Positions 1-64,000 of a stretch of 64,000 nt of DNA are shown here, piece by piece. The notes below the pieces were generated by a model, which did not search any database, was not told where the DNA came from, and saw nothing but the letters and a program-made list of their open reading frames with translations. This stretch comes from an uncultured Eudoraea sp. (GTDB taxonomy: Bacteria > Bacteroidota > Bacteroidia > Flavobacteriales > Flavobacteriaceae). Each line of letters starts with the position of its first letter. The stretch's first letter is position 1. Made by a program: the position numbers and the translations under genes. Location: assembly GCF_947258925.1 (NCBI RefSeq), contig NZ_CAMYKG010000012.1, forward strand, positions 1 through 64,000. The letters are read 5' to 3'.

Positions 1-327
1 AGATTCGGTCATTCCTTTTAAAAGGGTATAGCCCGGGATTTTAGACAGCACTTTTGCTTCAATCCATTTCTTTAATTCGTTGGCTTTTTTTGTTTTGGCA
101 AATAAACCCGCTATAAAACAAAACAGTAATAGTACCAATAAAGCGATTATCCGGGATACGGTTATTCCTGCGACTGTTTCAACCGGAATCAAATCCGAAA
201 TGGGTGCGACCAGTTTTCGCAAAATATCCAGGACCTTGTCAATAATTAAAATGAGCAATACCAAAGGGATTACAAGAAAAAACCCTCCAATCAGGGTCGT
301 TTTAACAAAGGATATAATACTTTTCAT
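1..327 (-). CDS. DUF502-like integral membrane protein, N-terminal part (continues beyond window start)
   Basis: Reverse complement from 327 reads MKSIISFVKTTLIGGFFLVIPLVLLILIIDKVLDILRKLVAPISDLIPVETVAGITVSRI..., open to the window edge; the + strand ORF 80-331 is antisense. Confidence 0.7.
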   Translation of the reverse strand, partial: MKSIISFVKTTLIGGFFLVIPLVLLILIIDKVLDILRKLVAPISDLIPVETVAGITVSRIIALLVLLLFCFIAGLFAKTKKANELKKWIEAKVLSKIPGYTLLKGMTES

Positions 328-423
328 ATAAGTAATTTTGGAAATTATATAAAGCTTGTAATGATTAGGTCAATTTCGTAAAAATATTCCTAATGACAAC
401 AAAGCCATTGTTTATCAACTTCG

Positions 424-1416
424 TTATTCCAAATCATCATCTACAATGATCGAAACATTTCCCGTTTTTTGACCTTTTTCTACATATCTAAACGCCTCAG
501 GAATCTTCTCAAAAGGATAAGACCTGTCAATTACGGTTTTAAATTTACCCTCTTCCACCAATTTTTTGATTAAAAGGATACTACGCCTGATATTTGGTGG
601 ATAAGGAAATTTTACTTTTTTTCCTTTCTGGCCCGGGAGTTTTCCGAATAACGCTGAAACGAGAGCATAAAAGAGATTTTGAGACCAGGGCCCCAATTCA
701 GATGAGATATAAACTCCGCCAGGATTTAAGATACCCTTGCATTTGCCAAACGTACTTTTACCCACAGTATCAAAAACGTAATCGAATTTTTCAGGATCTT
801 TTGTAAAATCTTCTATTGTATAATCAATGACTTTCTTTGCCCCTAATGATTTCACCAATTCTAAATTTTTAGTGTTGCATACCCCGGTTATTTCTGCCTC
901 ATAATAACTGAGTAATTGTACTGTTGCCGTTCCAATGCCTCCGGAAGCCCCATTCACCATTACTTTCTGGCCTTTAACCATATCTACCTTGTTGATGATG
1001 TTATAGGCGTAATGTGCTCCTTCAATACTGGTTGCAGCCTGCTGATAAGTGTAGTCTTCAGGAATAGTGGAAACACCTTTGTCTTCTGAAATCACCAAAT
1101 ATTCGGCATATGAACTCAAAACACTATCGTCGAACCCAAAAACCCTGTCTCCTTCTTTAAATGAAGTTACAGCAGGACCAAGTTTAACCACATCACCAGC
1201 GAATTCCGTTCCCATCACGATCTTTTTTGGTTTAAAAAGACCCATTGTAAAGCGCATAATAAATGGTTTTGCCCTGAGGTTAGCACAGTCTGTTCTATTA
1301 ACCGAGGTAGCTCTCACCTTAACAAGAATTTCATTATTCTTGGGTTCTGGTTGCTTTATCTTACGTAGTTGCAACACATCTGGAGATCCATATTGCGTAT
1401 ACACAATGGCCTTCAT
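424..1416 (-). CDS. NAD(P)-dependent medium-chain alcohol dehydrogenase / quinone oxidoreductase
   Basis: MKAIVYTQYGSPDVLQL..., nucleotide-binding NGASGGIGTATVQL. Confidence 0.88.
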   Translation of the reverse strand: MKAIVYTQYGSPDVLQLRKIKQPEPKNNEILVKVRATSVNRTDCANLRAKPFIMRFTMGLFKPKKIVMGTEFAGDVVKLGPAVTSFKEGDRVFGFDDSVLSSYAEYLVISEDKGVSTIPEDYTYQQAATSIEGAHYAYNIINKVDMVKGQKVMVNGASGGIGTATVQLLSYYEAEITGVCNTKNLELVKSLGAKKVIDYTIEDFTKDPEKFDYVFDTVGKSTFGKCKGILNPGGVYISSELGPWSQNLFYALVSALFGKLPGQKGKKVKFPYPPNIRRSILLIKKLVEEGKFKTVIDRSYPFEKIPEAFRYVEKGQKTGNVSIIVDDDLE

Positions 1417-1425
1417 ATTCGACTA

Positions 1426-1890
1426 TTAATTTTGAGTGGCAGGAAGCATATTGCGAATCGCACTTATTTTCCAGTCCCCCGATTCATGAACTACTATAAA
1501 TGTACTCCACATTTTTCGGCTCATACCATCCATATTTTGAATTACATAGCGAGCATCGACTATTCCACAATGTGGATTTAAAAACCGGATATTTTCAATT
1601 TGCAGTGTTCTTGTACCGGGATTCTTCACTGAGCTTTGCGACATACCCTTCATGGATTCTTCTTTACCTTTTCTCCATTTCCCGGAAGAAACCAATTGGT
1701 CAATATCGTTTGTCAAAATGCGCCCCAATAGCATGCTATCTTTTTGTTGTCTTGCTATAGTGTAGTTATCAATCAGGGTTTTAATAGCCTTTTCCCGGGT
1801 TATCGTGGGTTCAATTTCCTGAGCATAAACGTAAACCATCGTCGATAAATTGAATAACAGTAGAAAGAAAATTTTGTTCATTATTTGCAA
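1426..1890 (-). CDS. secreted NTF2-like/SnoaL-like (DUF4440-type) protein
   Basis: Signal peptide plus NTF2-like pattern. Confidence 0.6.
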   Translation of the reverse strand: MQIMNKIFFLLLFNLSTMVYVYAQEIEPTITREKAIKTLIDNYTIARQQKDSMLLGRILTNDIDQLVSSGKWRKGKEESMKGMSQSSVKNPGTRTLQIENIRFLNPHCGIVDARYVIQNMDGMSRKMWSTFIVVHESGDWKISAIRNMLPATQN

Positions 1891-1944
1891 TGTTTTCTAA
1901 TAGTTCCGATCTGCATCCTTATTGCCAAACTAAAATTTCTTTTA

Positions 1945-2694
1945 TTATGCTAATTTATTTTTTAGTTCATCAAAGCTGATAAGGTTCAGGCTCTGTTTCC
2001 TGTTTTTATCCAAAACCTTGTATTCATAAAAAGGATTGGTGTTATCCATACTCTTCCCTATCGGATGTTTTTTAGATAAAATACCAACTCCCCAATCCGT
2101 ATCAATACAACATGAATATAAACCGGAATTAGAACGCCATTTTAAAAAGGCCTTCCAGGTAGTTCCGTTCCAATACCCGCTCGCCGGAGAATTCGTGTAC
2201 TGATAGTCTTCCCTTGCATGCCATTCGGTGGGAGGGTTGCAGTCATGAAGGACTATAAAACCGTCATCTTTAATATAAGCTAATGAATTTTTGATGTCCA
2301 GGTCTACTTGCTCTGCCAGATGCAAGCCATCAATAAAAATAACATCAAATCTTATATCCTTGGAAAGAATTTCATTGTTATTTAGTTTATCAAAGAAACT
2401 ATCACTGGTAATCTTAAAATCTATTGTTTTTTCTTTGTATTCCACACCCGGGTCTACACTATACTTCGTGGAAGCATTTATATGATTATAATTGTCCGCC
2501 GGATTTCGGACTCCTATTTCCAAATAGCAAGTTTCACCCTTAAATTTTGATAATAAAAAATTTATAACCTCTGTTCTTTTGGGAGTTTTTTTGAGTTCTA
2601 ACCTGGTTTTTTCTAGTGTGATTTTATGAATAGGGTCATTTACTACACGTTTCCCGTGTTTATTGTAGTTTTTTAATTTTTTGAAAATGTTCAT
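1945..2694 (-). CDS. class I SAM-dependent methyltransferase (Methyltransf_24-like)
   Basis: CYLEIGVRNPADNYNHINAS..., DVIFIDGLHLAEQVDLDI, IVLHDCNPP. Confidence 0.7.
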   Translation of the reverse strand: MNIFKKLKNYNKHGKRVVNDPIHKITLEKTRLELKKTPKRTEVINFLLSKFKGETCYLEIGVRNPADNYNHINASTKYSVDPGVEYKEKTIDFKITSDSFFDKLNNNEILSKDIRFDVIFIDGLHLAEQVDLDIKNSLAYIKDDGFIVLHDCNPPTEWHAREDYQYTNSPASGYWNGTTWKAFLKWRSNSGLYSCCIDTDWGVGILSKKHPIGKSMDNTNPFYEYKVLDKNRKQSLNLISFDELKNKLA

Positions 2695-2704
2695 AATAAG
2701 CGTA

Positions 2705-5700
2705 TTATCTGTCAGGGTTGTATATCAAACTTGATTGATTACTCTTTTTTTGCAGTTCCTCGAGGTTGTTCTGTAATGTTGTATACCTTTCTAAAGCATC
2801 TTTCCCTATTTCCTGATCTGCCTTGTTCATCATATTATATAAATATTTTATTTGGCTTATCAACATGGGTTGCTGGTAAATGCCTTCCCTGGTATTTAGA
2901 CTTTCCAGAATTACGCTGATTTGTTCTGCTTCTTTTGTTTTCCCATTCGCCTCCAATGTTTTCTTTTGTTCTTCCAGGTCTTCTGCCATAGACAAAGCTC
3001 TATTTAACAAGTCCAGGATATTTAATTGAAATCTAACTTGCTTTCCTATAATTTCTTCGGAGATTCCCGATTCCTCAACCCTTGGATCAACTTTTATTTC
3101 GAAGGTCTGTGCGAGTATTTTGTCATCAATGGTTAGTTTAATTGTATACATACCCGGTTTTACAATTGGACCGTTTTTATAGCGATCCTCCACTTTTTCA
3201 CTCCATGGCCCTTTAGCCCTCATGTCCCATTTAAAACGATTATAGCCTTTTTGGGCCTTAAATTTGTCGGAAACCCTTACATCCAGGAATTCCGTGCTCA
3301 TATCCCTTTTAACACTATCCTTTGAAAAGTTAGTGGTATCGCTCATAAAGGTATTCAGAATAACTTTCTTTTCGTCCAGAATTTCCAATTTGATTGGCTT
3401 GTTCACTTCTGATTTTAAATAATAATCAATATTGATTCCCGGAATAGGATACTTAGGGTTTTTACTGTTACGTGCACCAGACGGGGAACGATATCGAATG
3501 CCGTCATTTGGTTTGAACAAGACATGATTAGTAGTTTTATCTAAATTACCCTGTCTTAAAAGGTTCATATCTTCCAGGATCCAGAATCCTCGCCCCATAG
3601 TTGCCAAAACCAGATCACCCCTATGAATTTTCAAGTCGGTTACCGGTGTAGTCGGTAAGTTTTGTTGAAACGCCTGCCATGTTTTGCCATCATTTAGTGA
3701 AATAAAAATTCCATATTCTGTACCTGCAAATAATAAACCTTCCTTCACTGGATCTTCACGCACTACCCTTGTGGGATATTCTTGAGGGATGCCATTGTTA
3801 CCGGTTGTAAGCAACTCCCAGGATTTACCATAATTATTGGTTTTATAGATATAAGAATTGCGATCACCGAGTTGATATCGCAGAACACAGATATAGGCTT
3901 TTGCAGGATCATGTTTTGAGGGTTCAACGGCATCTATACGTCCACCTGGAGGAAGATTTTTTGGTGTAACATTTTTCCATGTTTTACCTCCATTCCTGCT
4001 CATATGCACCGGACCATCATTGGCGCCTACCCAAAGCAGGCCTTTTTCAATAACAGATTCCTGTATGGCATAGATCGTACTATAGAACTCTTCACCGGTA
4101 ATATCTCGTGTAATAGGACTCCCTGAAATTACCTGTTTGTCGGCTTCAAAAGCCGTAAGGTCAGGTGAAATAATTTTCCAGGATTTACCCTCGTCTGTGG
4201 TTTTGTGCACATACTGAGAGGTATGGTAAATGACATTTGGATTATGCGGAGAAACAAGAATAGGGGACACCCTTTGAAATCTGAATTTAAGATCTATTGG
4301 GTTGTGCCCATACATATTGGATGCTCCTACGTAAAAGGACTTTTCTGTTCCGGTTTTTTTATTATAAACCGTAAAACGACCTTTACAATTGGAGTAGACG
4401 ATGTCAGGGTTTGTTGGATGAGGTACCGCAGGCCCTGTTTCACAGCCACCTGTATTTATAATATAACCAATTCCTGCTGCCTGAATACCATAAGGAGGCA
4501 TACTTGGGACCGCTACTGTTGAATAGTTATCTTGCTGTCCACCATAAAGCCAGTAAGGATATTGGTTATCTACTTCAACCTGGTAAATTTCTGAAGTGGG
4601 CTGGTTGAATTGGGTGGACCAGCTCTTACCCCCATTATGGGTTACATTAGCCCCGCCGTCATTGGCTTGAATGAATAAATCCGTGTTTTCAGGGTTTATC
4701 CACATATCGTGATTATCTCCATGCGGAACAGTAAGGGAAACCCAGGTTTTACCTCTGTCTGAAGATTTCATGTAGTCTGTGGCCATACTATAAATAACAT
4801 CCGGATTTTGCGGGTCTACTTTTATGTTTGTATAATAAAATGGCCTTGTACGTATCTTTTTATGATCAGATACTTGATTAAAAGCATTGCCGTTATCTTC
4901 GGAAATATATAGTCCGCCTTCCTTCTCAGGTGCTTCAACCAGGGCATAGAGCAAGCTGGGATCTGCCCGACAAACCTCAAGATCTATTTTGCCAATCAGC
5001 TTTGATGGAAGACCAGTTTCAAGTTTGCTCCAGTTTTTGCCTGCGTCAACAGATTTATAAATCCCGCCTTCTTCAGGTGTACCCCCACTAATTATTGTCC
5101 AGGGTTTACGTTCCGCTTTCCAGGCCGCTGCATAAATGATATTGGGGTTATTGGGCATCATCTCTATATCCGAGATTCCTGTATTGTCAGAAATAAACAG
5201 AATTTTGTCCCAAGTTTTACCCCCATCTGTAGTTTTATAAAGGCCTCGTTCAGAATTTGATTCAAACGCACGTCCAATAGCGGCCACATATACCGTATTT
5301 GGATCGTCTGGATGAATGCGCACAGCTCCTATCTGTCCAACTTCTGAAAGCCCTATTTCTTGCCATGTTTCTCCGGCATCTATAGATTTATACATGCCCA
5401 TACCTTCAATAAGGTTGCTGCGTAAACCGTCAGATCCGGTTCCAATATAAACTATGTTTGGATCTTTTTGGGATACTGCGATACTTCCTATAGAAGGTGT
5501 TTTAAAAAAGCCATCGGAGACATTGGACCAGCTAGTCCCATAGTCATTGGATTTCCAAACACCACCTCCTGTTGCACCTAAATAGAAGGTGGAAGGTTGT
5601 GAAGTAATCCCGGCTACCGCCGTAACCCTACCACCTCGGTATGGACCCACATTGCGGTATTCCATTGAAGAAAAATCCTGGGCATGCAGGACACAAAAAT

Positions 5701-5755
5701 TTGCTGATAACAAACCAAAAGTAAAGGCGAGAAATAATGGTCTTAAAATATTCAT
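2705..5755 (-). CDS. VPS10/sortilin-like BNR-repeat beta-propeller exported protein
   Basis: Repeated SxDxGxTW motifs (YGTSWSNVSDG, DAGETWQEIG, DGGKTWDKI, DRGKTWVSL), signal peptide. Confidence 0.85.
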   Translation of the reverse strand: MNILRPLFLAFTFGLLSANFCVLHAQDFSSMEYRNVGPYRGGRVTAVAGITSQPSTFYLGATGGGVWKSNDYGTSWSNVSDGFFKTPSIGSIAVSQKDPNIVYIGTGSDGLRSNLIEGMGMYKSIDAGETWQEIGLSEVGQIGAVRIHPDDPNTVYVAAIGRAFESNSERGLYKTTDGGKTWDKILFISDNTGISDIEMMPNNPNIIYAAAWKAERKPWTIISGGTPEEGGIYKSVDAGKNWSKLETGLPSKLIGKIDLEVCRADPSLLYALVEAPEKEGGLYISEDNGNAFNQVSDHKKIRTRPFYYTNIKVDPQNPDVIYSMATDYMKSSDRGKTWVSLTVPHGDNHDMWINPENTDLFIQANDGGANVTHNGGKSWSTQFNQPTSEIYQVEVDNQYPYWLYGGQQDNYSTVAVPSMPPYGIQAAGIGYIINTGGCETGPAVPHPTNPDIVYSNCKGRFTVYNKKTGTEKSFYVGASNMYGHNPIDLKFRFQRVSPILVSPHNPNVIYHTSQYVHKTTDEGKSWKIISPDLTAFEADKQVISGSPITRDITGEEFYSTIYAIQESVIEKGLLWVGANDGPVHMSRNGGKTWKNVTPKNLPPGGRIDAVEPSKHDPAKAYICVLRYQLGDRNSYIYKTNNYGKSWELLTTGNNGIPQEYPTRVVREDPVKEGLLFAGTEYGIFISLNDGKTWQAFQQNLPTTPVTDLKIHRGDLVLATMGRGFWILEDMNLLRQGNLDKTTNHVLFKPNDGIRYRSPSGARNSKNPKYPIPGINIDYYLKSEVNKPIKLEILDEKKVILNTFMSDTTNFSKDSVKRDMSTEFLDVRVSDKFKAQKGYNRFKWDMRAKGPWSEKVEDRYKNGPIVKPGMYTIKLTIDDKILAQTFEIKVDPRVEESGISEEIIGKQVRFQLNILDLLNRALSMAEDLEEQKKTLEANGKTKEAEQISVILESLNTREGIYQQPMLISQIKYLYNMMNKADQEIGKDALERYTTLQNNLEELQKKSNQSSLIYNPDR

Positions 5756-5921
5756 TTACTAAAATTGAGCTCTAAAAAAGTATGGGATAATAATTTAAAG
5801 ACCGGAAAGATAAATTCCTTTGATCATTTTTCCTACTACTTTTGATGATTATAAGCACATAATTTTTCAATCCATCAGATCAATAAAACATTTTAAATAC
5901 ATGTGCTTATACAACCCGATT

Positions 5922-6569
5922 TTAAGAAGGGAACCTTTTTTTAATGAATTTAATTTGTCCATTGTGATTGGATTCATGTTCACAAACATGAAACCATTTA
6001 CAGTAATTATTGGTGGGTTGTTCCTGGAAAAATGGCTCGGACTTGTTAAGCCATTCATCATTTCTTTGGGCAAATTCTTCCTTGGTAACTTCTCTTACCT
6101 CATTCAATTTAGAGATATAATACTCTATTTCATTGCCTTTAATCTGATCTCGACCTTTTTTACCCAATCCCATGGGTACATCCCATTCCTTTTTTATTTC
6201 CTCACTCCAGCTACCCCAGGCCAACTCTTCAAAGGTGTTTAATTGATAATACTTTTCAGTAGCGGCCAGGTGCAGTAACATTGCACCAATAGAATTTGAT
6301 TGGTCATCAATTTGATAATCCAGTTGTTCCACGGTTAAATCTTTAACACTATAAATCAACCATGTCCGCATCATGGTCATGGTAGACAAAAGCGTGCCTA
6401 TCTGGGGAGCATAACCTTCTTTGGGACCAATAATATAAAGCCCTTCAGTGTTGGTATTTGATCTTTCATGTGCCAGACTCAATAAAGGACTTGAGATAAG
6501 TCCTGCGGTTAGGATAGTAGACCCTTTAATGAATTTTCTCCTGTTCGTTTGGTCATTGTTGATTTTCAT
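5922..6569 (-). CDS. DinB-family (DUF664-like) protein with Tat-like signal
   Basis: NRRKFIKGSTILTAG N-terminus; LLHLAATEKYYQ and HESNHNGQIKFIKKR. Confidence 0.7.
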   Translation of the reverse strand: MKINNDQTNRRKFIKGSTILTAGLISSPLLSLAHERSNTNTEGLYIIGPKEGYAPQIGTLLSTMTMMRTWLIYSVKDLTVEQLDYQIDDQSNSIGAMLLHLAATEKYYQLNTFEELAWGSWSEEIKKEWDVPMGLGKKGRDQIKGNEIEYYISKLNEVREVTKEEFAQRNDEWLNKSEPFFQEQPTNNYCKWFHVCEHESNHNGQIKFIKKRFPS

Positions 6570-6611
6570 AGTACTAAGAAATTAAGTTGATTTATTGGAT
6601 AGGTAGGGGGA

Positions 6612-6698
6612 TTATTGATCTGAATTCTCCTTTTGTTCATTCTTTTTTGATACAGCACCAATTGCAATACCGGCACCGATCTGGTTTTTATGTTTCAT
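6612..6698 (-). CDS. putative 28-aa small ORF
   Basis: Reads MKHKNQIGAGIAIGAVSKKNEQKENSDQ*; below the ORF track size cutoff. Confidence 0.25.
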   Translation of the reverse strand: MKHKNQIGAGIAIGAVSKKNEQKENSDQ

Positions 6699-6796
6699 AG
6701 ATTGATGTTTATAGTTGGCTGAACTAAACTTTAATAAATGACTTATAAGATACTAAATTCCTGATGATACAGGTTCGAATAATTCAAAATAGGAAG

Positions 6797-8758
6797 TTAA
6801 GCTTCTGTACGCTCTAATTCGAGCCTATACTTTTTTAAAGCCAACAATGAGAAATAGCGTTTGTAATTCCTGTAGGAAACCATTGTTGTCTTATAAAATA
6901 ACCCGGTTATAGGTTGAACGGGCCAGTCGCCATCTTCCTGTTGCTGATCAATAAGCCAATTTATCGCTTTTAATAGTCTGGGGTCTTTGGCATAACCCCC
7001 ATTTAATAATGCGAGTATGCTCCAGGCTGTCTGATCTACCACACTTGCCCTGGCTTGGATGTAATGTCTTGCCAGGGCGGTCTCCTGTGCTTCACCCCAA
7101 CCGCCATCTTCTTTTTGTTTAGACCAAAGGTAGGTACAAGCATTCTGTATTGCCTTATGATCTTTGGGCAACCCATACATGGTCAGCCCTTCAAGAACAA
7201 AACAAATGCCATAGGTAAAACAGAGGCCCCAAAGGGCTTCCCAGCTTCCGTCTTTGTATTGCGAATTCAGCAAGTATTTTACCGCCCGTTCCATTGCTTT
7301 TTCCATTTCTATTGTGAACAAATGGGGCCGGCTTTGTTTTATTCGCATAAAACATTGAATAATACTGGCTGTGCATTCTACATAGGAATGGTCAACCATA
7401 ATATCAACAAATACATTTGCTGCGTTGAACCACTCCAGTTTAGGGCTCCCAATGGCTTTGTCCACGCTGGTCCACCCACCATCATCTCCCTGAAGTAGCA
7501 TAATAAAATCAATAGCCATTATAATTCTTTCATCAGATAGTATTTCGTCTCCCAAGCCCTCAGTTTCCAAAAGGGCTTTAACAGCCTCAGCCGTGCAATC
7601 AGATACTACCCAGCCATTATCCAGGTAACTGAAAGTCCAACCACCTGCTCGGGGTAGGCGATGGTATTTAAAAGGATCTTTGAGTTCTTTCATGACCTGG
7701 TTATCCATCAGAAATTTACGGGTCCTTAGGGTTATTGGATTTAACAATGGATCAGTACAATCCTTACCTATAGCCTGTAAAAAGAACCCATTATCCCAGG
7801 TATAGGTATTCGTAAATCCCTGCATTAATATTTCATCTTCACTCTCCCATAGGTATAAAGGAAGTTTTTCCCATGATTTATCCAATTTCTCCTGTTCTCC
7901 CCTAAAATGGTACACCAAAGTATTGTAAACGGCATTAACAGGAGCTTGCCTTATAAACGAAGAATTTTCATCTTCATATTCAATATGTTCATATACCAAT
8001 GCAAGCGCCTTCTTTTTAATGAATTTGGGAATGATAGGATCTATTCTTTTTATCCACCACATTGAAATTTTGAATATTCGCGTTTCGGGGAAGATATTAT
8101 CCGTATCTGCAAATGTTCCTCTGTGCTTGGCAAAGTTTATCTTTTCGTAATCTTCCTTGTATAATTCCTTTCTTAGTTGCAGAATTAGTTCATCCGGTTC
8201 AATTTTAAGGCGCTCCCTGTAGAAGTAGCACATAGGCAAATAGATAATCCTTACATAGCCCGAGATTTTTCTAGGGTGAAAGGGAAACCAGCTGGGAAGT
8301 ATATAAAGTTCCGGAGGTACCGGGGCAACCCCCTTATAGGAATACAAATTTAAAAATGAAAGGATAAATTTACACCAACTTGCCGCATACAGGGGTCCGC
8401 CTTTTTCATGTATCCAATTCAAAGCATTTTTTAATTCAGTCTCTGTAGCTGAATGACCCAAAAAACGCAAGGCCACATAATTTATTACACTGGTAAAAAT
8501 TGTGCCTACCTTGGATTCCTGATGCATTCCAAAACTTCCATCAGGCAATTGATGCCTGAGGATATAATTACTCATTTTAGTTCTTGTTGCGGTGCTCATG
8601 GGCTGCCCGCATATTCTCATAGCAAAAATGTACAGGGGTAATAGGAAAAATGGGCCATCATAGGGAACTGGCCAGGTTCCTTCCGGGGTTTGATTAGCCG
8701 CCATCCACTTATAAACTTTACGAATAGCTTGCTCTATTTTATGCTTTGGGTTGGTCAT
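6797..8758 (-). CDS. osc: oxidosqualene cyclase (lanosterol/arborinol-synthase-type triterpene cyclase)
   Basis: OSC catalytic VSDCTAEA (codons 387-391, 7586-7600) rather than the SHC DXDD; FVDIMVDHSYVECTAS, DGSWEALWGLCFTYG, DGDWPVQPITGLFYKTTMVSYRNYKRYFSLLALKKY; QW-type repeats. Confidence 0.95.
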   Translation of the reverse strand: MTNPKHKIEQAIRKVYKWMAANQTPEGTWPVPYDGPFFLLPLYIFAMRICGQPMSTATRTKMSNYILRHQLPDGSFGMHQESKVGTIFTSVINYVALRFLGHSATETELKNALNWIHEKGGPLYAASWCKFILSFLNLYSYKGVAPVPPELYILPSWFPFHPRKISGYVRIIYLPMCYFYRERLKIEPDELILQLRKELYKEDYEKINFAKHRGTFADTDNIFPETRIFKISMWWIKRIDPIIPKFIKKKALALVYEHIEYEDENSSFIRQAPVNAVYNTLVYHFRGEQEKLDKSWEKLPLYLWESEDEILMQGFTNTYTWDNGFFLQAIGKDCTDPLLNPITLRTRKFLMDNQVMKELKDPFKYHRLPRAGGWTFSYLDNGWVVSDCTAEAVKALLETEGLGDEILSDERIIMAIDFIMLLQGDDGGWTSVDKAIGSPKLEWFNAANVFVDIMVDHSYVECTASIIQCFMRIKQSRPHLFTIEMEKAMERAVKYLLNSQYKDGSWEALWGLCFTYGICFVLEGLTMYGLPKDHKAIQNACTYLWSKQKEDGGWGEAQETALARHYIQARASVVDQTAWSILALLNGGYAKDPRLLKAINWLIDQQQEDGDWPVQPITGLFYKTTMVSYRNYKRYFSLLALKKYRLELERTEA

Positions 8759-8849
8759 TAATGAAAAACAAATTATAATTTACGGCAATTAATTTAGTGG
8801 CCCATGATTAAGCTAATAATAAACTATATAGCAGATATTAATTCCATTG

Positions 8850-8857
8850 CAAATATA
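8850..8857 (-). promoter_or_regulatory. candidate -7 element TATATTTG for the oxidosqualene cyclase gene
   Basis: Matches Bacteroidetes TAnnTTTG on the minus strand about 92 nt upstream of the ATG; no convincing -33 TTG. Confidence 0.35.
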
Positions 8858-8954
8858 ATTCAATTTAGTTTTTAGTTCTGTTTTTTACAGGTTTGTATAC
8901 ACCTGCTAAGGAATAAAAAACAATAGATTTTTTTCAAGTTTATCTTTAATGCAA

Positions 8955-8962
8955 TACCTTTG
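8955..8962 (+). promoter_or_regulatory. candidate -7 element TACCTTTG for the squalene monooxygenase gene
   Basis: Matches TAnnTTTG upstream of 9063; -33 TTG not evident. Confidence 0.35.
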
Positions 8963-8969
8963 TCTCATT

Positions 8970-8990
8970 AGCTTATACATTGTATAAGCT
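8970..8990. promoter_or_regulatory. perfect palindrome AGCTTATACA-T-TGTATAAGCT, candidate operator
   Basis: 10-bp perfect arms around one base, just downstream of the candidate -7 at 8955-8962 in the divergent intergenic region. Confidence 0.6.
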
Positions 8991-9062
8991 GTTTTCATGA
9001 AAGCTAAGGTGCAATCAGGGAAAACAGCCATAACTAAATGTAATGATATTTAGAAAAGACAA

Positions 9063-10451
9063 ATGGTAAACAATAGAACAAACAAGGATATTGATGTACT
9101 GATTGTTGGTGCAGGTATCGCCGGTGCTTCGTTGGCCGCTAATTTGGCCAAAACGGGAAAGAACATTGTTGTAGTTGAAAGAGATTTGAGCGAAAGAGAT
9201 GTTATCATCGGTGAATTGTTACAGCCAGGTGGGGTACAGAAGCTAGAAGAGATGGGTTTTTCATCATTTATAAACGATATTGATGCACAGCCTGTTTATG
9301 GCTATGATATTATTTATGAAGAACGTGATTATGTTATACCCTATCCAAATAAGAATGGCGAACCTTGCGGATATGGATTTAGAAATGGGGCTTTTTTACA
9401 GAATATACGGAAGCACATATTGGCACAGCCCAATATAAGAGTTATTGAAGGGACGGTTACCGAGCTAATTGAAGCAAATGAAGCCATTACTGGTGTAAGA
9501 TATAAACTCAAAGGGGCTACTGATGAAGAATCTCTTTATGCGCATCTTACTATTGTTACTGATGGCCCTTTATCCATCTTTCGTGAGAAATTATCTAAAC
9601 CGGTTAAACAAGTAAATGGCTTTTTTCTTGGACTTTTAATGAAAGATTGTGAGATGCCTTTTGCAAATCACGGACATCTTGTAATGGGTGATCATCCACC
9701 AATGGTTATATATCCTGTTACTTCTACATCCTGGAGGGTTCTTATAGATTTTAAAGGAGAAAAACCTCCAAGGTTGGGTAAGGATATCAGACAATCACTA
9801 TTGGAAAAGTTTGAAAATGCCATACCTCAAAGCGCAAGGCCTGCTTTTGTAGCTGCCGTTGAAAAAGGAAAATTCAAAACGTTCCCGAACCATAGACTAC
9901 CTGCAAGCCCGGTAAATAAGGCCGGTGCAGTACTTCTGGGGGATGCACTAAATATGAGACACCCTTTGACTGGGGGAGGAATGACCGCAGCTTTCAACGA
10001 TGTTTTAAGGCTGAGTAATAATCTCGAAAAGGTCAAGGATTTTAGTAATAAAAGGCAGCTTACTAAAGCCATCAAAAACTTCTACGAGAAACGTCATCTT
10101 GGAACACAAACAACAAATATTTTGGCTGATGGCCTTTATGGGGTAGTTTATAATGCCGATTTAAGAAATGCTTTCTTTGAATATGTGAGCAGAGGGGATA
10201 AGTATGCCGAGGAAACCTGCTCTATTCTTGCGGGACTTAACAAAGACAAGAAATTATTACTGAATCACTTTATTGGGATGGCCAGATATGGGACCCAATT
10301 AAAGATAAGTTCAGAAAAGAAAAGTGTTGTTGTAACTGAATCTATTACTATGGTAAAAGATGCAGTTGGTATTATTACCCCACTACTTCTTTCCGAAAAA
10401 CCGGATCCGGGAAATAAATTAATGCTGGAGGCATTGAACCGGATAGTGTAA
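9063..10451 (+). CDS. smo: squalene monooxygenase (squalene epoxidase)
   Basis: VLIVGAGIAGASLAANLAKTGKNIVVVERDL, IIGELLQPGGVQKLEEMG, GDALNMRHPLTGGGMTAAFNDV: signatures of the ERG1/SQLE family. Confidence 0.94.
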   Translation: MVNNRTNKDIDVLIVGAGIAGASLAANLAKTGKNIVVVERDLSERDVIIGELLQPGGVQKLEEMGFSSFINDIDAQPVYGYDIIYEERDYVIPYPNKNGEPCGYGFRNGAFLQNIRKHILAQPNIRVIEGTVTELIEANEAITGVRYKLKGATDEESLYAHLTIVTDGPLSIFREKLSKPVKQVNGFFLGLLMKDCEMPFANHGHLVMGDHPPMVIYPVTSTSWRVLIDFKGEKPPRLGKDIRQSLLEKFENAIPQSARPAFVAAVEKGKFKTFPNHRLPASPVNKAGAVLLGDALNMRHPLTGGGMTAAFNDVLRLSNNLEKVKDFSNKRQLTKAIKNFYEKRHLGTQTTNILADGLYGVVYNADLRNAFFEYVSRGDKYAEETCSILAGLNKDKKLLLNHFIGMARYGTQLKISSEKKSVVVTESITMVKDAVGIITPLLLSEKPDPGNKLMLEALNRIV

Positions 10452-10584
10452 AAAAGGCTATTCTGAAATTATTAAGGCGAGTAAACATCTATTTCGGTTC
10501 TTACTTGTAGTAATAATATGAGTGACTCAGATGTTTGCTTATACTAGTAATTTATTAATTACAGTGTAGTCTTTAAAATAGCTT

Positions 10585-11478
10585 ATGAAATCCTTATATA
10601 GTTTTATAATTATAGTCTTCAGAACTTTGATAAAATGGAGAAAGTATAAACCTCTGAGTAAATATCCTTTTGGACATTTTTATACCCCGATTGTGTCAAA
10701 GGCAGAAATTATTGAATTTGAAAACCAAATTTGGGAAGAAGCTAATCAGCATAATATCTCAGGGATAAATTTGAATCTTGACCAACAATTATTTTTATTA
10801 GAGGAATTTGTCCAATATTATCCTGAAATGCCCTTTGGAGCAGAAAAAACAGGTAGTCAAAGATATTGTTTCAATAACGGAGCCTATTCGTATACAGATG
10901 GGATAGTCCTTTATTCATTTATACGGCATTTTAAACCTAAAAGAATTATTGAAATTGGTTCAGGACATTCATCGGCTGTAATGTTAGATACCAGGGAGAC
11001 ATTTGTAAATGATATTAAACTCACATTTATTGAGCCTTATCCAAAATATCTTAATAGAATTATTAAAGATAATGACAGACTTAATTGTGAAGTCCTGGAA
11101 AAAAAAGTTCAGAATGTTCAATTGAATAAGTTTCAGGAACTGGAACATGATGATTTTCTATTTATTGATAGCAGCCATGTATCAAAAACAGGAAGTGATG
11201 TAAATTACGAGATATTTAAAATATTACCTGCTTTAAATCCGGGTGTAATTATTCATTTTCATGATATCTTCTACCCTTTTGAATACCCTAAAAGCTGGGT
11301 GTCTGAAGGACGGAACTGGAATGAAAACTATTTGCTTAGAGCATTTTTAAGTTATAATGATCAATTTGAAATAATACTCTTTTCACACTATATGCATCAA
11401 CATCATAAAGATGCATTCAAGCAGATGCCGCTTACCTATAAAAATACCGGAGGTAATCTATGGATTAGGAAGAAGTAA
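10585..11478 (+). CDS. class I SAM-dependent methyltransferase (Methyltransf_24-like)
   Basis: PKRIIEIGSGHSSAVML, LTFIEPYPKYL, DFLFIDSSHVSKTGSDV, VIIHFHDIFYP. Confidence 0.75.
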   Translation: MKSLYSFIIIVFRTLIKWRKYKPLSKYPFGHFYTPIVSKAEIIEFENQIWEEANQHNISGINLNLDQQLFLLEEFVQYYPEMPFGAEKTGSQRYCFNNGAYSYTDGIVLYSFIRHFKPKRIIEIGSGHSSAVMLDTRETFVNDIKLTFIEPYPKYLNRIIKDNDRLNCEVLEKKVQNVQLNKFQELEHDDFLFIDSSHVSKTGSDVNYEIFKILPALNPGVIIHFHDIFYPFEYPKSWVSEGRNWNENYLLRAFLSYNDQFEIILFSHYMHQHHKDAFKQMPLTYKNTGGNLWIRKK

Positions 11479-11553
11479 CGCTTTAATCCTAATGCTTATT
11501 GGTATCAATTAATTCATGGTGCAGTTCATTGTGCTATTAGTCAGCGCTAAATT

Positions 11554-12234
11554 TTAGGACTCCGGATTGGGAAGATTAACCCCTTTCAAAAGTATTGTGA
11601 CTCCCATCAAAGCCAACCAAATAACTTTTACATGAAAAATTGGTTTGTAAATTTCAAAATTATCGGGTATTCCCATGATAATTGCCATAGCTGCCAGACC
11701 CAAAACCACAGTAAACCATCCCAACAACGGATTGAAAATTTTCCACTTCACAAAGCCAAAGCCCAGTAATACCAGACCAACGCCCGAAAAGATTCGTCCA
11801 AACCTTACAAAACAGGTAACATATTGGTTGGTATAAAGGATATTATCCATGAATTGTTGAATTTCCGCAGCTGACTTACCCATGGTTTGTCCAACACCCC
11901 AGGCCCCGAAGTTATAGTAAAATGCCGAAGCAATAGCAAGGGTCATAGTGCCAATAACTACCATTCCAGCACCTGGCACGAGCATAACCCTGTAGGGCGC
12001 TTTCGCTGTTATTGAAGCAAGGGAAAATATGGCTATTGCCATGGTAACCCAGCCAAAAATATGAAACCGGAACATCCATATCCAATACCACAGATCTTCG
12101 CCAATGGCAGTAAAATCTGAAGCGACTATATATTCTCCTATATGATGAGGTGAAAGTGCCCATCCACCCCATAATAATATGGCTGCAAAAATAAATACCC
12201 AACCCGTAAATTTGGTTTCAAAATCTTTTTTCAT
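11554..12234 (-). CDS. multi-pass membrane protein of unknown function
   Basis: About six hydrophobic segments; no recognised motif. Confidence 0.6.
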   Translation of the reverse strand: MKKDFETKFTGWVFIFAAILLWGGWALSPHHIGEYIVASDFTAIGEDLWYWIWMFRFHIFGWVTMAIAIFSLASITAKAPYRVMLVPGAGMVVIGTMTLAIASAFYYNFGAWGVGQTMGKSAAEIQQFMDNILYTNQYVTCFVRFGRIFSGVGLVLLGFGFVKWKIFNPLLGWFTVVLGLAAMAIIMGIPDNFEIYKPIFHVKVIWLALMGVTILLKGVNLPNPES

Positions 12235-12338
12235 AATCCAAAATTTCTAAAATTAATAATACATAAAATTACTTAAAACCTAAAATTTTAAGCGCTTAAT
12301 TTATGAATTTATTTAATCGTTAAGCGCTCTGTTCTTTG

Positions 12339-13304
12339 CTATAGTTCGAAACTATTTTTAAATCGGGCAATATGGTACCCTTTTGATATCACCAATTTAG
12401 ACTCTTTACTTTCAGGATTGAGCATTGGATTTGTATGGTTCATATGAATAAACCAAACTTTATTTTTTTCCTGAACCATCAGACTATCAAAAAGTTCCAT
12501 ACTCTCTAATACCGTCGGGTGTGGAATTTCAGAAATATCCCTATTGTCAATTTCAGCTTCACTGAAAAATCCGGCATCGAGAAAGGCATAGTCAACTTTT
12601 TTTATCTCATCCACTATACTGGACTCCCATTTATACCATTTATCAATATCAGGAATAAAGAGAGCCGTTTTCTCCGGACCTATTATCTTATATCCCACAG
12701 TTTCTGAATATTCATCCCTATGAGGTACAAGAAAAGGGATGACCTTTAAGTTTGAAGTTAATGCAATCTCTTTTTTATTTTCCAGCGTTTTCAGATTAAT
12801 ATTTTTATTCCCGACAAGCTGACTCCAGGGACCGTTGTTCCTTAAGTAGGAATCCATTTCTGGCATGGCATGTACAGCAATATTTGTAGCTCCCATCGCC
12901 TCGGTTCCAAAATACATCAGGCCGGTATAATGGCCAATATGTGCATGGGTCAGGAAGATGCCATCAACGGTCTCACTTGTGTTGTCTGGCAGGTAATCCT
13001 TCAATACCTTTAATTGTTCAGGCATATCAGGGGTAGCATCGAACAGGTACTTCCTGTTATTTTTCGGATCAACAACTCCCAGAGACACAACTTTTCTGTT
13101 CTTATCAGGATTTTGGAATAGCCTGCGACAGCATTCTTTTTTACAGGCAATATGAGGGGAACCCGCGTCCTGGACATTGCCAAGTACTATCAATGAAGTT
13201 TGAGTTTTATTAAATTGTTCCAATTCGCCGGTATTTGTTTTTTTATCCGGGGCGGGATTGCAGGCGAAGGTGAAGACCAATAAGAAGAGTATCACATTTT
13301 TCAT
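12339..13304 (-). CDS. PqqB-like metallo-beta-lactamase-fold hydrolase (lipoprotein signal)
   Basis: FLTHAHIGHYTGLMYFG; lipobox TFACNPAP; LGNVQDAGSPHIACKKECC. Confidence 0.75.
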   Translation of the reverse strand: MKNVILFLLVFTFACNPAPDKKTNTGELEQFNKTQTSLIVLGNVQDAGSPHIACKKECCRRLFQNPDKNRKVVSLGVVDPKNNRKYLFDATPDMPEQLKVLKDYLPDNTSETVDGIFLTHAHIGHYTGLMYFGTEAMGATNIAVHAMPEMDSYLRNNGPWSQLVGNKNINLKTLENKKEIALTSNLKVIPFLVPHRDEYSETVGYKIIGPEKTALFIPDIDKWYKWESSIVDEIKKVDYAFLDAGFFSEAEIDNRDISEIPHPTVLESMELFDSLMVQEKNKVWFIHMNHTNPMLNPESKESKLVISKGYHIARFKNSFEL

Positions 13305-14107
13305 TTCGTCCTATTTTGGGCCCACTCTGTCCAGGAACCGTCATAAACGGATTTTTTATTATCAACTACCAGTTCACTTGCAAGTAAGATAATACAGGCG
13401 GTGATTCCCGAGCCACAACTGAAAACCAATGACTTTTCTTCGATATTCAAAGTATTAAATAGCTCTACAAGATCTTCCTTGGGTTTAAATTTTCCATTTT
13501 TCAGGACAGCAGTATAAGGCAAATTAATTGAGCCGGGGATATGGCCACTTGGAAGTCCTTCTCTTGGTTCCGGAGCTATTCCTTCAAATCTGCCCGCCGA
13601 ACGTGCATCAATTAAGACGGACTCTTGAAGTGAAATATTGGACGATATAAAATTATAGTCTTTCAACATTTCAGGATTAAATTTTGATTGAAAATCACCC
13701 GGTAGAACGTTATTTCCCTTTTCACTTACAGACGTATAACCAAGTCGTATCCATTCTGGCAAGCCACCATTAAGTACGGCGACATTTTGGTGCCCCATGG
13801 TTTTAAACATCCACCATACCCTGGGACTTAAATAGATCCCCAGGTTGTCATAAACTACAATTTTGCTGGACCTGTTAATCCCCAATTTTCTACAGTTTTT
13901 TTCAAATTGCTCTGCACTTGGGAAAGTGTTAGGAAGCTCATTGGATGTATCCCTGAACTCATTATTCAGATCAAAATGCCTGGCGCCCTTTATCCGGGTA
14001 TTATTAAAATCACCGCTAGCTGTTTTTTGACTTGCATCCAAAATAATTAAATCAGGATCATTCAAATGATTAAATAACCAGGTAGCAGAAACAATTGGTT
14101 CAATCAT
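13301..14107 (-). CDS. sulfurtransferase (thiosulfate/3-mercaptopyruvate type, tandem rhodanese)
   Basis: LINDARSAGRFEG-type rhodanese motif, active-site VFSCGSGITACIILLA; 4-bp overlap with the downstream MBL gene. Confidence 0.87.
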   Translation of the reverse strand: MIEPIVSATWLFNHLNDPDLIILDASQKTASGDFNNTRIKGARHFDLNNEFRDTSNELPNTFPSAEQFEKNCRKLGINRSSKIVVYDNLGIYLSPRVWWMFKTMGHQNVAVLNGGLPEWIRLGYTSVSEKGNNVLPGDFQSKFNPEMLKDYNFISSNISLQESVLIDARSAGRFEGIAPEPREGLPSGHIPGSINLPYTAVLKNGKFKPKEDLVELFNTLNIEEKSLVFSCGSGITACIILLASELVVDNKKSVYDGSWTEWAQNRTK

Positions 14108-14167
14108 GAATTCAAGTTTTTATATGCCATTTTGCTGATGCCTGACCATAGGTTTTTGTTGTTATTC

Positions 14168-15952
14168 CTATTTATAGGCTGGAATAAATTTTTCCAAAAC
14201 CGCTTTCTTAATTAAACGGGGTGGTAATAATCCCTGGCCTAGTACAAAATCATGAAAAGCTAGCTGATTAAATTTTTCCCCAAGAACCAATTCAGTTTCT
14301 GCTCTGAGTTCCATCAATCTTAGATATCCATTGAAATAGGAAGTAGCCTGACCAGGAGCCCTGAACCGATATCGTTCCAGTTCAGATCTTACCAGAGCTT
14401 CGGAAAGCCCTATCTCGTGACTTAAAATGAACCTTGCTTCCCCGGTTGTAATGGTGCCCAAATTCAAACCAGGATCCAAAAAAGCTCGGCCAGACCGCAC
14501 CAATCTGCTCCAAAGCGTCATAAATTGTCCTTCAAGGGGTAGATAGGGTTGTATTATTTCTTCTGCATATAAGGCCCAACCTTCGATATTTACACTATTT
14601 GCAGCAAAAATTACCCGAGCCTGAGAAACACCTCTTTCTACCATTGCTGTGAACTGTAATTCGTGGCCGGGACGACCTTCATGCGCTGTCAGGGGCCAGG
14701 AAGCGGCCAAATGCGTAAAATCATCAATTTGCAGCGAAGTTCCATCAGAGCCTCCGGTAGCTTTTAATGGTAATACAAACTCGCCATATTCACCGGTATT
14801 CCCTATAAGACGGGGCGGACTCATAAAGGGGGCAGGAGCAGCAGCACTTTCGGCAGGAGAAGCCAACCGAATTACCATTTCCCGATCAGGTAAAGTCAAT
14901 ATTTGACGATCCTTTATTATATCCTCAATCTCTTTGATCTGTTGCCTGTATACCGTTAATATGTTTGCACTGTCTAGTTGATCTTTTTTCAAAGAGCGAA
15001 GAACATCCCTGTAATCATTTGAAGGATACTTGTTTTTATCAGCGATAATCTTACCCAGGACCTGCAATTGGGTCTGCAATTCTTTAAAGGCAACCATGGC
15101 TCGCTGTTGCAATTCCCCTATAGGCATATCAACCCCATATTCCTTTAGGTTGAAGGAATAGATGTCTAATGGAAGTTTAAAGTCTGTTCGTGTGTTCGGT
15201 AAAACTTTCTCCCTGATATAAGCGTGATAACTCTGCAATTGCGCGACTAATTTTTTATAATCTTTCTGAAATCCTTTGATCCCGTATTTTATAAAAAGTT
15301 CTTCTATTTCCTCAATGTACTCATTGCTGGTTTTTAAATCGCGTTCAACCTCTTCTCGGAAGGGGGCAATCCTATCTTTATTTTCTTTCCACTCCCTCTC
15401 CATTTCTTCCCGTGCCAGCGTTGTCAAAGGCTCATAGCCTTTTTCGCTTCCTACATATTTTTTTAAACGCGCCAAAGCGGCCTGTCTGCGCTCTTCCGGG
15501 ATACGGTCTTCCAATAAACCGCGAATACCCCTGTAAACGATGCTAGCCGTATTGTAATAGGGCAGGAGATAGGTATCTTCCAGATTTATTTCTGCTATCT
15601 CGTTCTCGGTACTTTCTATTAAGATGAGCAAATCTTGTTTAACAAGTTCTTCCTTTACCTGAGGCAGTTCAGCCTTCAGGTATTCATTAACCGTATTCAA
15701 ATCATTGAGAGCCCTTTCATTAAAGCCTTCGGATAAATCGGAGATTTGATCGTCCAATCCATCTATCCCTAGTCTTGCAGCAGATTCCGGACTATGTTTT
15801 GCAATTACATCAAGAAGTCTTGCGGTATATTGATTACTTTGTGTTATCCATTCAGGAGTTTCCTGGGTAAAGCTGTTTTGCAGATTGAGGATACAAAAAA
15901 GAAAGACCAGGCCTAAAACTTTGAAATAATGGTTTTGAGTGCAGTTTGTCAT
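14168..15952 (-). CDS. DUF885 family exported protein (putative peptidase)
   Basis: LAASWPLTAHEGRPGHELQF, FILSHEIGLSEALVRSELERYRF.PGQATSYFNG. Confidence 0.88.
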   Translation of the reverse strand: MTNCTQNHYFKVLGLVFLFCILNLQNSFTQETPEWITQSNQYTARLLDVIAKHSPESAARLGIDGLDDQISDLSEGFNERALNDLNTVNEYLKAELPQVKEELVKQDLLILIESTENEIAEINLEDTYLLPYYNTASIVYRGIRGLLEDRIPEERRQAALARLKKYVGSEKGYEPLTTLAREEMEREWKENKDRIAPFREEVERDLKTSNEYIEEIEELFIKYGIKGFQKDYKKLVAQLQSYHAYIREKVLPNTRTDFKLPLDIYSFNLKEYGVDMPIGELQQRAMVAFKELQTQLQVLGKIIADKNKYPSNDYRDVLRSLKKDQLDSANILTVYRQQIKEIEDIIKDRQILTLPDREMVIRLASPAESAAAPAPFMSPPRLIGNTGEYGEFVLPLKATGGSDGTSLQIDDFTHLAASWPLTAHEGRPGHELQFTAMVERGVSQARVIFAANSVNIEGWALYAEEIIQPYLPLEGQFMTLWSRLVRSGRAFLDPGLNLGTITTGEARFILSHEIGLSEALVRSELERYRFRAPGQATSYFNGYLRLMELRAETELVLGEKFNQLAFHDFVLGQGLLPPRLIKKAVLEKFIPAYK

Positions 15953-15964
15953 ATGAATCTTGCT

Positions 15965-16360
15965 TTAGGGGGTAAGGTTTTTAATGACCTTAATAAGCTT
16001 TTCCTGTACTTCCTCAGCCAGACTTCCGAGGGTATTATTTTTAACAGTGCTCATGGAAGCAATTGGGTCTACCGCAGCTACTTCAACATCACCATTTTCA
16101 TGCTCTTCAACTATTACATTGCAAGGCAGGAAAACACCAATTTTATCTTCGCTTAGAAGCGCCTTGTGGGCAAAATGAGGATTACAGGCCCCTAAAATCT
16201 TGTATTTCTTGAAATCAACATCTATTTTGTTTTTTAATGTTTCTTTCACATCGATTTCGGTGAGTACTCCAAATCCTTCTTTTTTTAGTTCTGCCGTAAC
16301 CAGTTCGATGGCTTCTTCAAAGCTTGTTCCTTTTAATAAGGCATTAAAATAATAACTCAT
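15965..16360 (-). CDS. DUF302 domain protein
   Basis: TAELKKEGFGVLTEIDVKETLKNKI...YKILGACNPHFAHKAL..IGVFLPCNVIVEE. Confidence 0.88.
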   Translation of the reverse strand: MSYYFNALLKGTSFEEAIELVTAELKKEGFGVLTEIDVKETLKNKIDVDFKKYKILGACNPHFAHKALLSEDKIGVFLPCNVIVEEHENGDVEVAAVDPIASMSTVKNNTLGSLAEEVQEKLIKVIKNLTP

Positions 16361-16569
16361 GGTTTAAATAGGTTTAACTCGTAAGTAATTACAAAGTTGA
16401 TTTTATTATTAATTATCTTCAAAATGTATTAGGGTAGAAATATACTTAATTAATACGAATAAAGGAATGAGATAACCCCCCACGAAAGTTTAAACGGTTT
16501 TGATTCCCTTATTGCCATCAAAATTATGCTATTCAATAGGTTTAGTGGTCACTGATTACGCCTTGCTGC

Positions 16570-18609
16570 TTATTCTTCAGGGACTTCAATATTCTCATCC
16601 CAAATGTATTTCCCGAACCATTTCCAATTGTGCCATGTAGCGGCAAGCCTCTCTTTTGGTTTATTTATTCCATGTCCAAAACCTTTATATATAATTAATT
16701 CTGTTTCAATCCCTTTATCCTGGAGGCCCTGAAACAATTCATATGCATTTGCTACCGGAACTCTTTTATCAAATTCACCATGCTGGATCAATGTTGGCGT
16801 GGCGGCCTTATTGATATTAGTCATTGGGGATGTTTTCTCATAGACTTCTTTGTCACTCCAGGGGGTTCCTTTTAAATATTGCCTGGTAAAGGGATGTATG
16901 TCGGTATTTACGTAATAGGTCATCCAGTTTGAAATTCCTGCACCTACCGATATAGCTTTAAATTTAGTTGAGTTTGTGGTTAAAAAAGCAGAAATGTAGC
17001 CGCCCTGGCTCCAGCCCATGGCACCTACTTTATTACTGTCAATGATTCCTTTGTCTTCCAGTGCTGAAACTCCGGATAATACGTCCCATGCGTCTCCAAC
17101 CCCTAAATTCTTGACATTTAATGAGCGGAAGCTTTCGCCGTAACCCGCAGAACCCCTGTAATTAGGTCGTAAAATAAGCGCTCCTTTATTAAGCCATTGC
17201 ACCATGGGATAAACATACGATGGGATAGGGCCTGGGGTAGAAATACCTGTGGGGCCTCCATGAATGATAACAAGGAGCGGATATTTTTTGGTGGAATCAT
17301 AATTTTGCGGTTTGTGTAAAATACCTTCTATAGTAGAGCCATCCTCACTTTTCCAGGATATGACCTCACTATTGGCTACTAACCAATTATTGATTTGAGC
17401 AGTTGATCGGGTAATTTGTCTTGAATCTCTTTGTGGGTAATCACTTTTGTAGATTTCTGTAAGGTCATTATCATTAGAGGCTGCGTACGCCATTTTTTTA
17501 CCATCTTTAGAAAAAGAGTAATTCCAGATCCTCTCAGCGCTGAGTGCTAATTTTTTTACCTTTCCATTTTCAGGGTTTATTTTAATGACCGGGCGAAGTG
17601 TTTTTTGCCAGGCAATTCCAAATATTCCATTTACAGTCCACTTTAAACGATAGATATTTTCATCAAAATCTGCTGCCAACTGATTGTTTTCAGTACCATC
17701 CGAATTAATTCTGAATAGTTTACCATTTGTATAATAGTTGGAAGTACTGTCGTTGAGGTTGGTTTGATACAGAATTGAATTTCCATCCGGGGACCAGTCT
17801 ACAAGGCCATCATAACTTGGGTTATTGACAAGGATTTTATGAGATTTGGAATCCATATCATAAATAGAAATATCAGCCTTAAAAAAACTGTTTATTAAAG
17901 GGTCCGGCTGATGTTCAATGGCTATTTTTTTTCCATCAGGCGACCATTTAAAACTATTAACGGAAAATGCGACACTATCGAGTAATAATTTAGCTTCAAG
18001 ATTTTTGGTGTAAATAGAATCTTTTAACTGATCAGGCAAGGGCATTTGACTTAATTGACTCGGTTTAAAATCTGCTACCCATATTTGACTCAATTTAAAC
18101 TCCTCATCTTCCACTGCAAAGCCACCAAATTTTTCTTTACGTTTTTTATCTTCTTCGGATTTGTCTTCTGCCTGAAGAAATGCAATCTTACTTCCTTCTG
18201 GAGACCATTCAAAATTATTAATATCATTTTCTGTATGGGTTACCTGAAATGCCTCTCCACCAACCACACTAATAACCTGTATTTGTGTTTTTTCACCGCG
18301 TTTGGATAGAAAAGCGATCCATTTACCGTCCGGAGACCATTTTGGACTGCTACTACTGCCGTTGAGGTTATTGGTTAGCTGAAATGGTGTCTGGGAATCC
18401 CTGGAAAGCCATAATTCCCTGTCATATTTGTTTTCCTTCCAATCTGTGGCTCGGGATTCAAATACAATATGGTTTCCATCGGGCGAAATCACGGCATTAA
18501 AAACAGATCTTAAAGAAATGACATCCTCAAAAGAAGGGGATATAGGATTCTGGGCATTTAAAAAACCTAGAAAGGAGAGGGCTAGGGTAATCAGAAAGGT
18601 GTTTTTCAT
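16570..18609 (-). CDS. S9 family peptidase (prolyl oligopeptidase type)
   Basis: GWSQGGYISAF nucleophile elbow, HGEFDKRVPVANA, GFGHG; WD40-like PD40 repeats. Confidence 0.92.
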   Translation of the reverse strand: MKNTFLITLALSFLGFLNAQNPISPSFEDVISLRSVFNAVISPDGNHIVFESRATDWKENKYDRELWLSRDSQTPFQLTNNLNGSSSSPKWSPDGKWIAFLSKRGEKTQIQVISVVGGEAFQVTHTENDINNFEWSPEGSKIAFLQAEDKSEEDKKRKEKFGGFAVEDEEFKLSQIWVADFKPSQLSQMPLPDQLKDSIYTKNLEAKLLLDSVAFSVNSFKWSPDGKKIAIEHQPDPLINSFFKADISIYDMDSKSHKILVNNPSYDGLVDWSPDGNSILYQTNLNDSTSNYYTNGKLFRINSDGTENNQLAADFDENIYRLKWTVNGIFGIAWQKTLRPVIKINPENGKVKKLALSAERIWNYSFSKDGKKMAYAASNDNDLTEIYKSDYPQRDSRQITRSTAQINNWLVANSEVISWKSEDGSTIEGILHKPQNYDSTKKYPLLVIIHGGPTGISTPGPIPSYVYPMVQWLNKGALILRPNYRGSAGYGESFRSLNVKNLGVGDAWDVLSGVSALEDKGIIDSNKVGAMGWSQGGYISAFLTTNSTKFKAISVGAGISNWMTYYVNTDIHPFTRQYLKGTPWSDKEVYEKTSPMTNINKAATPTLIQHGEFDKRVPVANAYELFQGLQDKGIETELIIYKGFGHGINKPKERLAATWHNWKWFGKYIWDENIEVPEE

Positions 18610-18662
18610 AATTTATATCAAGGTGATTTTACTAGTTTTATGGTTCGCGCAAAAGCAAACCA

Positions 18663-19211
18663 TCATTTTAATGATTTCCATTCTTCCCATGAAATTTCTC
18701 TTCCGGGATAAGCAACTTTTTTAAAGGGCCAGTCTTCTTTAATCCAGTCTTTAACTAAACTATAAAGGATTGCATCCAATCCTTGATCAAGCATACTAGA
18801 TCTAACCCACATACTTATTGTGGCATCATAATCACCTTTTGTAGTAGGGTTTATATAAAGACACCCAAGTACTTTGCTTTCATCTATAGATACTACGGTA
18901 TATGCAAAAGAACTTCGCATTTGAAATTCTTTCTGATGCCATCCCAAATCAATTAAATCTTGTTCAAAAGTCAAGTCTTTGGCAGGCCAGCTAGATAAAG
19001 GATACATTTTTTGCAAATGATCGATACTGGTCATCACCGCATCATAGTCTTTAACTACATCATTCACAGTTAACATGCGTATACGCAGGTGCTGGTTCTG
19101 CAGTGTATCAGGAACCTTAAAGTCTTTAGGTACAAATGGTTTATTTTGTGAAAACATGTTAAAGGAGAAAAGTAGTATTACAGAACAATTGATTAAAAAT
19201 ATTTTTTTCAT
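18663..19211 (-). CDS. exported GNAT-like protein
   Basis: Signal peptide then acetyltransferase-like sequence (AYTVVSIDESKVLGCLYINPTTKGDYDATISMWVRSSMLDQGLDAILYSLVKDWI). Confidence 0.5.
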   Translation of the reverse strand: MKKIFLINCSVILLFSFNMFSQNKPFVPKDFKVPDTLQNQHLRIRMLTVNDVVKDYDAVMTSIDHLQKMYPLSSWPAKDLTFEQDLIDLGWHQKEFQMRSSFAYTVVSIDESKVLGCLYINPTTKGDYDATISMWVRSSMLDQGLDAILYSLVKDWIKEDWPFKKVAYPGREISWEEWKSLK

Positions 19212-19308
19212 TATAATTTTGGATTGAATTCATAGATTATTTTTTCAAACCGACTTTTTTTTCGAAAATGATTTACTTTTTTTGAATTTTAGAAAAGAGG
19301 AAATTTAA

Positions 19309-19337
19309 AAAGGTGGTCAAAAAGAATGACCACCTTT
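19309..19337 (-). terminator. intrinsic terminator, stem AAAGGTGGTC/GACCACCTTT
   Basis: Perfect 10-bp stem, T-rich tail on the minus strand, downstream of 19359-19931. Confidence 0.75.
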
Positions 19338-19358
19338 GATTGTAACTATGTTATTGAT

Positions 19359-19931
19359 TTATTCTTCCTCCTCAAGTTGAGCAGCGAGGCCATGTACATC
19401 AAAATAGTCGGATGATTGTACAATCTTCCCGTCATCATTGACCGAAGTAAGATTAAAAAATTTGACGCCTATCTCTTTTCCGCTTTCCGTATGGGTGGCG
19501 GTCCATGTACCGTATACCCGTATTACGCTAGCGCTGGCGTTTGCATTTGCTGCCGGGAATACAGAGCCGGACCAATAGCCATTGGCTGTGGAATCGGGCA
19601 TAACAATACCTTCTGTATATTTAATATTGTCAAAGCCATCATGATAGCCTTTTAAGGCTTCAACCAGCTCTCCTTTACCTAACCATTGGTTTCCGTTATA
19701 AGCAGGAGGGCTCCATTTCATATCATCGGCGAGCAGGGCACTTTGAGCCTCAATATCTTCGTCGCTGTGCGCCTGAAAAAAAGCACGGATTACAGCTACT
19801 TTCTCATCAAAGTCCGCAGAATCAGGAGCTTCCGTTTCCTCCATAACCATCTCCGTTTCTTTTTCTTTTTCTTTGCAGCCGAAAAGGGTTATAACAGTTA
19901 GCATTAGCAGTCCAAAAATTTTTGTTTTCAT
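19359..19931 (-). CDS. NTF2-like/SnoaL-like lipoprotein
   Basis: Lipobox TLFGCKEKEKE; NTF2-like body. Confidence 0.6.
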   Translation of the reverse strand: MKTKIFGLLMLTVITLFGCKEKEKETEMVMEETEAPDSADFDEKVAVIRAFFQAHSDEDIEAQSALLADDMKWSPPAYNGNQWLGKGELVEALKGYHDGFDNIKYTEGIVMPDSTANGYWSGSVFPAANANASASVIRVYGTWTATHTESGKEIGVKFFNLTSVNDDGKIVQSSDYFDVHGLAAQLEEEE

Positions 19932-20112
19932 TATTGTTTTATTTAAAGGTTAGTATTGCCGGGGGAGTGATGAACAAGATACAAATTTTTCAGCGATACC
20001 TCTTTTTCCGGAAGTACAGGAATTCGAAGAACCCTGGACACATGAGATAAAATGAGGAAATGAAACCTATTAATGCAAGGTAGTTCAGCTCAGGTTAAGC
20101 CGAAAACAAGGT

Positions 20113-20916
20113 TTAATCTATGGTTTGGATATGTTTTATTTGCTCTCCTTTATTCTTACGTAAATCAAAGTTACTGTAAAAGAACAGCCGTATGGTATGG
20201 TTCAGGTTATAATCTGTACCGTTGGCTAATTGCTGGTAGACCAACATGTAACCGCAGTCAAAACTCCAGGTCTTGCTGAGCTTTTGTTTAATCCCAATAG
20301 TAAAGCGGTTTTGATCAAAAGTGTTAAAAACGACTTCTTTACCAAAATTCAGGTGTACTTCATTGGCAACCAAAAAAGAAGTTTCCCCACCTTTTTTAAA
20401 TGGCACAGCTATGCTCAAAAGAAAGCGGATGCGATTAATGTAAAAATCGTCTTGCAAAGATACCCCCTCCTCTACATTGTTAAAAAAACGCTGTTCGGTA
20501 CGTATCCTAAACAAGCCCCCAAAAGTAGGGTAGGTGTCGGCCAGGATTAGTTCCTGGTATATTCTGTTTTCGTTTAGGTATAGCGTCCAGTTTTCATCTT
20601 TTGCCAACCAAAGGTGGGCATAGCCGCCGGAGAGTTTTATATTGTCATTAAAGTTATAGCGACCTCCGAAACGGATAAAATTAAAACTCGGATCATTAGC
20701 AAAATTACTGCGCCGCATGTGTATATCGGCCAGGCCTGACCAGTGTTTTGTGAATTGGAAAACACTATTTAGCGAAATCCATGTTTGTACCTGCTCATTA
20801 ATATTCTTGGAAGGTAATTCTTCTTCAGTTTGTGCCTGAAGCCAATAGGGTAGGAAGAAGAAAATTAGGATAAAAGTTTTAATCCACTTGTAGGTCACAA
20901 AGCCTGTTTTATGCAA
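20113..20916 (-). CDS. DUF2490 outer-membrane-like protein
   Basis: QVQTWISLNSVFQFTKHWSGLADIHMR..., beta-barrel-like alternation. Confidence 0.75.
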   Translation of the reverse strand: MHKTGFVTYKWIKTFILIFFFLPYWLQAQTEEELPSKNINEQVQTWISLNSVFQFTKHWSGLADIHMRRSNFANDPSFNFIRFGGRYNFNDNIKLSGGYAHLWLAKDENWTLYLNENRIYQELILADTYPTFGGLFRIRTEQRFFNNVEEGVSLQDDFYINRIRFLLSIAVPFKKGGETSFLVANEVHLNFGKEVVFNTFDQNRFTIGIKQKLSKTWSFDCGYMLVYQQLANGTDYNLNHTIRLFFYSNFDLRKNKGEQIKHIQTID

Positions 20917-21034
20917 AGATATCCTATCGAAACGTTACATTAAAAGGGAAATACCCCTTTTCAACCTTCCGGCTCAATTCTACATAACAGCAAAAAGTTA
21001 AATTGGGAATCCCTAAATCACTATGTATTAGTTT

Positions 21035-22003
21035 CTAAGCGATACTTACTATGATTTTCCCTTCATGTTTCCCTTCACCAAAATAGTGCATTACATCAGG
21101 AACTTCACTTAGCTTATAAGGTCCATCTATGATCGGTTTAATTTTACCTTCAGCGAAAAGTTGGTTTATATAATCCAAATCTTTATTGGGTTTTAAGGCA
21201 ACCATATGTACACTCTTGGTACTAATAAGAGAAATCAGGGGTTTTAGAATTATAAGTAGAAAAATTTGGTTCAGATACCCGCCAACGCTAACATAATTTC
21301 CATTTGGTTTTAATACCTTCAGATATCTGTAAGTTGGCCGGGTGGTCTTGGCATCCAGGATGAGGTCATACTGCTCTTTCTTTTTTGTGAAGTCCTCTTT
21401 CTTATAATCTACAATATGATCAAAACCAAGCTTCTTCATCATCTTTAATTTGTTGCCGGTATCTACCCCGGTTACTTCCGCATTGTATAACTTTGCGATT
21501 TGTAAACCAAAAGTGCCCATGCCGCCTCCCGCGCCATTAATCAGGACCCTCATACCTTTTTCTATTTTACCAATATCAACCAGTCCTTGCACCGCCAACA
21601 TTGCCGCATGTGATATGGCCGCGGCTTCTTCAAAGCTCATTTCAGGAGGTTTATGAACCAGGGCTTTTTCATCAATGCAGACGTATTCTGCAAAGCTACC
21701 GAAGCCATATTCAGAGATATCACCATAAACTGCATCCCCAGGCTCAAAAGATTTTACATTTGCACCGACAGCTTCAATAGTGCCCGCCAATTCCATCCCG
21801 GGAATTTGATGTTTGGGTTTTAAAAGGCCGAAGAGTAAACGATACATATAAGGTTTCCCTCTAATCATACTCCAGTCGTAGTCATTAATTGCAGTGGCGC
21901 GTATTCTCACCAAAACTTCATTCGCTTTTGGTGTTGGCTTAGCGATCTTCTTAAGCCGAAGTACCTCCGGGGAACCATATTTTGTAAATACGAATGCTTT
22001 CAT
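21035..22003 (-). CDS. NAD(P)-dependent medium-chain alcohol dehydrogenase
   Basis: MKAFVFTKYGSPEVLRLKK, INGAGGGMGTFGLQIAKLY; paralogous to 424-1416. Confidence 0.88.
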   Translation of the reverse strand: MKAFVFTKYGSPEVLRLKKIAKPTPKANEVLVRIRATAINDYDWSMIRGKPYMYRLLFGLLKPKHQIPGMELAGTIEAVGANVKSFEPGDAVYGDISEYGFGSFAEYVCIDEKALVHKPPEMSFEEAAAISHAAMLAVQGLVDIGKIEKGMRVLINGAGGGMGTFGLQIAKLYNAEVTGVDTGNKLKMMKKLGFDHIVDYKKEDFTKKKEQYDLILDAKTTRPTYRYLKVLKPNGNYVSVGGYLNQIFLLIILKPLISLISTKSVHMVALKPNKDLDYINQLFAEGKIKPIIDGPYKLSEVPDVMHYFGEGKHEGKIIVSIA

Positions 22004-22015
22004 AGGATTGCCAAA

Positions 22016-22687
22016 TTAAGTTGCTTCTGAATTCGATCTTCTAATTAAAGCATATGTGATACTAATATGCGCAAGATAATAAGTTGGTAAAATCATGAAA
22101 TCTAGTTTACTGTATTTTAAGAATTCTGCAAGGGCAATAATTGTATCCGAAAATACAATTAGAAAAATCCCAAATATAAAAGCCCATTTAAATACTGTAT
22201 CTCCTTTAATTCCGACAGATGTGCCAAAGGTAAGGCATGAAATCAGTAGATAAACAAGTGCGGCATATCGCAAAATTTGGTCGTCAATGGAAGGAACTAA
22301 TAAAAGAAAGAAAAACAATAAATAGGCTATTAGAATTGACAGCGTGAACCTCCATTTTATTTTTCCATTTAGAAGGGCAAACCCCAGATATCCCAAGTGG
22401 GCAAGAAAGAACAATGCAATACCTTTGCTAAACATCATGCTATCACCCTGTTTATTAGACATAAACCAGTCTCCGGCAATTGAAAACAAAAAAGCACCCA
22501 TAATTAGCCAGGTATCATTGGGTTGTTTTGACTTTCTGAAATTGAGCATTAAGATGATAAGAATCCCAATCCCGGCCGATCCCGATTTATACAGAAATTC
22601 TGAAGTGTGCAAAGCTATGACGGCCGATATTACGGAAAAAAGTAACAGAAAATATACCCAGTTTTTTTCAAACCAATTAGCTTTCAT
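22016..22687 (-). CDS. YhhN-family (lysoplasmalogenase-like) membrane protein
   Basis: MGAFLFSIAGDWFM, GIALFFLAHLGYLGFAL, FSDTIIALAEFLK.. ILPTYYLAHISITYAL. Confidence 0.78.
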   Translation of the reverse strand: MKANWFEKNWVYFLLLFSVISAVIALHTSEFLYKSGSAGIGILIILMLNFRKSKQPNDTWLIMGAFLFSIAGDWFMSNKQGDSMMFSKGIALFFLAHLGYLGFALLNGKIKWRFTLSILIAYLLFFFLLLVPSIDDQILRYAALVYLLISCLTFGTSVGIKGDTVFKWAFIFGIFLIVFSDTIIALAEFLKYSKLDFMILPTYYLAHISITYALIRRSNSEAT

Positions 22688-22746
22688 TTTAAGTATTTGT
22701 ACAAAATTAACTCATCGATATTTTTAAGTTTATTCTTTTGTGATAA

Positions 22747-23100
22747 TCATTTATTAAGAATCAGCAAGCATTGTTTTCCAAAAATACCTGCTACACCGGC
22801 GGCTAAACCACCAATAATACCAGTTATTAATATTAAAAGAAATGTACTGCCGCCAAAAGGAAATAGCACCGCTATTTTTTTGGCTAAAATATAGTCGTTG
22901 CCGCTAGCCAGTAAGAATGAATATGCCATCCAAAATGCAGTGACAGCTAAAAAAGGAACCAAGAAAACGGCTGCATTTCTTAAAGAAAATAGTATTGCGG
23001 TTATAAATGCAGCCAGCATCACTGACCACCAGGGCAGAAAAAAAGAAAAGATAAAGGCAACAACAATTGTGGCTAGAAAATTCAGGATTTTCAATTTCAT
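22747..23100 (-). CDS. small membrane protein of unknown function
   Basis: Hydrophobic segments; ends immediately next to 23101-25512. Confidence 0.6.
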   Translation of the reverse strand: MKLKILNFLATIVVAFIFSFFLPWWSVMLAAFITAILFSLRNAAVFLVPFLAVTAFWMAYSFLLASGNDYILAKKIAVLFPFGGSTFLLILITGIIGGLAAGVAGIFGKQCLLILNK

Positions 23101-25512
23101 TTAGTTCGGGATTAAAGTTTGAGTAGCCATTACAGCTTCCGTTTTAATGGCAGACTGCATAAAGTTTAGACTATGATAGTTACCTGCTGCCCAATCGTCG
23201 ATAAAATTATCGTAATATTTGCTCCCGGGGTTACCGGACTGGCCTCCGGGATAAATCCCAAGTGCAGTTGGTGGTGAGCTCATCTCAACAATCATTCGCC
23301 AGGAAGGACCATGATTTTTTTTGGTAGCGTTAACAATATTTCCGCCCCCTCCAATAGGTAAATTAAATCTTGAAAAAGCGGGTAATCCCTGTAGTAAATG
23401 ACCAACGTAGGTGCTTTTGTAAGCATTCCAGTTGTAATCTCCATTTTCAGTTTTCCATTTTATTAAGGATTTGGCTGCTTTTTTGAAGCTGATTAAAAAT
23501 AGATCTTCAGCAGTTTCAATTTCAGGTGTATCAACTATGTCCATAAATTCATTGTCGCCTTCAGTTTTAAGCAAGTGAATGGTTTGATAGGTAAAAGGTC
23601 TATCCAATGCAATATTTTCAATATCGAATTCATCCCAAACCAGATCATTTAAATGCTTCCACCAACTACTCCAAATACTTGGCCCCAGCTCGTCTATATT
23701 GTTGTTAAATTCCCATTTTTTAATTTGATTAAAGATGCTAAGCTCTTCTTCTGTTAGCCCCGCTGTAGCTATACTTTCAAAAATATAGGGCAGGAGTTCC
23801 GCGGCCTTAAGGTTGTAATTATTGTTGTGTAAATCCTTAAAATCCTGGATATTAAAAGTATCCCTGGAATTAAAAAAGTTATTGATAACCCGGTTTCGGT
23901 AGGTTTCATAACCGTCGTTAAACACATAGAAGGGGTAGGATTCATCTACCGGATGTTGATTAGCAGAACTTACAAAGCCCCGTTCCGGATTTTTGATATG
24001 CGCATTATAGGGTTGAGGAATAAAACTTTGCCAGTCGTGCTTTGGATTGCTGCCATCCATTAGAAATTTTCCCTGACCTTTCCATTTATTAGGGAACTTT
24101 CCCTGAATCCAAATGGCAATATCACCTTGCGCGGAAGCAAATACGAAGTTTTGGGCAGGCGCTGTATAATGTTTAAGGGCATTTACATAATCATCATAAT
24201 TTTTCCCTTTGTTGAGTTCTAAAAATGTTCTCTGGTTATTACCACCTATATGGCCCGACCATTTCATGGCGTAGCCGGATAGTTTATTGTTGCCCATGAA
24301 ATTTTTATCGAAAGTTACCGGTCCATGATGCGTGTATCGTACTGAATCTACATAAGCCGGTTTCCCCTTAATTCTAATTTCTTCAATCCTATAGCTGACG
24401 GTTTTCCATGTATCACCATATTTATATTCATTGCCGGTTTCATCTTTAAATTCAATTTTATACCAATCCAATACATCTCTGGTTGCGTTGGTTTCGCCCC
24501 ATGAAATGTAATTGTTAAACCCTGAAATTATTCCCAGGGCTCCGGGTAATGTAGCGCCAAAAGTATTATGGTTAGGAGTACTCAATTGCATAACAAACCA
24601 GATAGACGGGAGGTTTAGGCCCAAATGCGGGTCATTTGCCAAAATAGGATTTCCTGAATACGATTTCTGAGCAGAAATAGCCCAGTTATTGCTTCCGTTA
24701 TCAGGATTTGGTTTGTCCAGGTTTTTTGGGATAGAGTCGAGGGGGAGCTCGCCAGGCGGAATTTCCGTAATTGGAACATCAATGAAACTCCAATCGGTTC
24801 CTTTCGGTATGATCGGGTCTATGTCCTCATAAAAATCAGGATACAGTAGGTCGAAACGCTCTTTACCCAACATTCGCAGTGCATTGGTGTATTCCAAATC
24901 AGAATCCCCTCCGGACAAATCTTTGGTCATGTACATTAAAAGCAAAGCTGTTTTTTTGACTGTCCAGGGTTCCGGTTCATAATCCAGTAGTTTGTACTCA
25001 ACGGGAAGGTCTTTGGGCTGCAATTGGCTAATGTAGCTATTTACGCCTTCGGCATAAGCTTTAAGTAAGGCCATAGTTTCAGCGTCTTCTTTAATCTTTT
25101 TCAGGGCTTGTTCTGCACCAAATCCCATCCCTCGTCTGCGTTGTTGCCGATCAAAATTTAAAGCAGCTTCTCCAATAATTTCCGATAAACGCCCTGCTGC
25201 TGCGTAGGTTTGAAATTCCATTTGCCAAAGTCGGTGTTTGGCAGTAATATAACCTTGGGCATTGTATAAATCATTGTCATTCAATGCAAAGATGTGGGGA
25301 ATTAACTGTTCGTCGTAATGTACGGTAACCTGGTCCTTAAGACCACTGATGGAAATTGTGCCAGAAATGTTTTCATCTGTTTCATTTTGCCAGATACCGT
25401 TATATGGATTTAGAAATTTTCCAATTGGTGGAGCTGAGCCAAACTTTTTGTCGAGGCCGTAAAAAACGGATGCTGTAAGAAGAAGGGAAAGTATAAACTT
25501 TAAGTACTTCAT
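23101..25512 (-). CDS. penicillin acylase family protein (Ntn-hydrolase)
   Basis: NGSNNWAISAQKSYSGNPILANDPHLGLNLPSIWFVMQL with catalytic Ser; SWGETNATRDVLDWY. Confidence 0.92.
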   Translation of the reverse strand: MKYLKFILSLLLTASVFYGLDKKFGSAPPIGKFLNPYNGIWQNETDENISGTISISGLKDQVTVHYDEQLIPHIFALNDNDLYNAQGYITAKHRLWQMEFQTYAAAGRLSEIIGEAALNFDRQQRRRGMGFGAEQALKKIKEDAETMALLKAYAEGVNSYISQLQPKDLPVEYKLLDYEPEPWTVKKTALLLMYMTKDLSGGDSDLEYTNALRMLGKERFDLLYPDFYEDIDPIIPKGTDWSFIDVPITEIPPGELPLDSIPKNLDKPNPDNGSNNWAISAQKSYSGNPILANDPHLGLNLPSIWFVMQLSTPNHNTFGATLPGALGIISGFNNYISWGETNATRDVLDWYKIEFKDETGNEYKYGDTWKTVSYRIEEIRIKGKPAYVDSVRYTHHGPVTFDKNFMGNNKLSGYAMKWSGHIGGNNQRTFLELNKGKNYDDYVNALKHYTAPAQNFVFASAQGDIAIWIQGKFPNKWKGQGKFLMDGSNPKHDWQSFIPQPYNAHIKNPERGFVSSANQHPVDESYPFYVFNDGYETYRNRVINNFFNSRDTFNIQDFKDLHNNNYNLKAAELLPYIFESIATAGLTEEELSIFNQIKKWEFNNNIDELGPSIWSSWWKHLNDLVWDEFDIENIALDRPFTYQTIHLLKTEGDNEFMDIVDTPEIETAEDLFLISFKKAAKSLIKWKTENGDYNWNAYKSTYVGHLLQGLPAFSRFNLPIGGGGNIVNATKKNHGPSWRMIVEMSSPPTALGIYPGGQSGNPGSKYYDNFIDDWAAGNYHSLNFMQSAIKTEAVMATQTLIPN

Positions 25513-25669
25513 TAACAGGAATAATTTAGGATGATTAAAATACTAAATAAATATGAATGCTAAGCTCCATTAAAAACTAAAAATTTCATCCTCAATTGTG
25601 AACTCAATTTTTTATTAAAACATTCCAATAAAATCTCAAACCAGAAATATCGGAATCTGGCTGCGGATA

Positions 25670-26251
25670 TTATTCCCCTTTCAAATAGGCCTCTTGCAAC
25701 CACCCTTTAAGTTCATTATCAACTTGGGCCACTTCCGTTAATTGCACCCTATGTGTGCACATAGTTCCGAAGGGACCTGAATTTTTAAGACGGTCAGTTG
25801 TTGGCTTGTCTTTTATTTTTAATCCCAAATCGATTCTGGTTTTAGTGGAAGGTTTAATGAGCGCAAATTGCCTTTTTCTGATAACACTAACACTTGTCTT
25901 TTTTGGAGTTATAGTTACATCTTTTCCAAGGCTTTCAACCAGGGCCAGGAGTTTATTATAGATAGGGATTAAATTTTCTTTCCCTTTATATTGATTATGT
26001 ACCAGATCGGCGGGCATGGTATTTTCTTCTTTTGAAAGTGTTACAATGGTGTTGGCAAAACCATGGGTTACCTGGTGTTCTTTCTTTAGGAAGTTAACAG
26101 CCTCAGAATGTTTGGTGAACGACTTTTGTTTAAGTAGCGATTTCCATTCATTTAATGATTTCCCGGTTTTGTCGGGCATATTTTCAATCATTGTCTGCAG
26201 TGCTTTATCCATAGTTGGTGTTTTTTTCTTTGTTAATGGCCTTCCCGGCAT
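25670..26251 (-). CDS. DUF4287 + DUF5655 domain protein
   Basis: MDKALQTMIENMPDKTGKSLNEWKSLL...EAVNFLKKEHQVTHGFANTIV; C-terminal DUF5655-like. Confidence 0.75.
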   Translation of the reverse strand: MPGRPLTKKKTPTMDKALQTMIENMPDKTGKSLNEWKSLLKQKSFTKHSEAVNFLKKEHQVTHGFANTIVTLSKEENTMPADLVHNQYKGKENLIPIYNKLLALVESLGKDVTITPKKTSVSVIRKRQFALIKPSTKTRIDLGLKIKDKPTTDRLKNSGPFGTMCTHRVQLTEVAQVDNELKGWLQEAYLKGE

Positions 26252-26450
26252 ATATTACATATTCAGAAGTACCATTATCAATGGTCTTCTAAATTAGTGA
26301 ATTTGCTTCTTAGTTTCAAATCATATGAACCGTTATGGAATAGACGGTTCAAAAGTTTGAATTTCCTGTGATGTACTTTTTAAGTTAATCAATCTTAAGA
26401 CATTTTTGACTTATAAGGGATTCGCATTGGTCATAGTTATTTTCTATTAA

Positions 26451-28775
<2,325 letters not shown>

Positions 28776-28810
28776 TCCTGGTTTTAACTAACAGAATACA
28801 TACAGAAGTT

Positions 28811-28842
28811 AAAGGTGGTCCGGAATAGGACCACCTTTTTTA
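28811..28842 (+). terminator. intrinsic terminator, stem AAAGGTGGTCC/GGACCACCTTT
   Basis: 11-bp perfect stem plus T-run downstream of katG. Confidence 0.88.
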
Positions 28843-28861
28843 TGCCATAAGGATAAACCTA

Positions 28862-29917
28862 TTAGAATTGAGTATGATGTTTTATGGCGAATTGCTCCGG
28901 GATTTCCCCTTCGGACTCTCCTAAATTTTCTCGAAGGTCAATTTCAATGCCTCTCGAAATTGTGGAAATGGGAACATCATTGGCAGTACCTTCAAAAGGG
29001 TTTTCACCGGTTCGTCCTATTCTTTCCATGGTATGGAAAATCCAGGCTACGATAACATAAAAAGGCACCGAGAACCAAACAAATAGGTTTCCTATTAGAG
29101 GACTTTTATCCATAAACTCCCGACCTATTTCAGCAAACTGAGGTACCAGGGCCAGGGGTAATAACAGGATAAATAGCCACATGAAGAAGTGATTCAGTGT
29201 GGCAAACTGTCTTGGATACGGAAAGTTTTTTATACGTTCACTTTTCCCTTGCAGCGTAAAAAATTCTTGAATAACCCCTTCCAGTTCCAAAAAAGAAAAT
29301 TCCCAAATCACCCCTTTTTCTTTGAGTTGTTTTAGATGGTGAGATTGCAAATATAGCAAAGCAGTTTGCTTGTTGCTTTTGCTCATTACATAGCTATAAT
29401 CACTTTCAGAAATATAGGATTTTATATCCTCTTCTAAAGTGGTATCTCGCTCAGGGGGTTGGATATCCCACTCTTTGTTGGTTTTTTGAAGAGAAGAGGT
29501 TTCCCATGGTTTATATGAACGCATAGCGTGGCGCAGGGCATTCATCCAGGCTATATGCCTGTAGGTTAATGTTTTAATTTCATTTTGAAGAGCTGCCTCT
29601 TTCATAGGAAGTGGTGCATAATCGTTGTTTACCATATCCTGGACAAATACCCCAAACGTTCGCGAAGTATTTACGATTCCACCCCAAATTTTGCGGGCTT
29701 CCCAGATACGGCCATAGGCTGCATTATTTTGAAAACCTATTACAAACGCCACAGCAGTACCAATTAATGCCAGGGGAGTCCAGGGAATTTTTAACCACTC
29801 TAAATCCAAAAAATGATAAGCAGCCACCCAGGCTATTATAATCACTAAAAATGAAAGTGTTTCAAAACGGGTCCACCAAGCCATTTCATAGGCCGTATAG
29901 GTTTTTTTAATGTGCAT
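28862..29917 (-). CDS. bestrophin-family channel protein
   Basis: VAFVIGFQNNAAYGRIWEARKIWGGIVNTSRTFG; IGRTGENPFEGTANDVPI. Confidence 0.92.
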   Translation of the reverse strand: MHIKKTYTAYEMAWWTRFETLSFLVIIIAWVAAYHFLDLEWLKIPWTPLALIGTAVAFVIGFQNNAAYGRIWEARKIWGGIVNTSRTFGVFVQDMVNNDYAPLPMKEAALQNEIKTLTYRHIAWMNALRHAMRSYKPWETSSLQKTNKEWDIQPPERDTTLEEDIKSYISESDYSYVMSKSNKQTALLYLQSHHLKQLKEKGVIWEFSFLELEGVIQEFFTLQGKSERIKNFPYPRQFATLNHFFMWLFILLLPLALVPQFAEIGREFMDKSPLIGNLFVWFSVPFYVIVAWIFHTMERIGRTGENPFEGTANDVPISTISRGIEIDLRENLGESEGEIPEQFAIKHHTQF

Positions 29918-30067
29918 AATTCAATTTTAAAATTAGTTGATCATAGAGACAACAAGGTTACTAAATTCTTTATTAATGTTGGGAATATTGTGTTCAGAGA
30001 CGAAATGTAATTTTTATATGTATCGTATTCATTTATTTTTAAGTCTTCATTAAATGAAGATTATTCA

Positions 30068-30580
30068 TTACAAGGGTTTAGACATAGCAATAAAATTAAA
30101 ATTCTCACTTCCTATTTGAAAATCGTGATCTCCTATTTGTTTAAATCCATTTTTAAGATAAAAATTTACAGCACGCTCATTGCTTTTAAGAACAGAAAGC
30201 CAAATCTCATTACTACCACTTTCTTTAGCTTTATTAAGAAGAAGGCCTTGTAGATGAAATCCTATTTTCATGGATAAAAAATCCTTGAGAACATAAATTT
30301 TTTGCAATTGGCTTACGTTTTTCCCGGTTATAAATTGGGATGGTGAGTTTAGTTTCAGCTTGGCGTAACCTACCGGTAATCTCTCTACAAAAGCAATCCA
30401 ATATACATTGTTGGGTTTTGACAAACTACGCTCAATTTTGTTTACCGAAAATGTTGAATCAAAATATTCGCGTAAGTCATTCTTATTACTAAACAAATGA
30501 CCAAATGTTTCGTTAAAAGTTACTCTCCCGAGCAATGCAATAACATCAGCATCATTTTTATTAGCTTGTCTAATTTCCAT
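30068..30580 (-). CDS. GNAT family N-acetyltransferase
   Basis: LQKIYVLKDFLSMKIGFHLQGLLLNKA, NERAVNFYLKNGFKQIG. Confidence 0.85.
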   Translation of the reverse strand: MEIRQANKNDADVIALLGRVTFNETFGHLFSNKNDLREYFDSTFSVNKIERSLSKPNNVYWIAFVERLPVGYAKLKLNSPSQFITGKNVSQLQKIYVLKDFLSMKIGFHLQGLLLNKAKESGSNEIWLSVLKSNERAVNFYLKNGFKQIGDHDFQIGSENFNFIAMSKPL

Positions 30581-31055
30581 CTTTTTCTGCTTCCAGGACC
30601 AACTTCTTTAGTAATGAAATCTGGCCTAGATGATAGTAAGCATGTTCAATAGTTCCTTCAATATTTCTTCTGTAGGTTCCATATTTTTCATCCACAAAAA
30701 CTTCCTCTAACTTCTCATCTGACATTTGTTCAAGGTGATTTGCAAACAAATCTGCATTGCGTAATAAATCTTTAACCAAGAATTCCCATTGCTCTTTTGA
30801 ACTTATTGGCGGGAGGTCAAAACTATATTTGTCCCTAATTTCGAGGGGACCACCGGTGAAAACATTCAAAATACCTCGGAGGTAATAATTGATATGATAA
30901 GCAAGAGCGGCAATCGTATTTAATGATCCTATTTTTGTAGTTGCTTGCTTCCAGGACAGCTTTGATAATTGATCCTTATAATTTGTATTGGCTATCCATT
31001 TACCATTTAAAAGGACTTCTCTAAAACGTGTTGCTAATTGACTAGAATTTTCCAT
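30570..31055 (-). CDS. DinB-like/DUF1572-type protein
   Basis: ALAYHINYYLRGILNVF, GTIEHAYYHLGQISLLKK. Confidence 0.7.
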   Translation of the reverse strand: MENSSQLATRFREVLLNGKWIANTNYKDQLSKLSWKQATTKIGSLNTIAALAYHINYYLRGILNVFTGGPLEIRDKYSFDLPPISSKEQWEFLVKDLLRNADLFANHLEQMSDEKLEEVFVDEKYGTYRRNIEGTIEHAYYHLGQISLLKKLVLEAEKDGN

Positions 31056-31180
31056 TTGTCTCCGGGATGTAAAGATCTTCCACAGTATTTCAATATTGAA
31101 TACCTTAAAAATAAGATATTCTCACAAAATTTAACTTGATGAACTAACAATTACTGGCATCTTAATAATGGAGCCACTCT

Positions 31181-31872
31181 TCATTCAAAGATGGCGACAG
31201 CCCTTACTGGTGAGCCTGTGCCACCTCTGATTTTTAACGGAAACCCAATAAACCTGAAACGTCCCTTCCCTATCAGTAAGTTTAAATTCTTTAAGTTTTC
31301 ATAATGTGTAAAACCAAGTTCGCCACAGATATAATGAACTTCTTTATTTGAAATTTCCGGAACACCGGGCGACATTGTTTCAACTCCGAAAGCAGAAATC
31401 TCTTTTGCGCCCAGCCACTGTGCTGCTTCTGCTGTTATACCGGTTCCGGACCCCCAGTTGTCTGTGCCGTAATGCTTCCGGTAATGATCTGTATAAAATA
31501 ATACGGTATCTCCCTTTTTGATAAAAATATTGGCTTTTTCACAAGCCTTTTTAATATCAGTAGTTGAAATGAGTTCTTTAAGCCCTTTCTTTAAAAAGTC
31601 TAGACACACACCTTCTGTATAAAACATGGATAACGGCATAGTATCTCTGGAATTTTCTTTGTTTTTTTTGACATATGACTTAGAGCGTCAACATGTGTCC
31701 CCGTATGTTCCCCCATTTCAATTTTTAAGACACTGGGCGTGGAAACTTCGGATTCTTTGATGCCTTCCCATTCTTCATGAGTGCTGTGAACCGTAATTTT
31801 AACCGGCGAAAGGCTTTTGTAAACATGCATTCCGACAAATATTTCTTGACTCAAATCAATTATTTCTTGCAT
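31181..31872 (-). pseudogene. cyclase family (kynurenine formamidase-like) gene split by a -1 frameshift
   Basis: ORF 31600-31872 has EMGEHTGTHVDALSHM; ORF 31181-31639 continues the same family in another frame (PLSMFYTEGVCLDF...TGITAEAAQWL). A8 run (T8 on + strand) near 31661-31669. Confidence 0.7.
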
Positions 31873-31893
31873 GGAAGGTTAAATTAAAATTGG

Positions 31894-33474
31894 TTAAAGC
31901 TTTTTCAGAACATTTTTACCGGTAATGGCCATGGCAGTCAAAACTCCCGAAAACAAAGCACCCCCTATTCCTGCCGTTACAATATCCTGACCTGTAAGAT
32001 AAAAGTTTCTGATTGGTGTCCTGGGGATTAAAAAAGGTTGCCTAAACCTGGATGGACTGTGATCCAAACCATAAATCTCTCCCTTTTTATAATTAACAAA
32101 ATGCTCTGTGCTAAGCGGGGTGGAAAGTTCATAACAATTCACTTTTCCTTCAACCTGCGGAAGTTGTTTATAGAGTTCATTCAACAACCTTTGAGCAAGC
32201 TCCTCTTTTATGGACTCATATTCTTTTCCCCTTTTTTTCCAGGGTGTATCAGACCATTTTTCAAATATTTCGTAAGGGATCAATGTAATGATATCAATTG
32301 TGCTTTTCCCAGGGTACCGATTGGACCAGTCGGGATCTTTGGCGGAGGGGAATGAGATATAAACTACCGGGAAAGGTTTTGTCAAATCCTTTAAATACCT
32401 TTCAACACAAGTATCATGATCGCCTTCGGGGGGATAAACCCAATAATTTGTTTTAGGAAGTTGAAGTTCTTCGGGGGAGCCCTCCAACCCAACATACAAG
32501 CTTACATGTGCCACTGATCGATTTACTTTTTGTAATTGTTCTTTGAGCCGATGTTTTTTAACTGATTCAGAAGGCAATAATTTGGTATAAGTTGTCATTA
32601 TACCTGCATTGCTTACGACGTTATTTGCCCTCAGTATTTTTCCGTCAAACATCCTAACCCCATTAGCCGCATTATTTTCAATTAGTACTTCGGCTACTTC
32701 GGCGTTGATTAGTATTGTTCCGCCCGAAGCCGTTATTATTGGGGTAACTTTTTTTACTATCTGCGAAGAACCACCAATGGGGAAACTTCCTCCATCAAAA
32801 TAATGCCTTACGACCGTGGCGTGCATGTAGAAACTACTTTGTTTAGGAGGTAATCCATAGTCCCCGTATTGACCGCAAAGCACTTTGATTAAAGTTTCAT
32901 TCGTTGTCAGGGAACGCAGTACTTCATCGGTTGTTTGATCCGCTATTTTATAAAATGGTGTTTTCAGGAACCTGCCGATTAAAGTGTTCAGAAAGGGAGG
33001 AACAGCCTTGCTGATGAAATAGTTCTTACTTGCTTTAACAGTCTTAAAGACTAAATCTACATAAGTGTTTATGGCCTGCTCTTCCTCCGGAAAATAAGAG
33101 ATCATTTGTTCCTTAAAGTTTTTGACCCCTTTCACCAAGTTATAGTGCTTATCGCCAATGACAATTCGGTCATAAACATCTCCCATATCGGCCCATTTCA
33201 ATTCACTGTTAGTAATATAATCAAACAGTTTACGCATCATACTGTTCTCCCGTTGTACTTCTCCAATGTAATGGATACCCACATCCCATTCATAGCCCTT
33301 GCGTTTAAATACATGGGTAAAACCACCTGCAGTATAATGCCTTTCCAAGACCAGAACTTTATGGCCTTGTTTTGAGAGGATTGCTGCAGTTGAAAGACCA
33401 CCCATTCCAGATCCTATTATAATGGTGTCATAGGTTTCCTTTAATTGTGGCTGTCGTTTATAGGATTGAATCAT
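31894..33474 (-). CDS. FAD-dependent carotenoid isomerase / retinol saturase-like oxidoreductase
   Basis: IIIGSGMGGLSTAAILSKQGHKVLVLERHYTAGGFTHVFKRKGYEWDVGIHYIGEV; preferred start MIQSYKRQ at 33474, since the longer ORF overlaps the upstream gene. Confidence 0.85.
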   Translation of the reverse strand: MIQSYKRQPQLKETYDTIIIGSGMGGLSTAAILSKQGHKVLVLERHYTAGGFTHVFKRKGYEWDVGIHYIGEVQRENSMMRKLFDYITNSELKWADMGDVYDRIVIGDKHYNLVKGVKNFKEQMISYFPEEEQAINTYVDLVFKTVKASKNYFISKAVPPFLNTLIGRFLKTPFYKIADQTTDEVLRSLTTNETLIKVLCGQYGDYGLPPKQSSFYMHATVVRHYFDGGSFPIGGSSQIVKKVTPIITASGGTILINAEVAEVLIENNAANGVRMFDGKILRANNVVSNAGIMTTYTKLLPSESVKKHRLKEQLQKVNRSVAHVSLYVGLEGSPEELQLPKTNYWVYPPEGDHDTCVERYLKDLTKPFPVVYISFPSAKDPDWSNRYPGKSTIDIITLIPYEIFEKWSDTPWKKRGKEYESIKEELAQRLLNELYKQLPQVEGKVNCYELSTPLSTEHFVNYKKGEIYGLDHSPSRFRQPFLIPRTPIRNFYLTGQDIVTAGIGGALFSGVLTAMAITGKNVLKKL

Positions 33475-33487
33475 ATGATTAGTTTTC

Positions 33488-33865
33488 TTAGTACATCGTA
33501 TTAGGGTTAGCCGATTCCTTAGGAATCTGCTGAATTGCGTCCCAATGTTCACAGATTTTTCCGTATTCATCAAAACGAAAAAAGTCCATAGTTATATATT
33601 CCTCATTTCCCGGCCATATTTGATGTGTATGCAATGCCACCAGGTCACCTTCAGCAATGCATCTTACAAATTCTATTGATTTTTCGGGATAGTCTTTTTG
33701 CATTCTTTCAAAATAGTCAATAAATCCCTGAGTGCCATCTGCAACATCAGGATTATGTTGTATATAATCTGTTCCAATATAATTTTGTACGGCTTTCTTG
33801 GGGTTACCATAATAGGCCGTTTTGTAGAATTCGATGGCATTTTTTTTGTTTTCTTCCAGGCTCAT
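33488..33865 (-). CDS. SnoaL-like/NTF2-fold protein
   Basis: IGTDYIQHNPDVADGTQGFIDYFERM...HWDAIQ. Confidence 0.83.
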   Translation of the reverse strand: MSLEENKKNAIEFYKTAYYGNPKKAVQNYIGTDYIQHNPDVADGTQGFIDYFERMQKDYPEKSIEFVRCIAEGDLVALHTHQIWPGNEEYITMDFFRFDEYGKICEHWDAIQQIPKESANPNTMY

Positions 33866-33942
33866 TACTTTAATTTTAAAATTGTTTCCTACGTTCCGGT
33901 ATGATTCTATTCGTAGCAGAAATCATAATTAGCAATGGCTTT

Positions 33943-34692
33943 TTACTTATTAATTGCTTCTTCGAGGCAAGTTTTAAGTTTCTTTATCTGTTCCATTTGA
34001 ATTTCACTCCTGTAGAGTGGATAGCCTGTATTCAGCCACAAAGATGAAAGCATTTGGTCTAACTCCTGACTACCGTATAGCTCTTTAAGTTTATCATAGC
34101 TGATCAAATTAATAACGGTGTCGCGTACATTTTTCCAATTGGGATTCACTTCGCGAAAAACAACATCCGCGCTCATTAAACCATTCTTTTCAGTAAAAGG
34201 CCGAACCATTTCCATTTTTATATTGTTAAAGTCCTCATAGCCTTTTAGCGTCATTTTTTCTTCTTTTATGTAATCATTAAGTGCTGCCCTAACGGTTTCA
34301 TTTGTGATCATAGGCATTGAACTCAGGTAATTTTCTGTTATTACCGGGATATAATGCCTGGTCAATCGTAGTAAATGATAATTTACGTTTGGGTCATACT
34401 CCGCCAGCCCCCTACTTTCCTTATAAAGCTGTGCATGCATCTTCTGGTGCTCTTGAAATCTTTCAAAATCAGAAGATACATTATCATGCGCAATGTCAAG
34501 ATCGAGTAGAATTTTACTATATATCTTTTTTTCCTTTTTCTGGGCAATCCTGGTTTCATTCCAGTTATTCACCTGCAAGGCAATAAGAATGCCTATTACA
34601 ACTAATAGGATTTCACCAACTGCATACTTGAAATATTTGGTTGTTTTACCCTCATTCAAAAAATTCTGACGAATCTTCCTAAATATTTTCAT
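33943..34692 (-). CDS. DUF6090 family membrane-anchored protein
   Basis: FKYAVGEILLVVIGILIALQVNNWNE. Confidence 0.83.
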   Translation of the reverse strand: MKIFRKIRQNFLNEGKTTKYFKYAVGEILLVVIGILIALQVNNWNETRIAQKKEKKIYSKILLDLDIAHDNVSSDFERFQEHQKMHAQLYKESRGLAEYDPNVNYHLLRLTRHYIPVITENYLSSMPMITNETVRAALNDYIKEEKMTLKGYEDFNNIKMEMVRPFTEKNGLMSADVVFREVNPNWKNVRDTVINLISYDKLKELYGSQELDQMLSSLWLNTGYPLYRSEIQMEQIKKLKTCLEEAINK

Positions 34693-34833
34693 GATTTATT
34701 GATAAATGGTTTGGTGTTTAGTTTAAAGATTACACATAAAAGGAAAAATAGATTTCCGGACATCAATTTCTCCGAATCATATACTTCAGTTTTAGGATTA
34801 ATTATACCTATTGTTCTTACCCAATTCAATCTG

Positions 34834-35715
34834 TTACCATTTATAGGTATTATAAATTCTGGTCCATTCTATTGATTGGCCGGGCTTTATAAATATACGA
34901 AAGAATAATTCCGGACTCACAACATGCTTCCAGCCCCAAAGATTTACTTTGTTTGTTTGAAAATCAGTAGTTTCTCTGATTCCAATTTTACTATCAAAAT
35001 TCATAAGTTCCCATGCTGCCCGAACACTTTCACCGCCACTTAGATTACTAAAAAAGAATTGTTCTTCAGGTGTACGTTTAAATGTAATTTCCTTTTGCCT
35101 GATAACCACATTTTGCCCCGGATTAACACTTTCTTCAAATAATTCCGATTTTAAGGTAAACGGGAATTTTAATGTATATTTTTCCCCTATTAATTCATTA
35201 TTTATCGCGATAAAATTGTGGCTGTATTCATTGGTAGCAATATCTTTTTCACCAGTATTTTCTAAATGGTACTTGACTGAAAAACTACTTTCGTGAAGGC
35301 TTATCAATTTTCTCAGCACGTATGAAAAGCCGTTAATTGCTTCAGATTTGCAACTAATTGAAATCCTATTAGACTCAGGAATAGTATTAAACTCAGCAGG
35401 TTTAATTTCATAATTTTTACTAAACAGGTAAGGTGAATCATCTTTCTTTAACAAGCCAACGCCTATTTTGTGAAACCAATCCCCTGTGTTGGTTTCTTCA
35501 AACCCCAATGGCGCATCTATACCAAATTCATTATAAAACCCTTTACCAAAATGGTGTTCATTAAGTGCGTCAGTTCTTTCAATACCGGATACAAGGACAT
35601 TTTGAAACTTGACTTTGGCTATTTTGCCGGTCCAGTCAAAACGAGAAAAGTTATAGTTTTCAAAAGGCAGGTCGATATGAATTTCGAGCTTGTTGTTTTT
35701 AAGTATATGAGGCAT
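34834..35715 (-). CDS. galactose mutarotase/aldose-1-epimerase-like protein
   Basis: All-beta sequence with YSHNFIAINNE and WGWKHVVSPELFFRI. Confidence 0.55.
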   Translation of the reverse strand: MPHILKNNKLEIHIDLPFENYNFSRFDWTGKIAKVKFQNVLVSGIERTDALNEHHFGKGFYNEFGIDAPLGFEETNTGDWFHKIGVGLLKKDDSPYLFSKNYEIKPAEFNTIPESNRISISCKSEAINGFSYVLRKLISLHESSFSVKYHLENTGEKDIATNEYSHNFIAINNELIGEKYTLKFPFTLKSELFEESVNPGQNVVIRQKEITFKRTPEEQFFFSNLSGGESVRAAWELMNFDSKIGIRETTDFQTNKVNLWGWKHVVSPELFFRIFIKPGQSIEWTRIYNTYKW

Positions 35716-35863
35716 TCTGAGTATAGAGGAATGGTTAAAAACTAAAAGTACAGTTTAAAATTTTTACATTACAGAGAAAACCCGGGATAGAACAGGAAAA
35801 AGGGCAATAAGGCAAGTAAATGACCTTCAACTTATTTCTATATAGGCTATAGAAAGGTGTTCA

Positions 35864-36106
35864 CTAATTATCCGGTAAGGCGTCAAATTCTTCCTGTTTT
35901 CTGATCATCCAATTTTTCATGGCATCAGAATCTGCAGATTGCATCAAGGTTCTCATTTTGCTCATTGCTTCAAGATGATGTTTGTCATTTTTTTGAAACA
36001 TTTCCATACCGTGCTGTTTACTCATTTCAGAAATTTCTTCAAAAGTAGCAGCATGAAATTCTTTGTCACAGGCCCCGCCTAATTGCTTGCAAGTCATTGT
36101 CTTCAT
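35864..36106 (-). CDS. DUF1059-like small protein
   Basis: MKTMTCKQLGGACDKEFHAATFEEISEMSKQHG. Confidence 0.65.
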   Translation of the reverse strand: MKTMTCKQLGGACDKEFHAATFEEISEMSKQHGMEMFQKNDKHHLEAMSKMRTLMQSADSDAMKNWMIRKQEEFDALPDN

Positions 36107-36154
36107 ATTTTACAATATTTAATAATAACTGTTATTGTGGTCCTTGATCTATTA

Positions 36155-36496
36155 CTATTTGTCTGACCATACAGCGAGTTCGTTTCCACTGGGATCTCTG
36201 AAATGAAATCTTCTACCTCCCGGAAAGGAGAAAATATCTTTTACGATTTCCCCTCCCTTTTTCCGGATATTCGATTTTAAAAACTCGAGGTCTTCATGAT
36301 ATAATACAATTAAAACCCCATTGGTGATTCCACCTTCTGTTAGCTCAAATCCTCCTGCGATACCACTTTCTGAAAAGGAACAATAGGTTGCACCATAATC
36401 GGTAAACTTCCAGCCAAAAAGATTCGAATAGAAGTCTTTTATGACCTCAAGGTTATTGGCCTTAAATTCTATATAGTCTATGTGGTTATTAATCAT
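36155..36496 (-). CDS. VOC (glyoxalase/bleomycin-resistance) family protein
   Basis: IDYIEFKANNLEVIKDFYSNLFGWKF...FHFRDPSGNELAVW. Confidence 0.9.
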   Translation of the reverse strand: MINNHIDYIEFKANNLEVIKDFYSNLFGWKFTDYGATYCSFSESGIAGGFELTEGGITNGVLIVLYHEDLEFLKSNIRKKGGEIVKDIFSFPGGRRFHFRDPSGNELAVWSDK

Positions 36497-36657
36497 TATG
36501 ATTTTAAGGTTAATGCACCTTGTTTAATTGATGTAGTTGATATAATAAGACTCGTGAGTCTGATTTTCAGGCTCAACACCTCAGCTAATTAAAGTTAGGA
36601 ATTTAATTTGAATTTGAGCAGGAGGTTGAATTCTATACTTGTTGTCTTACTTTTTTA

Positions 36658-37140
36658 TTATAACTCTATTTCATAAATCCTGGATTCCTCTCCCCAGGGA
36701 TGGTATCCCTGACCTATATATTTGAAATCATATTTTTCATAATACCCAATATGGCTGGTACATAAGTATAAAAAGTTAAATCCCGCTTTTTTAGCATCAA
36801 ACTTTGCTTTTTCTATCAATAATGAACCATAGGCATGCCCCCTATGTTTTTCTTCTATGAATATTGCGCAAACCCAGGGATACAAATCACCGCGACTAAT
36901 AAAATCATTTGTTATTAGTCCCGCACAGCCTATAATTTCTTCATCTTTTTCAAGTAAATACCACTGCGGTAATGAGTTCTTAGCATCGATACTATGCGTA
37001 ATACAATCTTCATATATTACCGGCAAGACACTTTTCCAGTTGCACTGAAAATAGGCAATAGCGATGTCTTTGTAGTCTGGATTTTCTCTTACCGAGATTA
37101 TCTTCATTTGATCTATATTAATGGACCTTATTCTTTTCAA
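36658..37140 (-). CDS. GNAT family N-acetyltransferase
   Basis: CAIFIEEKHRGHAYGSLLIEKAKFDAKKAGF, YEKYDFKYIG. Confidence 0.88.
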   Translation of the reverse strand: MKRIRSINIDQMKIISVRENPDYKDIAIAYFQCNWKSVLPVIYEDCITHSIDAKNSLPQWYLLEKDEEIIGCAGLITNDFISRGDLYPWVCAIFIEEKHRGHAYGSLLIEKAKFDAKKAGFNFLYLCTSHIGYYEKYDFKYIGQGYHPWGEESRIYEIEL

Positions 37141-38155
37141 ATACGTTTTTAGGAATATGCATAGTTACTAGCATATTGGGCACATCTACTACCTCCGCTA
37201 TTTTTAAATCTCCTATTAATGAACATAGCATATAGGCTTCATCCCAGGACATCTGATAGGTTTCAGAAATATGCTTCACCATGTTTCTTGTGGCCTTTTT
37301 TGCGGCTTCATCAATTGTGGTGGCAAATCCTGTAGTTGCATAATATTCTTCAGTTTCATATTCAGGTTCTGTAATGGTTTTACCCTTAATTACGGTTAAA
37401 CGGAAACGCACTCTCATATCGCATTCTACTGCTGTGCCAACAACTTCTCCAAGACCTTGAACCGCATGTGTATCTCCTATAGAAAATAGGGCACCCTTAA
37501 TGAAAACAGGGAAATACACTGTTACGCCTTTTACTAAATGTGGATCATCCATATTTCCCCCATTGGCACGGGGAGGAATGGTAGACAACATCGCCGTCGT
37601 ATCTGGTGCAACCCCCATAACTCCGGCAAATGGTTTCAAAGGAATGCTAACGCCTTCCGAAAAGGTTACCCGGTTTTTCTCTTTATCCAATTCATATGTT
37701 TTAAATAATTCTGATTCGTGCTCCCCTGCCAGAAATCCAAATCCGGGTTCCATAGCAGTCCACCCCCAATCACCGGGTTCTAAATCGAGAAGTTCCACAG
37801 CTAATACATCTCCTGCTTCCGCTTCTTCAACATAGATAGGTCCGGTTAAGGTGTGAACTTTGTCCATATCCACTTTTTTTAAATCTTCTAAGGTAGAGTT
37901 GATGTTCAGCTGACCACCGGTGGCTTCCCTTGTAAATGCTTCAATGATGCTTCCGCTGCTTACCGTGATTACAGGCGGAATTACGCTGCTAAATTTGTCA
38001 TGGGTTTTTTGATCCCTGGTAATTGTAAAATCGGGTTCAGGAATTACCTCCGATGAGGTGTCCAGTGAATTATCTAATTGTAATTGGGTTTTTTTATTTG
38101 CCTCATTGCAATTGCAAGTGATTATTAGAATTATAAAAAGTAGTATTTTTTTCAT
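37118..38155 (-). CDS. acetamidase/formamidase family lipoprotein
   Basis: GPIYVEEAEAGDVLAVELLDLEPGDWGW, GVMGVAPD, RANGGNMD, GDTHAVQGLGEV. Confidence 0.9.
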   Translation of the reverse strand: MKKILLFIILIITCNCNEANKKTQLQLDNSLDTSSEVIPEPDFTITRDQKTHDKFSSVIPPVITVSSGSIIEAFTREATGGQLNINSTLEDLKKVDMDKVHTLTGPIYVEEAEAGDVLAVELLDLEPGDWGWTAMEPGFGFLAGEHESELFKTYELDKEKNRVTFSEGVSIPLKPFAGVMGVAPDTTAMLSTIPPRANGGNMDDPHLVKGVTVYFPVFIKGALFSIGDTHAVQGLGEVVGTAVECDMRVRFRLTVIKGKTITEPEYETEEYYATTGFATTIDEAAKKATRNMVKHISETYQMSWDEAYMLCSLIGDLKIAEVVDVPNMLVTMHIPKNVFEKNKVH

Positions 38156-38324
38156 TGTTCTGGTATTTATTCACCATAAATATACGGCGATTTTAATGCT
38201 TAATAACTTCAATTGACTGTGATAAGTTTTCTAAATGGTTTAAGCACTCGTATTGATCTTAGCGTATTCCATCGCTACCTGTTTTTATTGAAAAATAGAA
38301 TTATTTTGAGGGTAATAGGATTTG

Positions 38325-38633
38325 CTAATTGTGATCGAAATCCATTTTAAATATAGGGAACCATTTAACAACCGTATTATATAAAAAGGCTTCAAGTATT
38401 CCTGCAAAAAATCCAACGATACCAAAAATCAATGGCATTCCAATTAATGCAATAAATGCCAGCATTGTACCAAAACTAAGTCCATCTGTTTCTTCTGAGG
38501 TGATCCAATTCAAACTCACTAATGTATCAATAATAAGTCCGCCAAAAGAATATAAAATACCTGCCAACAGACCAATAAGTGAAAATAAGAATGCCTGGAA
38601 TTTAGCAAATGAGAATATACCAATGCTATTCAT
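38325..38633 (-). CDS. small membrane protein of unknown function
   Basis: Two or three hydrophobic segments. Confidence 0.55.
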   Translation of the reverse strand: MNSIGIFSFAKFQAFLFSLIGLLAGILYSFGGLIIDTLVSLNWITSEETDGLSFGTMLAFIALIGMPLIFGIVGFFAGILEAFLYNTVVKWFPIFKMDFDHN

Positions 38634-38711
38634 TTTTCTTAATTTTTATAATCATGTTATCTCCGTTACTTTGAGAGTAAAATAAAAATCATTACACTGC
38701 AGTTGTAACCA

Positions 38712-39041
38712 CTACTTGGGCTCAAGACTCATTACATAATCAAAGCTCTCGTTTAATAACTTTACCATATTTTCCTTATCCTCTAACATTTTTTTCGTTA
38801 TCAGGATATAGCCATGCATTACCGAATTATAGGACTTATATAGGGTTGTATTATATTCTTTCATATACTTTTTTTGCACCTCCTTTGCAAACCTTATTCC
38901 TATTTCACACGCCTTATTGAATAGCGAAAACATATAACCATTAGCAGATGTATAGGGCATGGTCTTGCCTTTTCGTTCAAATCGCGGACATTTGCTGACT
39001 AACTCATCGTATATTTTTAGTTCTTCCTCCCACATATTCAA
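38712..39041 (-). CDS. hypothetical protein
   Basis: ORF only. Confidence 0.5.
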   Translation of the reverse strand: MNMWEEELKIYDELVSKCPRFERKGKTMPYTSANGYMFSLFNKACEIGIRFAKEVQKKYMKEYNTTLYKSYNSVMHGYILITKKMLEDKENMVKLLNESFDYVMSLEPK

Positions 39042-39094
39042 TTATAATAGACTACTACATTTGCTATTTTCTATACATGCTATTGTACTGGGTT

Positions 39095-39598
39095 TTATGG
39101 TGTTTTTATAAAATTGTCCTCGAAATATTTAACCCACTTGCCGTTTTCAAATTTTTCCCCATATTCCTGGAAATTCCCTTCCGGGGTCAGATTGAAAACA
39201 AACCTTTTATTTTTACTTGGCCATACTATAAATTTACCATCCTTAATTTCAGCGGTATATTTTGCTGCGCCATTTTCGTAGTATGGATTGTAATAATACG
39301 CTTCATCCTTTATATCATAATAAATTACGGTGTGTAACTGAAGTTTCTCAGAATGTAAATCAATTGTGATGATAGTTCGATCTAATTTATAACTGACTTT
39401 TTCAAAAGCAGGTATTTGACTTGCAACAATATCATTTTCGTAGCTGGTGGAAGTACCGATCCATTCACCTATCATAAAACTTAATTTTTCCATCTTTTGC
39501 TGTGGTATCGTTTGAGCAGGGGTAGTAGTAAGCGCAAAAAGAAAGAAGCACACACAAAAGCGATACCTAAGATTAAAAGCGAAGTTGATAAAATTCAT
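39095..39598 (-). CDS. exported lipocalin/DUF1579-like protein
   Basis: Signal peptide; MEKLSFMIGEWIGTSTSYEND. Confidence 0.5.
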   Translation of the reverse strand: MNFINFAFNLRYRFCVCFFLFALTTTPAQTIPQQKMEKLSFMIGEWIGTSTSYENDIVASQIPAFEKVSYKLDRTIITIDLHSEKLQLHTVIYYDIKDEAYYYNPYYENGAAKYTAEIKDGKFIVWPSKNKRFVFNLTPEGNFQEYGEKFENGKWVKYFEDNFIKTP

Positions 39599-39721
39599 AG
39601 TTGTTTTGTTTATCTATAGTTCAATGATGATCTTGGATAGTTCTATAGATATATTCCATTCCCTGGAAATATAGTCATCTGGAAATCAATTTTTTAGAGC
39701 TTAATCCATATCGTATTAAAT

Positions 39722-40150
39722 TTAAATTCCCAGTGTTGGCAAATGTTTTACCTTATGATAGGTTAGTGCGGCTGTAATACAAAGTTTTAAATCGTCTTTG
39801 GGAATTTTGTCGTCAATCCTGAAAATAATGGCCCTATTCCCCTCAAAGGTAAAATTGTCTTTGAAAATAAGTTTAAAAGTCTCAACCAGCCGGCTTGTGC
39901 ATTTAAAGTACATGGCATATTGATCAGGTTTTTTTGATTTCCAGTCCATTCTTAATGTACTACCGTTTTTTGTCAAATAACTGGGTTCGCCCCATCTGAG
40001 TGTTTCTTCCAGTTCTGTTACCACCTCAATTTCTCTGGCTGTTTCAATAACTAACTCACGGAGCGCTAACATTTTACTCCTAACCAAATCTGGGTAATTG
40101 GTAAAAACCAATTCAACTTCCGGGTTTGTATGTATCTGCAAATTATTCAT
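39722..40150 (-). CDS. DUF1801 domain protein
   Basis: LEETLRWGEPSYLTKNGSTLRMDWKSKKPDQYAMYFKC. Confidence 0.83.
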   Translation of the reverse strand: MNNLQIHTNPEVELVFTNYPDLVRSKMLALRELVIETAREIEVVTELEETLRWGEPSYLTKNGSTLRMDWKSKKPDQYAMYFKCTSRLVETFKLIFKDNFTFEGNRAIIFRIDDKIPKDDLKLCITAALTYHKVKHLPTLGI

Positions 40151-40340
40151 TAAAACTCCACTCCAGGTGCTAAGAACAATCTAAATAAAATCAAAAGAAT
40201 CACCGGGAATACTGACAGAAATTACTTCAAGATCAAAAACGCTTTGCATACTACCCATATTCATAGCTGTCCGATTGGAACCCTTCCCGGAATTCTTCAG
40301 TTAACAAAAGATCTTTAGTAAGTAAGAGTTGTCTATTTCA

Positions 40341-41807
40341 CTAACCCGCTTGTGCAGCGTGTTTTCGTTCCTCCTCTTCCTGTTCACGAGACATATCCTC
40401 CAAACTTCTGCCTTTGGTTTCTTTAACATACTTCTTAACAAAGAAATATGCTACTACACCGAAGAGTGCATAAACACCATAGGAAACGCCGAGTCCTAAA
40501 TTTTTAAGCATAATAGGGAAGGTCATGGTAATAGTAAAGTTGGATCCCCATTGGGCTATTCCACAAACAGCCAGTGCTGCTCCCCTATATTGATTTGGAA
40601 ACATTTCGCCTAGCATAACCCACATTACGGGACCCCATGAGGCCGCAAAAAAGGCAATGTAAGCATTTGCCGCCAATAGTGCATAGGTACCATTATTTCC
40701 TTCCAAAATAAGATTATTTGCACTATCCACGGTCGCAGTTCCGAAAAGATAGGCAAGGACTCCCAGCATTACCGCCTGCCCGATCGAACCTACCAGGAGT
40801 AAGGGTTTTCTTCCAACCTTGTCAATCAGAACTATAGCCACAATGGTGAAAAATATATTAACACTTCCGCTGATGACATTGGTAAGTAAGGCATCGGCCT
40901 CCGCAAATCCTGCAGCTTGCCAAAGTGTAGCGCCGTAATAAAAAATTACATTGATACCCGTAAACTGTTGCAGTACAGCAATTCCGGTACCAACCCATAC
41001 TAATGGATGAATTTTGCCGGTATATTTGCTGATAAGGTCACTGAGTTTGGGGCGGCTATCCGATCTTACCGTAGATTTTATATCTGCCACCTTAATAGTC
41101 GCTTCTTCGACATTGCTAATTCCGGAAAGTACTTTCAGCGCTTTTTCAGCTCGGTTTGAAGCCACTAAATACCTTGGTGATTCAGGGATGAAAACCAGCA
41201 CAACTACAAATATAGCCGCAGGCAGTATTTCCGCCCAAAACATCCATGACCAGGTTTGAAACCCTAACCAAAGTTCCTCTTCAGCACCACCTGAAAGCCC
41301 AACGAGCCAATAATTACTCATAAATGCCATAAACAGCCCAATTACAATCATAAGTTGTTGTAATGTAGCCAGGCGGCCCCTGATTCTGGAAGGGGCAATT
41401 TCACTAATATAAAGGGGAGCCAAAATACTGGCTGCTCCTACCGCCAATCCACCGATTAATCGATAAATAACAAATTCCAATGAGCTTGTAGAGATACCGG
41501 AACCCCATGCACTGATAATAAAAATTATAGCTGCAGTCAGCATCATTGGTTTTCTTCCGAACCTGTCGGCCATTGTACCGGCGAAAAAGGCGCCCACAAC
41601 ACAACCCAGGAGTACCGAGGCAACATTAAATCCAGTGCCCGCCGCATCCGAGTCAAATGCGACCTGTAAAGCATCTACAGTTCCATTTATCACTCCGCTG
41701 TCAAATCCAAATAAAAATCCACCTATAGCGGCAACAAAGGCCAAAAAGACGACCTTAGGTAAATTAAAACTCTCAATGTGTGTGGATTCCTGGTGTTGAT
41801 TACTCAT
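40341..41807 (-). CDS. sugar porter family MFS transporter
   Basis: GFLFGFDSGVINGT, DRFGRKPMM, IPESPRYLV, QQFTGINVIFYYG, DKVGRKPLL. Confidence 0.94.
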   Translation of the reverse strand: MSNQHQESTHIESFNLPKVVFLAFVAAIGGFLFGFDSGVINGTVDALQVAFDSDAAGTGFNVASVLLGCVVGAFFAGTMADRFGRKPMMLTAAIIFIISAWGSGISTSSLEFVIYRLIGGLAVGAASILAPLYISEIAPSRIRGRLATLQQLMIVIGLFMAFMSNYWLVGLSGGAEEELWLGFQTWSWMFWAEILPAAIFVVVLVFIPESPRYLVASNRAEKALKVLSGISNVEEATIKVADIKSTVRSDSRPKLSDLISKYTGKIHPLVWVGTGIAVLQQFTGINVIFYYGATLWQAAGFAEADALLTNVISGSVNIFFTIVAIVLIDKVGRKPLLLVGSIGQAVMLGVLAYLFGTATVDSANNLILEGNNGTYALLAANAYIAFFAASWGPVMWVMLGEMFPNQYRGAALAVCGIAQWGSNFTITMTFPIMLKNLGLGVSYGVYALFGVVAYFFVKKYVKETKGRSLEDMSREQEEEERKHAAQAG

Positions 41808-41992
41808 ATTGGTTAGATATTAATTAAAGATTATGATACCCGAAGAGGGTTTCATTTTTCTGTGAGCCGTAGCTCAGTCTGGTTTGTAGTTGTGAATATA
41901 ATGGATTATTTTTTTATTACCGAGGTTTTCAGAGAATCTGATGGTATTTTCACTTAGAAATCTTGTTGAAGACGGTACATCGATTGATCAAA

Positions 41993-42361
41993 TTAATGCT
42001 TCAATAGCCATTTTATTCGGTCATAAGATACTATGTAGTGTATAACTACGCATATTCCATAAATACTACTAATCCTGGTTAATCCCAAATCCTTAAAGCA
42101 CCAAATAGCAAAAGCAAAAAATCCCAATTCTAACAGTAGCCTAATTGCACCTGGGGTCATAATTGGGGCAGCACCAGAACGGCTTGGATCATCAGGAACA
42201 GCAAAAGTCCCCCAAATGACGGCCATAAGAATCGGTATTCCCATGGCAAGCAGTAAGCTTGCCCAGCCATCAGCTTGCCGCCAACCCCAAATACCAAATG
42301 CGGTTAATGCAACTAATTCAAGCAGAAAACGAACAATAAGATTTATTGGATGTGAGCCCAT
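41993..42361 (-). CDS. DUF2568 (YrdB-like) membrane protein
   Basis: LELVALTAFGIWGWRQADGW.....FAVPDDPSRSGAAP. Confidence 0.85.
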   Translation of the reverse strand: MGSHPINLIVRFLLELVALTAFGIWGWRQADGWASLLLAMGIPILMAVIWGTFAVPDDPSRSGAAPIMTPGAIRLLLELGFFAFAIWCFKDLGLTRISSIYGICVVIHYIVSYDRIKWLLKH

Positions 42362-42381
42362 AATTCAAATCACCTTGCGTA

Positions 42382-42924
42382 TTACTGAAGAGAACTTTGG
42401 TTGAACTTCTTTTCAACTTTGATATTATTGGCTTCCTTTACTAGTGAAATCTTTTTTCTTATCGGAATCCAAATTTCTTCCTCTGAATTTGGGTCATTGT
42501 TTTTATAGTTCGAACCCAAAACTTCAAAATGGGGCCTGTCATCAACTTCATAATTTGAACTAGGCAGCCATTCTAAGAAAATATATTGAAAGATTGAGTT
42601 GTCTGAACTTGATCCTTTATAATCAAAAACAGCATATAATCCGGAGTTTAAACTAAACGATTTCATTCCCTTCGGTATATATTCAAAATTATTAACTTCC
42701 GTCGTTGCCCACTTTTCGAACTCAGTAGTTGGATTGAATTCTTTAAAATATGAAGGTGGATAAATTTGCATAGATATTTTATCTTCTGATGTTCTATTTT
42801 GAATTTCTTTAATTCTTGGCGCAAATTGTCCCCATAGTTGTCCGGTTTTATTATTGGATAAAGTCATTTTTATGCTGTGACCAATTAACATTTTTTCTTC
42901 TAATTCTTCAATTCTTGGATTCAT
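42382..42924 (-). CDS. GyrI-like/AraC effector-binding domain protein
   Basis: LWGQFAPRIKEIQNRTS...MQIYPPSYFKEFNPTTEFEKWATTEV...LFAVFDYKG-like segments...EIWIPIRK. Confidence 0.7.
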   Translation of the reverse strand: MNPRIEELEEKMLIGHSIKMTLSNNKTGQLWGQFAPRIKEIQNRTSEDKISMQIYPPSYFKEFNPTTEFEKWATTEVNNFEYIPKGMKSFSLNSGLYAVFDYKGSSSDNSIFQYIFLEWLPSSNYEVDDRPHFEVLGSNYKNNDPNSEEEIWIPIRKKISLVKEANNIKVEKKFNQSSLQ

Positions 42925-42958
42925 ATATTTCCTTGCAGTGATTTTTGAGATTGCAGCT

Positions 42959-43080
42959 TATATGTTGGTTATGTACTGGTACGACAATGCACAAACCATT
43001 CCAAGCTTAATTTATAAACTCTAAGTTAGGGAATTAAACCAAGCCACGGCCGGCGATTGGCTATAGGTGTTGTCAGGTGC
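42959..43080. repeat. structured intergenic element, cassette-boundary family (weak member)
   Basis: TATGTTGGTTATGTACTGG ... GGCGATTGGCTATAGGTGTTGTCAGG. Confidence 0.35.
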
Positions 43081-43087
43081 AGAGAGG

Positions 43088-43390
43088 TTAGTTTACTTCG
43101 GGCGCGTTTGGATCAACGCTTGGCACCTGCTTCCGGATCTCCCGCATCTTGGCTTTTGCCACTTCAGATAGTTCCTTAAACCTTTTATCAGCTCTATAGT
43201 TATAGAATTGGTGGTCCTTGAGCATAAAATACCCGGTACCCCCTCTTATCCAAGCCGCCGACAGATCTGACATATAGTAATACGCACTATCCGGCATATT
43301 TAGGAACGAATATATTCCGGCTGTAACATATTCTTTGTAATAATGGCCCATTTCCAATAGTTGCCTGTTGATTGAGAGTTGCTTTCTCAC
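43088..43390 (-). pseudogene. C-terminal remnant of a TPR-type protein
   Basis: SAYYYMSDLSAAWIRGGTGYFMLKDHQFYNYRADKRFKEL resembles the C-terminal end of longer TPR regulators; no upstream domain. Confidence 0.45.
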
Positions 43391-43450
43391 CAGGGCATGA
43401 TGGATTTGTCCGCCTTTGGAGGGTTATAGGCATGCTTAGCAGCAGTTATT

Positions 43451-43816
43451 TTATTCTGACCTTAAAATTTTTTCCATTTTTCGACCTCTTGCCAGTTCAT
43501 CAACCAACTTGTCTAAATACCTGGTTTGTCTGGTTAATGCATTATCAATCTCTTCAATTCGATAGCCGCAGATTACACCTTTTATCAGATGGGCGTTTGG
43601 GTTTAATTCAGCCATTTGAAAGAAGGTTTCAAACGTCACTTGCTGATTGATTAAGTCTTGTAATTTCCCTTCATCAAATCCGGTTAACCATTCTATCACC
43701 TGGAGAAGTTCTTCTTTTGTTCTCCCTTTTTTCTCCACTTTCGTTATGTAATGTGGATAAACTGAAGAAAATTTCATTTTTGCAATCCGGGCGTTGTGTT
43801 CAGGTGTAACTTTCAT
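43451..43816 (-). CDS. DUF2200 family protein
   Basis: MKFSSVYPHYITKVEKKGRTKEELLQVIEWLTGFDEGKL....LIKGVICGYRIEEI. Confidence 0.9.
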   Translation of the reverse strand: MKVTPEHNARIAKMKFSSVYPHYITKVEKKGRTKEELLQVIEWLTGFDEGKLQDLINQQVTFETFFQMAELNPNAHLIKGVICGYRIEEIDNALTRQTRYLDKLVDELARGRKMEKILRSE

Positions 43817-43880
43817 TTTTTATCAAATTGGTGCCAATTAGCTAAATAATTACTACGATTTCAGGCAAACTTTAATATTA

Positions 43881-44828
43881 CTAACCCCATTCGGGAAATT
43901 GAGTTTTATTCAGATCCAGAGTCGCAATGGTGTTCATATCCTCTTCAGAAAGCTCGAAATCAAAAATATCAAGATTTTCAATCATATGGCTTTTTTGAGA
44001 AGACCTCGGGATGGCGACAACAGCTCGCTGATACTGCCATCTCAGGCATACCTGAGCGTTCGTCTTTTGGTACTTTTTGCCAATTGCAGCAACAGTTGGG
44101 TTACTAAAAATGCCATTCCTACCTGCAGCAAACGGGGACCAGGCTTCTATTTGTGTCGATGAGTTTTTCAGATATGGATAGGAAATTTTCTCCTGGAAGA
44201 AAACATGGGTCTCTATTTGATTGATTACAGGCTCAATTTTTGCGTAAGTTTTCATTTTCTCGAGTTGTTCCGGCAGAAAATTACTCACGCCAATGGCTCT
44301 GATTTTGCCGGCTTCATACAGCTCTTCCATTGCCTGCCATGAACCTTTCACATCTCCCCTTGGGCGATGGATAAGATAAAGGTCTAAATAGTCAACCCCC
44401 AATTTTTTTATGGATCTTTCAAATGCCTTTTTAGTGCTTTCATAGCCCATATCGCTAACCCAAAGCTTTGATGTTATAAATAGCTCCTTTCTGTCTATCC
44501 CACTTTGGATAATCCCTTCTCCTACAGCATCTTCGTTTCCATAAATATGTGCTGTGTCTATTAGGCGATAACCTACTGATATGGCATCAGACACACATTG
44601 GACGCCGATTGAACCCTTTAAGGTATTTGTGCCAAATCCCAGAATTGGCATTTGTATGCCGTTGTTGAGCGTCACCGTTGGAATTGAAATATTTTTGGGC
44701 GAATTGCTCACCGCTCCCAATAGTTTTGTACTAACCGGTCCTATAAATGCTGTTGCAAGAGCTGCCTTTGCCGTCCCTTTTAAAAATTCCCTTCGTTTTA
44801 ATCCATTCTTCTGATTTTCCATTTTCAT
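43881..44828 (-). CDS. aldo/keto reductase with Tat signal
   Basis: LKRREFLKGTAKAALATAF; GFGTNTLKG, LIDTAHIYGNEDAVGEGI, DLYLIHRP, AIGVSNF. Confidence 0.93.
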   Translation of the reverse strand: MKMENQKNGLKRREFLKGTAKAALATAFIGPVSTKLLGAVSNSPKNISIPTVTLNNGIQMPILGFGTNTLKGSIGVQCVSDAISVGYRLIDTAHIYGNEDAVGEGIIQSGIDRKELFITSKLWVSDMGYESTKKAFERSIKKLGVDYLDLYLIHRPRGDVKGSWQAMEELYEAGKIRAIGVSNFLPEQLEKMKTYAKIEPVINQIETHVFFQEKISYPYLKNSSTQIEAWSPFAAGRNGIFSNPTVAAIGKKYQKTNAQVCLRWQYQRAVVAIPRSSQKSHMIENLDIFDFELSEEDMNTIATLDLNKTQFPEWG

Positions 44829-44865
44829 TTATATTAAATTGTCATTTCTCATTTCTTATTGATAT

Positions 44866-45025
44866 AGAAGCCAAGGTGTTCGCGTATGATTAAATGCGGT
44901 AAGTCGGCTAAAATATTTCGCCTATATAAAGATAGGAAATGCGAAGTAATTTCTGACTATACTTACCGAAGCAAGGGTAGGTAAGAGGAATTTCCGCAGC
45001 AATTAATTAATTTCGTAACGTGCTT
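44866..45025. repeat. intergenic element carrying a 36-bp sequence identical to 51865-51900
   Basis: CGCCTATATAAAGATAGGAAATGCGAAGTAATTTCT at 44919-44954, then CTTACCGAAGCAAG at 44962-44975. Confidence 0.7.
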
Positions 45026-45028
45026 TCG

Positions 45029-45814
45029 TTATTTTTTCTCCAGTCTCTCAATTTCTTTATTCAAATCCTTCGACAACTCTATTAATTTAAGCTTTGTTTC
45101 TTCGATAGGTTTATATATCAACCAGCCAATATGATTCTTCTGAGTCCGGATAAAATATTGGTATTCCTGATCTGATTGTAAGTTTTCATAGTCCAGAGGA
45201 ATCATTTCTCCTTTGCTATATGTCAAATCTTTATAGTCTCCACCCCAATAATCTTTAAATCTAGTATTAAATATGTTTTGACTTGCATTAAAAAGGAAGT
45301 CTCTGTAAACTATTTCAAAGTTGACTACCCATTCATCATTATCTTCATATAGTTGAGCAATTCTTTTTCTGATATCCGTATTAGAGATGAGATCTATACC
45401 CAGCGATTTTAAGGATTCAAAAACGTTATTATCTAAATCTGAATCTCCGTAAAATCTCGTTGATACATAGAAATGTTCATTTAGCGAATCATTATATGGG
45501 ATTTTATTTTCGAGGTGGTAGATAATGATATCAACAGACTTTGAAGCACCTTCGTAAAATTTTAGGCTTTCGTCAAATTGAAGTATATCATTTTGAAATT
45601 GAGTTTCGAAAGACTTTAAAATCTGTATTTCCTTTTGTACTTTAAGCCTATTTTCATTCCAGTTATTTATCTGTAGAGCTATCAATATACCAAGAACTAC
45701 AAGTATTATTTCTCCAAAGGCGTAGAGTAGGTATTTGCTGAATTTGCCCGCCCGCCCGTTTGGCGGGTTTTCAGTTAGTAATTGTTTTCTAATATGTCTA
45801 AAGAACTTGATCAT
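45029..45814 (-). CDS. DUF6090 family membrane-anchored protein
   Basis: LLYAFGEIILVVLGILIALQINNWNENR. Confidence 0.83.
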   Translation of the reverse strand: MIKFFRHIRKQLLTENPPNGRAGKFSKYLLYAFGEIILVVLGILIALQINNWNENRLKVQKEIQILKSFETQFQNDILQFDESLKFYEGASKSVDIIIYHLENKIPYNDSLNEHFYVSTRFYGDSDLDNNVFESLKSLGIDLISNTDIRKRIAQLYEDNDEWVVNFEIVYRDFLFNASQNIFNTRFKDYWGGDYKDLTYSKGEMIPLDYENLQSDQEYQYFIRTQKNHIGWLIYKPIEETKLKLIELSKDLNKEIERLEKK

Positions 45815-46170
45815 GCTTGTTTATTTTTAATTCCAGCACGCTAGGCTGGCTCATTCGCTAAAAATATCTGCCAGACATTTTCTTAACGTTCTGCCCTCAA
45901 AAGAATTTTATCATTGGTTATTGGTTGATCATAGTTTCTATTCCGGTCTTGATAGCCTCTCTATTTGTGCCTTTGCTAAAGCTTCAACGGCATGCGAACG
46001 ACAAAGGAGGCTAACGAAGTAGCAATGAAGCACAACACTTAACGTTTATGTCTATGATTAGTAGAGTTAAAGCAGTAAGATAACGAAAATGAATAAAGAG
46101 CTTGAGAATTCAGCAAAATTTCCCGAACCATCTTTAAACACTATTAAATATACATATGGTTATAGCCGGT

Positions 46171-47160
46171 TTATTTTACCTCATTAATTAATTCTTCATT
46201 TTTTTCAAACGCTTTAATATTATTTAAAGTCGTTGTGGTAATTTCAACCATAGCCTCTTGTGTAAAAAAAGCTTGATGAGAAGTAATCAAAACATTAGGA
46301 AAACTCATCAATCTTAAAATAAACTCATCTTCGATAATTCGTTCTGACAGATCTTCAAAAAAAAGATTCTCCTCTTGCTCATATACGTCAATACCTAAGT
46401 AACCAATTTTTTTGTTAATTAGACCTTCAATAACATCGCCTGTCTTTATTAAAGCGCCACGACTGGTATTAATAATCATAACACCATCTTTCATTTTAGA
46501 TATTGAATCTTTGTTTATGATATGTTTTGTGTGTTCATTTAGGGGACAGTGCAATGAAATTATATCTGCTTTTTTAAAAACTTCATTTATATCCATGTAT
46601 TCTACACCTAAATCTAAAAGGGCTGTATTCTTATGAATATCAAAAGCTACTATTTTACTGCCAAACCCTTTAATTAACTTACAAAAAGTAGCTCCAATTT
46701 GGCCTGTTCCAATAACACCTACTGTTTTGTTCTGTAAGTTAAACCCAATCAAATTTTTTAATGAAAAGTTACCCTCTCTTATTCTATTGTACGCTTTATG
46801 CGTTTTCCTGTTTAAGGTAAGAATTAATGCTATGGCGTGCTCTGCAACTGCCTCAGGGGAATATGCAGGGACTCTTACAACTTTAATATTATATTTATTA
46901 GCTGATTCAATATTTACATTATTGTAACCGGCGCAACGCAGCGCAATTAAACCAACTCCATTGTTCGATAATATTCTTAGTGTTTCCGGATCAACAATAT
47001 CATTCACAAAAACACAAACCACATTAAATCCATCAGTAAGTCGTGCGGTATCAAAATTTAATGAAGTCTCAAAAAATGAAAATTCAAAATTGTATTCTTG
47101 ATTATATTTTTCAAAGTATTCTTGATCATAAGATTTTGTACTAAAGACAGCTATTTTCAT
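46171..47160 (-). CDS. 2-hydroxyacid dehydrogenase (D-lactate dehydrogenase type)
   Basis: VGVIGTGQIGATFCKLIKGFGSKIVAFDIHK, DIISLHCPLNEHTKHIIN, MIINTSRGALI. Confidence 0.94.
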   Translation of the reverse strand: MKIAVFSTKSYDQEYFEKYNQEYNFEFSFFETSLNFDTARLTDGFNVVCVFVNDIVDPETLRILSNNGVGLIALRCAGYNNVNIESANKYNIKVVRVPAYSPEAVAEHAIALILTLNRKTHKAYNRIREGNFSLKNLIGFNLQNKTVGVIGTGQIGATFCKLIKGFGSKIVAFDIHKNTALLDLGVEYMDINEVFKKADIISLHCPLNEHTKHIINKDSISKMKDGVMIINTSRGALIKTGDVIEGLINKKIGYLGIDVYEQEENLFFEDLSERIIEDEFILRLMSFPNVLITSHQAFFTQEAMVEITTTTLNNIKAFEKNEELINEVK

Positions 47161-47238
47161 ATAGTGTGAATTGGGTAAATTGTTTAAACTAAAAAACTCA
47201 AAATAGATGATAACTACTAAAATTATTTCCAGCTATCG

Positions 47239-48117
47239 TTAAGTGAATTGTTCTTTTTCGTATAGGTTGTGAATTATAATAATCAATAATCCGAAAAGAA
47301 CAGCGACAACGATTAATATTGTACTAATATATCCACTCACTCCAAATGAAAGTCTAATTAATATTGTTGACACTACAAATCCTGAGTTTCTAATTATTTT
47401 ATGGAATTTATCTGTATAAAAAAAAGAAATAAGCAGGAGTATTACATCGACTAATATTAAGACCGTAAAAAAATCATCGAAAAAAAGATTGTTAATTTTT
47501 TCAAATGATGGTAAAATATTTGACGAAAATGAGACTTCTGAGAACCATTGTACTAAGGTGTTTAAAGCCAAAATAAAAAAGAATGGGACTAAAATAACAG
47601 CTATCAGTTTCTTTCTTTTTATAAATCGCTTAACCGGAGGTCCAATTTTACTTTGTTTTTCCTTATTTCGATAACCTTGTTTTTGAAAGTGAAATATTAA
47701 AAAGAACAAAATCAGTGATGCAATAATATCGAATGTAAACTGTAAATCCCCCTTAATATCGAACCAATCTGAAGTTAGTTCCAGCATTGATAAATCCTTA
47801 AATAATTTTCTAATTATTATAAGAGTTATGATTTCATATTGTTTTGTTATATAGGTTGTAAAAGACTTGGGCAGGTAATAAATCAGAAGATACACCTCAT
47901 AGATAAGGATAAAAGAAAATGGTGTATAGATTGCCGATATAGGGTTGGTAAGCAATCCAGATTTTGGAAACAAGGTAATAATATCAAACTCTGAAAGACC
48001 AATAATAATTAGATGAATAAAAAAACCCAAAAGTGCTATGGAAAGTATTACCTTTTCAATACGCTTTTTAGTGTTTTCTGAAAGAAAGACTTTTTCTAAG
48101 GTTTTCAGTAGCTTCAT
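47239..48117 (-). CDS. multi-pass membrane protein of unknown function
   Basis: About six hydrophobic segments. Confidence 0.6.
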   Translation of the reverse strand: MKLLKTLEKVFLSENTKKRIEKVILSIALLGFFIHLIIIGLSEFDIITLFPKSGLLTNPISAIYTPFSFILIYEVYLLIYYLPKSFTTYITKQYEIITLIIIRKLFKDLSMLELTSDWFDIKGDLQFTFDIIASLILFFLIFHFQKQGYRNKEKQSKIGPPVKRFIKRKKLIAVILVPFFFILALNTLVQWFSEVSFSSNILPSFEKINNLFFDDFFTVLILVDVILLLISFFYTDKFHKIIRNSGFVVSTILIRLSFGVSGYISTILIVVAVLFGLLIIIIHNLYEKEQFT

Positions 48118-48146
48118 TTAGACGTCTCTTGTGTTTTTTTAAAATT

Positions 48147-48232
48147 GGGTATAACGTACAGTGTTATTGGTCGTTTTCTTTGATCGCCCAAGCCCGGGTG
48201 AAGGAGATAATGCCAATTATACATTGTTATGG
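48147..48232. repeat. structured intergenic element, cassette-boundary family
   Basis: GGTATAACGTACAGTGTTATTGGTC ... GCCAATTATACATTGTTATGG. Confidence 0.6.
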
Positions 48233-48234
48233 AG

Positions 48235-49041
48235 CTATTTTACTTCAAAAGTCAGAGTTGCCCAATTTGATTCATAGTCAAAATTTTCCTCATTACTTTC
48301 GAGCATATGAATAGTTGCAATATACCAATGCCCTCCATTACTGATTGTAAAATTGACCTCTCCTTTTTTATTTGTTCTTAGGGAAGTCTCCTCTTTACCT
48401 TTCTCTTCAAGGTTCTTTCGCGAGCTTATATGTACCGTTTGGTTGCCGAGAGGTTCACCCAAATACAAAAGTTTGAATGACATTACATCACCAACTGAAA
48501 GGTTATAAGGGTTTTTTAGAGGGATAAATTCTATTGGGTAATTCAGCTGAGTTGAAAAGTTGTCTGTTCTTTTTTCGTCTACCTGAAATATGGCTTTTAC
48601 ATGTTTGGAATATTTTTCACTGGCACCTTGCTTAGCAATCCCTTTGGCTTTTCTATCCGAAATCACCTCGGTCAAACCTTCGTGTTCCAGGTATGCAGTA
48701 AAATCTTCTCCGTTTAATTCGATAGCTCTGGGTTTTGTTGAAACCCCGGCTACATAGGTACCGGCATTACCTGTTTTAAATTTTAAAAAGGTGATTTCAC
48801 CTTTATCATAGTAATCATCCGAGGAGGGTTTAAAATCGTAATTAGGACCAAGGATTGTTGGATTGATAATTCTATCTCTTGTTATCACATTTTCACTTTT
48901 GTCGAATGTTCCATTAAAAAGGTAAAGTTCCTGCAGGCTATTTTCCTCAAAGAAATAGCTATCGGACTTTAGAAATAGTTCGTGTGACGATAATAGGAAA
49001 AATAGGGCCAATAGAATTATTGTAGTCGATGTTCTTCTCAT
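48235..49041 (-). CDS. DUF4198 family exported protein
   Basis: HELFLKSDSYFFEENSLQELYLFNGTFDKSENVI. Confidence 0.83.
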   Translation of the reverse strand: MRRTSTTIILLALFFLLSSHELFLKSDSYFFEENSLQELYLFNGTFDKSENVITRDRIINPTILGPNYDFKPSSDDYYDKGEITFLKFKTGNAGTYVAGVSTKPRAIELNGEDFTAYLEHEGLTEVISDRKAKGIAKQGASEKYSKHVKAIFQVDEKRTDNFSTQLNYPIEFIPLKNPYNLSVGDVMSFKLLYLGEPLGNQTVHISSRKNLEEKGKEETSLRTNKKGEVNFTISNGGHWYIATIHMLESNEENFDYESNWATLTFEVK

Positions 49042-49097
49042 TTCAGTAATTTGATTTATGCTTTATAACGTTGATGGTTTTTTAATTTATGATTGGA

Positions 49098-49547
49098 TTA
49101 TGGGGCAGCAGGCATGCTTGTATTCCATATATCTTTATCATATTTCCATTTGCCATCAACTTTCTTCCATATGACTATATATTTTCCTTCATCCAATTTG
49201 TTATCATGAGAATCATATAAAGCATATTTTCCTTCCTCAATGGCAGTTTCACCAAACCCTTCTGCATAATTAGTAATAAGCTCACCTTTTGTTATTCCCA
49301 TTTCAAAAACCCCTTTCCAAAATCCTTCAATGGCATCACGCCCTTCGATAACACCACTATTTGTAGGAAACAGCTTACCGTTTGTGGTATAAACTTGCCC
49401 CATTGCCTTTGGGTCATTTGAATTAAATGCCGCAATGAATTCTTTATTCGCCTCTATAATTTCAGCGGTAACATCGGTAGGATGACTTTTGCAATTTAAC
49501 ATCAGCATTGATACAAACAGAATGATTGAAAATGATTTAGTTTTCAT
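49098..49547 (-). CDS. DUF4440/SgcJ-like lipoprotein
   Basis: EANKEFIAAFNSNDPKAMGQVYTTNGKLFPTNSGVIEGRDAIEGFWKG. Confidence 0.83.
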   Translation of the reverse strand: MKTKSFSIILFVSMLMLNCKSHPTDVTAEIIEANKEFIAAFNSNDPKAMGQVYTTNGKLFPTNSGVIEGRDAIEGFWKGVFEMGITKGELITNYAEGFGETAIEEGKYALYDSHDNKLDEGKYIVIWKKVDGKWKYDKDIWNTSMPAAP

Positions 49548-49575
49548 AATTAATTGATTTTATTATAATTATTAT

Positions 49576-49651
49576 AGCCAACCGTGCACATATAAGGCTG
49601 TGAGACCTTAAGGGAGCACTGAACGGCATATGCAATGTTGTATGAAGGCTA
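49576..49651. repeat. structured intergenic element, cassette-boundary family
   Basis: GCCAACCGTGCACATATAAGG ... GGCATATGCAATGTTGTATGAAGG. Confidence 0.5.
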
Positions 49652-49682
49652 CTCTCATTCAGTATTTCTGCAGTTTTTTAAG

Positions 49683-51215
49683 TTATTCTAATTTTAGTTG
49701 TAGCAAAACTACGGAGTGAGCAGGAATTTCTAAATCCACTTCCTTGGAATTAGTTTTTCCAACCTTAAAGTCTCTGATTATAATTTTTTCATCCTTACCG
49801 AAGTCATTATAATCTGTAATCTCGTCCCCAGTAACAATTTTACCATTTATTGATTTAAATACTTTTCCGGTATCACATTTAAGTGAAATGGCTTTATTGG
49901 GATTCGCATTGGTTATCGTAACATTAATTACATCATTTTTTTCGGAAGCAGAGGCAGTCAAGGCAGGAATCGACTCGTCATTATATTCATATTTTTCAGT
50001 TTCAAGTTCAGTAGGAATTAGAAAAGCATCCTGGTGAATATTATACAATTGAAACACATAATAAGTAGGGGTTCTAATCATCTGATGACCTTTTGTCAAA
50101 ATAACTGATTGCAATACATTAACTATCTGGGCAAGATTAGCCATACTTATCCTGTCGGCATAATTGTTGAAAATATTTAGGTTAATACCGGCAACCACAG
50201 CATCTCTTACCGTATTTTGCTGTTGTAAAAAGCCGTCTTTTGTTCCTGGTAATTTGTCGTACCAAGTACCCCATTCATCAACAATTAATTTCATTTTTTT
50301 TTCAGGATCATATTTATCCATTATGGCCAAATGTTGTTGAATGTAATCTTCAATATACATTGTATTTCGCAGTGTCGCAAACCACATATCTTCTCCAAAA
50401 TTTGTTGAGGAACCTTTTTTGTTCCAATCACCGGTAGGTAATGTATAGTAGTGTAAAGAAAGCCCTTGGGCAAGGTTCATTTTCTTATTTAAGCCAGTAA
50501 GAATAGTTTCCGTCCAATTAACATCATTTCCCGAAGGCCCACAAATGACTTTCTGAAAATTAGATCCCTTAATGTAAGAAGAGAAATTTCTAAAAATATT
50601 TGTATAATAGTCGGGAGCCATATCACCACCGCACCCCCAGTTTTCGTTACCAATTCCCCAAAATTTTACTTCCCAGGGTTCTTCACGTCCGTTCTTTTTA
50701 CGTAAATCTGTCATAGGGCTTTGATTACTTGAGGTAACATATTCGACCCAGTCTCTTGCTTCCTGAACGGTTCCCGAGCCAACATTGATACTTAGATACG
50801 GTTCGGTACCTATTAATTCACAGAAATTCAAAAACTCATGTGTTCCAAAACTGTTATCTTCCGTAACACCACCCCAGAAGACATTTACAATAGAGGGGCG
50901 TTCATTCTTAGGGCCAATGCCATCTTTCCAATGATAGGTGTCCGCAAAACACCCCCCTGGCCAGCGTAATACGGGTACCTTAAGTACTTTAAGAGCTTCG
51001 ACAACATCTTTTCTATAGCCGTTGATGTTTGGTATTTCAGAGTCGTTGCCAACATAAATGCCTTCATAAATACAAGTTCCCAAGTGTTCCGAAAAATGAC
51101 CATAAATTTCTTTTTCGATTTTAATATTTGAAGTTCTTGCTTTCAGACTCAGTTTATTTTGACCGAAAAGATTTACGGCAACTGAGAAACTAATAATCAA
51201 TAGTAATATTTTCAT
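49683..51215 (-). CDS. exported alpha-L-arabinofuranosidase (GH51-like)
   Basis: ERPSIVNVFWGG, FWGIGNENWGCGG acid/base, IVDEWGTWY nucleophile region. Confidence 0.9.
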   Translation of the reverse strand: MKILLLIISFSVAVNLFGQNKLSLKARTSNIKIEKEIYGHFSEHLGTCIYEGIYVGNDSEIPNINGYRKDVVEALKVLKVPVLRWPGGCFADTYHWKDGIGPKNERPSIVNVFWGGVTEDNSFGTHEFLNFCELIGTEPYLSINVGSGTVQEARDWVEYVTSSNQSPMTDLRKKNGREEPWEVKFWGIGNENWGCGGDMAPDYYTNIFRNFSSYIKGSNFQKVICGPSGNDVNWTETILTGLNKKMNLAQGLSLHYYTLPTGDWNKKGSSTNFGEDMWFATLRNTMYIEDYIQQHLAIMDKYDPEKKMKLIVDEWGTWYDKLPGTKDGFLQQQNTVRDAVVAGINLNIFNNYADRISMANLAQIVNVLQSVILTKGHQMIRTPTYYVFQLYNIHQDAFLIPTELETEKYEYNDESIPALTASASEKNDVINVTITNANPNKAISLKCDTGKVFKSINGKIVTGDEITDYNDFGKDEKIIIRDFKVGKTNSKEVDLEIPAHSVVLLQLKLE

Positions 51216-51243
51216 TTTATTCTATTAAGTGAACCTGCTTGTT

Positions 51244-51330
51244 TGCAACGGTTCGTATAAGAGGACTTATTCTTTGATCGCCGAGGCCCGCGCGACGGAG
51301 ATTATGCCGTTTATATAGTATTGTATGGCG
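51244..51330. repeat. structured intergenic element, cassette-boundary family; core related to 48147-48232
   Basis: GCAACGGTTCGTATAAGAGG ... TTTATATAGTATTGTATGGCG; shares TTCTTTGATCGCC with the 48-kb copy. Confidence 0.6.
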
Positions 51331-51336
51331 TTATTT

Positions 51337-51792
51337 TTAATTTTTTTCTAATTCCAACCAACGTTCATAAGAAATTATTCCATTCTCTGGTTTTCCTTTG
51401 CCGTTTAAAATTCCAATAAATTCAAGCGAATGTCCATCTGGGTCGTCGAAATAAATTGCTATCGCAGGCATCCAGGCAAAGACCATTGGTTTATCAGTGC
51501 CGTCATTTAAAAAGTTCCTGCATTTTAAATTTCGAGACTTTAGGAAGTTAACAGATTCATTCAAAATCCATTCCGGTTCACATTCAAATGCGAAATGTCG
51601 AATATCTATTTCTTCTTTAGGTTTTTCCCACAAGCCTAACATAAACTGCTTATCCTTTCCAACCCAAAAAAAAGCTGCTCTTCGTTCCTCTTCATAATGG
51701 CATTGTTTTAATTCAAGAACTTGACCATAAAATTCAATCGAGTGTTCAATATTTTCTACAAATAAATGAGTTTCATACAGGCCTTTAATCAT
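51337..51792 (-). CDS. VOC family protein
   Basis: ETHLFVENIEHSIEFYGQVLELKQ ... IYFDDPDGHSLEFIG; preferred start MIKGLYETH at 51792 because the longer ORF runs into the upstream repeat. Confidence 0.83.
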   Translation of the reverse strand: MIKGLYETHLFVENIEHSIEFYGQVLELKQCHYEEERRAAFFWVGKDKQFMLGLWEKPKEEIDIRHFAFECEPEWILNESVNFLKSRNLKCRNFLNDGTDKPMVFAWMPAIAIYFDDPDGHSLEFIGILNGKGKPENGIISYERWLELEKN

Positions 51793-51814
51793 ATTAAATA
51801 TTGGTTTTTGCAAT

Positions 51815-51967
51815 GCCATACAGTCTCGCGTATGGTTCGTTGCGGAAAACAAGCTATGATTTTCCGCCTATATAAAGATAGGAAATGCGAAGTAATTTCT
51901 ACCTGTGCTTACCGAAGCAAGCCTTGGTAAGAGTTATTCAGCCGCATTGAGCTATAGGTCGTTGGCA
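51815..51967. repeat. structured intergenic element with the 36-bp core identical to 44919-44954
   Basis: GCCATACAGTCTCGCGTATGG ... GAGCTATAGGTCGTTGGCA; core 51865-51900. Confidence 0.65.
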
Positions 51968-51994
51968 ATAGTTTTTATTTGATTCAACCAAATA

Positions 51995-52480
51995 TCATTC
52001 AATTACATTTGATGACGCCACCTCTCGGTGAAGTCTCCAAATGCCATCTTTACCTTTTTTTAATATAGCCAAAAAGTTATCTTTCAATTCAACAACAATT
52101 CCTTCACTATTCGTGTAATATACATAACTAACACCAAAATCATATGCAACACTGTCTGATGCAATTATTGTTTCTTTTGGGAACATAATAATACTATCGT
52201 AGGGGAAAGGACCTTTATTTTTACTAATCTCATACATTTTACTCCAATCAGTGCTTCCGGGTGAAACAATCTTAACATCTTTTGTCACTATTTTTCCTAT
52301 GGTTTCACCATCAGCTTCTTTTACAGCTTTCATAAATGCCTGACGAGTTTCTTCTATTGACGCCAATTCGGCTTGAATATCAATAGTACTGGTATTGGAA
52401 GACTTCAGTTCCCCTTTGTTGCTCTTTTCGTTGCAGGAAACTAGAATCATGACAAAAAAAAGAATTATTGAACTTCTCAT
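51995..52480 (-). CDS. DUF4440/NTF2-like lipoprotein
   Basis: IEETRQAFMKAVKEADGETIGKIVTKDVKIVSPGS. Confidence 0.68.
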   Translation of the reverse strand: MRSSIILFFVMILVSCNEKSNKGELKSSNTSTIDIQAELASIEETRQAFMKAVKEADGETIGKIVTKDVKIVSPGSTDWSKMYEISKNKGPFPYDSIIMFPKETIIASDSVAYDFGVSYVYYTNSEGIVVELKDNFLAILKKGKDGIWRLHREVASSNVIE

Positions 52481-52513
52481 ATTTTAAAATATTTATTGTT
52501 ATTCAAAATTATT

Positions 52514-52648
52514 GCCAACGGTTTTGCCCATGTGTATGTAACAGGAAAATGGACGAGTATTTTCCGCTGACTCTCCTAATTTAGCAAAACGAGTTGAATT
52601 TTCGGTAGAAAATTCAGCTGTTATTGGACTTACATACTGTTGGTTATA
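52514..52648. repeat. structured intergenic element, cassette-boundary family
   Basis: GCCAACGGTTTTGCCCATGTGTATGTAA ... CTTACATACTGTTGGTTAT. Confidence 0.6.
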
Positions 52649-52683
52649 GGTTTTATTCTTTGTTTTAAGGGGCTGAATTAAAA

Positions 52684-52708
52684 AAAGGCTACCAAGTTGA
52701 TAGCCTTT
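52684..52708 (-). terminator. intrinsic terminator, stem AAAGGCTA/TAGCCTTT
   Basis: 8-bp stem with T-run on the minus strand, downstream of 52735-53163. Confidence 0.72.
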
Positions 52709-52734
52709 CTAATAATATATTTTTTAACGGCCAA

Positions 52735-53163
52735 TTAATCGCCAGCGCTTAAAGAGTAACTTCCGTCTCCATTAAATGAAGTAAGCGTAATCGTTACAGT
52801 CCAATTCCCGGGTTCGCCAGCTTGGGTAACACCATCAATAGAATCAGGTTCAGTTTCACCGTTAAGGTTTCTGTCAAGTACTACAGTTCCGTTAGCATCT
52901 GCAACTACAATTTGGAAAGTTCCGGAAGCTGTAGCAGTAATATCAGCATTATAGTCGGCAGTTGACAAGTTGTTTGTCCAATTGATTGTCCTTGAGCCAT
53001 TTCCACCATCGCCGGTAAAATCGCCTCCTATATCTCCATTAGGTCCTTCATTGACTGTTATATTAACCGCAGGACTATCGTCATCTGAACAAGAGGTAAA
53101 TGTTCCTATGAACAATACCATTGCAATAAAAATTGTAAGTAGTTTAAAATTTGAGGTTTTCAT
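52735..53163 (-). CDS. small lipoprotein, beta-rich, unknown function
   Basis: Lipobox TFTSCSDDD. Confidence 0.6.
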   Translation of the reverse strand: MKTSNFKLLTIFIAMVLFIGTFTSCSDDDSPAVNITVNEGPNGDIGGDFTGDGGNGSRTINWTNNLSTADYNADITATASGTFQIVVADANGTVVLDRNLNGETEPDSIDGVTQAGEPGNWTVTITLTSFNGDGSYSLSAGD

Positions 53164-53445
53164 TTTTATTAATTTTTATTATTCATTCTATTATAAAACA
53201 ATTACGTCGATAAAATTCCCGAACCGAAAACGTAATTATTTTAAATTTATTTTTAATGTGTTATTAGTCAATTCATAATATGTCAATAATTTTTATTCTT
53301 ATTACAGTCATCGGTCCTGGGTATGATACTGTGGATGTGTGGCCAAACCCCAGCGGACCAGATTTGTTCTAACTAAGATAGGAAACAAGCGCAAGTTTTA
53401 AGAAGTGATGTGTTATGGGCACAGTTGGCGTTTTGTATTTTCTTT

Positions 53446-53808
53446 TTAAATCCTTTGTCCAAATGTCAAGAGATTATTATCTGGATCAAGTACAGAAAAT
53501 TCCTTTTGTCCCCAAGGTTTGGTATCCAATTTACCATTCGGATGAATTTCAGTCTGTTTTGCCAATAATGATTTATAAAAGTCGTCAATTTTGTCGGTTC
53601 TGATATAAACTTGGCCATAATTCTCTTTGGGGTCAAGCTCCTTAAATTCAAAGAAATGAATTTCTATTTTATCTTTTTGAAGCATCAAATACCCCTGATA
53701 ATCTCCTATTTCTTTAAATCCCAATTTATTGATATAAAATTCACTAGTAACCTTTTTATCGCGCATTGGCAATTTCGGATTGATGTCTGTGAGCATATAA
53801 TTCCACAT
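53446..53808 (-). CDS. VOC/bleomycin-resistance-like protein
   Basis: NPKLPMRDKKVTSEFYINKLGFKEIGDYQGYLMLQKDKIEIHFFEF. Confidence 0.85.
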   Translation of the reverse strand: MWNYMLTDINPKLPMRDKKVTSEFYINKLGFKEIGDYQGYLMLQKDKIEIHFFEFKELDPKENYGQVYIRTDKIDDFYKSLLAKQTEIHPNGKLDTKPWGQKEFSVLDPDNNLLTFGQRI

Positions 53809-53861
53809 TTAGATTTTTAATCCACTTTAATTGTGTTTTAGTTTAGGCTTTCTATTTTTCA

Positions 53862-54275
53862 TTATACCCATGGATTGTATGAACCAAAATTCCATATGTA
53901 CCCCTCTGGATCTTGACAACTATATCCACGACCACCATAGTCCTCGTCTTTTATATCTAATACTATTCTAGCTCCGGCTGCAATTGCCCTACTATAATGG
54001 TCATCGATTTCTTCAACTATGATATACGGGGTTTGCGTATTAATTCCATTTAGGTCTTTTGGTGTCTTGACGAATTTGCCGTATTCGTTGTCATCTTCAG
54101 ACCCTAACATGACCATAGCATTACCAAAATTTAACTGTGCATGAGCGATAGTTTCATTTTCACCTGGTACAACCAAATGCTTTTCAAATCCGAAAGCATT
54201 ACATAGCCACTCAATCGCTGCTGGAGCATCTTTGTATCTCATGGTTGGAATTATAACAGATCCGTTTTGTTTCAT
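53862..54275 (-). CDS. VOC (PhnB/glyoxalase-like) protein
   Basis: IPTMRYKDAPAAIEWLCNAFGFEKHLVV ... SCQDPEGYIWNFGSYNPW. Confidence 0.9.
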   Translation of the reverse strand: MKQNGSVIIPTMRYKDAPAAIEWLCNAFGFEKHLVVPGENETIAHAQLNFGNAMVMLGSEDDNEYGKFVKTPKDLNGINTQTPYIIVEEIDDHYSRAIAAGARIVLDIKDEDYGGRGYSCQDPEGYIWNFGSYNPWV

Positions 54276-54305
54276 TGAATTTTTAATTTGTTATTTTTTT
54301 GTGGC

Positions 54306-54356
54306 TTAAACGGTTGGTATAAGGCGCGTTTTAATGCGCTTTATACATTGTTGGCT
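54306..54356. repeat. compact structured intergenic element, cassette-boundary family
   Basis: TTAAACGGTTG-GTATAAGGCGC-gttttaat-GCGCTTTATAC-ATTGTTGGC: 11-bp stem (one G-U) starting at the stop codon of the Fic gene. Confidence 0.75.
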
Positions 54357-54953
54357 TTAGTTTTTTGCAAATTCTATTAGTGGTTTCACAATTCCATTAT
54401 CAGCTTTTCTCAAAGCGTTTATATACTCTTTTCTTGTTTCATCCGCTTTAACCATATTTGATTGATGCCAAGTAAATATCTCTTTTTGAAAAATAGACTC
54501 CATGATTATATCGGCCATCATTCTGGAATGTCTTCCGTTACCATTTGGAAAACAGTGAATTGAAACTATTCGATGTTTGAATCTAATAGCAATTTCATCT
54601 GGTGAATATGTCTTGTTTTCAATCCAATATTTTGTATCGTCCAATAAGTTCTTCAATTCAATTCCGATTAGTGTCCATTTGATGCCGATATTTTTTTCTG
54701 ACTTACGGAATTCTCCAGCCCACTTCCATACTTCACTATACATTCTTTTGTGCAAGTCTCTTACAAACTTTTCGGTTAATATTTTCTCAGGTTTTAAATT
54801 AGCTCGCATAGTCCATTCTACAGCTTTTTCAATGTTTAACTGTTCAAATTCATCCAGTTCTTCTTGAGTTGTTAACGACTTAATTTTTAGACCTTCTTTT
54901 TCTTCTTCATCTAAAGGGGTTTGTCCTTCTTCATATTTTAGTTCTAATCCCAT
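54357..54953 (-). CDS. mobile mystery protein B (Fic/DOC domain)
   Basis: Fic motif HCFPNGNGRHSRM; KFVRDLHKRMYSEVWKWAGEFRKSEKNIG; partner of adjacent HTH gene. Confidence 0.92.
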   Translation of the reverse strand: MGLELKYEEGQTPLDEEEKEGLKIKSLTTQEELDEFEQLNIEKAVEWTMRANLKPEKILTEKFVRDLHKRMYSEVWKWAGEFRKSEKNIGIKWTLIGIELKNLLDDTKYWIENKTYSPDEIAIRFKHRIVSIHCFPNGNGRHSRMMADIIMESIFQKEIFTWHQSNMVKADETRKEYINALRKADNGIVKPLIEFAKN

Positions 54954-55405
54954 AAAGACTTTCTTACCTCTCTTTTTATTTCGTTTGCAAGGTCCTTAAT
55001 TGTATCATTAATCTTTTCATCTCCAATTCCTTGGTCCTCCAATTTCATATTTTGATTGGTCCTTAATACTATTTTTTGTGCCAACTTTTCAGCTTTCATT
55101 TGTATCAAATCGTCAATTGTTCCTTCCTTCGGGACCAGTGAATAGACAAATTTCATATCCATGGCAGCAGCAACTTCCCTCATTGTGTTTATTGTAATCG
55201 TCCCGTTTGCCTCGCTCTCCTCAATTTTTTTAACTCCTTGACGAGTTATGTTCAACTTGCTGCCAAGTTGTGCCATTGTCATATTTAATGTAGTCCGGAT
55301 TGTATTTATCCATCCTCTTTCTGGGACCAGGACCATTTTTGTTTTAAGAAATGGTTTTAATTTTTGGTCCAGTTGTTCAATCATTAATTTCCGCTTATTT
55401 CTCAC
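54944..55405 (-). CDS. mobile mystery protein A (HTH-XRE regulator)
   Basis: RGWINTIRTTLNMTMAQLGSKLNITRQGVKKIEESEANGTITINTMREVAAAMDMKFVYSLVP; overlaps the Fic gene start. Confidence 0.92.
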   Translation of the reverse strand: MRNKRKLMIEQLDQKLKPFLKTKMVLVPERGWINTIRTTLNMTMAQLGSKLNITRQGVKKIEESEANGTITINTMREVAAAMDMKFVYSLVPKEGTIDDLIQMKAEKLAQKIVLRTNQNMKLEDQGIGDEKINDTIKDLANEIKREVRKSLWD

Positions 55406-55442
55406 TTTTACGATGATTTCAGTTTGTAGTAATATGGGTTAT

Positions 55443-55556
55443 GTAAACTATTGAGTTTACAAAAATATAAAAAAGTAAACTTATAGGTTGACAAATAATA
55501 AAAAAAGTAAACTTATAGGTTGACAAATTGAAGTTAAAGTAAACACTTAGGTTTAC
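55443..55556. promoter_or_regulatory. four-copy operator array GTAAAC-N6-GTTKAC with exact 32-bp period
   Basis: Copies at 55443-55460, 55475-55492, 55507-55524, 55539-55556, upstream of the mobile mystery protein A start. Confidence 0.88.
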
Positions 55557-55580
55557 TTCGTTAGGTCTTTTAAAAATAAA

Positions 55581-55710
55581 GCCAACGTGTTTGTATAAGA
55601 ATAGCACCCGACTGCATGGTATATTCCTGTCAAGGTACAGGAAAGTTAATATGGACTAAAGCTCTTGAATTCACTACTTCCCTGGCTATTATTTTTATAC
55701 ATTGTTAACG
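55581..55710. repeat. structured intergenic element, cassette-boundary family
   Basis: GCCAACGTGTTTGTATAAGAATAG ... CTATTATTTTTATACATTGTTAACG. Confidence 0.65.
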
Positions 55711-55771
55711 ATAGTTTTAATATCATTATTTAAATTTATCTTTATGCCCTGGCAAAAAAAGGATTTTATAA

Positions 55772-56878
55772 TTATTCATTATAAGTTTTAAAATCCTCCA
55801 AGTGTTGTGCCGCTTCTTCCAAATCCATAATGAAAAAGCCGAAACCAACACCCGCTTCCTGCTCGGCTTTTCCGATTTGAAAACAGAGGTATTTTCCATT
55901 GTCTGAAACCACACCTTGATTTGCTTTATATCCCCTATAATCAGTAAAATATGTCAATCGTTGCATTTCCCCGGAACCGTCCAATTTCAATTTGTATAGA
56001 TCAAGTAATGGCCAGGCAGTTTGTTTACTGGGTGCATGTTCAACGCAGGTATATAGACCGTCTGGAAATATGCCTTCTGGTTCATCATAACAGCATGGGG
56101 AACTAGTGATAGGCTGAAATTCTCCGCTTTCGCTATCTACCATGTAAACATCAGTATTGTTGCCATTTTCGATGGTATAAACAGCAAAGGTTACTTTTAC
56201 ATCTTCGGGTGGAACGAGGTTTTGAGTTTCAAGGCTTGAATTACCCAATGAAAAAGGCAATCGCTTGGAATCGAAAATCACCCGCTCATTGCTCAATCTT
56301 GGTATTCCCTCTTCGTAAATTATCTCTGCCATTAATAACTTTGCCCTGTTTTTCCCTAACTCAGGTAATTGACGATCACGATGAGTCCAAGCTATTCTCA
56401 TCCCACTTCTGGAAACAGCTGGTCCCTCTGCGCAGAGTGTATTTAGAGGAACCGGTTCTTTCTTACAGCTTTTATCCATAACCGACAACCAACAAAGGTC
56501 ACGCGCTTTGTCCCTTTCTTCAATATCAGTTGGATCAAAGGGTGCGATTGGACCGGAAAGTAGAATGTCGCCATTAGATAAATACATGGCTCTCGTAAAA
56601 CCGTAATGATTAAAATGTCTGGTTTTTGGACGTATAATTCCGGTTGCTACTTCCAATTCATATACTTCACCCATTGGTTTATCAACAAATAATATAAACC
56701 GGCTATCATGCGACCAATCGGGGCGTTCTCCAAAACCACATGCAAGTTTGATGTATGGCGGCAAATGATCTGCCGGATGAGCATTAATAAAACCAGATTG
56801 TGTTTTTTCACTGTCTTGTCCAAATGCAGCTACTGCATAAAACAAAATGTACAAAAAAAGAAATTGTTGTTGTTTCAT
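55772..56878 (-). CDS. exported TolB/PD40-type beta-propeller protein
   Basis: GERPDWSHDSRFILFVDKPMGEVYELEVATG, PAVSRSGMRIAWTHRD. Confidence 0.7.
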   Translation of the reverse strand: MKQQQFLFLYILFYAVAAFGQDSEKTQSGFINAHPADHLPPYIKLACGFGERPDWSHDSRFILFVDKPMGEVYELEVATGIIRPKTRHFNHYGFTRAMYLSNGDILLSGPIAPFDPTDIEERDKARDLCWLSVMDKSCKKEPVPLNTLCAEGPAVSRSGMRIAWTHRDRQLPELGKNRAKLLMAEIIYEEGIPRLSNERVIFDSKRLPFSLGNSSLETQNLVPPEDVKVTFAVYTIENGNNTDVYMVDSESGEFQPITSSPCCYDEPEGIFPDGLYTCVEHAPSKQTAWPLLDLYKLKLDGSGEMQRLTYFTDYRGYKANQGVVSDNGKYLCFQIGKAEQEAGVGFGFFIMDLEEAAQHLEDFKTYNE

Positions 56879-56925
56879 CTTATAAGTTCTATTTAGATTT
56901 AATGATGTTGTATTCCTAAATTACC

Positions 56926-57107
56926 GCTAACGTCTAGGCTATGAGTTGTTGCGTGTCCCGATAACTATCGGGATAGCACTTAACTTTGCAAGCCTGCCTG
57001 CCGGCATGCAGGTACACACAAACCGAAAATTCCAATGGAATTTTCAGAATAGGCGAGAACAAGTAACCTTTCCGCCTATGGCGGATTACTTATAGCCATT
57101 GTTTGCA
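56926..57107. repeat. structured intergenic element, cassette-boundary family, with internal TCCCGATA-AC-TATCGGGA
   Basis: GCTAACGTCTAGGCTATGAGT ... CTTATAGCCATTGTTTGC; inner palindrome 56956-56973. Confidence 0.6.
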
Positions 57108-57114
57108 TTAGTAT

Positions 57115-58473
57115 TTATTTATCAATATTTTTCAAGTCAATAATCAAGCGTTCTGTCCCCAGGGCAGATTTTGTCTTTTGATACATAAAAGAATCCTTGT
57201 TATAGCCTAAAATAAGGTCCGCTGCGATTAGGCCATAGGCCAATGACCCTTTCGCACCAATGCCAGACATCCCTCCAACCAAAACAAAACTTGAATCAAT
57301 ATTCACTTTATTTTCTATTGCGTTACTCACGTAAGGTATTTCAGATTCTGTTAGCGAATAAACACAAGAATACCCTTTAACAAATTCCAAATCAGACGCT
57401 ATTATTGGCAAATCAAGTTTTTGCATATAGTCTACAGTATTTTCTTTGCTCCACTGAATTTCTTGCTCGGTTAACTTTATTGACCATACTTCATCTAAAT
57501 CCTTTATTTCTGTCCTTAAAAAATGTCCTCCAACTTTTAATAACGGTCTTTGGTCATTGTCAAATTTCTCAATCATGGAATAAAATATTTCTGAATTCAG
57601 ATATGCAACTGGGTAAGACGTGATAAATCTATTTTTTTGTTCAGCGGTCAACATATCATACTTTTCTGGATTTATTTTCAAAAAAGAAAGAAACAGTCTT
57701 TTAGGACTTATTAAATTTCTAAAGTAGGGTGCCACATCTTTTACTAAAACTCCATTATAAGGTCCGGCGGCAGCGACTATTTTTTTGCTCAGTATGGTTT
57801 TACTTATTCCTGTTTTTGTATCGTTAATTGTAATCTTATAAAGCCCATCTTCTTTTTTCAAATCCGTTACTTTTTGATTGTATTGAACTCGGTTGCCAGA
57901 TTTTCTAATTCCCTGATGTAGTTTCCCAATTAGTTTTTTGGGATTGAGTGTTCCCGAATACTGTTTATATTCACGAATAACCATTGTAGTATCTGAAATT
58001 TTCATTCCAAATTTTTCTTTGGCTGCTACTGAGTTTGGGGCATATTCATAATTATCAGCCTGCCCATCTAACAATTCTTCAACTTCATTTAATTGAGATT
58101 TAGAATAGATATAAGTTACTGGTGAAGTTCTGTAAATATCTTCCATAGAGTGAAGTATCTCTGTTTCTCCTTCATTTAAGTAATCAATCAAATCCTTTGT
58201 TTCTTTTACAGAGGTTTGTTGCAGAAATGAAAAGATATCTTCATTTGGCCCAAGACTTCTAGAAATTCGTGCTTCGCCAAAGCTTGAGCCAAAAGTGTAA
58301 ACTGAGTCTTGTAGCTCAATCAATAAAACATTTTGCTCATATTTCGAAATCTCCCATGCCGTTGAACTTCCCATTAGACCACCACCAATAACAACAATAT
58401 CCTCTATCTTATCAGAAGTTTGACAGGATATTAAATTCAATGCAATGACTGTTATTAAGATTAGGTTTCTCAT
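57115..58473 (-). CDS. FAD-dependent oxidoreductase (sarcosine/N-methyltryptophan oxidase-like) with lipoprotein signal
   Basis: LNLISCQTS lipobox then DIVVIGGGLMGSSTAWEISKYEQNVLLIEL. Confidence 0.85.
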   Translation of the reverse strand: MRNLILITVIALNLISCQTSDKIEDIVVIGGGLMGSSTAWEISKYEQNVLLIELQDSVYTFGSSFGEARISRSLGPNEDIFSFLQQTSVKETKDLIDYLNEGETEILHSMEDIYRTSPVTYIYSKSQLNEVEELLDGQADNYEYAPNSVAAKEKFGMKISDTTMVIREYKQYSGTLNPKKLIGKLHQGIRKSGNRVQYNQKVTDLKKEDGLYKITINDTKTGISKTILSKKIVAAAGPYNGVLVKDVAPYFRNLISPKRLFLSFLKINPEKYDMLTAEQKNRFITSYPVAYLNSEIFYSMIEKFDNDQRPLLKVGGHFLRTEIKDLDEVWSIKLTEQEIQWSKENTVDYMQKLDLPIIASDLEFVKGYSCVYSLTESEIPYVSNAIENKVNIDSSFVLVGGMSGIGAKGSLAYGLIAADLILGYNKDSFMYQKTKSALGTERLIIDLKNIDK

Positions 58474-58487
58474 TTTCTTATATTAAT

Positions 58488-58592
58488 GCCAGCGTGTTGA
58501 TTTATTAACCCTAATGTAGGGATTTTTTGAATGCGTGGCTTAGGGTAGGGATGAACCTGTCCGCCTTTGGAGGATAATGGGCGTTGTTGGCA
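58488..58592. repeat. structured intergenic element, cassette-boundary family
   Basis: GCCAGCGTGTTGATTTATTAACCC ... GGGCGTTGTTGGCAAT. Confidence 0.5.
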
Positions 58593-58611
58593 ATAGTATT
58601 TCTTTTTTTAA

Positions 58612-58993
58612 TTATAGAATACTATTCAAGTCTTGTCGGCCGACAATTGTCATAATTTCTACAACATCTTCATTTATCCTACAGTATATACTGTCCGAAC
58701 CACACACACATCTTCGATATCCATTTTTTATAAAATCCACTGATTCGAAAGAAAATGGTCTTTGGGCGATTATATCAAAGTATATGAAAAATGAGTCGAA
58801 ATATTTGTCCGCTTGGGCCATTCCAAATTTTTTCCAATTTGGCCCTAATCCAGTCAATTTGGACTTGCTGACTTCTCGCCTGCCTTATTAAATCGTTTAC
58901 AAGTTCGCTCTTACTTGAGTATTCCTGCTTGTCTACTTGTGATTTTAACCATTCATCATTTGGTTTTGTAAAAGATATGCTCTGTCGTGCCAT
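58612..58993 (-). pseudogene. decayed parDE toxin-antitoxin pair joined by an internal deletion
   Basis: ParD-like MARQSISFTKPNDEWLKSQVDKQEYSSKSELVNDLIRQARSQQVQIDWIRAKLEK (start 58993) runs directly into out-of-frame ParE-like KKFGMAQADKYFDSFFIYFDIIAQRPF...RRCVCGSDSIYCRINEDVVEIMTIVGRQDL. Confidence 0.72.
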
Positions 58994-59002
58994 GAAATAT
59001 AG

Positions 59003-59024
59003 TTTGGTGCTAAAATACACCAAA
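59003..59024. promoter_or_regulatory. inverted repeat TTTGGTG-N8-CACCAAA upstream of the parD remnant
   Basis: 7-bp perfect arms 10-31 bp upstream of the parD ATG. Confidence 0.5.
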
Positions 59025-59056
59025 AACGAATCAAATACAATTTTTTTTATATTATT

Positions 59057-59187
59057 GCCTAACAGTCTTGTATATAAAAAGTAGCGGATTTTTTGCACGA
59101 ACTTTTCGGAAAACAATATACTTAATTAAAAGCAAAAGCGGTTCAGATTTGCACCTAAACCGCTATTTTTTAAATACGTTGTTACCC
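59057..59187. repeat. structured intergenic element, cassette-boundary family, with canonical GCCTAAC end
   Basis: GCCTAACAGTCTTGTATATAA ... TAAATACGTTGTTACCC; inner AAAAGCGGTTCAGATTTGCACCTAAACCGCTATTTTTTAA hairpin. Confidence 0.6.
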
Positions 59188-59291
59188 ACTGGCTTTTTTC
59201 ATTCAGCTTGGTTTTCAGCGTTGGCAAAGACATGCTCTTTTGCAATTTTTGGCGAAGCGTTGGCTGGTGCTAATAGCATATGTGTATGGCT

Positions 59292-60338
59292 TTAAGCCAT
59301 GGCTTTTCCGTAATATTTTTTCCGCAACCAAAAGGAAACTCGAACTAATAAAATCAAAGCTGGCACTTCAACTAAAGGACCAATTACTCCTGCAAATGCT
59401 TGTCCTGAATTCAGTCCAAAAACTGCAATTGCAACTGCAATCGCTAACTCAAAATTATTTCCTGCTGCTGTAAATGCAACTGAAGCTGTTTTGTCATATT
59501 CTGCTCCCGTTGCTTTGGTGACGAAAAATCCAATGATAAACATTAATGCAAAATAGATAAGCAGAGGAACAGCAATAATCAGAACGTCCATTGGAATTTC
59601 AACAATCAATTCTCCCTTAAGAGAGAACATAACTACAATGGTAAACAAAAGTGCAATTAAGGTTATTGGAGAGATTGTCGGAATAAATTTATTTGTGTAC
59701 CAATCTTCGCCTTTTAGTTTCACTAAAATTAGTCTGCTCAATATTCCCATTACAAAAGGAATACCTAAATAAATGGCCACACTTTCTGCAATCGTTCCGA
59801 TTGAAATATCTACAATAGCCCCTTCAAATCCGAAATAGGGTGGAAGAACAGTTATAAAAACCCAGGCATAAAAGCTGTAAGCAAACACTTGAAATATGCT
59901 ATTCAAGGCAACTAAACCTGCACCATATTCGCTGCTTCCTTCTGCGAGGTCGTTCCAAACCAGGACCATTGCAATACAACGAGCCAAACCAATTAAAATA
60001 AGTCCGACCATATATTCTGGATAATCTCGTAAAAATGTAATTGCCAAAACAAACATTAAAACAGGACCAATTATCCAATTTAAAATAAGTGAAATAGAAA
60101 GGATTTTTGTGTTTCTAAAAACTTTTGGTAATAAGGAATAATTGACTTTTGCCAAAGGTGGATACATCATTAAAATCAAACCGATTGCAATCGGAATGTT
60201 TGTAGTTCCGCTACTAAATGAGTTTATAATATTTGGGAATGTTGGAATAAAATAACCAAGACTAACTCCAAAAGTCATAGCAACAAATATCCAAAGCGTT
60301 AGATTTCTGTCAAGAAAACTTAATTTTTTTGAAGCCAT
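59292..60338 (-). CDS. acr3: ACR3-family arsenite efflux transporter
   Basis: [59 protein letters not shown]. Confidence 0.95.
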
Positions 60339-60341
60339 TTT

Positions 60342-61034
60342 TTATGAATTTATTTGAGAGAAAACGTAAAACATTTCAGTTGCGATTTGCAGACTTCTTT
60401 CTTTGTATTTTTCTGCCTGCTGTGGTGTGTTGTCAAATGCTTTTGGGTCTTCAAAAGTTATCGGAATACGTTTTTCAGCCCCTGGAACAAATGGGCAAGC
60501 TTCGTTTGCCGAATCGCAAGTCATAATTGCCGCAAATTCAGATTTTGGGTTAAAATCGTCATCTAATTTTTTTGAAAATCCAATTATTGGATGCTCGTTG
60601 TCAGCATATTTAATGCTGTAAACAGGATTATCGTTTTTTGAAATGGTGTTTATTTGAAACCCTGAATTTTGCAAAGTTACTGCAACCAATGGAAAAAGTG
60701 CTGTTGCCTCTGTTCCGCCTGAATAACAAAATACGTTTTTAATATTGAAGTAGTTTGCCATTGTTTGTGCCCAAACTTGCGATAAATGACTTCTTCTTGA
60801 ATTGTGAGTACAAATGAAATTGATACGGATTTCTTGGTTTTCGGAAACCTTCGACTGAATAAAATCCGTTAGCTGTTGTAAAACTTCTTTTCGCTCGTTT
60901 GAAATTGTTTGATAATTTAATTCTTTGATTAAATTTTCTATTTCTAAAAATAGAGTTGGTTTTGATGTTGTCATTTTTTGTAAAATTAAAATGGTTTTAG
61001 CAACAGTTTCCATCAGGTGAACAACAAGGTTCAT
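60342..61034 (-). CDS. arsenate reductase / low-MW protein-tyrosine-phosphatase-like protein
   Basis: INFICTHNSRRSHLSQVWAQTMANYF; MTCDSANEACPFVPGAEKRIPITFEDPKAFD. Confidence 0.9.
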   Translation of the reverse strand: MNLVVHLMETVAKTILILQKMTTSKPTLFLEIENLIKELNYQTISNERKEVLQQLTDFIQSKVSENQEIRINFICTHNSRRSHLSQVWAQTMANYFNIKNVFCYSGGTEATALFPLVAVTLQNSGFQINTISKNDNPVYSIKYADNEHPIIGFSKKLDDDFNPKSEFAAIMTCDSANEACPFVPGAEKRIPITFEDPKAFDNTPQQAEKYKERSLQIATEMFYVFSQINS

Positions 61035-61464
61035 CAGTTAAAGTTGATAATTTTACTTTAGTTTTTTCTACCGGAATTCCGCATTTGCCTTTTGCTAAAC
61101 AGTCTGTTTGTTTTTTGGTTAGCAAGAAATGTTGTCCATCAAAATCAAGACCGAATTTCCCAATCGTATCTGCTTGATATTCTACTTCGATTTCTAAATC
61201 TCCTATTTTTAAAACTTTTGCAGAAAGTTCAATGATGTTTAATAACTTTTCTGGATGCAATCTGTGGTCATAGTCGTTTGCATTCCAAAGTTGGAAGTTT
61301 ACGACTTCTTCATTTCTTTCAGTTCCGCCACAATCGATAAAGTGTTTTGTGATTTTACCAACTTCTGTAACATGAAAGTGATTAGGTACTAAATCTCCGT
61401 TTGGTAATTGAAAACTTATAGTTTCCATTTCTTTTAATACTGATTTTGCATGTGATAATTTCAT
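60997..61464 (-). CDS. DUF6428 family protein with Cys-rich tail
   Basis: VPNHFHVTEVGKITKHFIDCGGTERNEEVVNFQLW; C-terminus DEPCCSPDGNCC. Confidence 0.85.
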   Translation of the reverse strand: MKLSHAKSVLKEMETISFQLPNGDLVPNHFHVTEVGKITKHFIDCGGTERNEEVVNFQLWNANDYDHRLHPEKLLNIIELSAKVLKIGDLEIEVEYQADTIGKFGLDFDGQHFLLTKKQTDCLAKGKCGIPVEKTKVKLSTLTDEPCCSPDGNCC

Positions 61465-61512
61465 AAGACTATTTGTATATTGCGATAATAGGATTAATTA
61501 ATTCAAATTTTT

Positions 61513-61845
61513 TTAACAGCAATCTTGGTTTTCGGTTAAGTCTTGGTTTAGAAATTCGGTCATTACAGTTTTCATTGCTGTCCAATTTTCTTTATGAATG
61601 CAGTAACAAACACTTGTTCCTTCTACATTTCCTTTAATCAAGCCTAAATGTTTTAGTTCTTTCAAATGTTGTGAGATTGTAGGTTGGGCTAATCCAATTT
61701 CGTTTACCAAATCTCCGCAAAAACAAGAGTTGATTTTAAACAAATGTTGTAAAATAGCTACTCTTGCCGGATGTCCGAATACTTTTGCAAAAAGAGAAAT
61801 TTCATTTTGTTGGTCAGTAAACATTTCGGTTTTCGCTAATCCCAT
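61513..61845 (-). CDS. arsR: ArsR-family regulator
   Basis: FGHPARVAILQHLFKINSCFCGDLVNEIGLAQPTISQHLKELKHLGLIKGNVEGTSVCYCI; tail NQDCC. Confidence 0.93.
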   Translation of the reverse strand: MGLAKTEMFTDQQNEISLFAKVFGHPARVAILQHLFKINSCFCGDLVNEIGLAQPTISQHLKELKHLGLIKGNVEGTSVCYCIHKENWTAMKTVMTEFLNQDLTENQDCC

Positions 61846-62027
61846 TTTTGTCCTTTATTAATTCATTGCAATATTACGATTAATATTTTAGTGTTCAATG
61901 TCTTTTTTCGCGTGTTAGCAAAAAACAGCTCTTTTATTTTATCGGGCAATGGAATTGAGCGGACTACAAACCCTGATGTTTAGCCCATCGCCTGCCATTA
62001 ATTATACAAAATGTTAGCAAATGTTTT

Positions 62028-63107
62028 TCATTCAATAGCTACTTCTTTCAGCTTCTTAAAAAAAGCTCTCTTTCTTTCTGAATTTATACCCCAATCAACA
62101 GGCATACTCTGGTAACCTGATTCAAATCCTTCATCCTTCATCCGGTAGTCAAAGAAACCCCATGATGCATATGCTTTGACTGCAGTTGCAAAATTGGACG
62201 AATCGGATTCGAAATTAAAATGATCGTCTTCATTAAAAACCAGAGGTTTTGACGTGTAACCAGCAACATTCCTGGCAGCTTGAATTAATTCAGTAATTTG
62301 CGACGGTTCATTAAGACCATTACCGTGCAATAAAATAAAATCTGCTACTGTTACAACAGATGATTCAGGAACATAACCACCTCCATAACTTGTACTGACA
62401 AGCAGATTATATCCATCCTTTTTTGTATTCTGAACTCTTCTAATTAGCTCATGAACCCGATTTGGTTGTAGTATTTCATGATCGTACCTAACATTGCATT
62501 CATTGTTTATTTCTATCAAAATGTGCTTGTATCCTTTGTTTAGTATCCAATTTGTAATGTTATCTGTTGAATTAATTACTGCCTGTTCATTTTCTAAATT
62601 CTGATCCTGACCAAAGTAAAAATATCCTAAAATTACAACCATATTCAGCTCGTCGGCTTTGTCCAGTATTCGTTCGAGTCGAGCCATATAATCTGCCCTC
62701 AATTCGCCTTTATCATCAAAAGCCGAGTTGATCCATTCTTTATTTCCATATCCCAAAGGACTGCCTCCCTGAAGATTAAGAGTAAAAGAAAGTAGTCCAT
62801 GGCTACGCCATTCTTCCATATTGGAAACAAATTCATTTGTATTTCTGTCCGCATCCCAAAGTTTGGTGTCCGGATAAGCAAACTGATCTCGTGTATCGGG
62901 ATTTAAATCATCAAAAATCCCTTGAACCATTCTGGAATTAAAAAGAAGCCCCTCAATCTTATTTCCCTTCCAATACCTTCCTTTATAGGTGAGCTCTCCA
63001 TTAATTAAAAACTGATTTTCAGATATGGTTACAATAGTCTTTCTTTCATTGTTCGAGCATGAAATAAATCCAAAGAACAGAACAAATACTAATAATTTTA
63101 TTTTCAT
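62028..63107 (-). CDS. lipoprotein glycoside hydrolase-like (clan GH-A, GH5-like)
   Basis: Lipobox FISCSNN; HILIEINNECNVRYDHEI acid/base region, PLVFNEDDHF nucleophile region. Confidence 0.7.
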   Translation of the reverse strand: MKIKLLVFVLFFGFISCSNNERKTIVTISENQFLINGELTYKGRYWKGNKIEGLLFNSRMVQGIFDDLNPDTRDQFAYPDTKLWDADRNTNEFVSNMEEWRSHGLLSFTLNLQGGSPLGYGNKEWINSAFDDKGELRADYMARLERILDKADELNMVVILGYFYFGQDQNLENEQAVINSTDNITNWILNKGYKHILIEINNECNVRYDHEILQPNRVHELIRRVQNTKKDGYNLLVSTSYGGGYVPESSVVTVADFILLHGNGLNEPSQITELIQAARNVAGYTSKPLVFNEDDHFNFESDSSNFATAVKAYASWGFFDYRMKDEGFESGYQSMPVDWGINSERKRAFFKKLKEVAIE

Positions 63108-63128
63108 AGTTGGTTAATCTGAATGTTT

Positions 63129-63199
63129 GCTAACGGTCTCGTATATGAACCGTCCCGATAGCTATCGGGATAATGGTTTATATGCATTATTGTATGCCG
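63129..63199. repeat. structured intergenic element, cassette-boundary family, with perfect inner palindrome TCCCGATAGCTATCGGGA
   Basis: GCTAACGGTCTCGTATATGAACC ... GGTTTATATGCATTATTGTATGCCG; palindrome 63153-63170. Confidence 0.7.
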
Positions 63200-63224
63200 T
63201 TTATTCTTTTCCCAAATTTACAGG

Positions 63225-64000
63225 TTATTCTATAATTGTTATTTCCACATTATCTATCCAAACCGTTCCGAAATCACGAAGATAAATGCCATAGTGTATT
63301 ATATCTGCTTTATCATCAACTTGAGCTTCTATCTCATAAATTTTCCATTCATTAGAATCAACACGATATTTGTCAAGACTGTCAAATAGAGGTGGCAGTC
63401 CGTCATGTGCACTATCTAAAGGATCAGGATCTATTGATAACCTAAGAAACGCAAAGTTAGATTCATCAATTTCTGCCTTAGCAGCTACCTTAAGTCGAAT
63501 TGTTTTTCCTCTATATGGTGTTGCATCAATGTATTGCCTCAAATTAGCTGCAATTTCACCATATTTTAAACCTTTTTCACGCTGAATCATTGCGGAGTGT
63601 TTCCCTTGGTATGGATCTTTATCACTTACAGTCATTTTTACGCCTAATCGTTGAAATTTAGACCAAGCTACCCAACCATCTGGCACTTCTCCTGGACTAT
63701 TATTCTCAAAACCAGTATTGGTTGGCTGATTCTGTTTTTCAGTAATCAACCACATATGATCATAATCCGAATCATTTATATCAACTACTGCTGAAGTTGA
63801 ATCAATATAAATAAGTGCGTCAAAGGCTTTTGCATGATTATATGGCCAATAGAACTGTTCAGCTTCATTTTCATTGAAACCTCCTCCCGAATTTCTTGTT
63901 AACCTTTCTTGATTAAACCATTTAAATACAGCTTCATTTTTTGGCAAGTTAGCTAGATCTACCACAGCTAAACTCATATTCGTACTAGCCATAACATATT
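63225..64000 (-). CDS. erythromycin esterase-like protein, C-terminal part plus beta-sandwich/CBM-like domain (continues beyond window end)
   Basis: AEQFYWPYNHAKAFDALIYIDSTSAVVDI; reading frame stays open past the internal Met at 63992. Confidence 0.6.
   Translation of the reverse strand, partial: YVMASTNMSLAVVDLANLPKNEAVFKWFNQERLTRNSGGGFNENEAEQFYWPYNHAKAFDALIYIDSTSAVVDINDSDYDHMWLITEKQNQPTNTGFENNSPGEVPDGWVAWSKFQRLGVKMTVSDKDPYQGKHSAMIQREKGLKYGEIAANLRQYIDATPYRGKTIRLKVAAKAEIDESNFAFLRLSIDPDPLDSAHDGLPPLFDSLDKYRVDSNEWKIYEIEAQVDDKADIIHYGIYLRDFGTVWIDNVEITIIE

Follow-up and report, generated by a model that had tools for sequence, protein, structure and literature searches.

An oxidosqualene cyclase–squalene monooxygenase gene pair in an uncultured Eudoraea species and its probable arborane-type triterpenol product

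Which triterpenol would a stretch of flavobacterial DNA direct if it encodes an oxidosqualene cyclase (OSC) and a squalene monooxygenase (SMO) head to head? We asked this of a 64,000-nucleotide stretch from an uncultured Eudoraea sp. (hereafter the window). Both enzymes have a precedent in the genus: OSC and SMO in Eudoraea were catalogued in 2016, those of E. adriatica being G504DRAFT_2316 and G504DRAFT_2315 (PMC4919349), and for E. adriatica the synthesis of arborane triterpenols by the OSC has been reported (Banta et al. 2017 PNAS 114:245-250, cited in PMC9360977 and PMC6678751). The evidence set out below makes it very probable that the pair studied here is the Eudoraea arborane-triterpenol locus and makes a pentacyclic arborane-type triterpenol.

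Identity of the two proteins

A first-pass annotation of this DNA had described a minus-strand protein with C-terminal OSC signatures and no squalene-hopene cyclase (SHC) DXDD motif, and divergent from it a plus-strand gene with squalene epoxidase signatures. Both open reading frames were recovered with the same coordinates and strands (Table 1), and direct reading of the cyclase agreed letter for letter: VSDCTAEA lies at residue 385, VDHSYVECTAS at 455, WGLCFTYG at 510 and DGDWP at 609, and the SHC motif DXDD (D.DD) occurs nowhere in the 653 residues. The catalytic Asp387, which corresponds to Asp455 of human lanosterol synthase (LSS), is inside the DCTAE motif. The protein scored 521.6 bits with TIGR01787, the model for squalene/oxidosqualene cyclases (cut-off 322.7), and in a PDB comparison its best solved relative was human LSS (E=2.6e-119, 33% identity). 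It did not reach the cut-off of NCBIfam TIGR03463 osq_cycl (547.5 bits vs 851); since the other Bacteroidota OSCs that we found also fall short, TIGR03463 fits a narrower group. Judged from its sequence, the 653-aa protein is an OSC.

The 462-aa protein encoded on the plus strand carries GAGIAG at residue 16, GELLQPGG at 50 and GDALNMRHPLTGGGMT at 293. These motifs, together with the match to Pfam SE (242.6 bits, cut-off 20.1) and to human squalene monooxygenase (SQLE), its nearest PDB relative (E=8.7e-84), bear out the squalene epoxidase assignment. It has the FAD motif GxGxxG and, at human positions, Gln168, Tyr195, Tyr335 and GDA...HPLTGGGMT; none of the aligned Eudoraea SMOs departs from the three residues or the HPLTGGGMT block. 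Unlike these, the SMO of Planktothrix and the one other Bacteroidota SMO have His and Phe at positions 168 and 195. By these motifs and matches the protein is a eukaryote-type squalene monooxygenase. For both proteins, scores of this size lie well outside what chance similarity could give. The intergenic region contains a candidate Bacteroidota -7 box, and TAnnTTTG recurs at the corresponding alignment position of six loci.

Table 1. Positions of the genes and elements discussed in the text.
Feature	Position	Strand	Basis or remark
Oxidosqualene cyclase (OSC), 653 aa	6797..8758	-	TIGR01787; Pfam SQHop_cyclase N and C; human LSS match
Divergent intergenic region, 304 bp	8759..9062	none	Between OSC and SMO
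Candidate Bacteroidota -7 box TACCTTTG	8955-8962	+	Consensus match only; about 100 bp before SMO start
Squalene monooxygenase (squalene epoxidase, SMO), 462 aa, eukaryote-type motifs	9063..10451	+	Pfam SE; human SQLE match
Three-gene row: MMPL/RND transporter, LolA-like protein, squalene synthase	L037:459-4963 (contig C59)		Own genome

Distribution and phylogeny of the gene pair

Among the closest public loci, the cyclase is 90% and 88% identical to those of two uncultured Eudoraea MAGs, 84.6% identical to that of E. adriatica DSM 19308 and 84% identical to that of Flavobacteriaceae bin181, while the SMO is 84.4% identical to its E. adriatica counterpart. The source is a Eudoraea species other than E. 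adriatica, and its cyclase is the orthologue of the E. adriatica enzyme, in the same genomic position and with the same substitutions. Cyclase genes were present in 8 of the 10 species genomes of the genus; outside Eudoraea, none was found among 301 Flavobacteriaceae genomes. Across the phylum, 5 of 396 genomes had an OSC, and four of these five form a distinct group.

The same divergent OSC-SMO pair was found, with a like neighbourhood, in loci L001-L005, on contig C38 (described below) and in G105, and the OSC was paired with an SMO wherever the site was read. Flanking genes for a BNR-repeat protein, DinB, Lactamase_B_2 and DUF885 are common to the window, L001-L003 and C38, and partly to G105, the most distant member, a pattern consistent with vertical inheritance at a single site. 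Between near relatives, the OSC has a dN of 0.06-0.11 with dS saturated, and it is under strong purifying selection. The only highly complete genome of the genus without the cyclase, G306 (100% complete), is also without close copies of two neighbour genes, and keeps the squalene synthase and RND/LolA-like genes; loss of the whole region or an assembly gap is possible.

The assembly that yielded the window holds a second OSC-SMO pair on C38, a 38-kb contig. For about 30 kb C38 and the window are collinear, with DNA identity of 68-81%; E. adriatica DNA is a closer match to C38 (87% over 9 kb) than the window is (77%). On C38 the genes for the OSC and for an alcohol dehydrogenase carry frameshifts, and a 110-bp stretch is 97% identical to one at the extreme beginning of the window contig, as at a co-assembly break. 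Collinearity beyond the pair, closeness to E. adriatica and the frameshifts rule out a paralogue or duplication, and the best reading of C38 is that a second Eudoraea species contributed this contig to the bin. Contamination of the window's assembly is given as 0.02, despite C38.

Human LSS, one plant OSC, the Planktothrix and Streptomyces proteins, four further OSCs from Bacteroidota and a single SHC were combined with the Eudoraea cyclases in one tree, a sampling with few outgroups and without myxobacterial, methanotroph or planctomycete OSCs. The Eudoraea cyclases formed one clade with 100/100 support on a long branch, nearer the OSCs than the SHC both in this sparsely rooted tree and by BLAST scores. 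Clustering with SHCs, along with turnover of squalene but not of oxidosqualene, had been named at first pass as grounds for abandoning the OSC reading; the cyclase instead joins its congeners on the OSC side, apart from the SHC. The clade agrees with the 2016 survey, which put Eudoraea by itself in group 2a, apart from Fluviicola (PMC4919349). Fluviicola taffensis, compared here by description only, is similar in having a Bacteroidota OSC without downstream sterol genes, but it is reported to make cycloartenol and does not cluster with Eudoraea (PMC4919349).

Other arrangements of these genes were seen among the sequences compared. In other Bacteroidota (G686, G597 and G567), open reading frames of 1136-1156 aa join an N-terminal squalene-monooxygenase-like FAD domain to a C-terminal OSC (L033:5149-8559(-), L034:3492-6962(+) and L035:3743-7204(+)), and some of them adjoin P450 and Rieske genes; our literature search found no description of an SMO-OSC fusion. 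On plasmid p2 of Planktothrix agardhii (L030:2737-13869), an OSC, a squalene monooxygenase, a squalene/phytoene synthase and three P450 genes lie together with transposases on one side, a sterol-type and possibly mobile cyanobacterial cluster. A linear plasmid of Streptomyces sp. YIM 121038 (L031:5992-10063) carries in a row an OSC-like cyclase, with Tyr at the His232 position, a squalene/phytoene synthase and an FAD oxidoreductase.

Active-site pocket and likely product

Pocket contact residues of human LSS were taken from the docking tables of PMC8911567 and located in the cyclase by alignment to human LSS. The two enzymes (human LSS, PDB 1w6k) share the fold family and an intact catalytic frame, comprising Asp455, Cys456, Cys533, Trp192, Trp387, Phe444, Phe521, Ile524, Trp581 and Phe696 in human numbering, but differ in the pocket by W230S, C231G, H232Y, C233V, T381F, Y503V and N697Y. 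These changes recur in all six Eudoraea rows, and in the C38 fragment as far as it is covered; Ser166, Gly167, Tyr168, Val169, Val432 and Tyr622 of the cyclase are common to all Eudoraea aligned. The cyclase has Tyr168 and Val432 in place of the His232 and Tyr503 pair of lanosterol and cycloartenol synthases; human LSS has that pair, as do the aligned OSCs of Planktothrix and of other Bacteroidota. In human LSS, the last deprotonation, which yields lanosterol, is ascribed to His232 together with Tyr503.

The pocket of the E. adriatica enzyme is identical at every human-LSS contact position checked except 702, where our cyclase has Val for Ile. The two also differ at 389, where ours has Asn and E. 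adriatica has Cys, and at 446, with Tyr in ours and Phe in E. adriatica (human numbering); all three positions vary among other Eudoraea too. A plant terpene cyclase (8j5z) also has Tyr at the His232 position, but it is 34% identical, belongs to a separate clade with human LSS and differs at other pocket residues. An AlphaFold model of the cyclase made from six close sequences was too poor for use (mean pLDDT 49). The 2017 account by Banta and colleagues reportedly names eudoraenol and adriaticol and gives four diagnostic residues. The 653-aa cyclase is probably an arborane-type (eudoraenol-type) triterpenol synthase.

The first-pass annotation had proposed the pathway of E. adriatica or a related one, which might end in an unmodified pentacyclic or tetracyclic triterpenol. 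The Eudoraea origin, the fully supported clade and the shared active-site substitutions speak for the proposed pathway; as to the product, a pocket that lacks both His232 and Tyr503 and matches that of E. adriatica makes the pentacyclic arborane alternative likelier than the tetracyclic one. As read from the genes, an unmodified pentacyclic arborane-type triterpenol would be the likeliest product.

An ordinary bacterial lanosterol-type synthase, with an unmodified tetracyclic sterol as its product, would suit the VSDCTAE motif and Val453, which is regarded as marking bacterial lanosterol synthases (PMC4919349) and is equally present in E. adriatica; LAS was also the name that Wei et al. 2016 at first gave to the Eudoraea cyclases on the basis of sequence. 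We nevertheless consider such an enzyme improbable, given that Tyr and Val replace His232 and Tyr503 throughout the Eudoraea rows and that arborane triterpenols are reported from E. adriatica, whose pocket is the same. Counting against an arborane product is the 15% of cyclase residues that differ from E. adriatica, which, with the substitutions at 702, 389 and 446, might indicate an enzyme that has diverged and turns oxidosqualene into another triterpenol, pentacyclic or not. This too seems unlikely, since the major pocket changes are all shared, the three substituted positions are variable in the genus and purifying selection is strong. An SHC acting on squalene is scarcely credible: the superfamily is the same and the Pfam domains are named after SHC, but the DXDD motif is missing, the SHC equivalog model gave 259 bits against a cut-off of 431, SHCs matched with an E of only about 1e-40 and 25% identity (compared with 33% for human LSS), and both the position in the tree and the SMO partner at every site read point to an OSC.

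Squalene supply, proposed route and possible export

Genome searches for squalene synthase and cyp51 had been suggested at first pass. The former is encoded on contig C59 of the same genome (TIGR01559, 449.9 bits, cut-off 286.75); it is of eukaryote type and rare in the family (4 of 301 Flavobacteriaceae). A profile search for P450 (PF00067) found none in the 94%-complete genome. The window was also said to be without sterol tailoring genes, and a Pfam scan of 37 window ORFs agrees, with no P450, Rieske oxygenase or fatty-acid/sterol hydroxylase among them. With a squalene synthase present, no P450 and no tailoring enzyme in the window, the triterpenol is probably left unmodified.

We infer the chemistry, the product and its membrane role as follows. 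Squalene from the C59 synthase would be epoxidised with O2 by the SMO flavoprotein, giving 2,3-oxidosqualene. The cyclase would fold this substrate, and Asp387 would protonate the epoxide. Because the sterol-ending His232 and Tyr503 are replaced, and W230S, C231G, C233V and N697Y remodel the same end of the pocket, the cation would run on to a fifth ring. The product, as in E. adriatica, would be a pentacyclic triterpenol of the arborane type, 3-hydroxylated, and would probably serve as a membrane lipid.

In each of the six Eudoraea genomes read at this site, genes for an MMPL/RND transporter and a LolA-like protein lie directly upstream of the squalene synthase. The 746-aa transporter scored 283 bits with the HAE3 group, 130 with HpnN and 81 with BstA, all under the models' own cut-offs, and is only distantly like HpnN, BstA and NPC1. 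Among RND transporters, HpnN moves hopanoids and BstA is tied to bacterial sterols (PMC10942540), so export of the triterpenol or of another squalene-derived lipid is a testable guess. By analogy, Eudoraea might have a dedicated route, encoded with the squalene synthase, that carries the arborane triterpenol to the outer membrane; we hold this to be possible but rather doubtful. The same three-gene row occurs with weaker similarity in flavobacterium G103, where no OSC was found, and G278 has a squalene synthase without RND/LolA-like genes in the stretch read. If true, the RND/LolA-like route would be a possible arborane counterpart of HpnN hopanoid transport.

The OSC-SMO pair described here is already known in the genus, and this is a well-conserved further example and no new pathway. 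It adds one species to a bacterial genus reported to make arborane triterpenols, compounds that otherwise serve as land-plant markers in sediments, and leaves the picture of the known pathway unchanged. The pocket signature does not vary within the genus and can therefore be of use in recognising such synthases in metagenomes.
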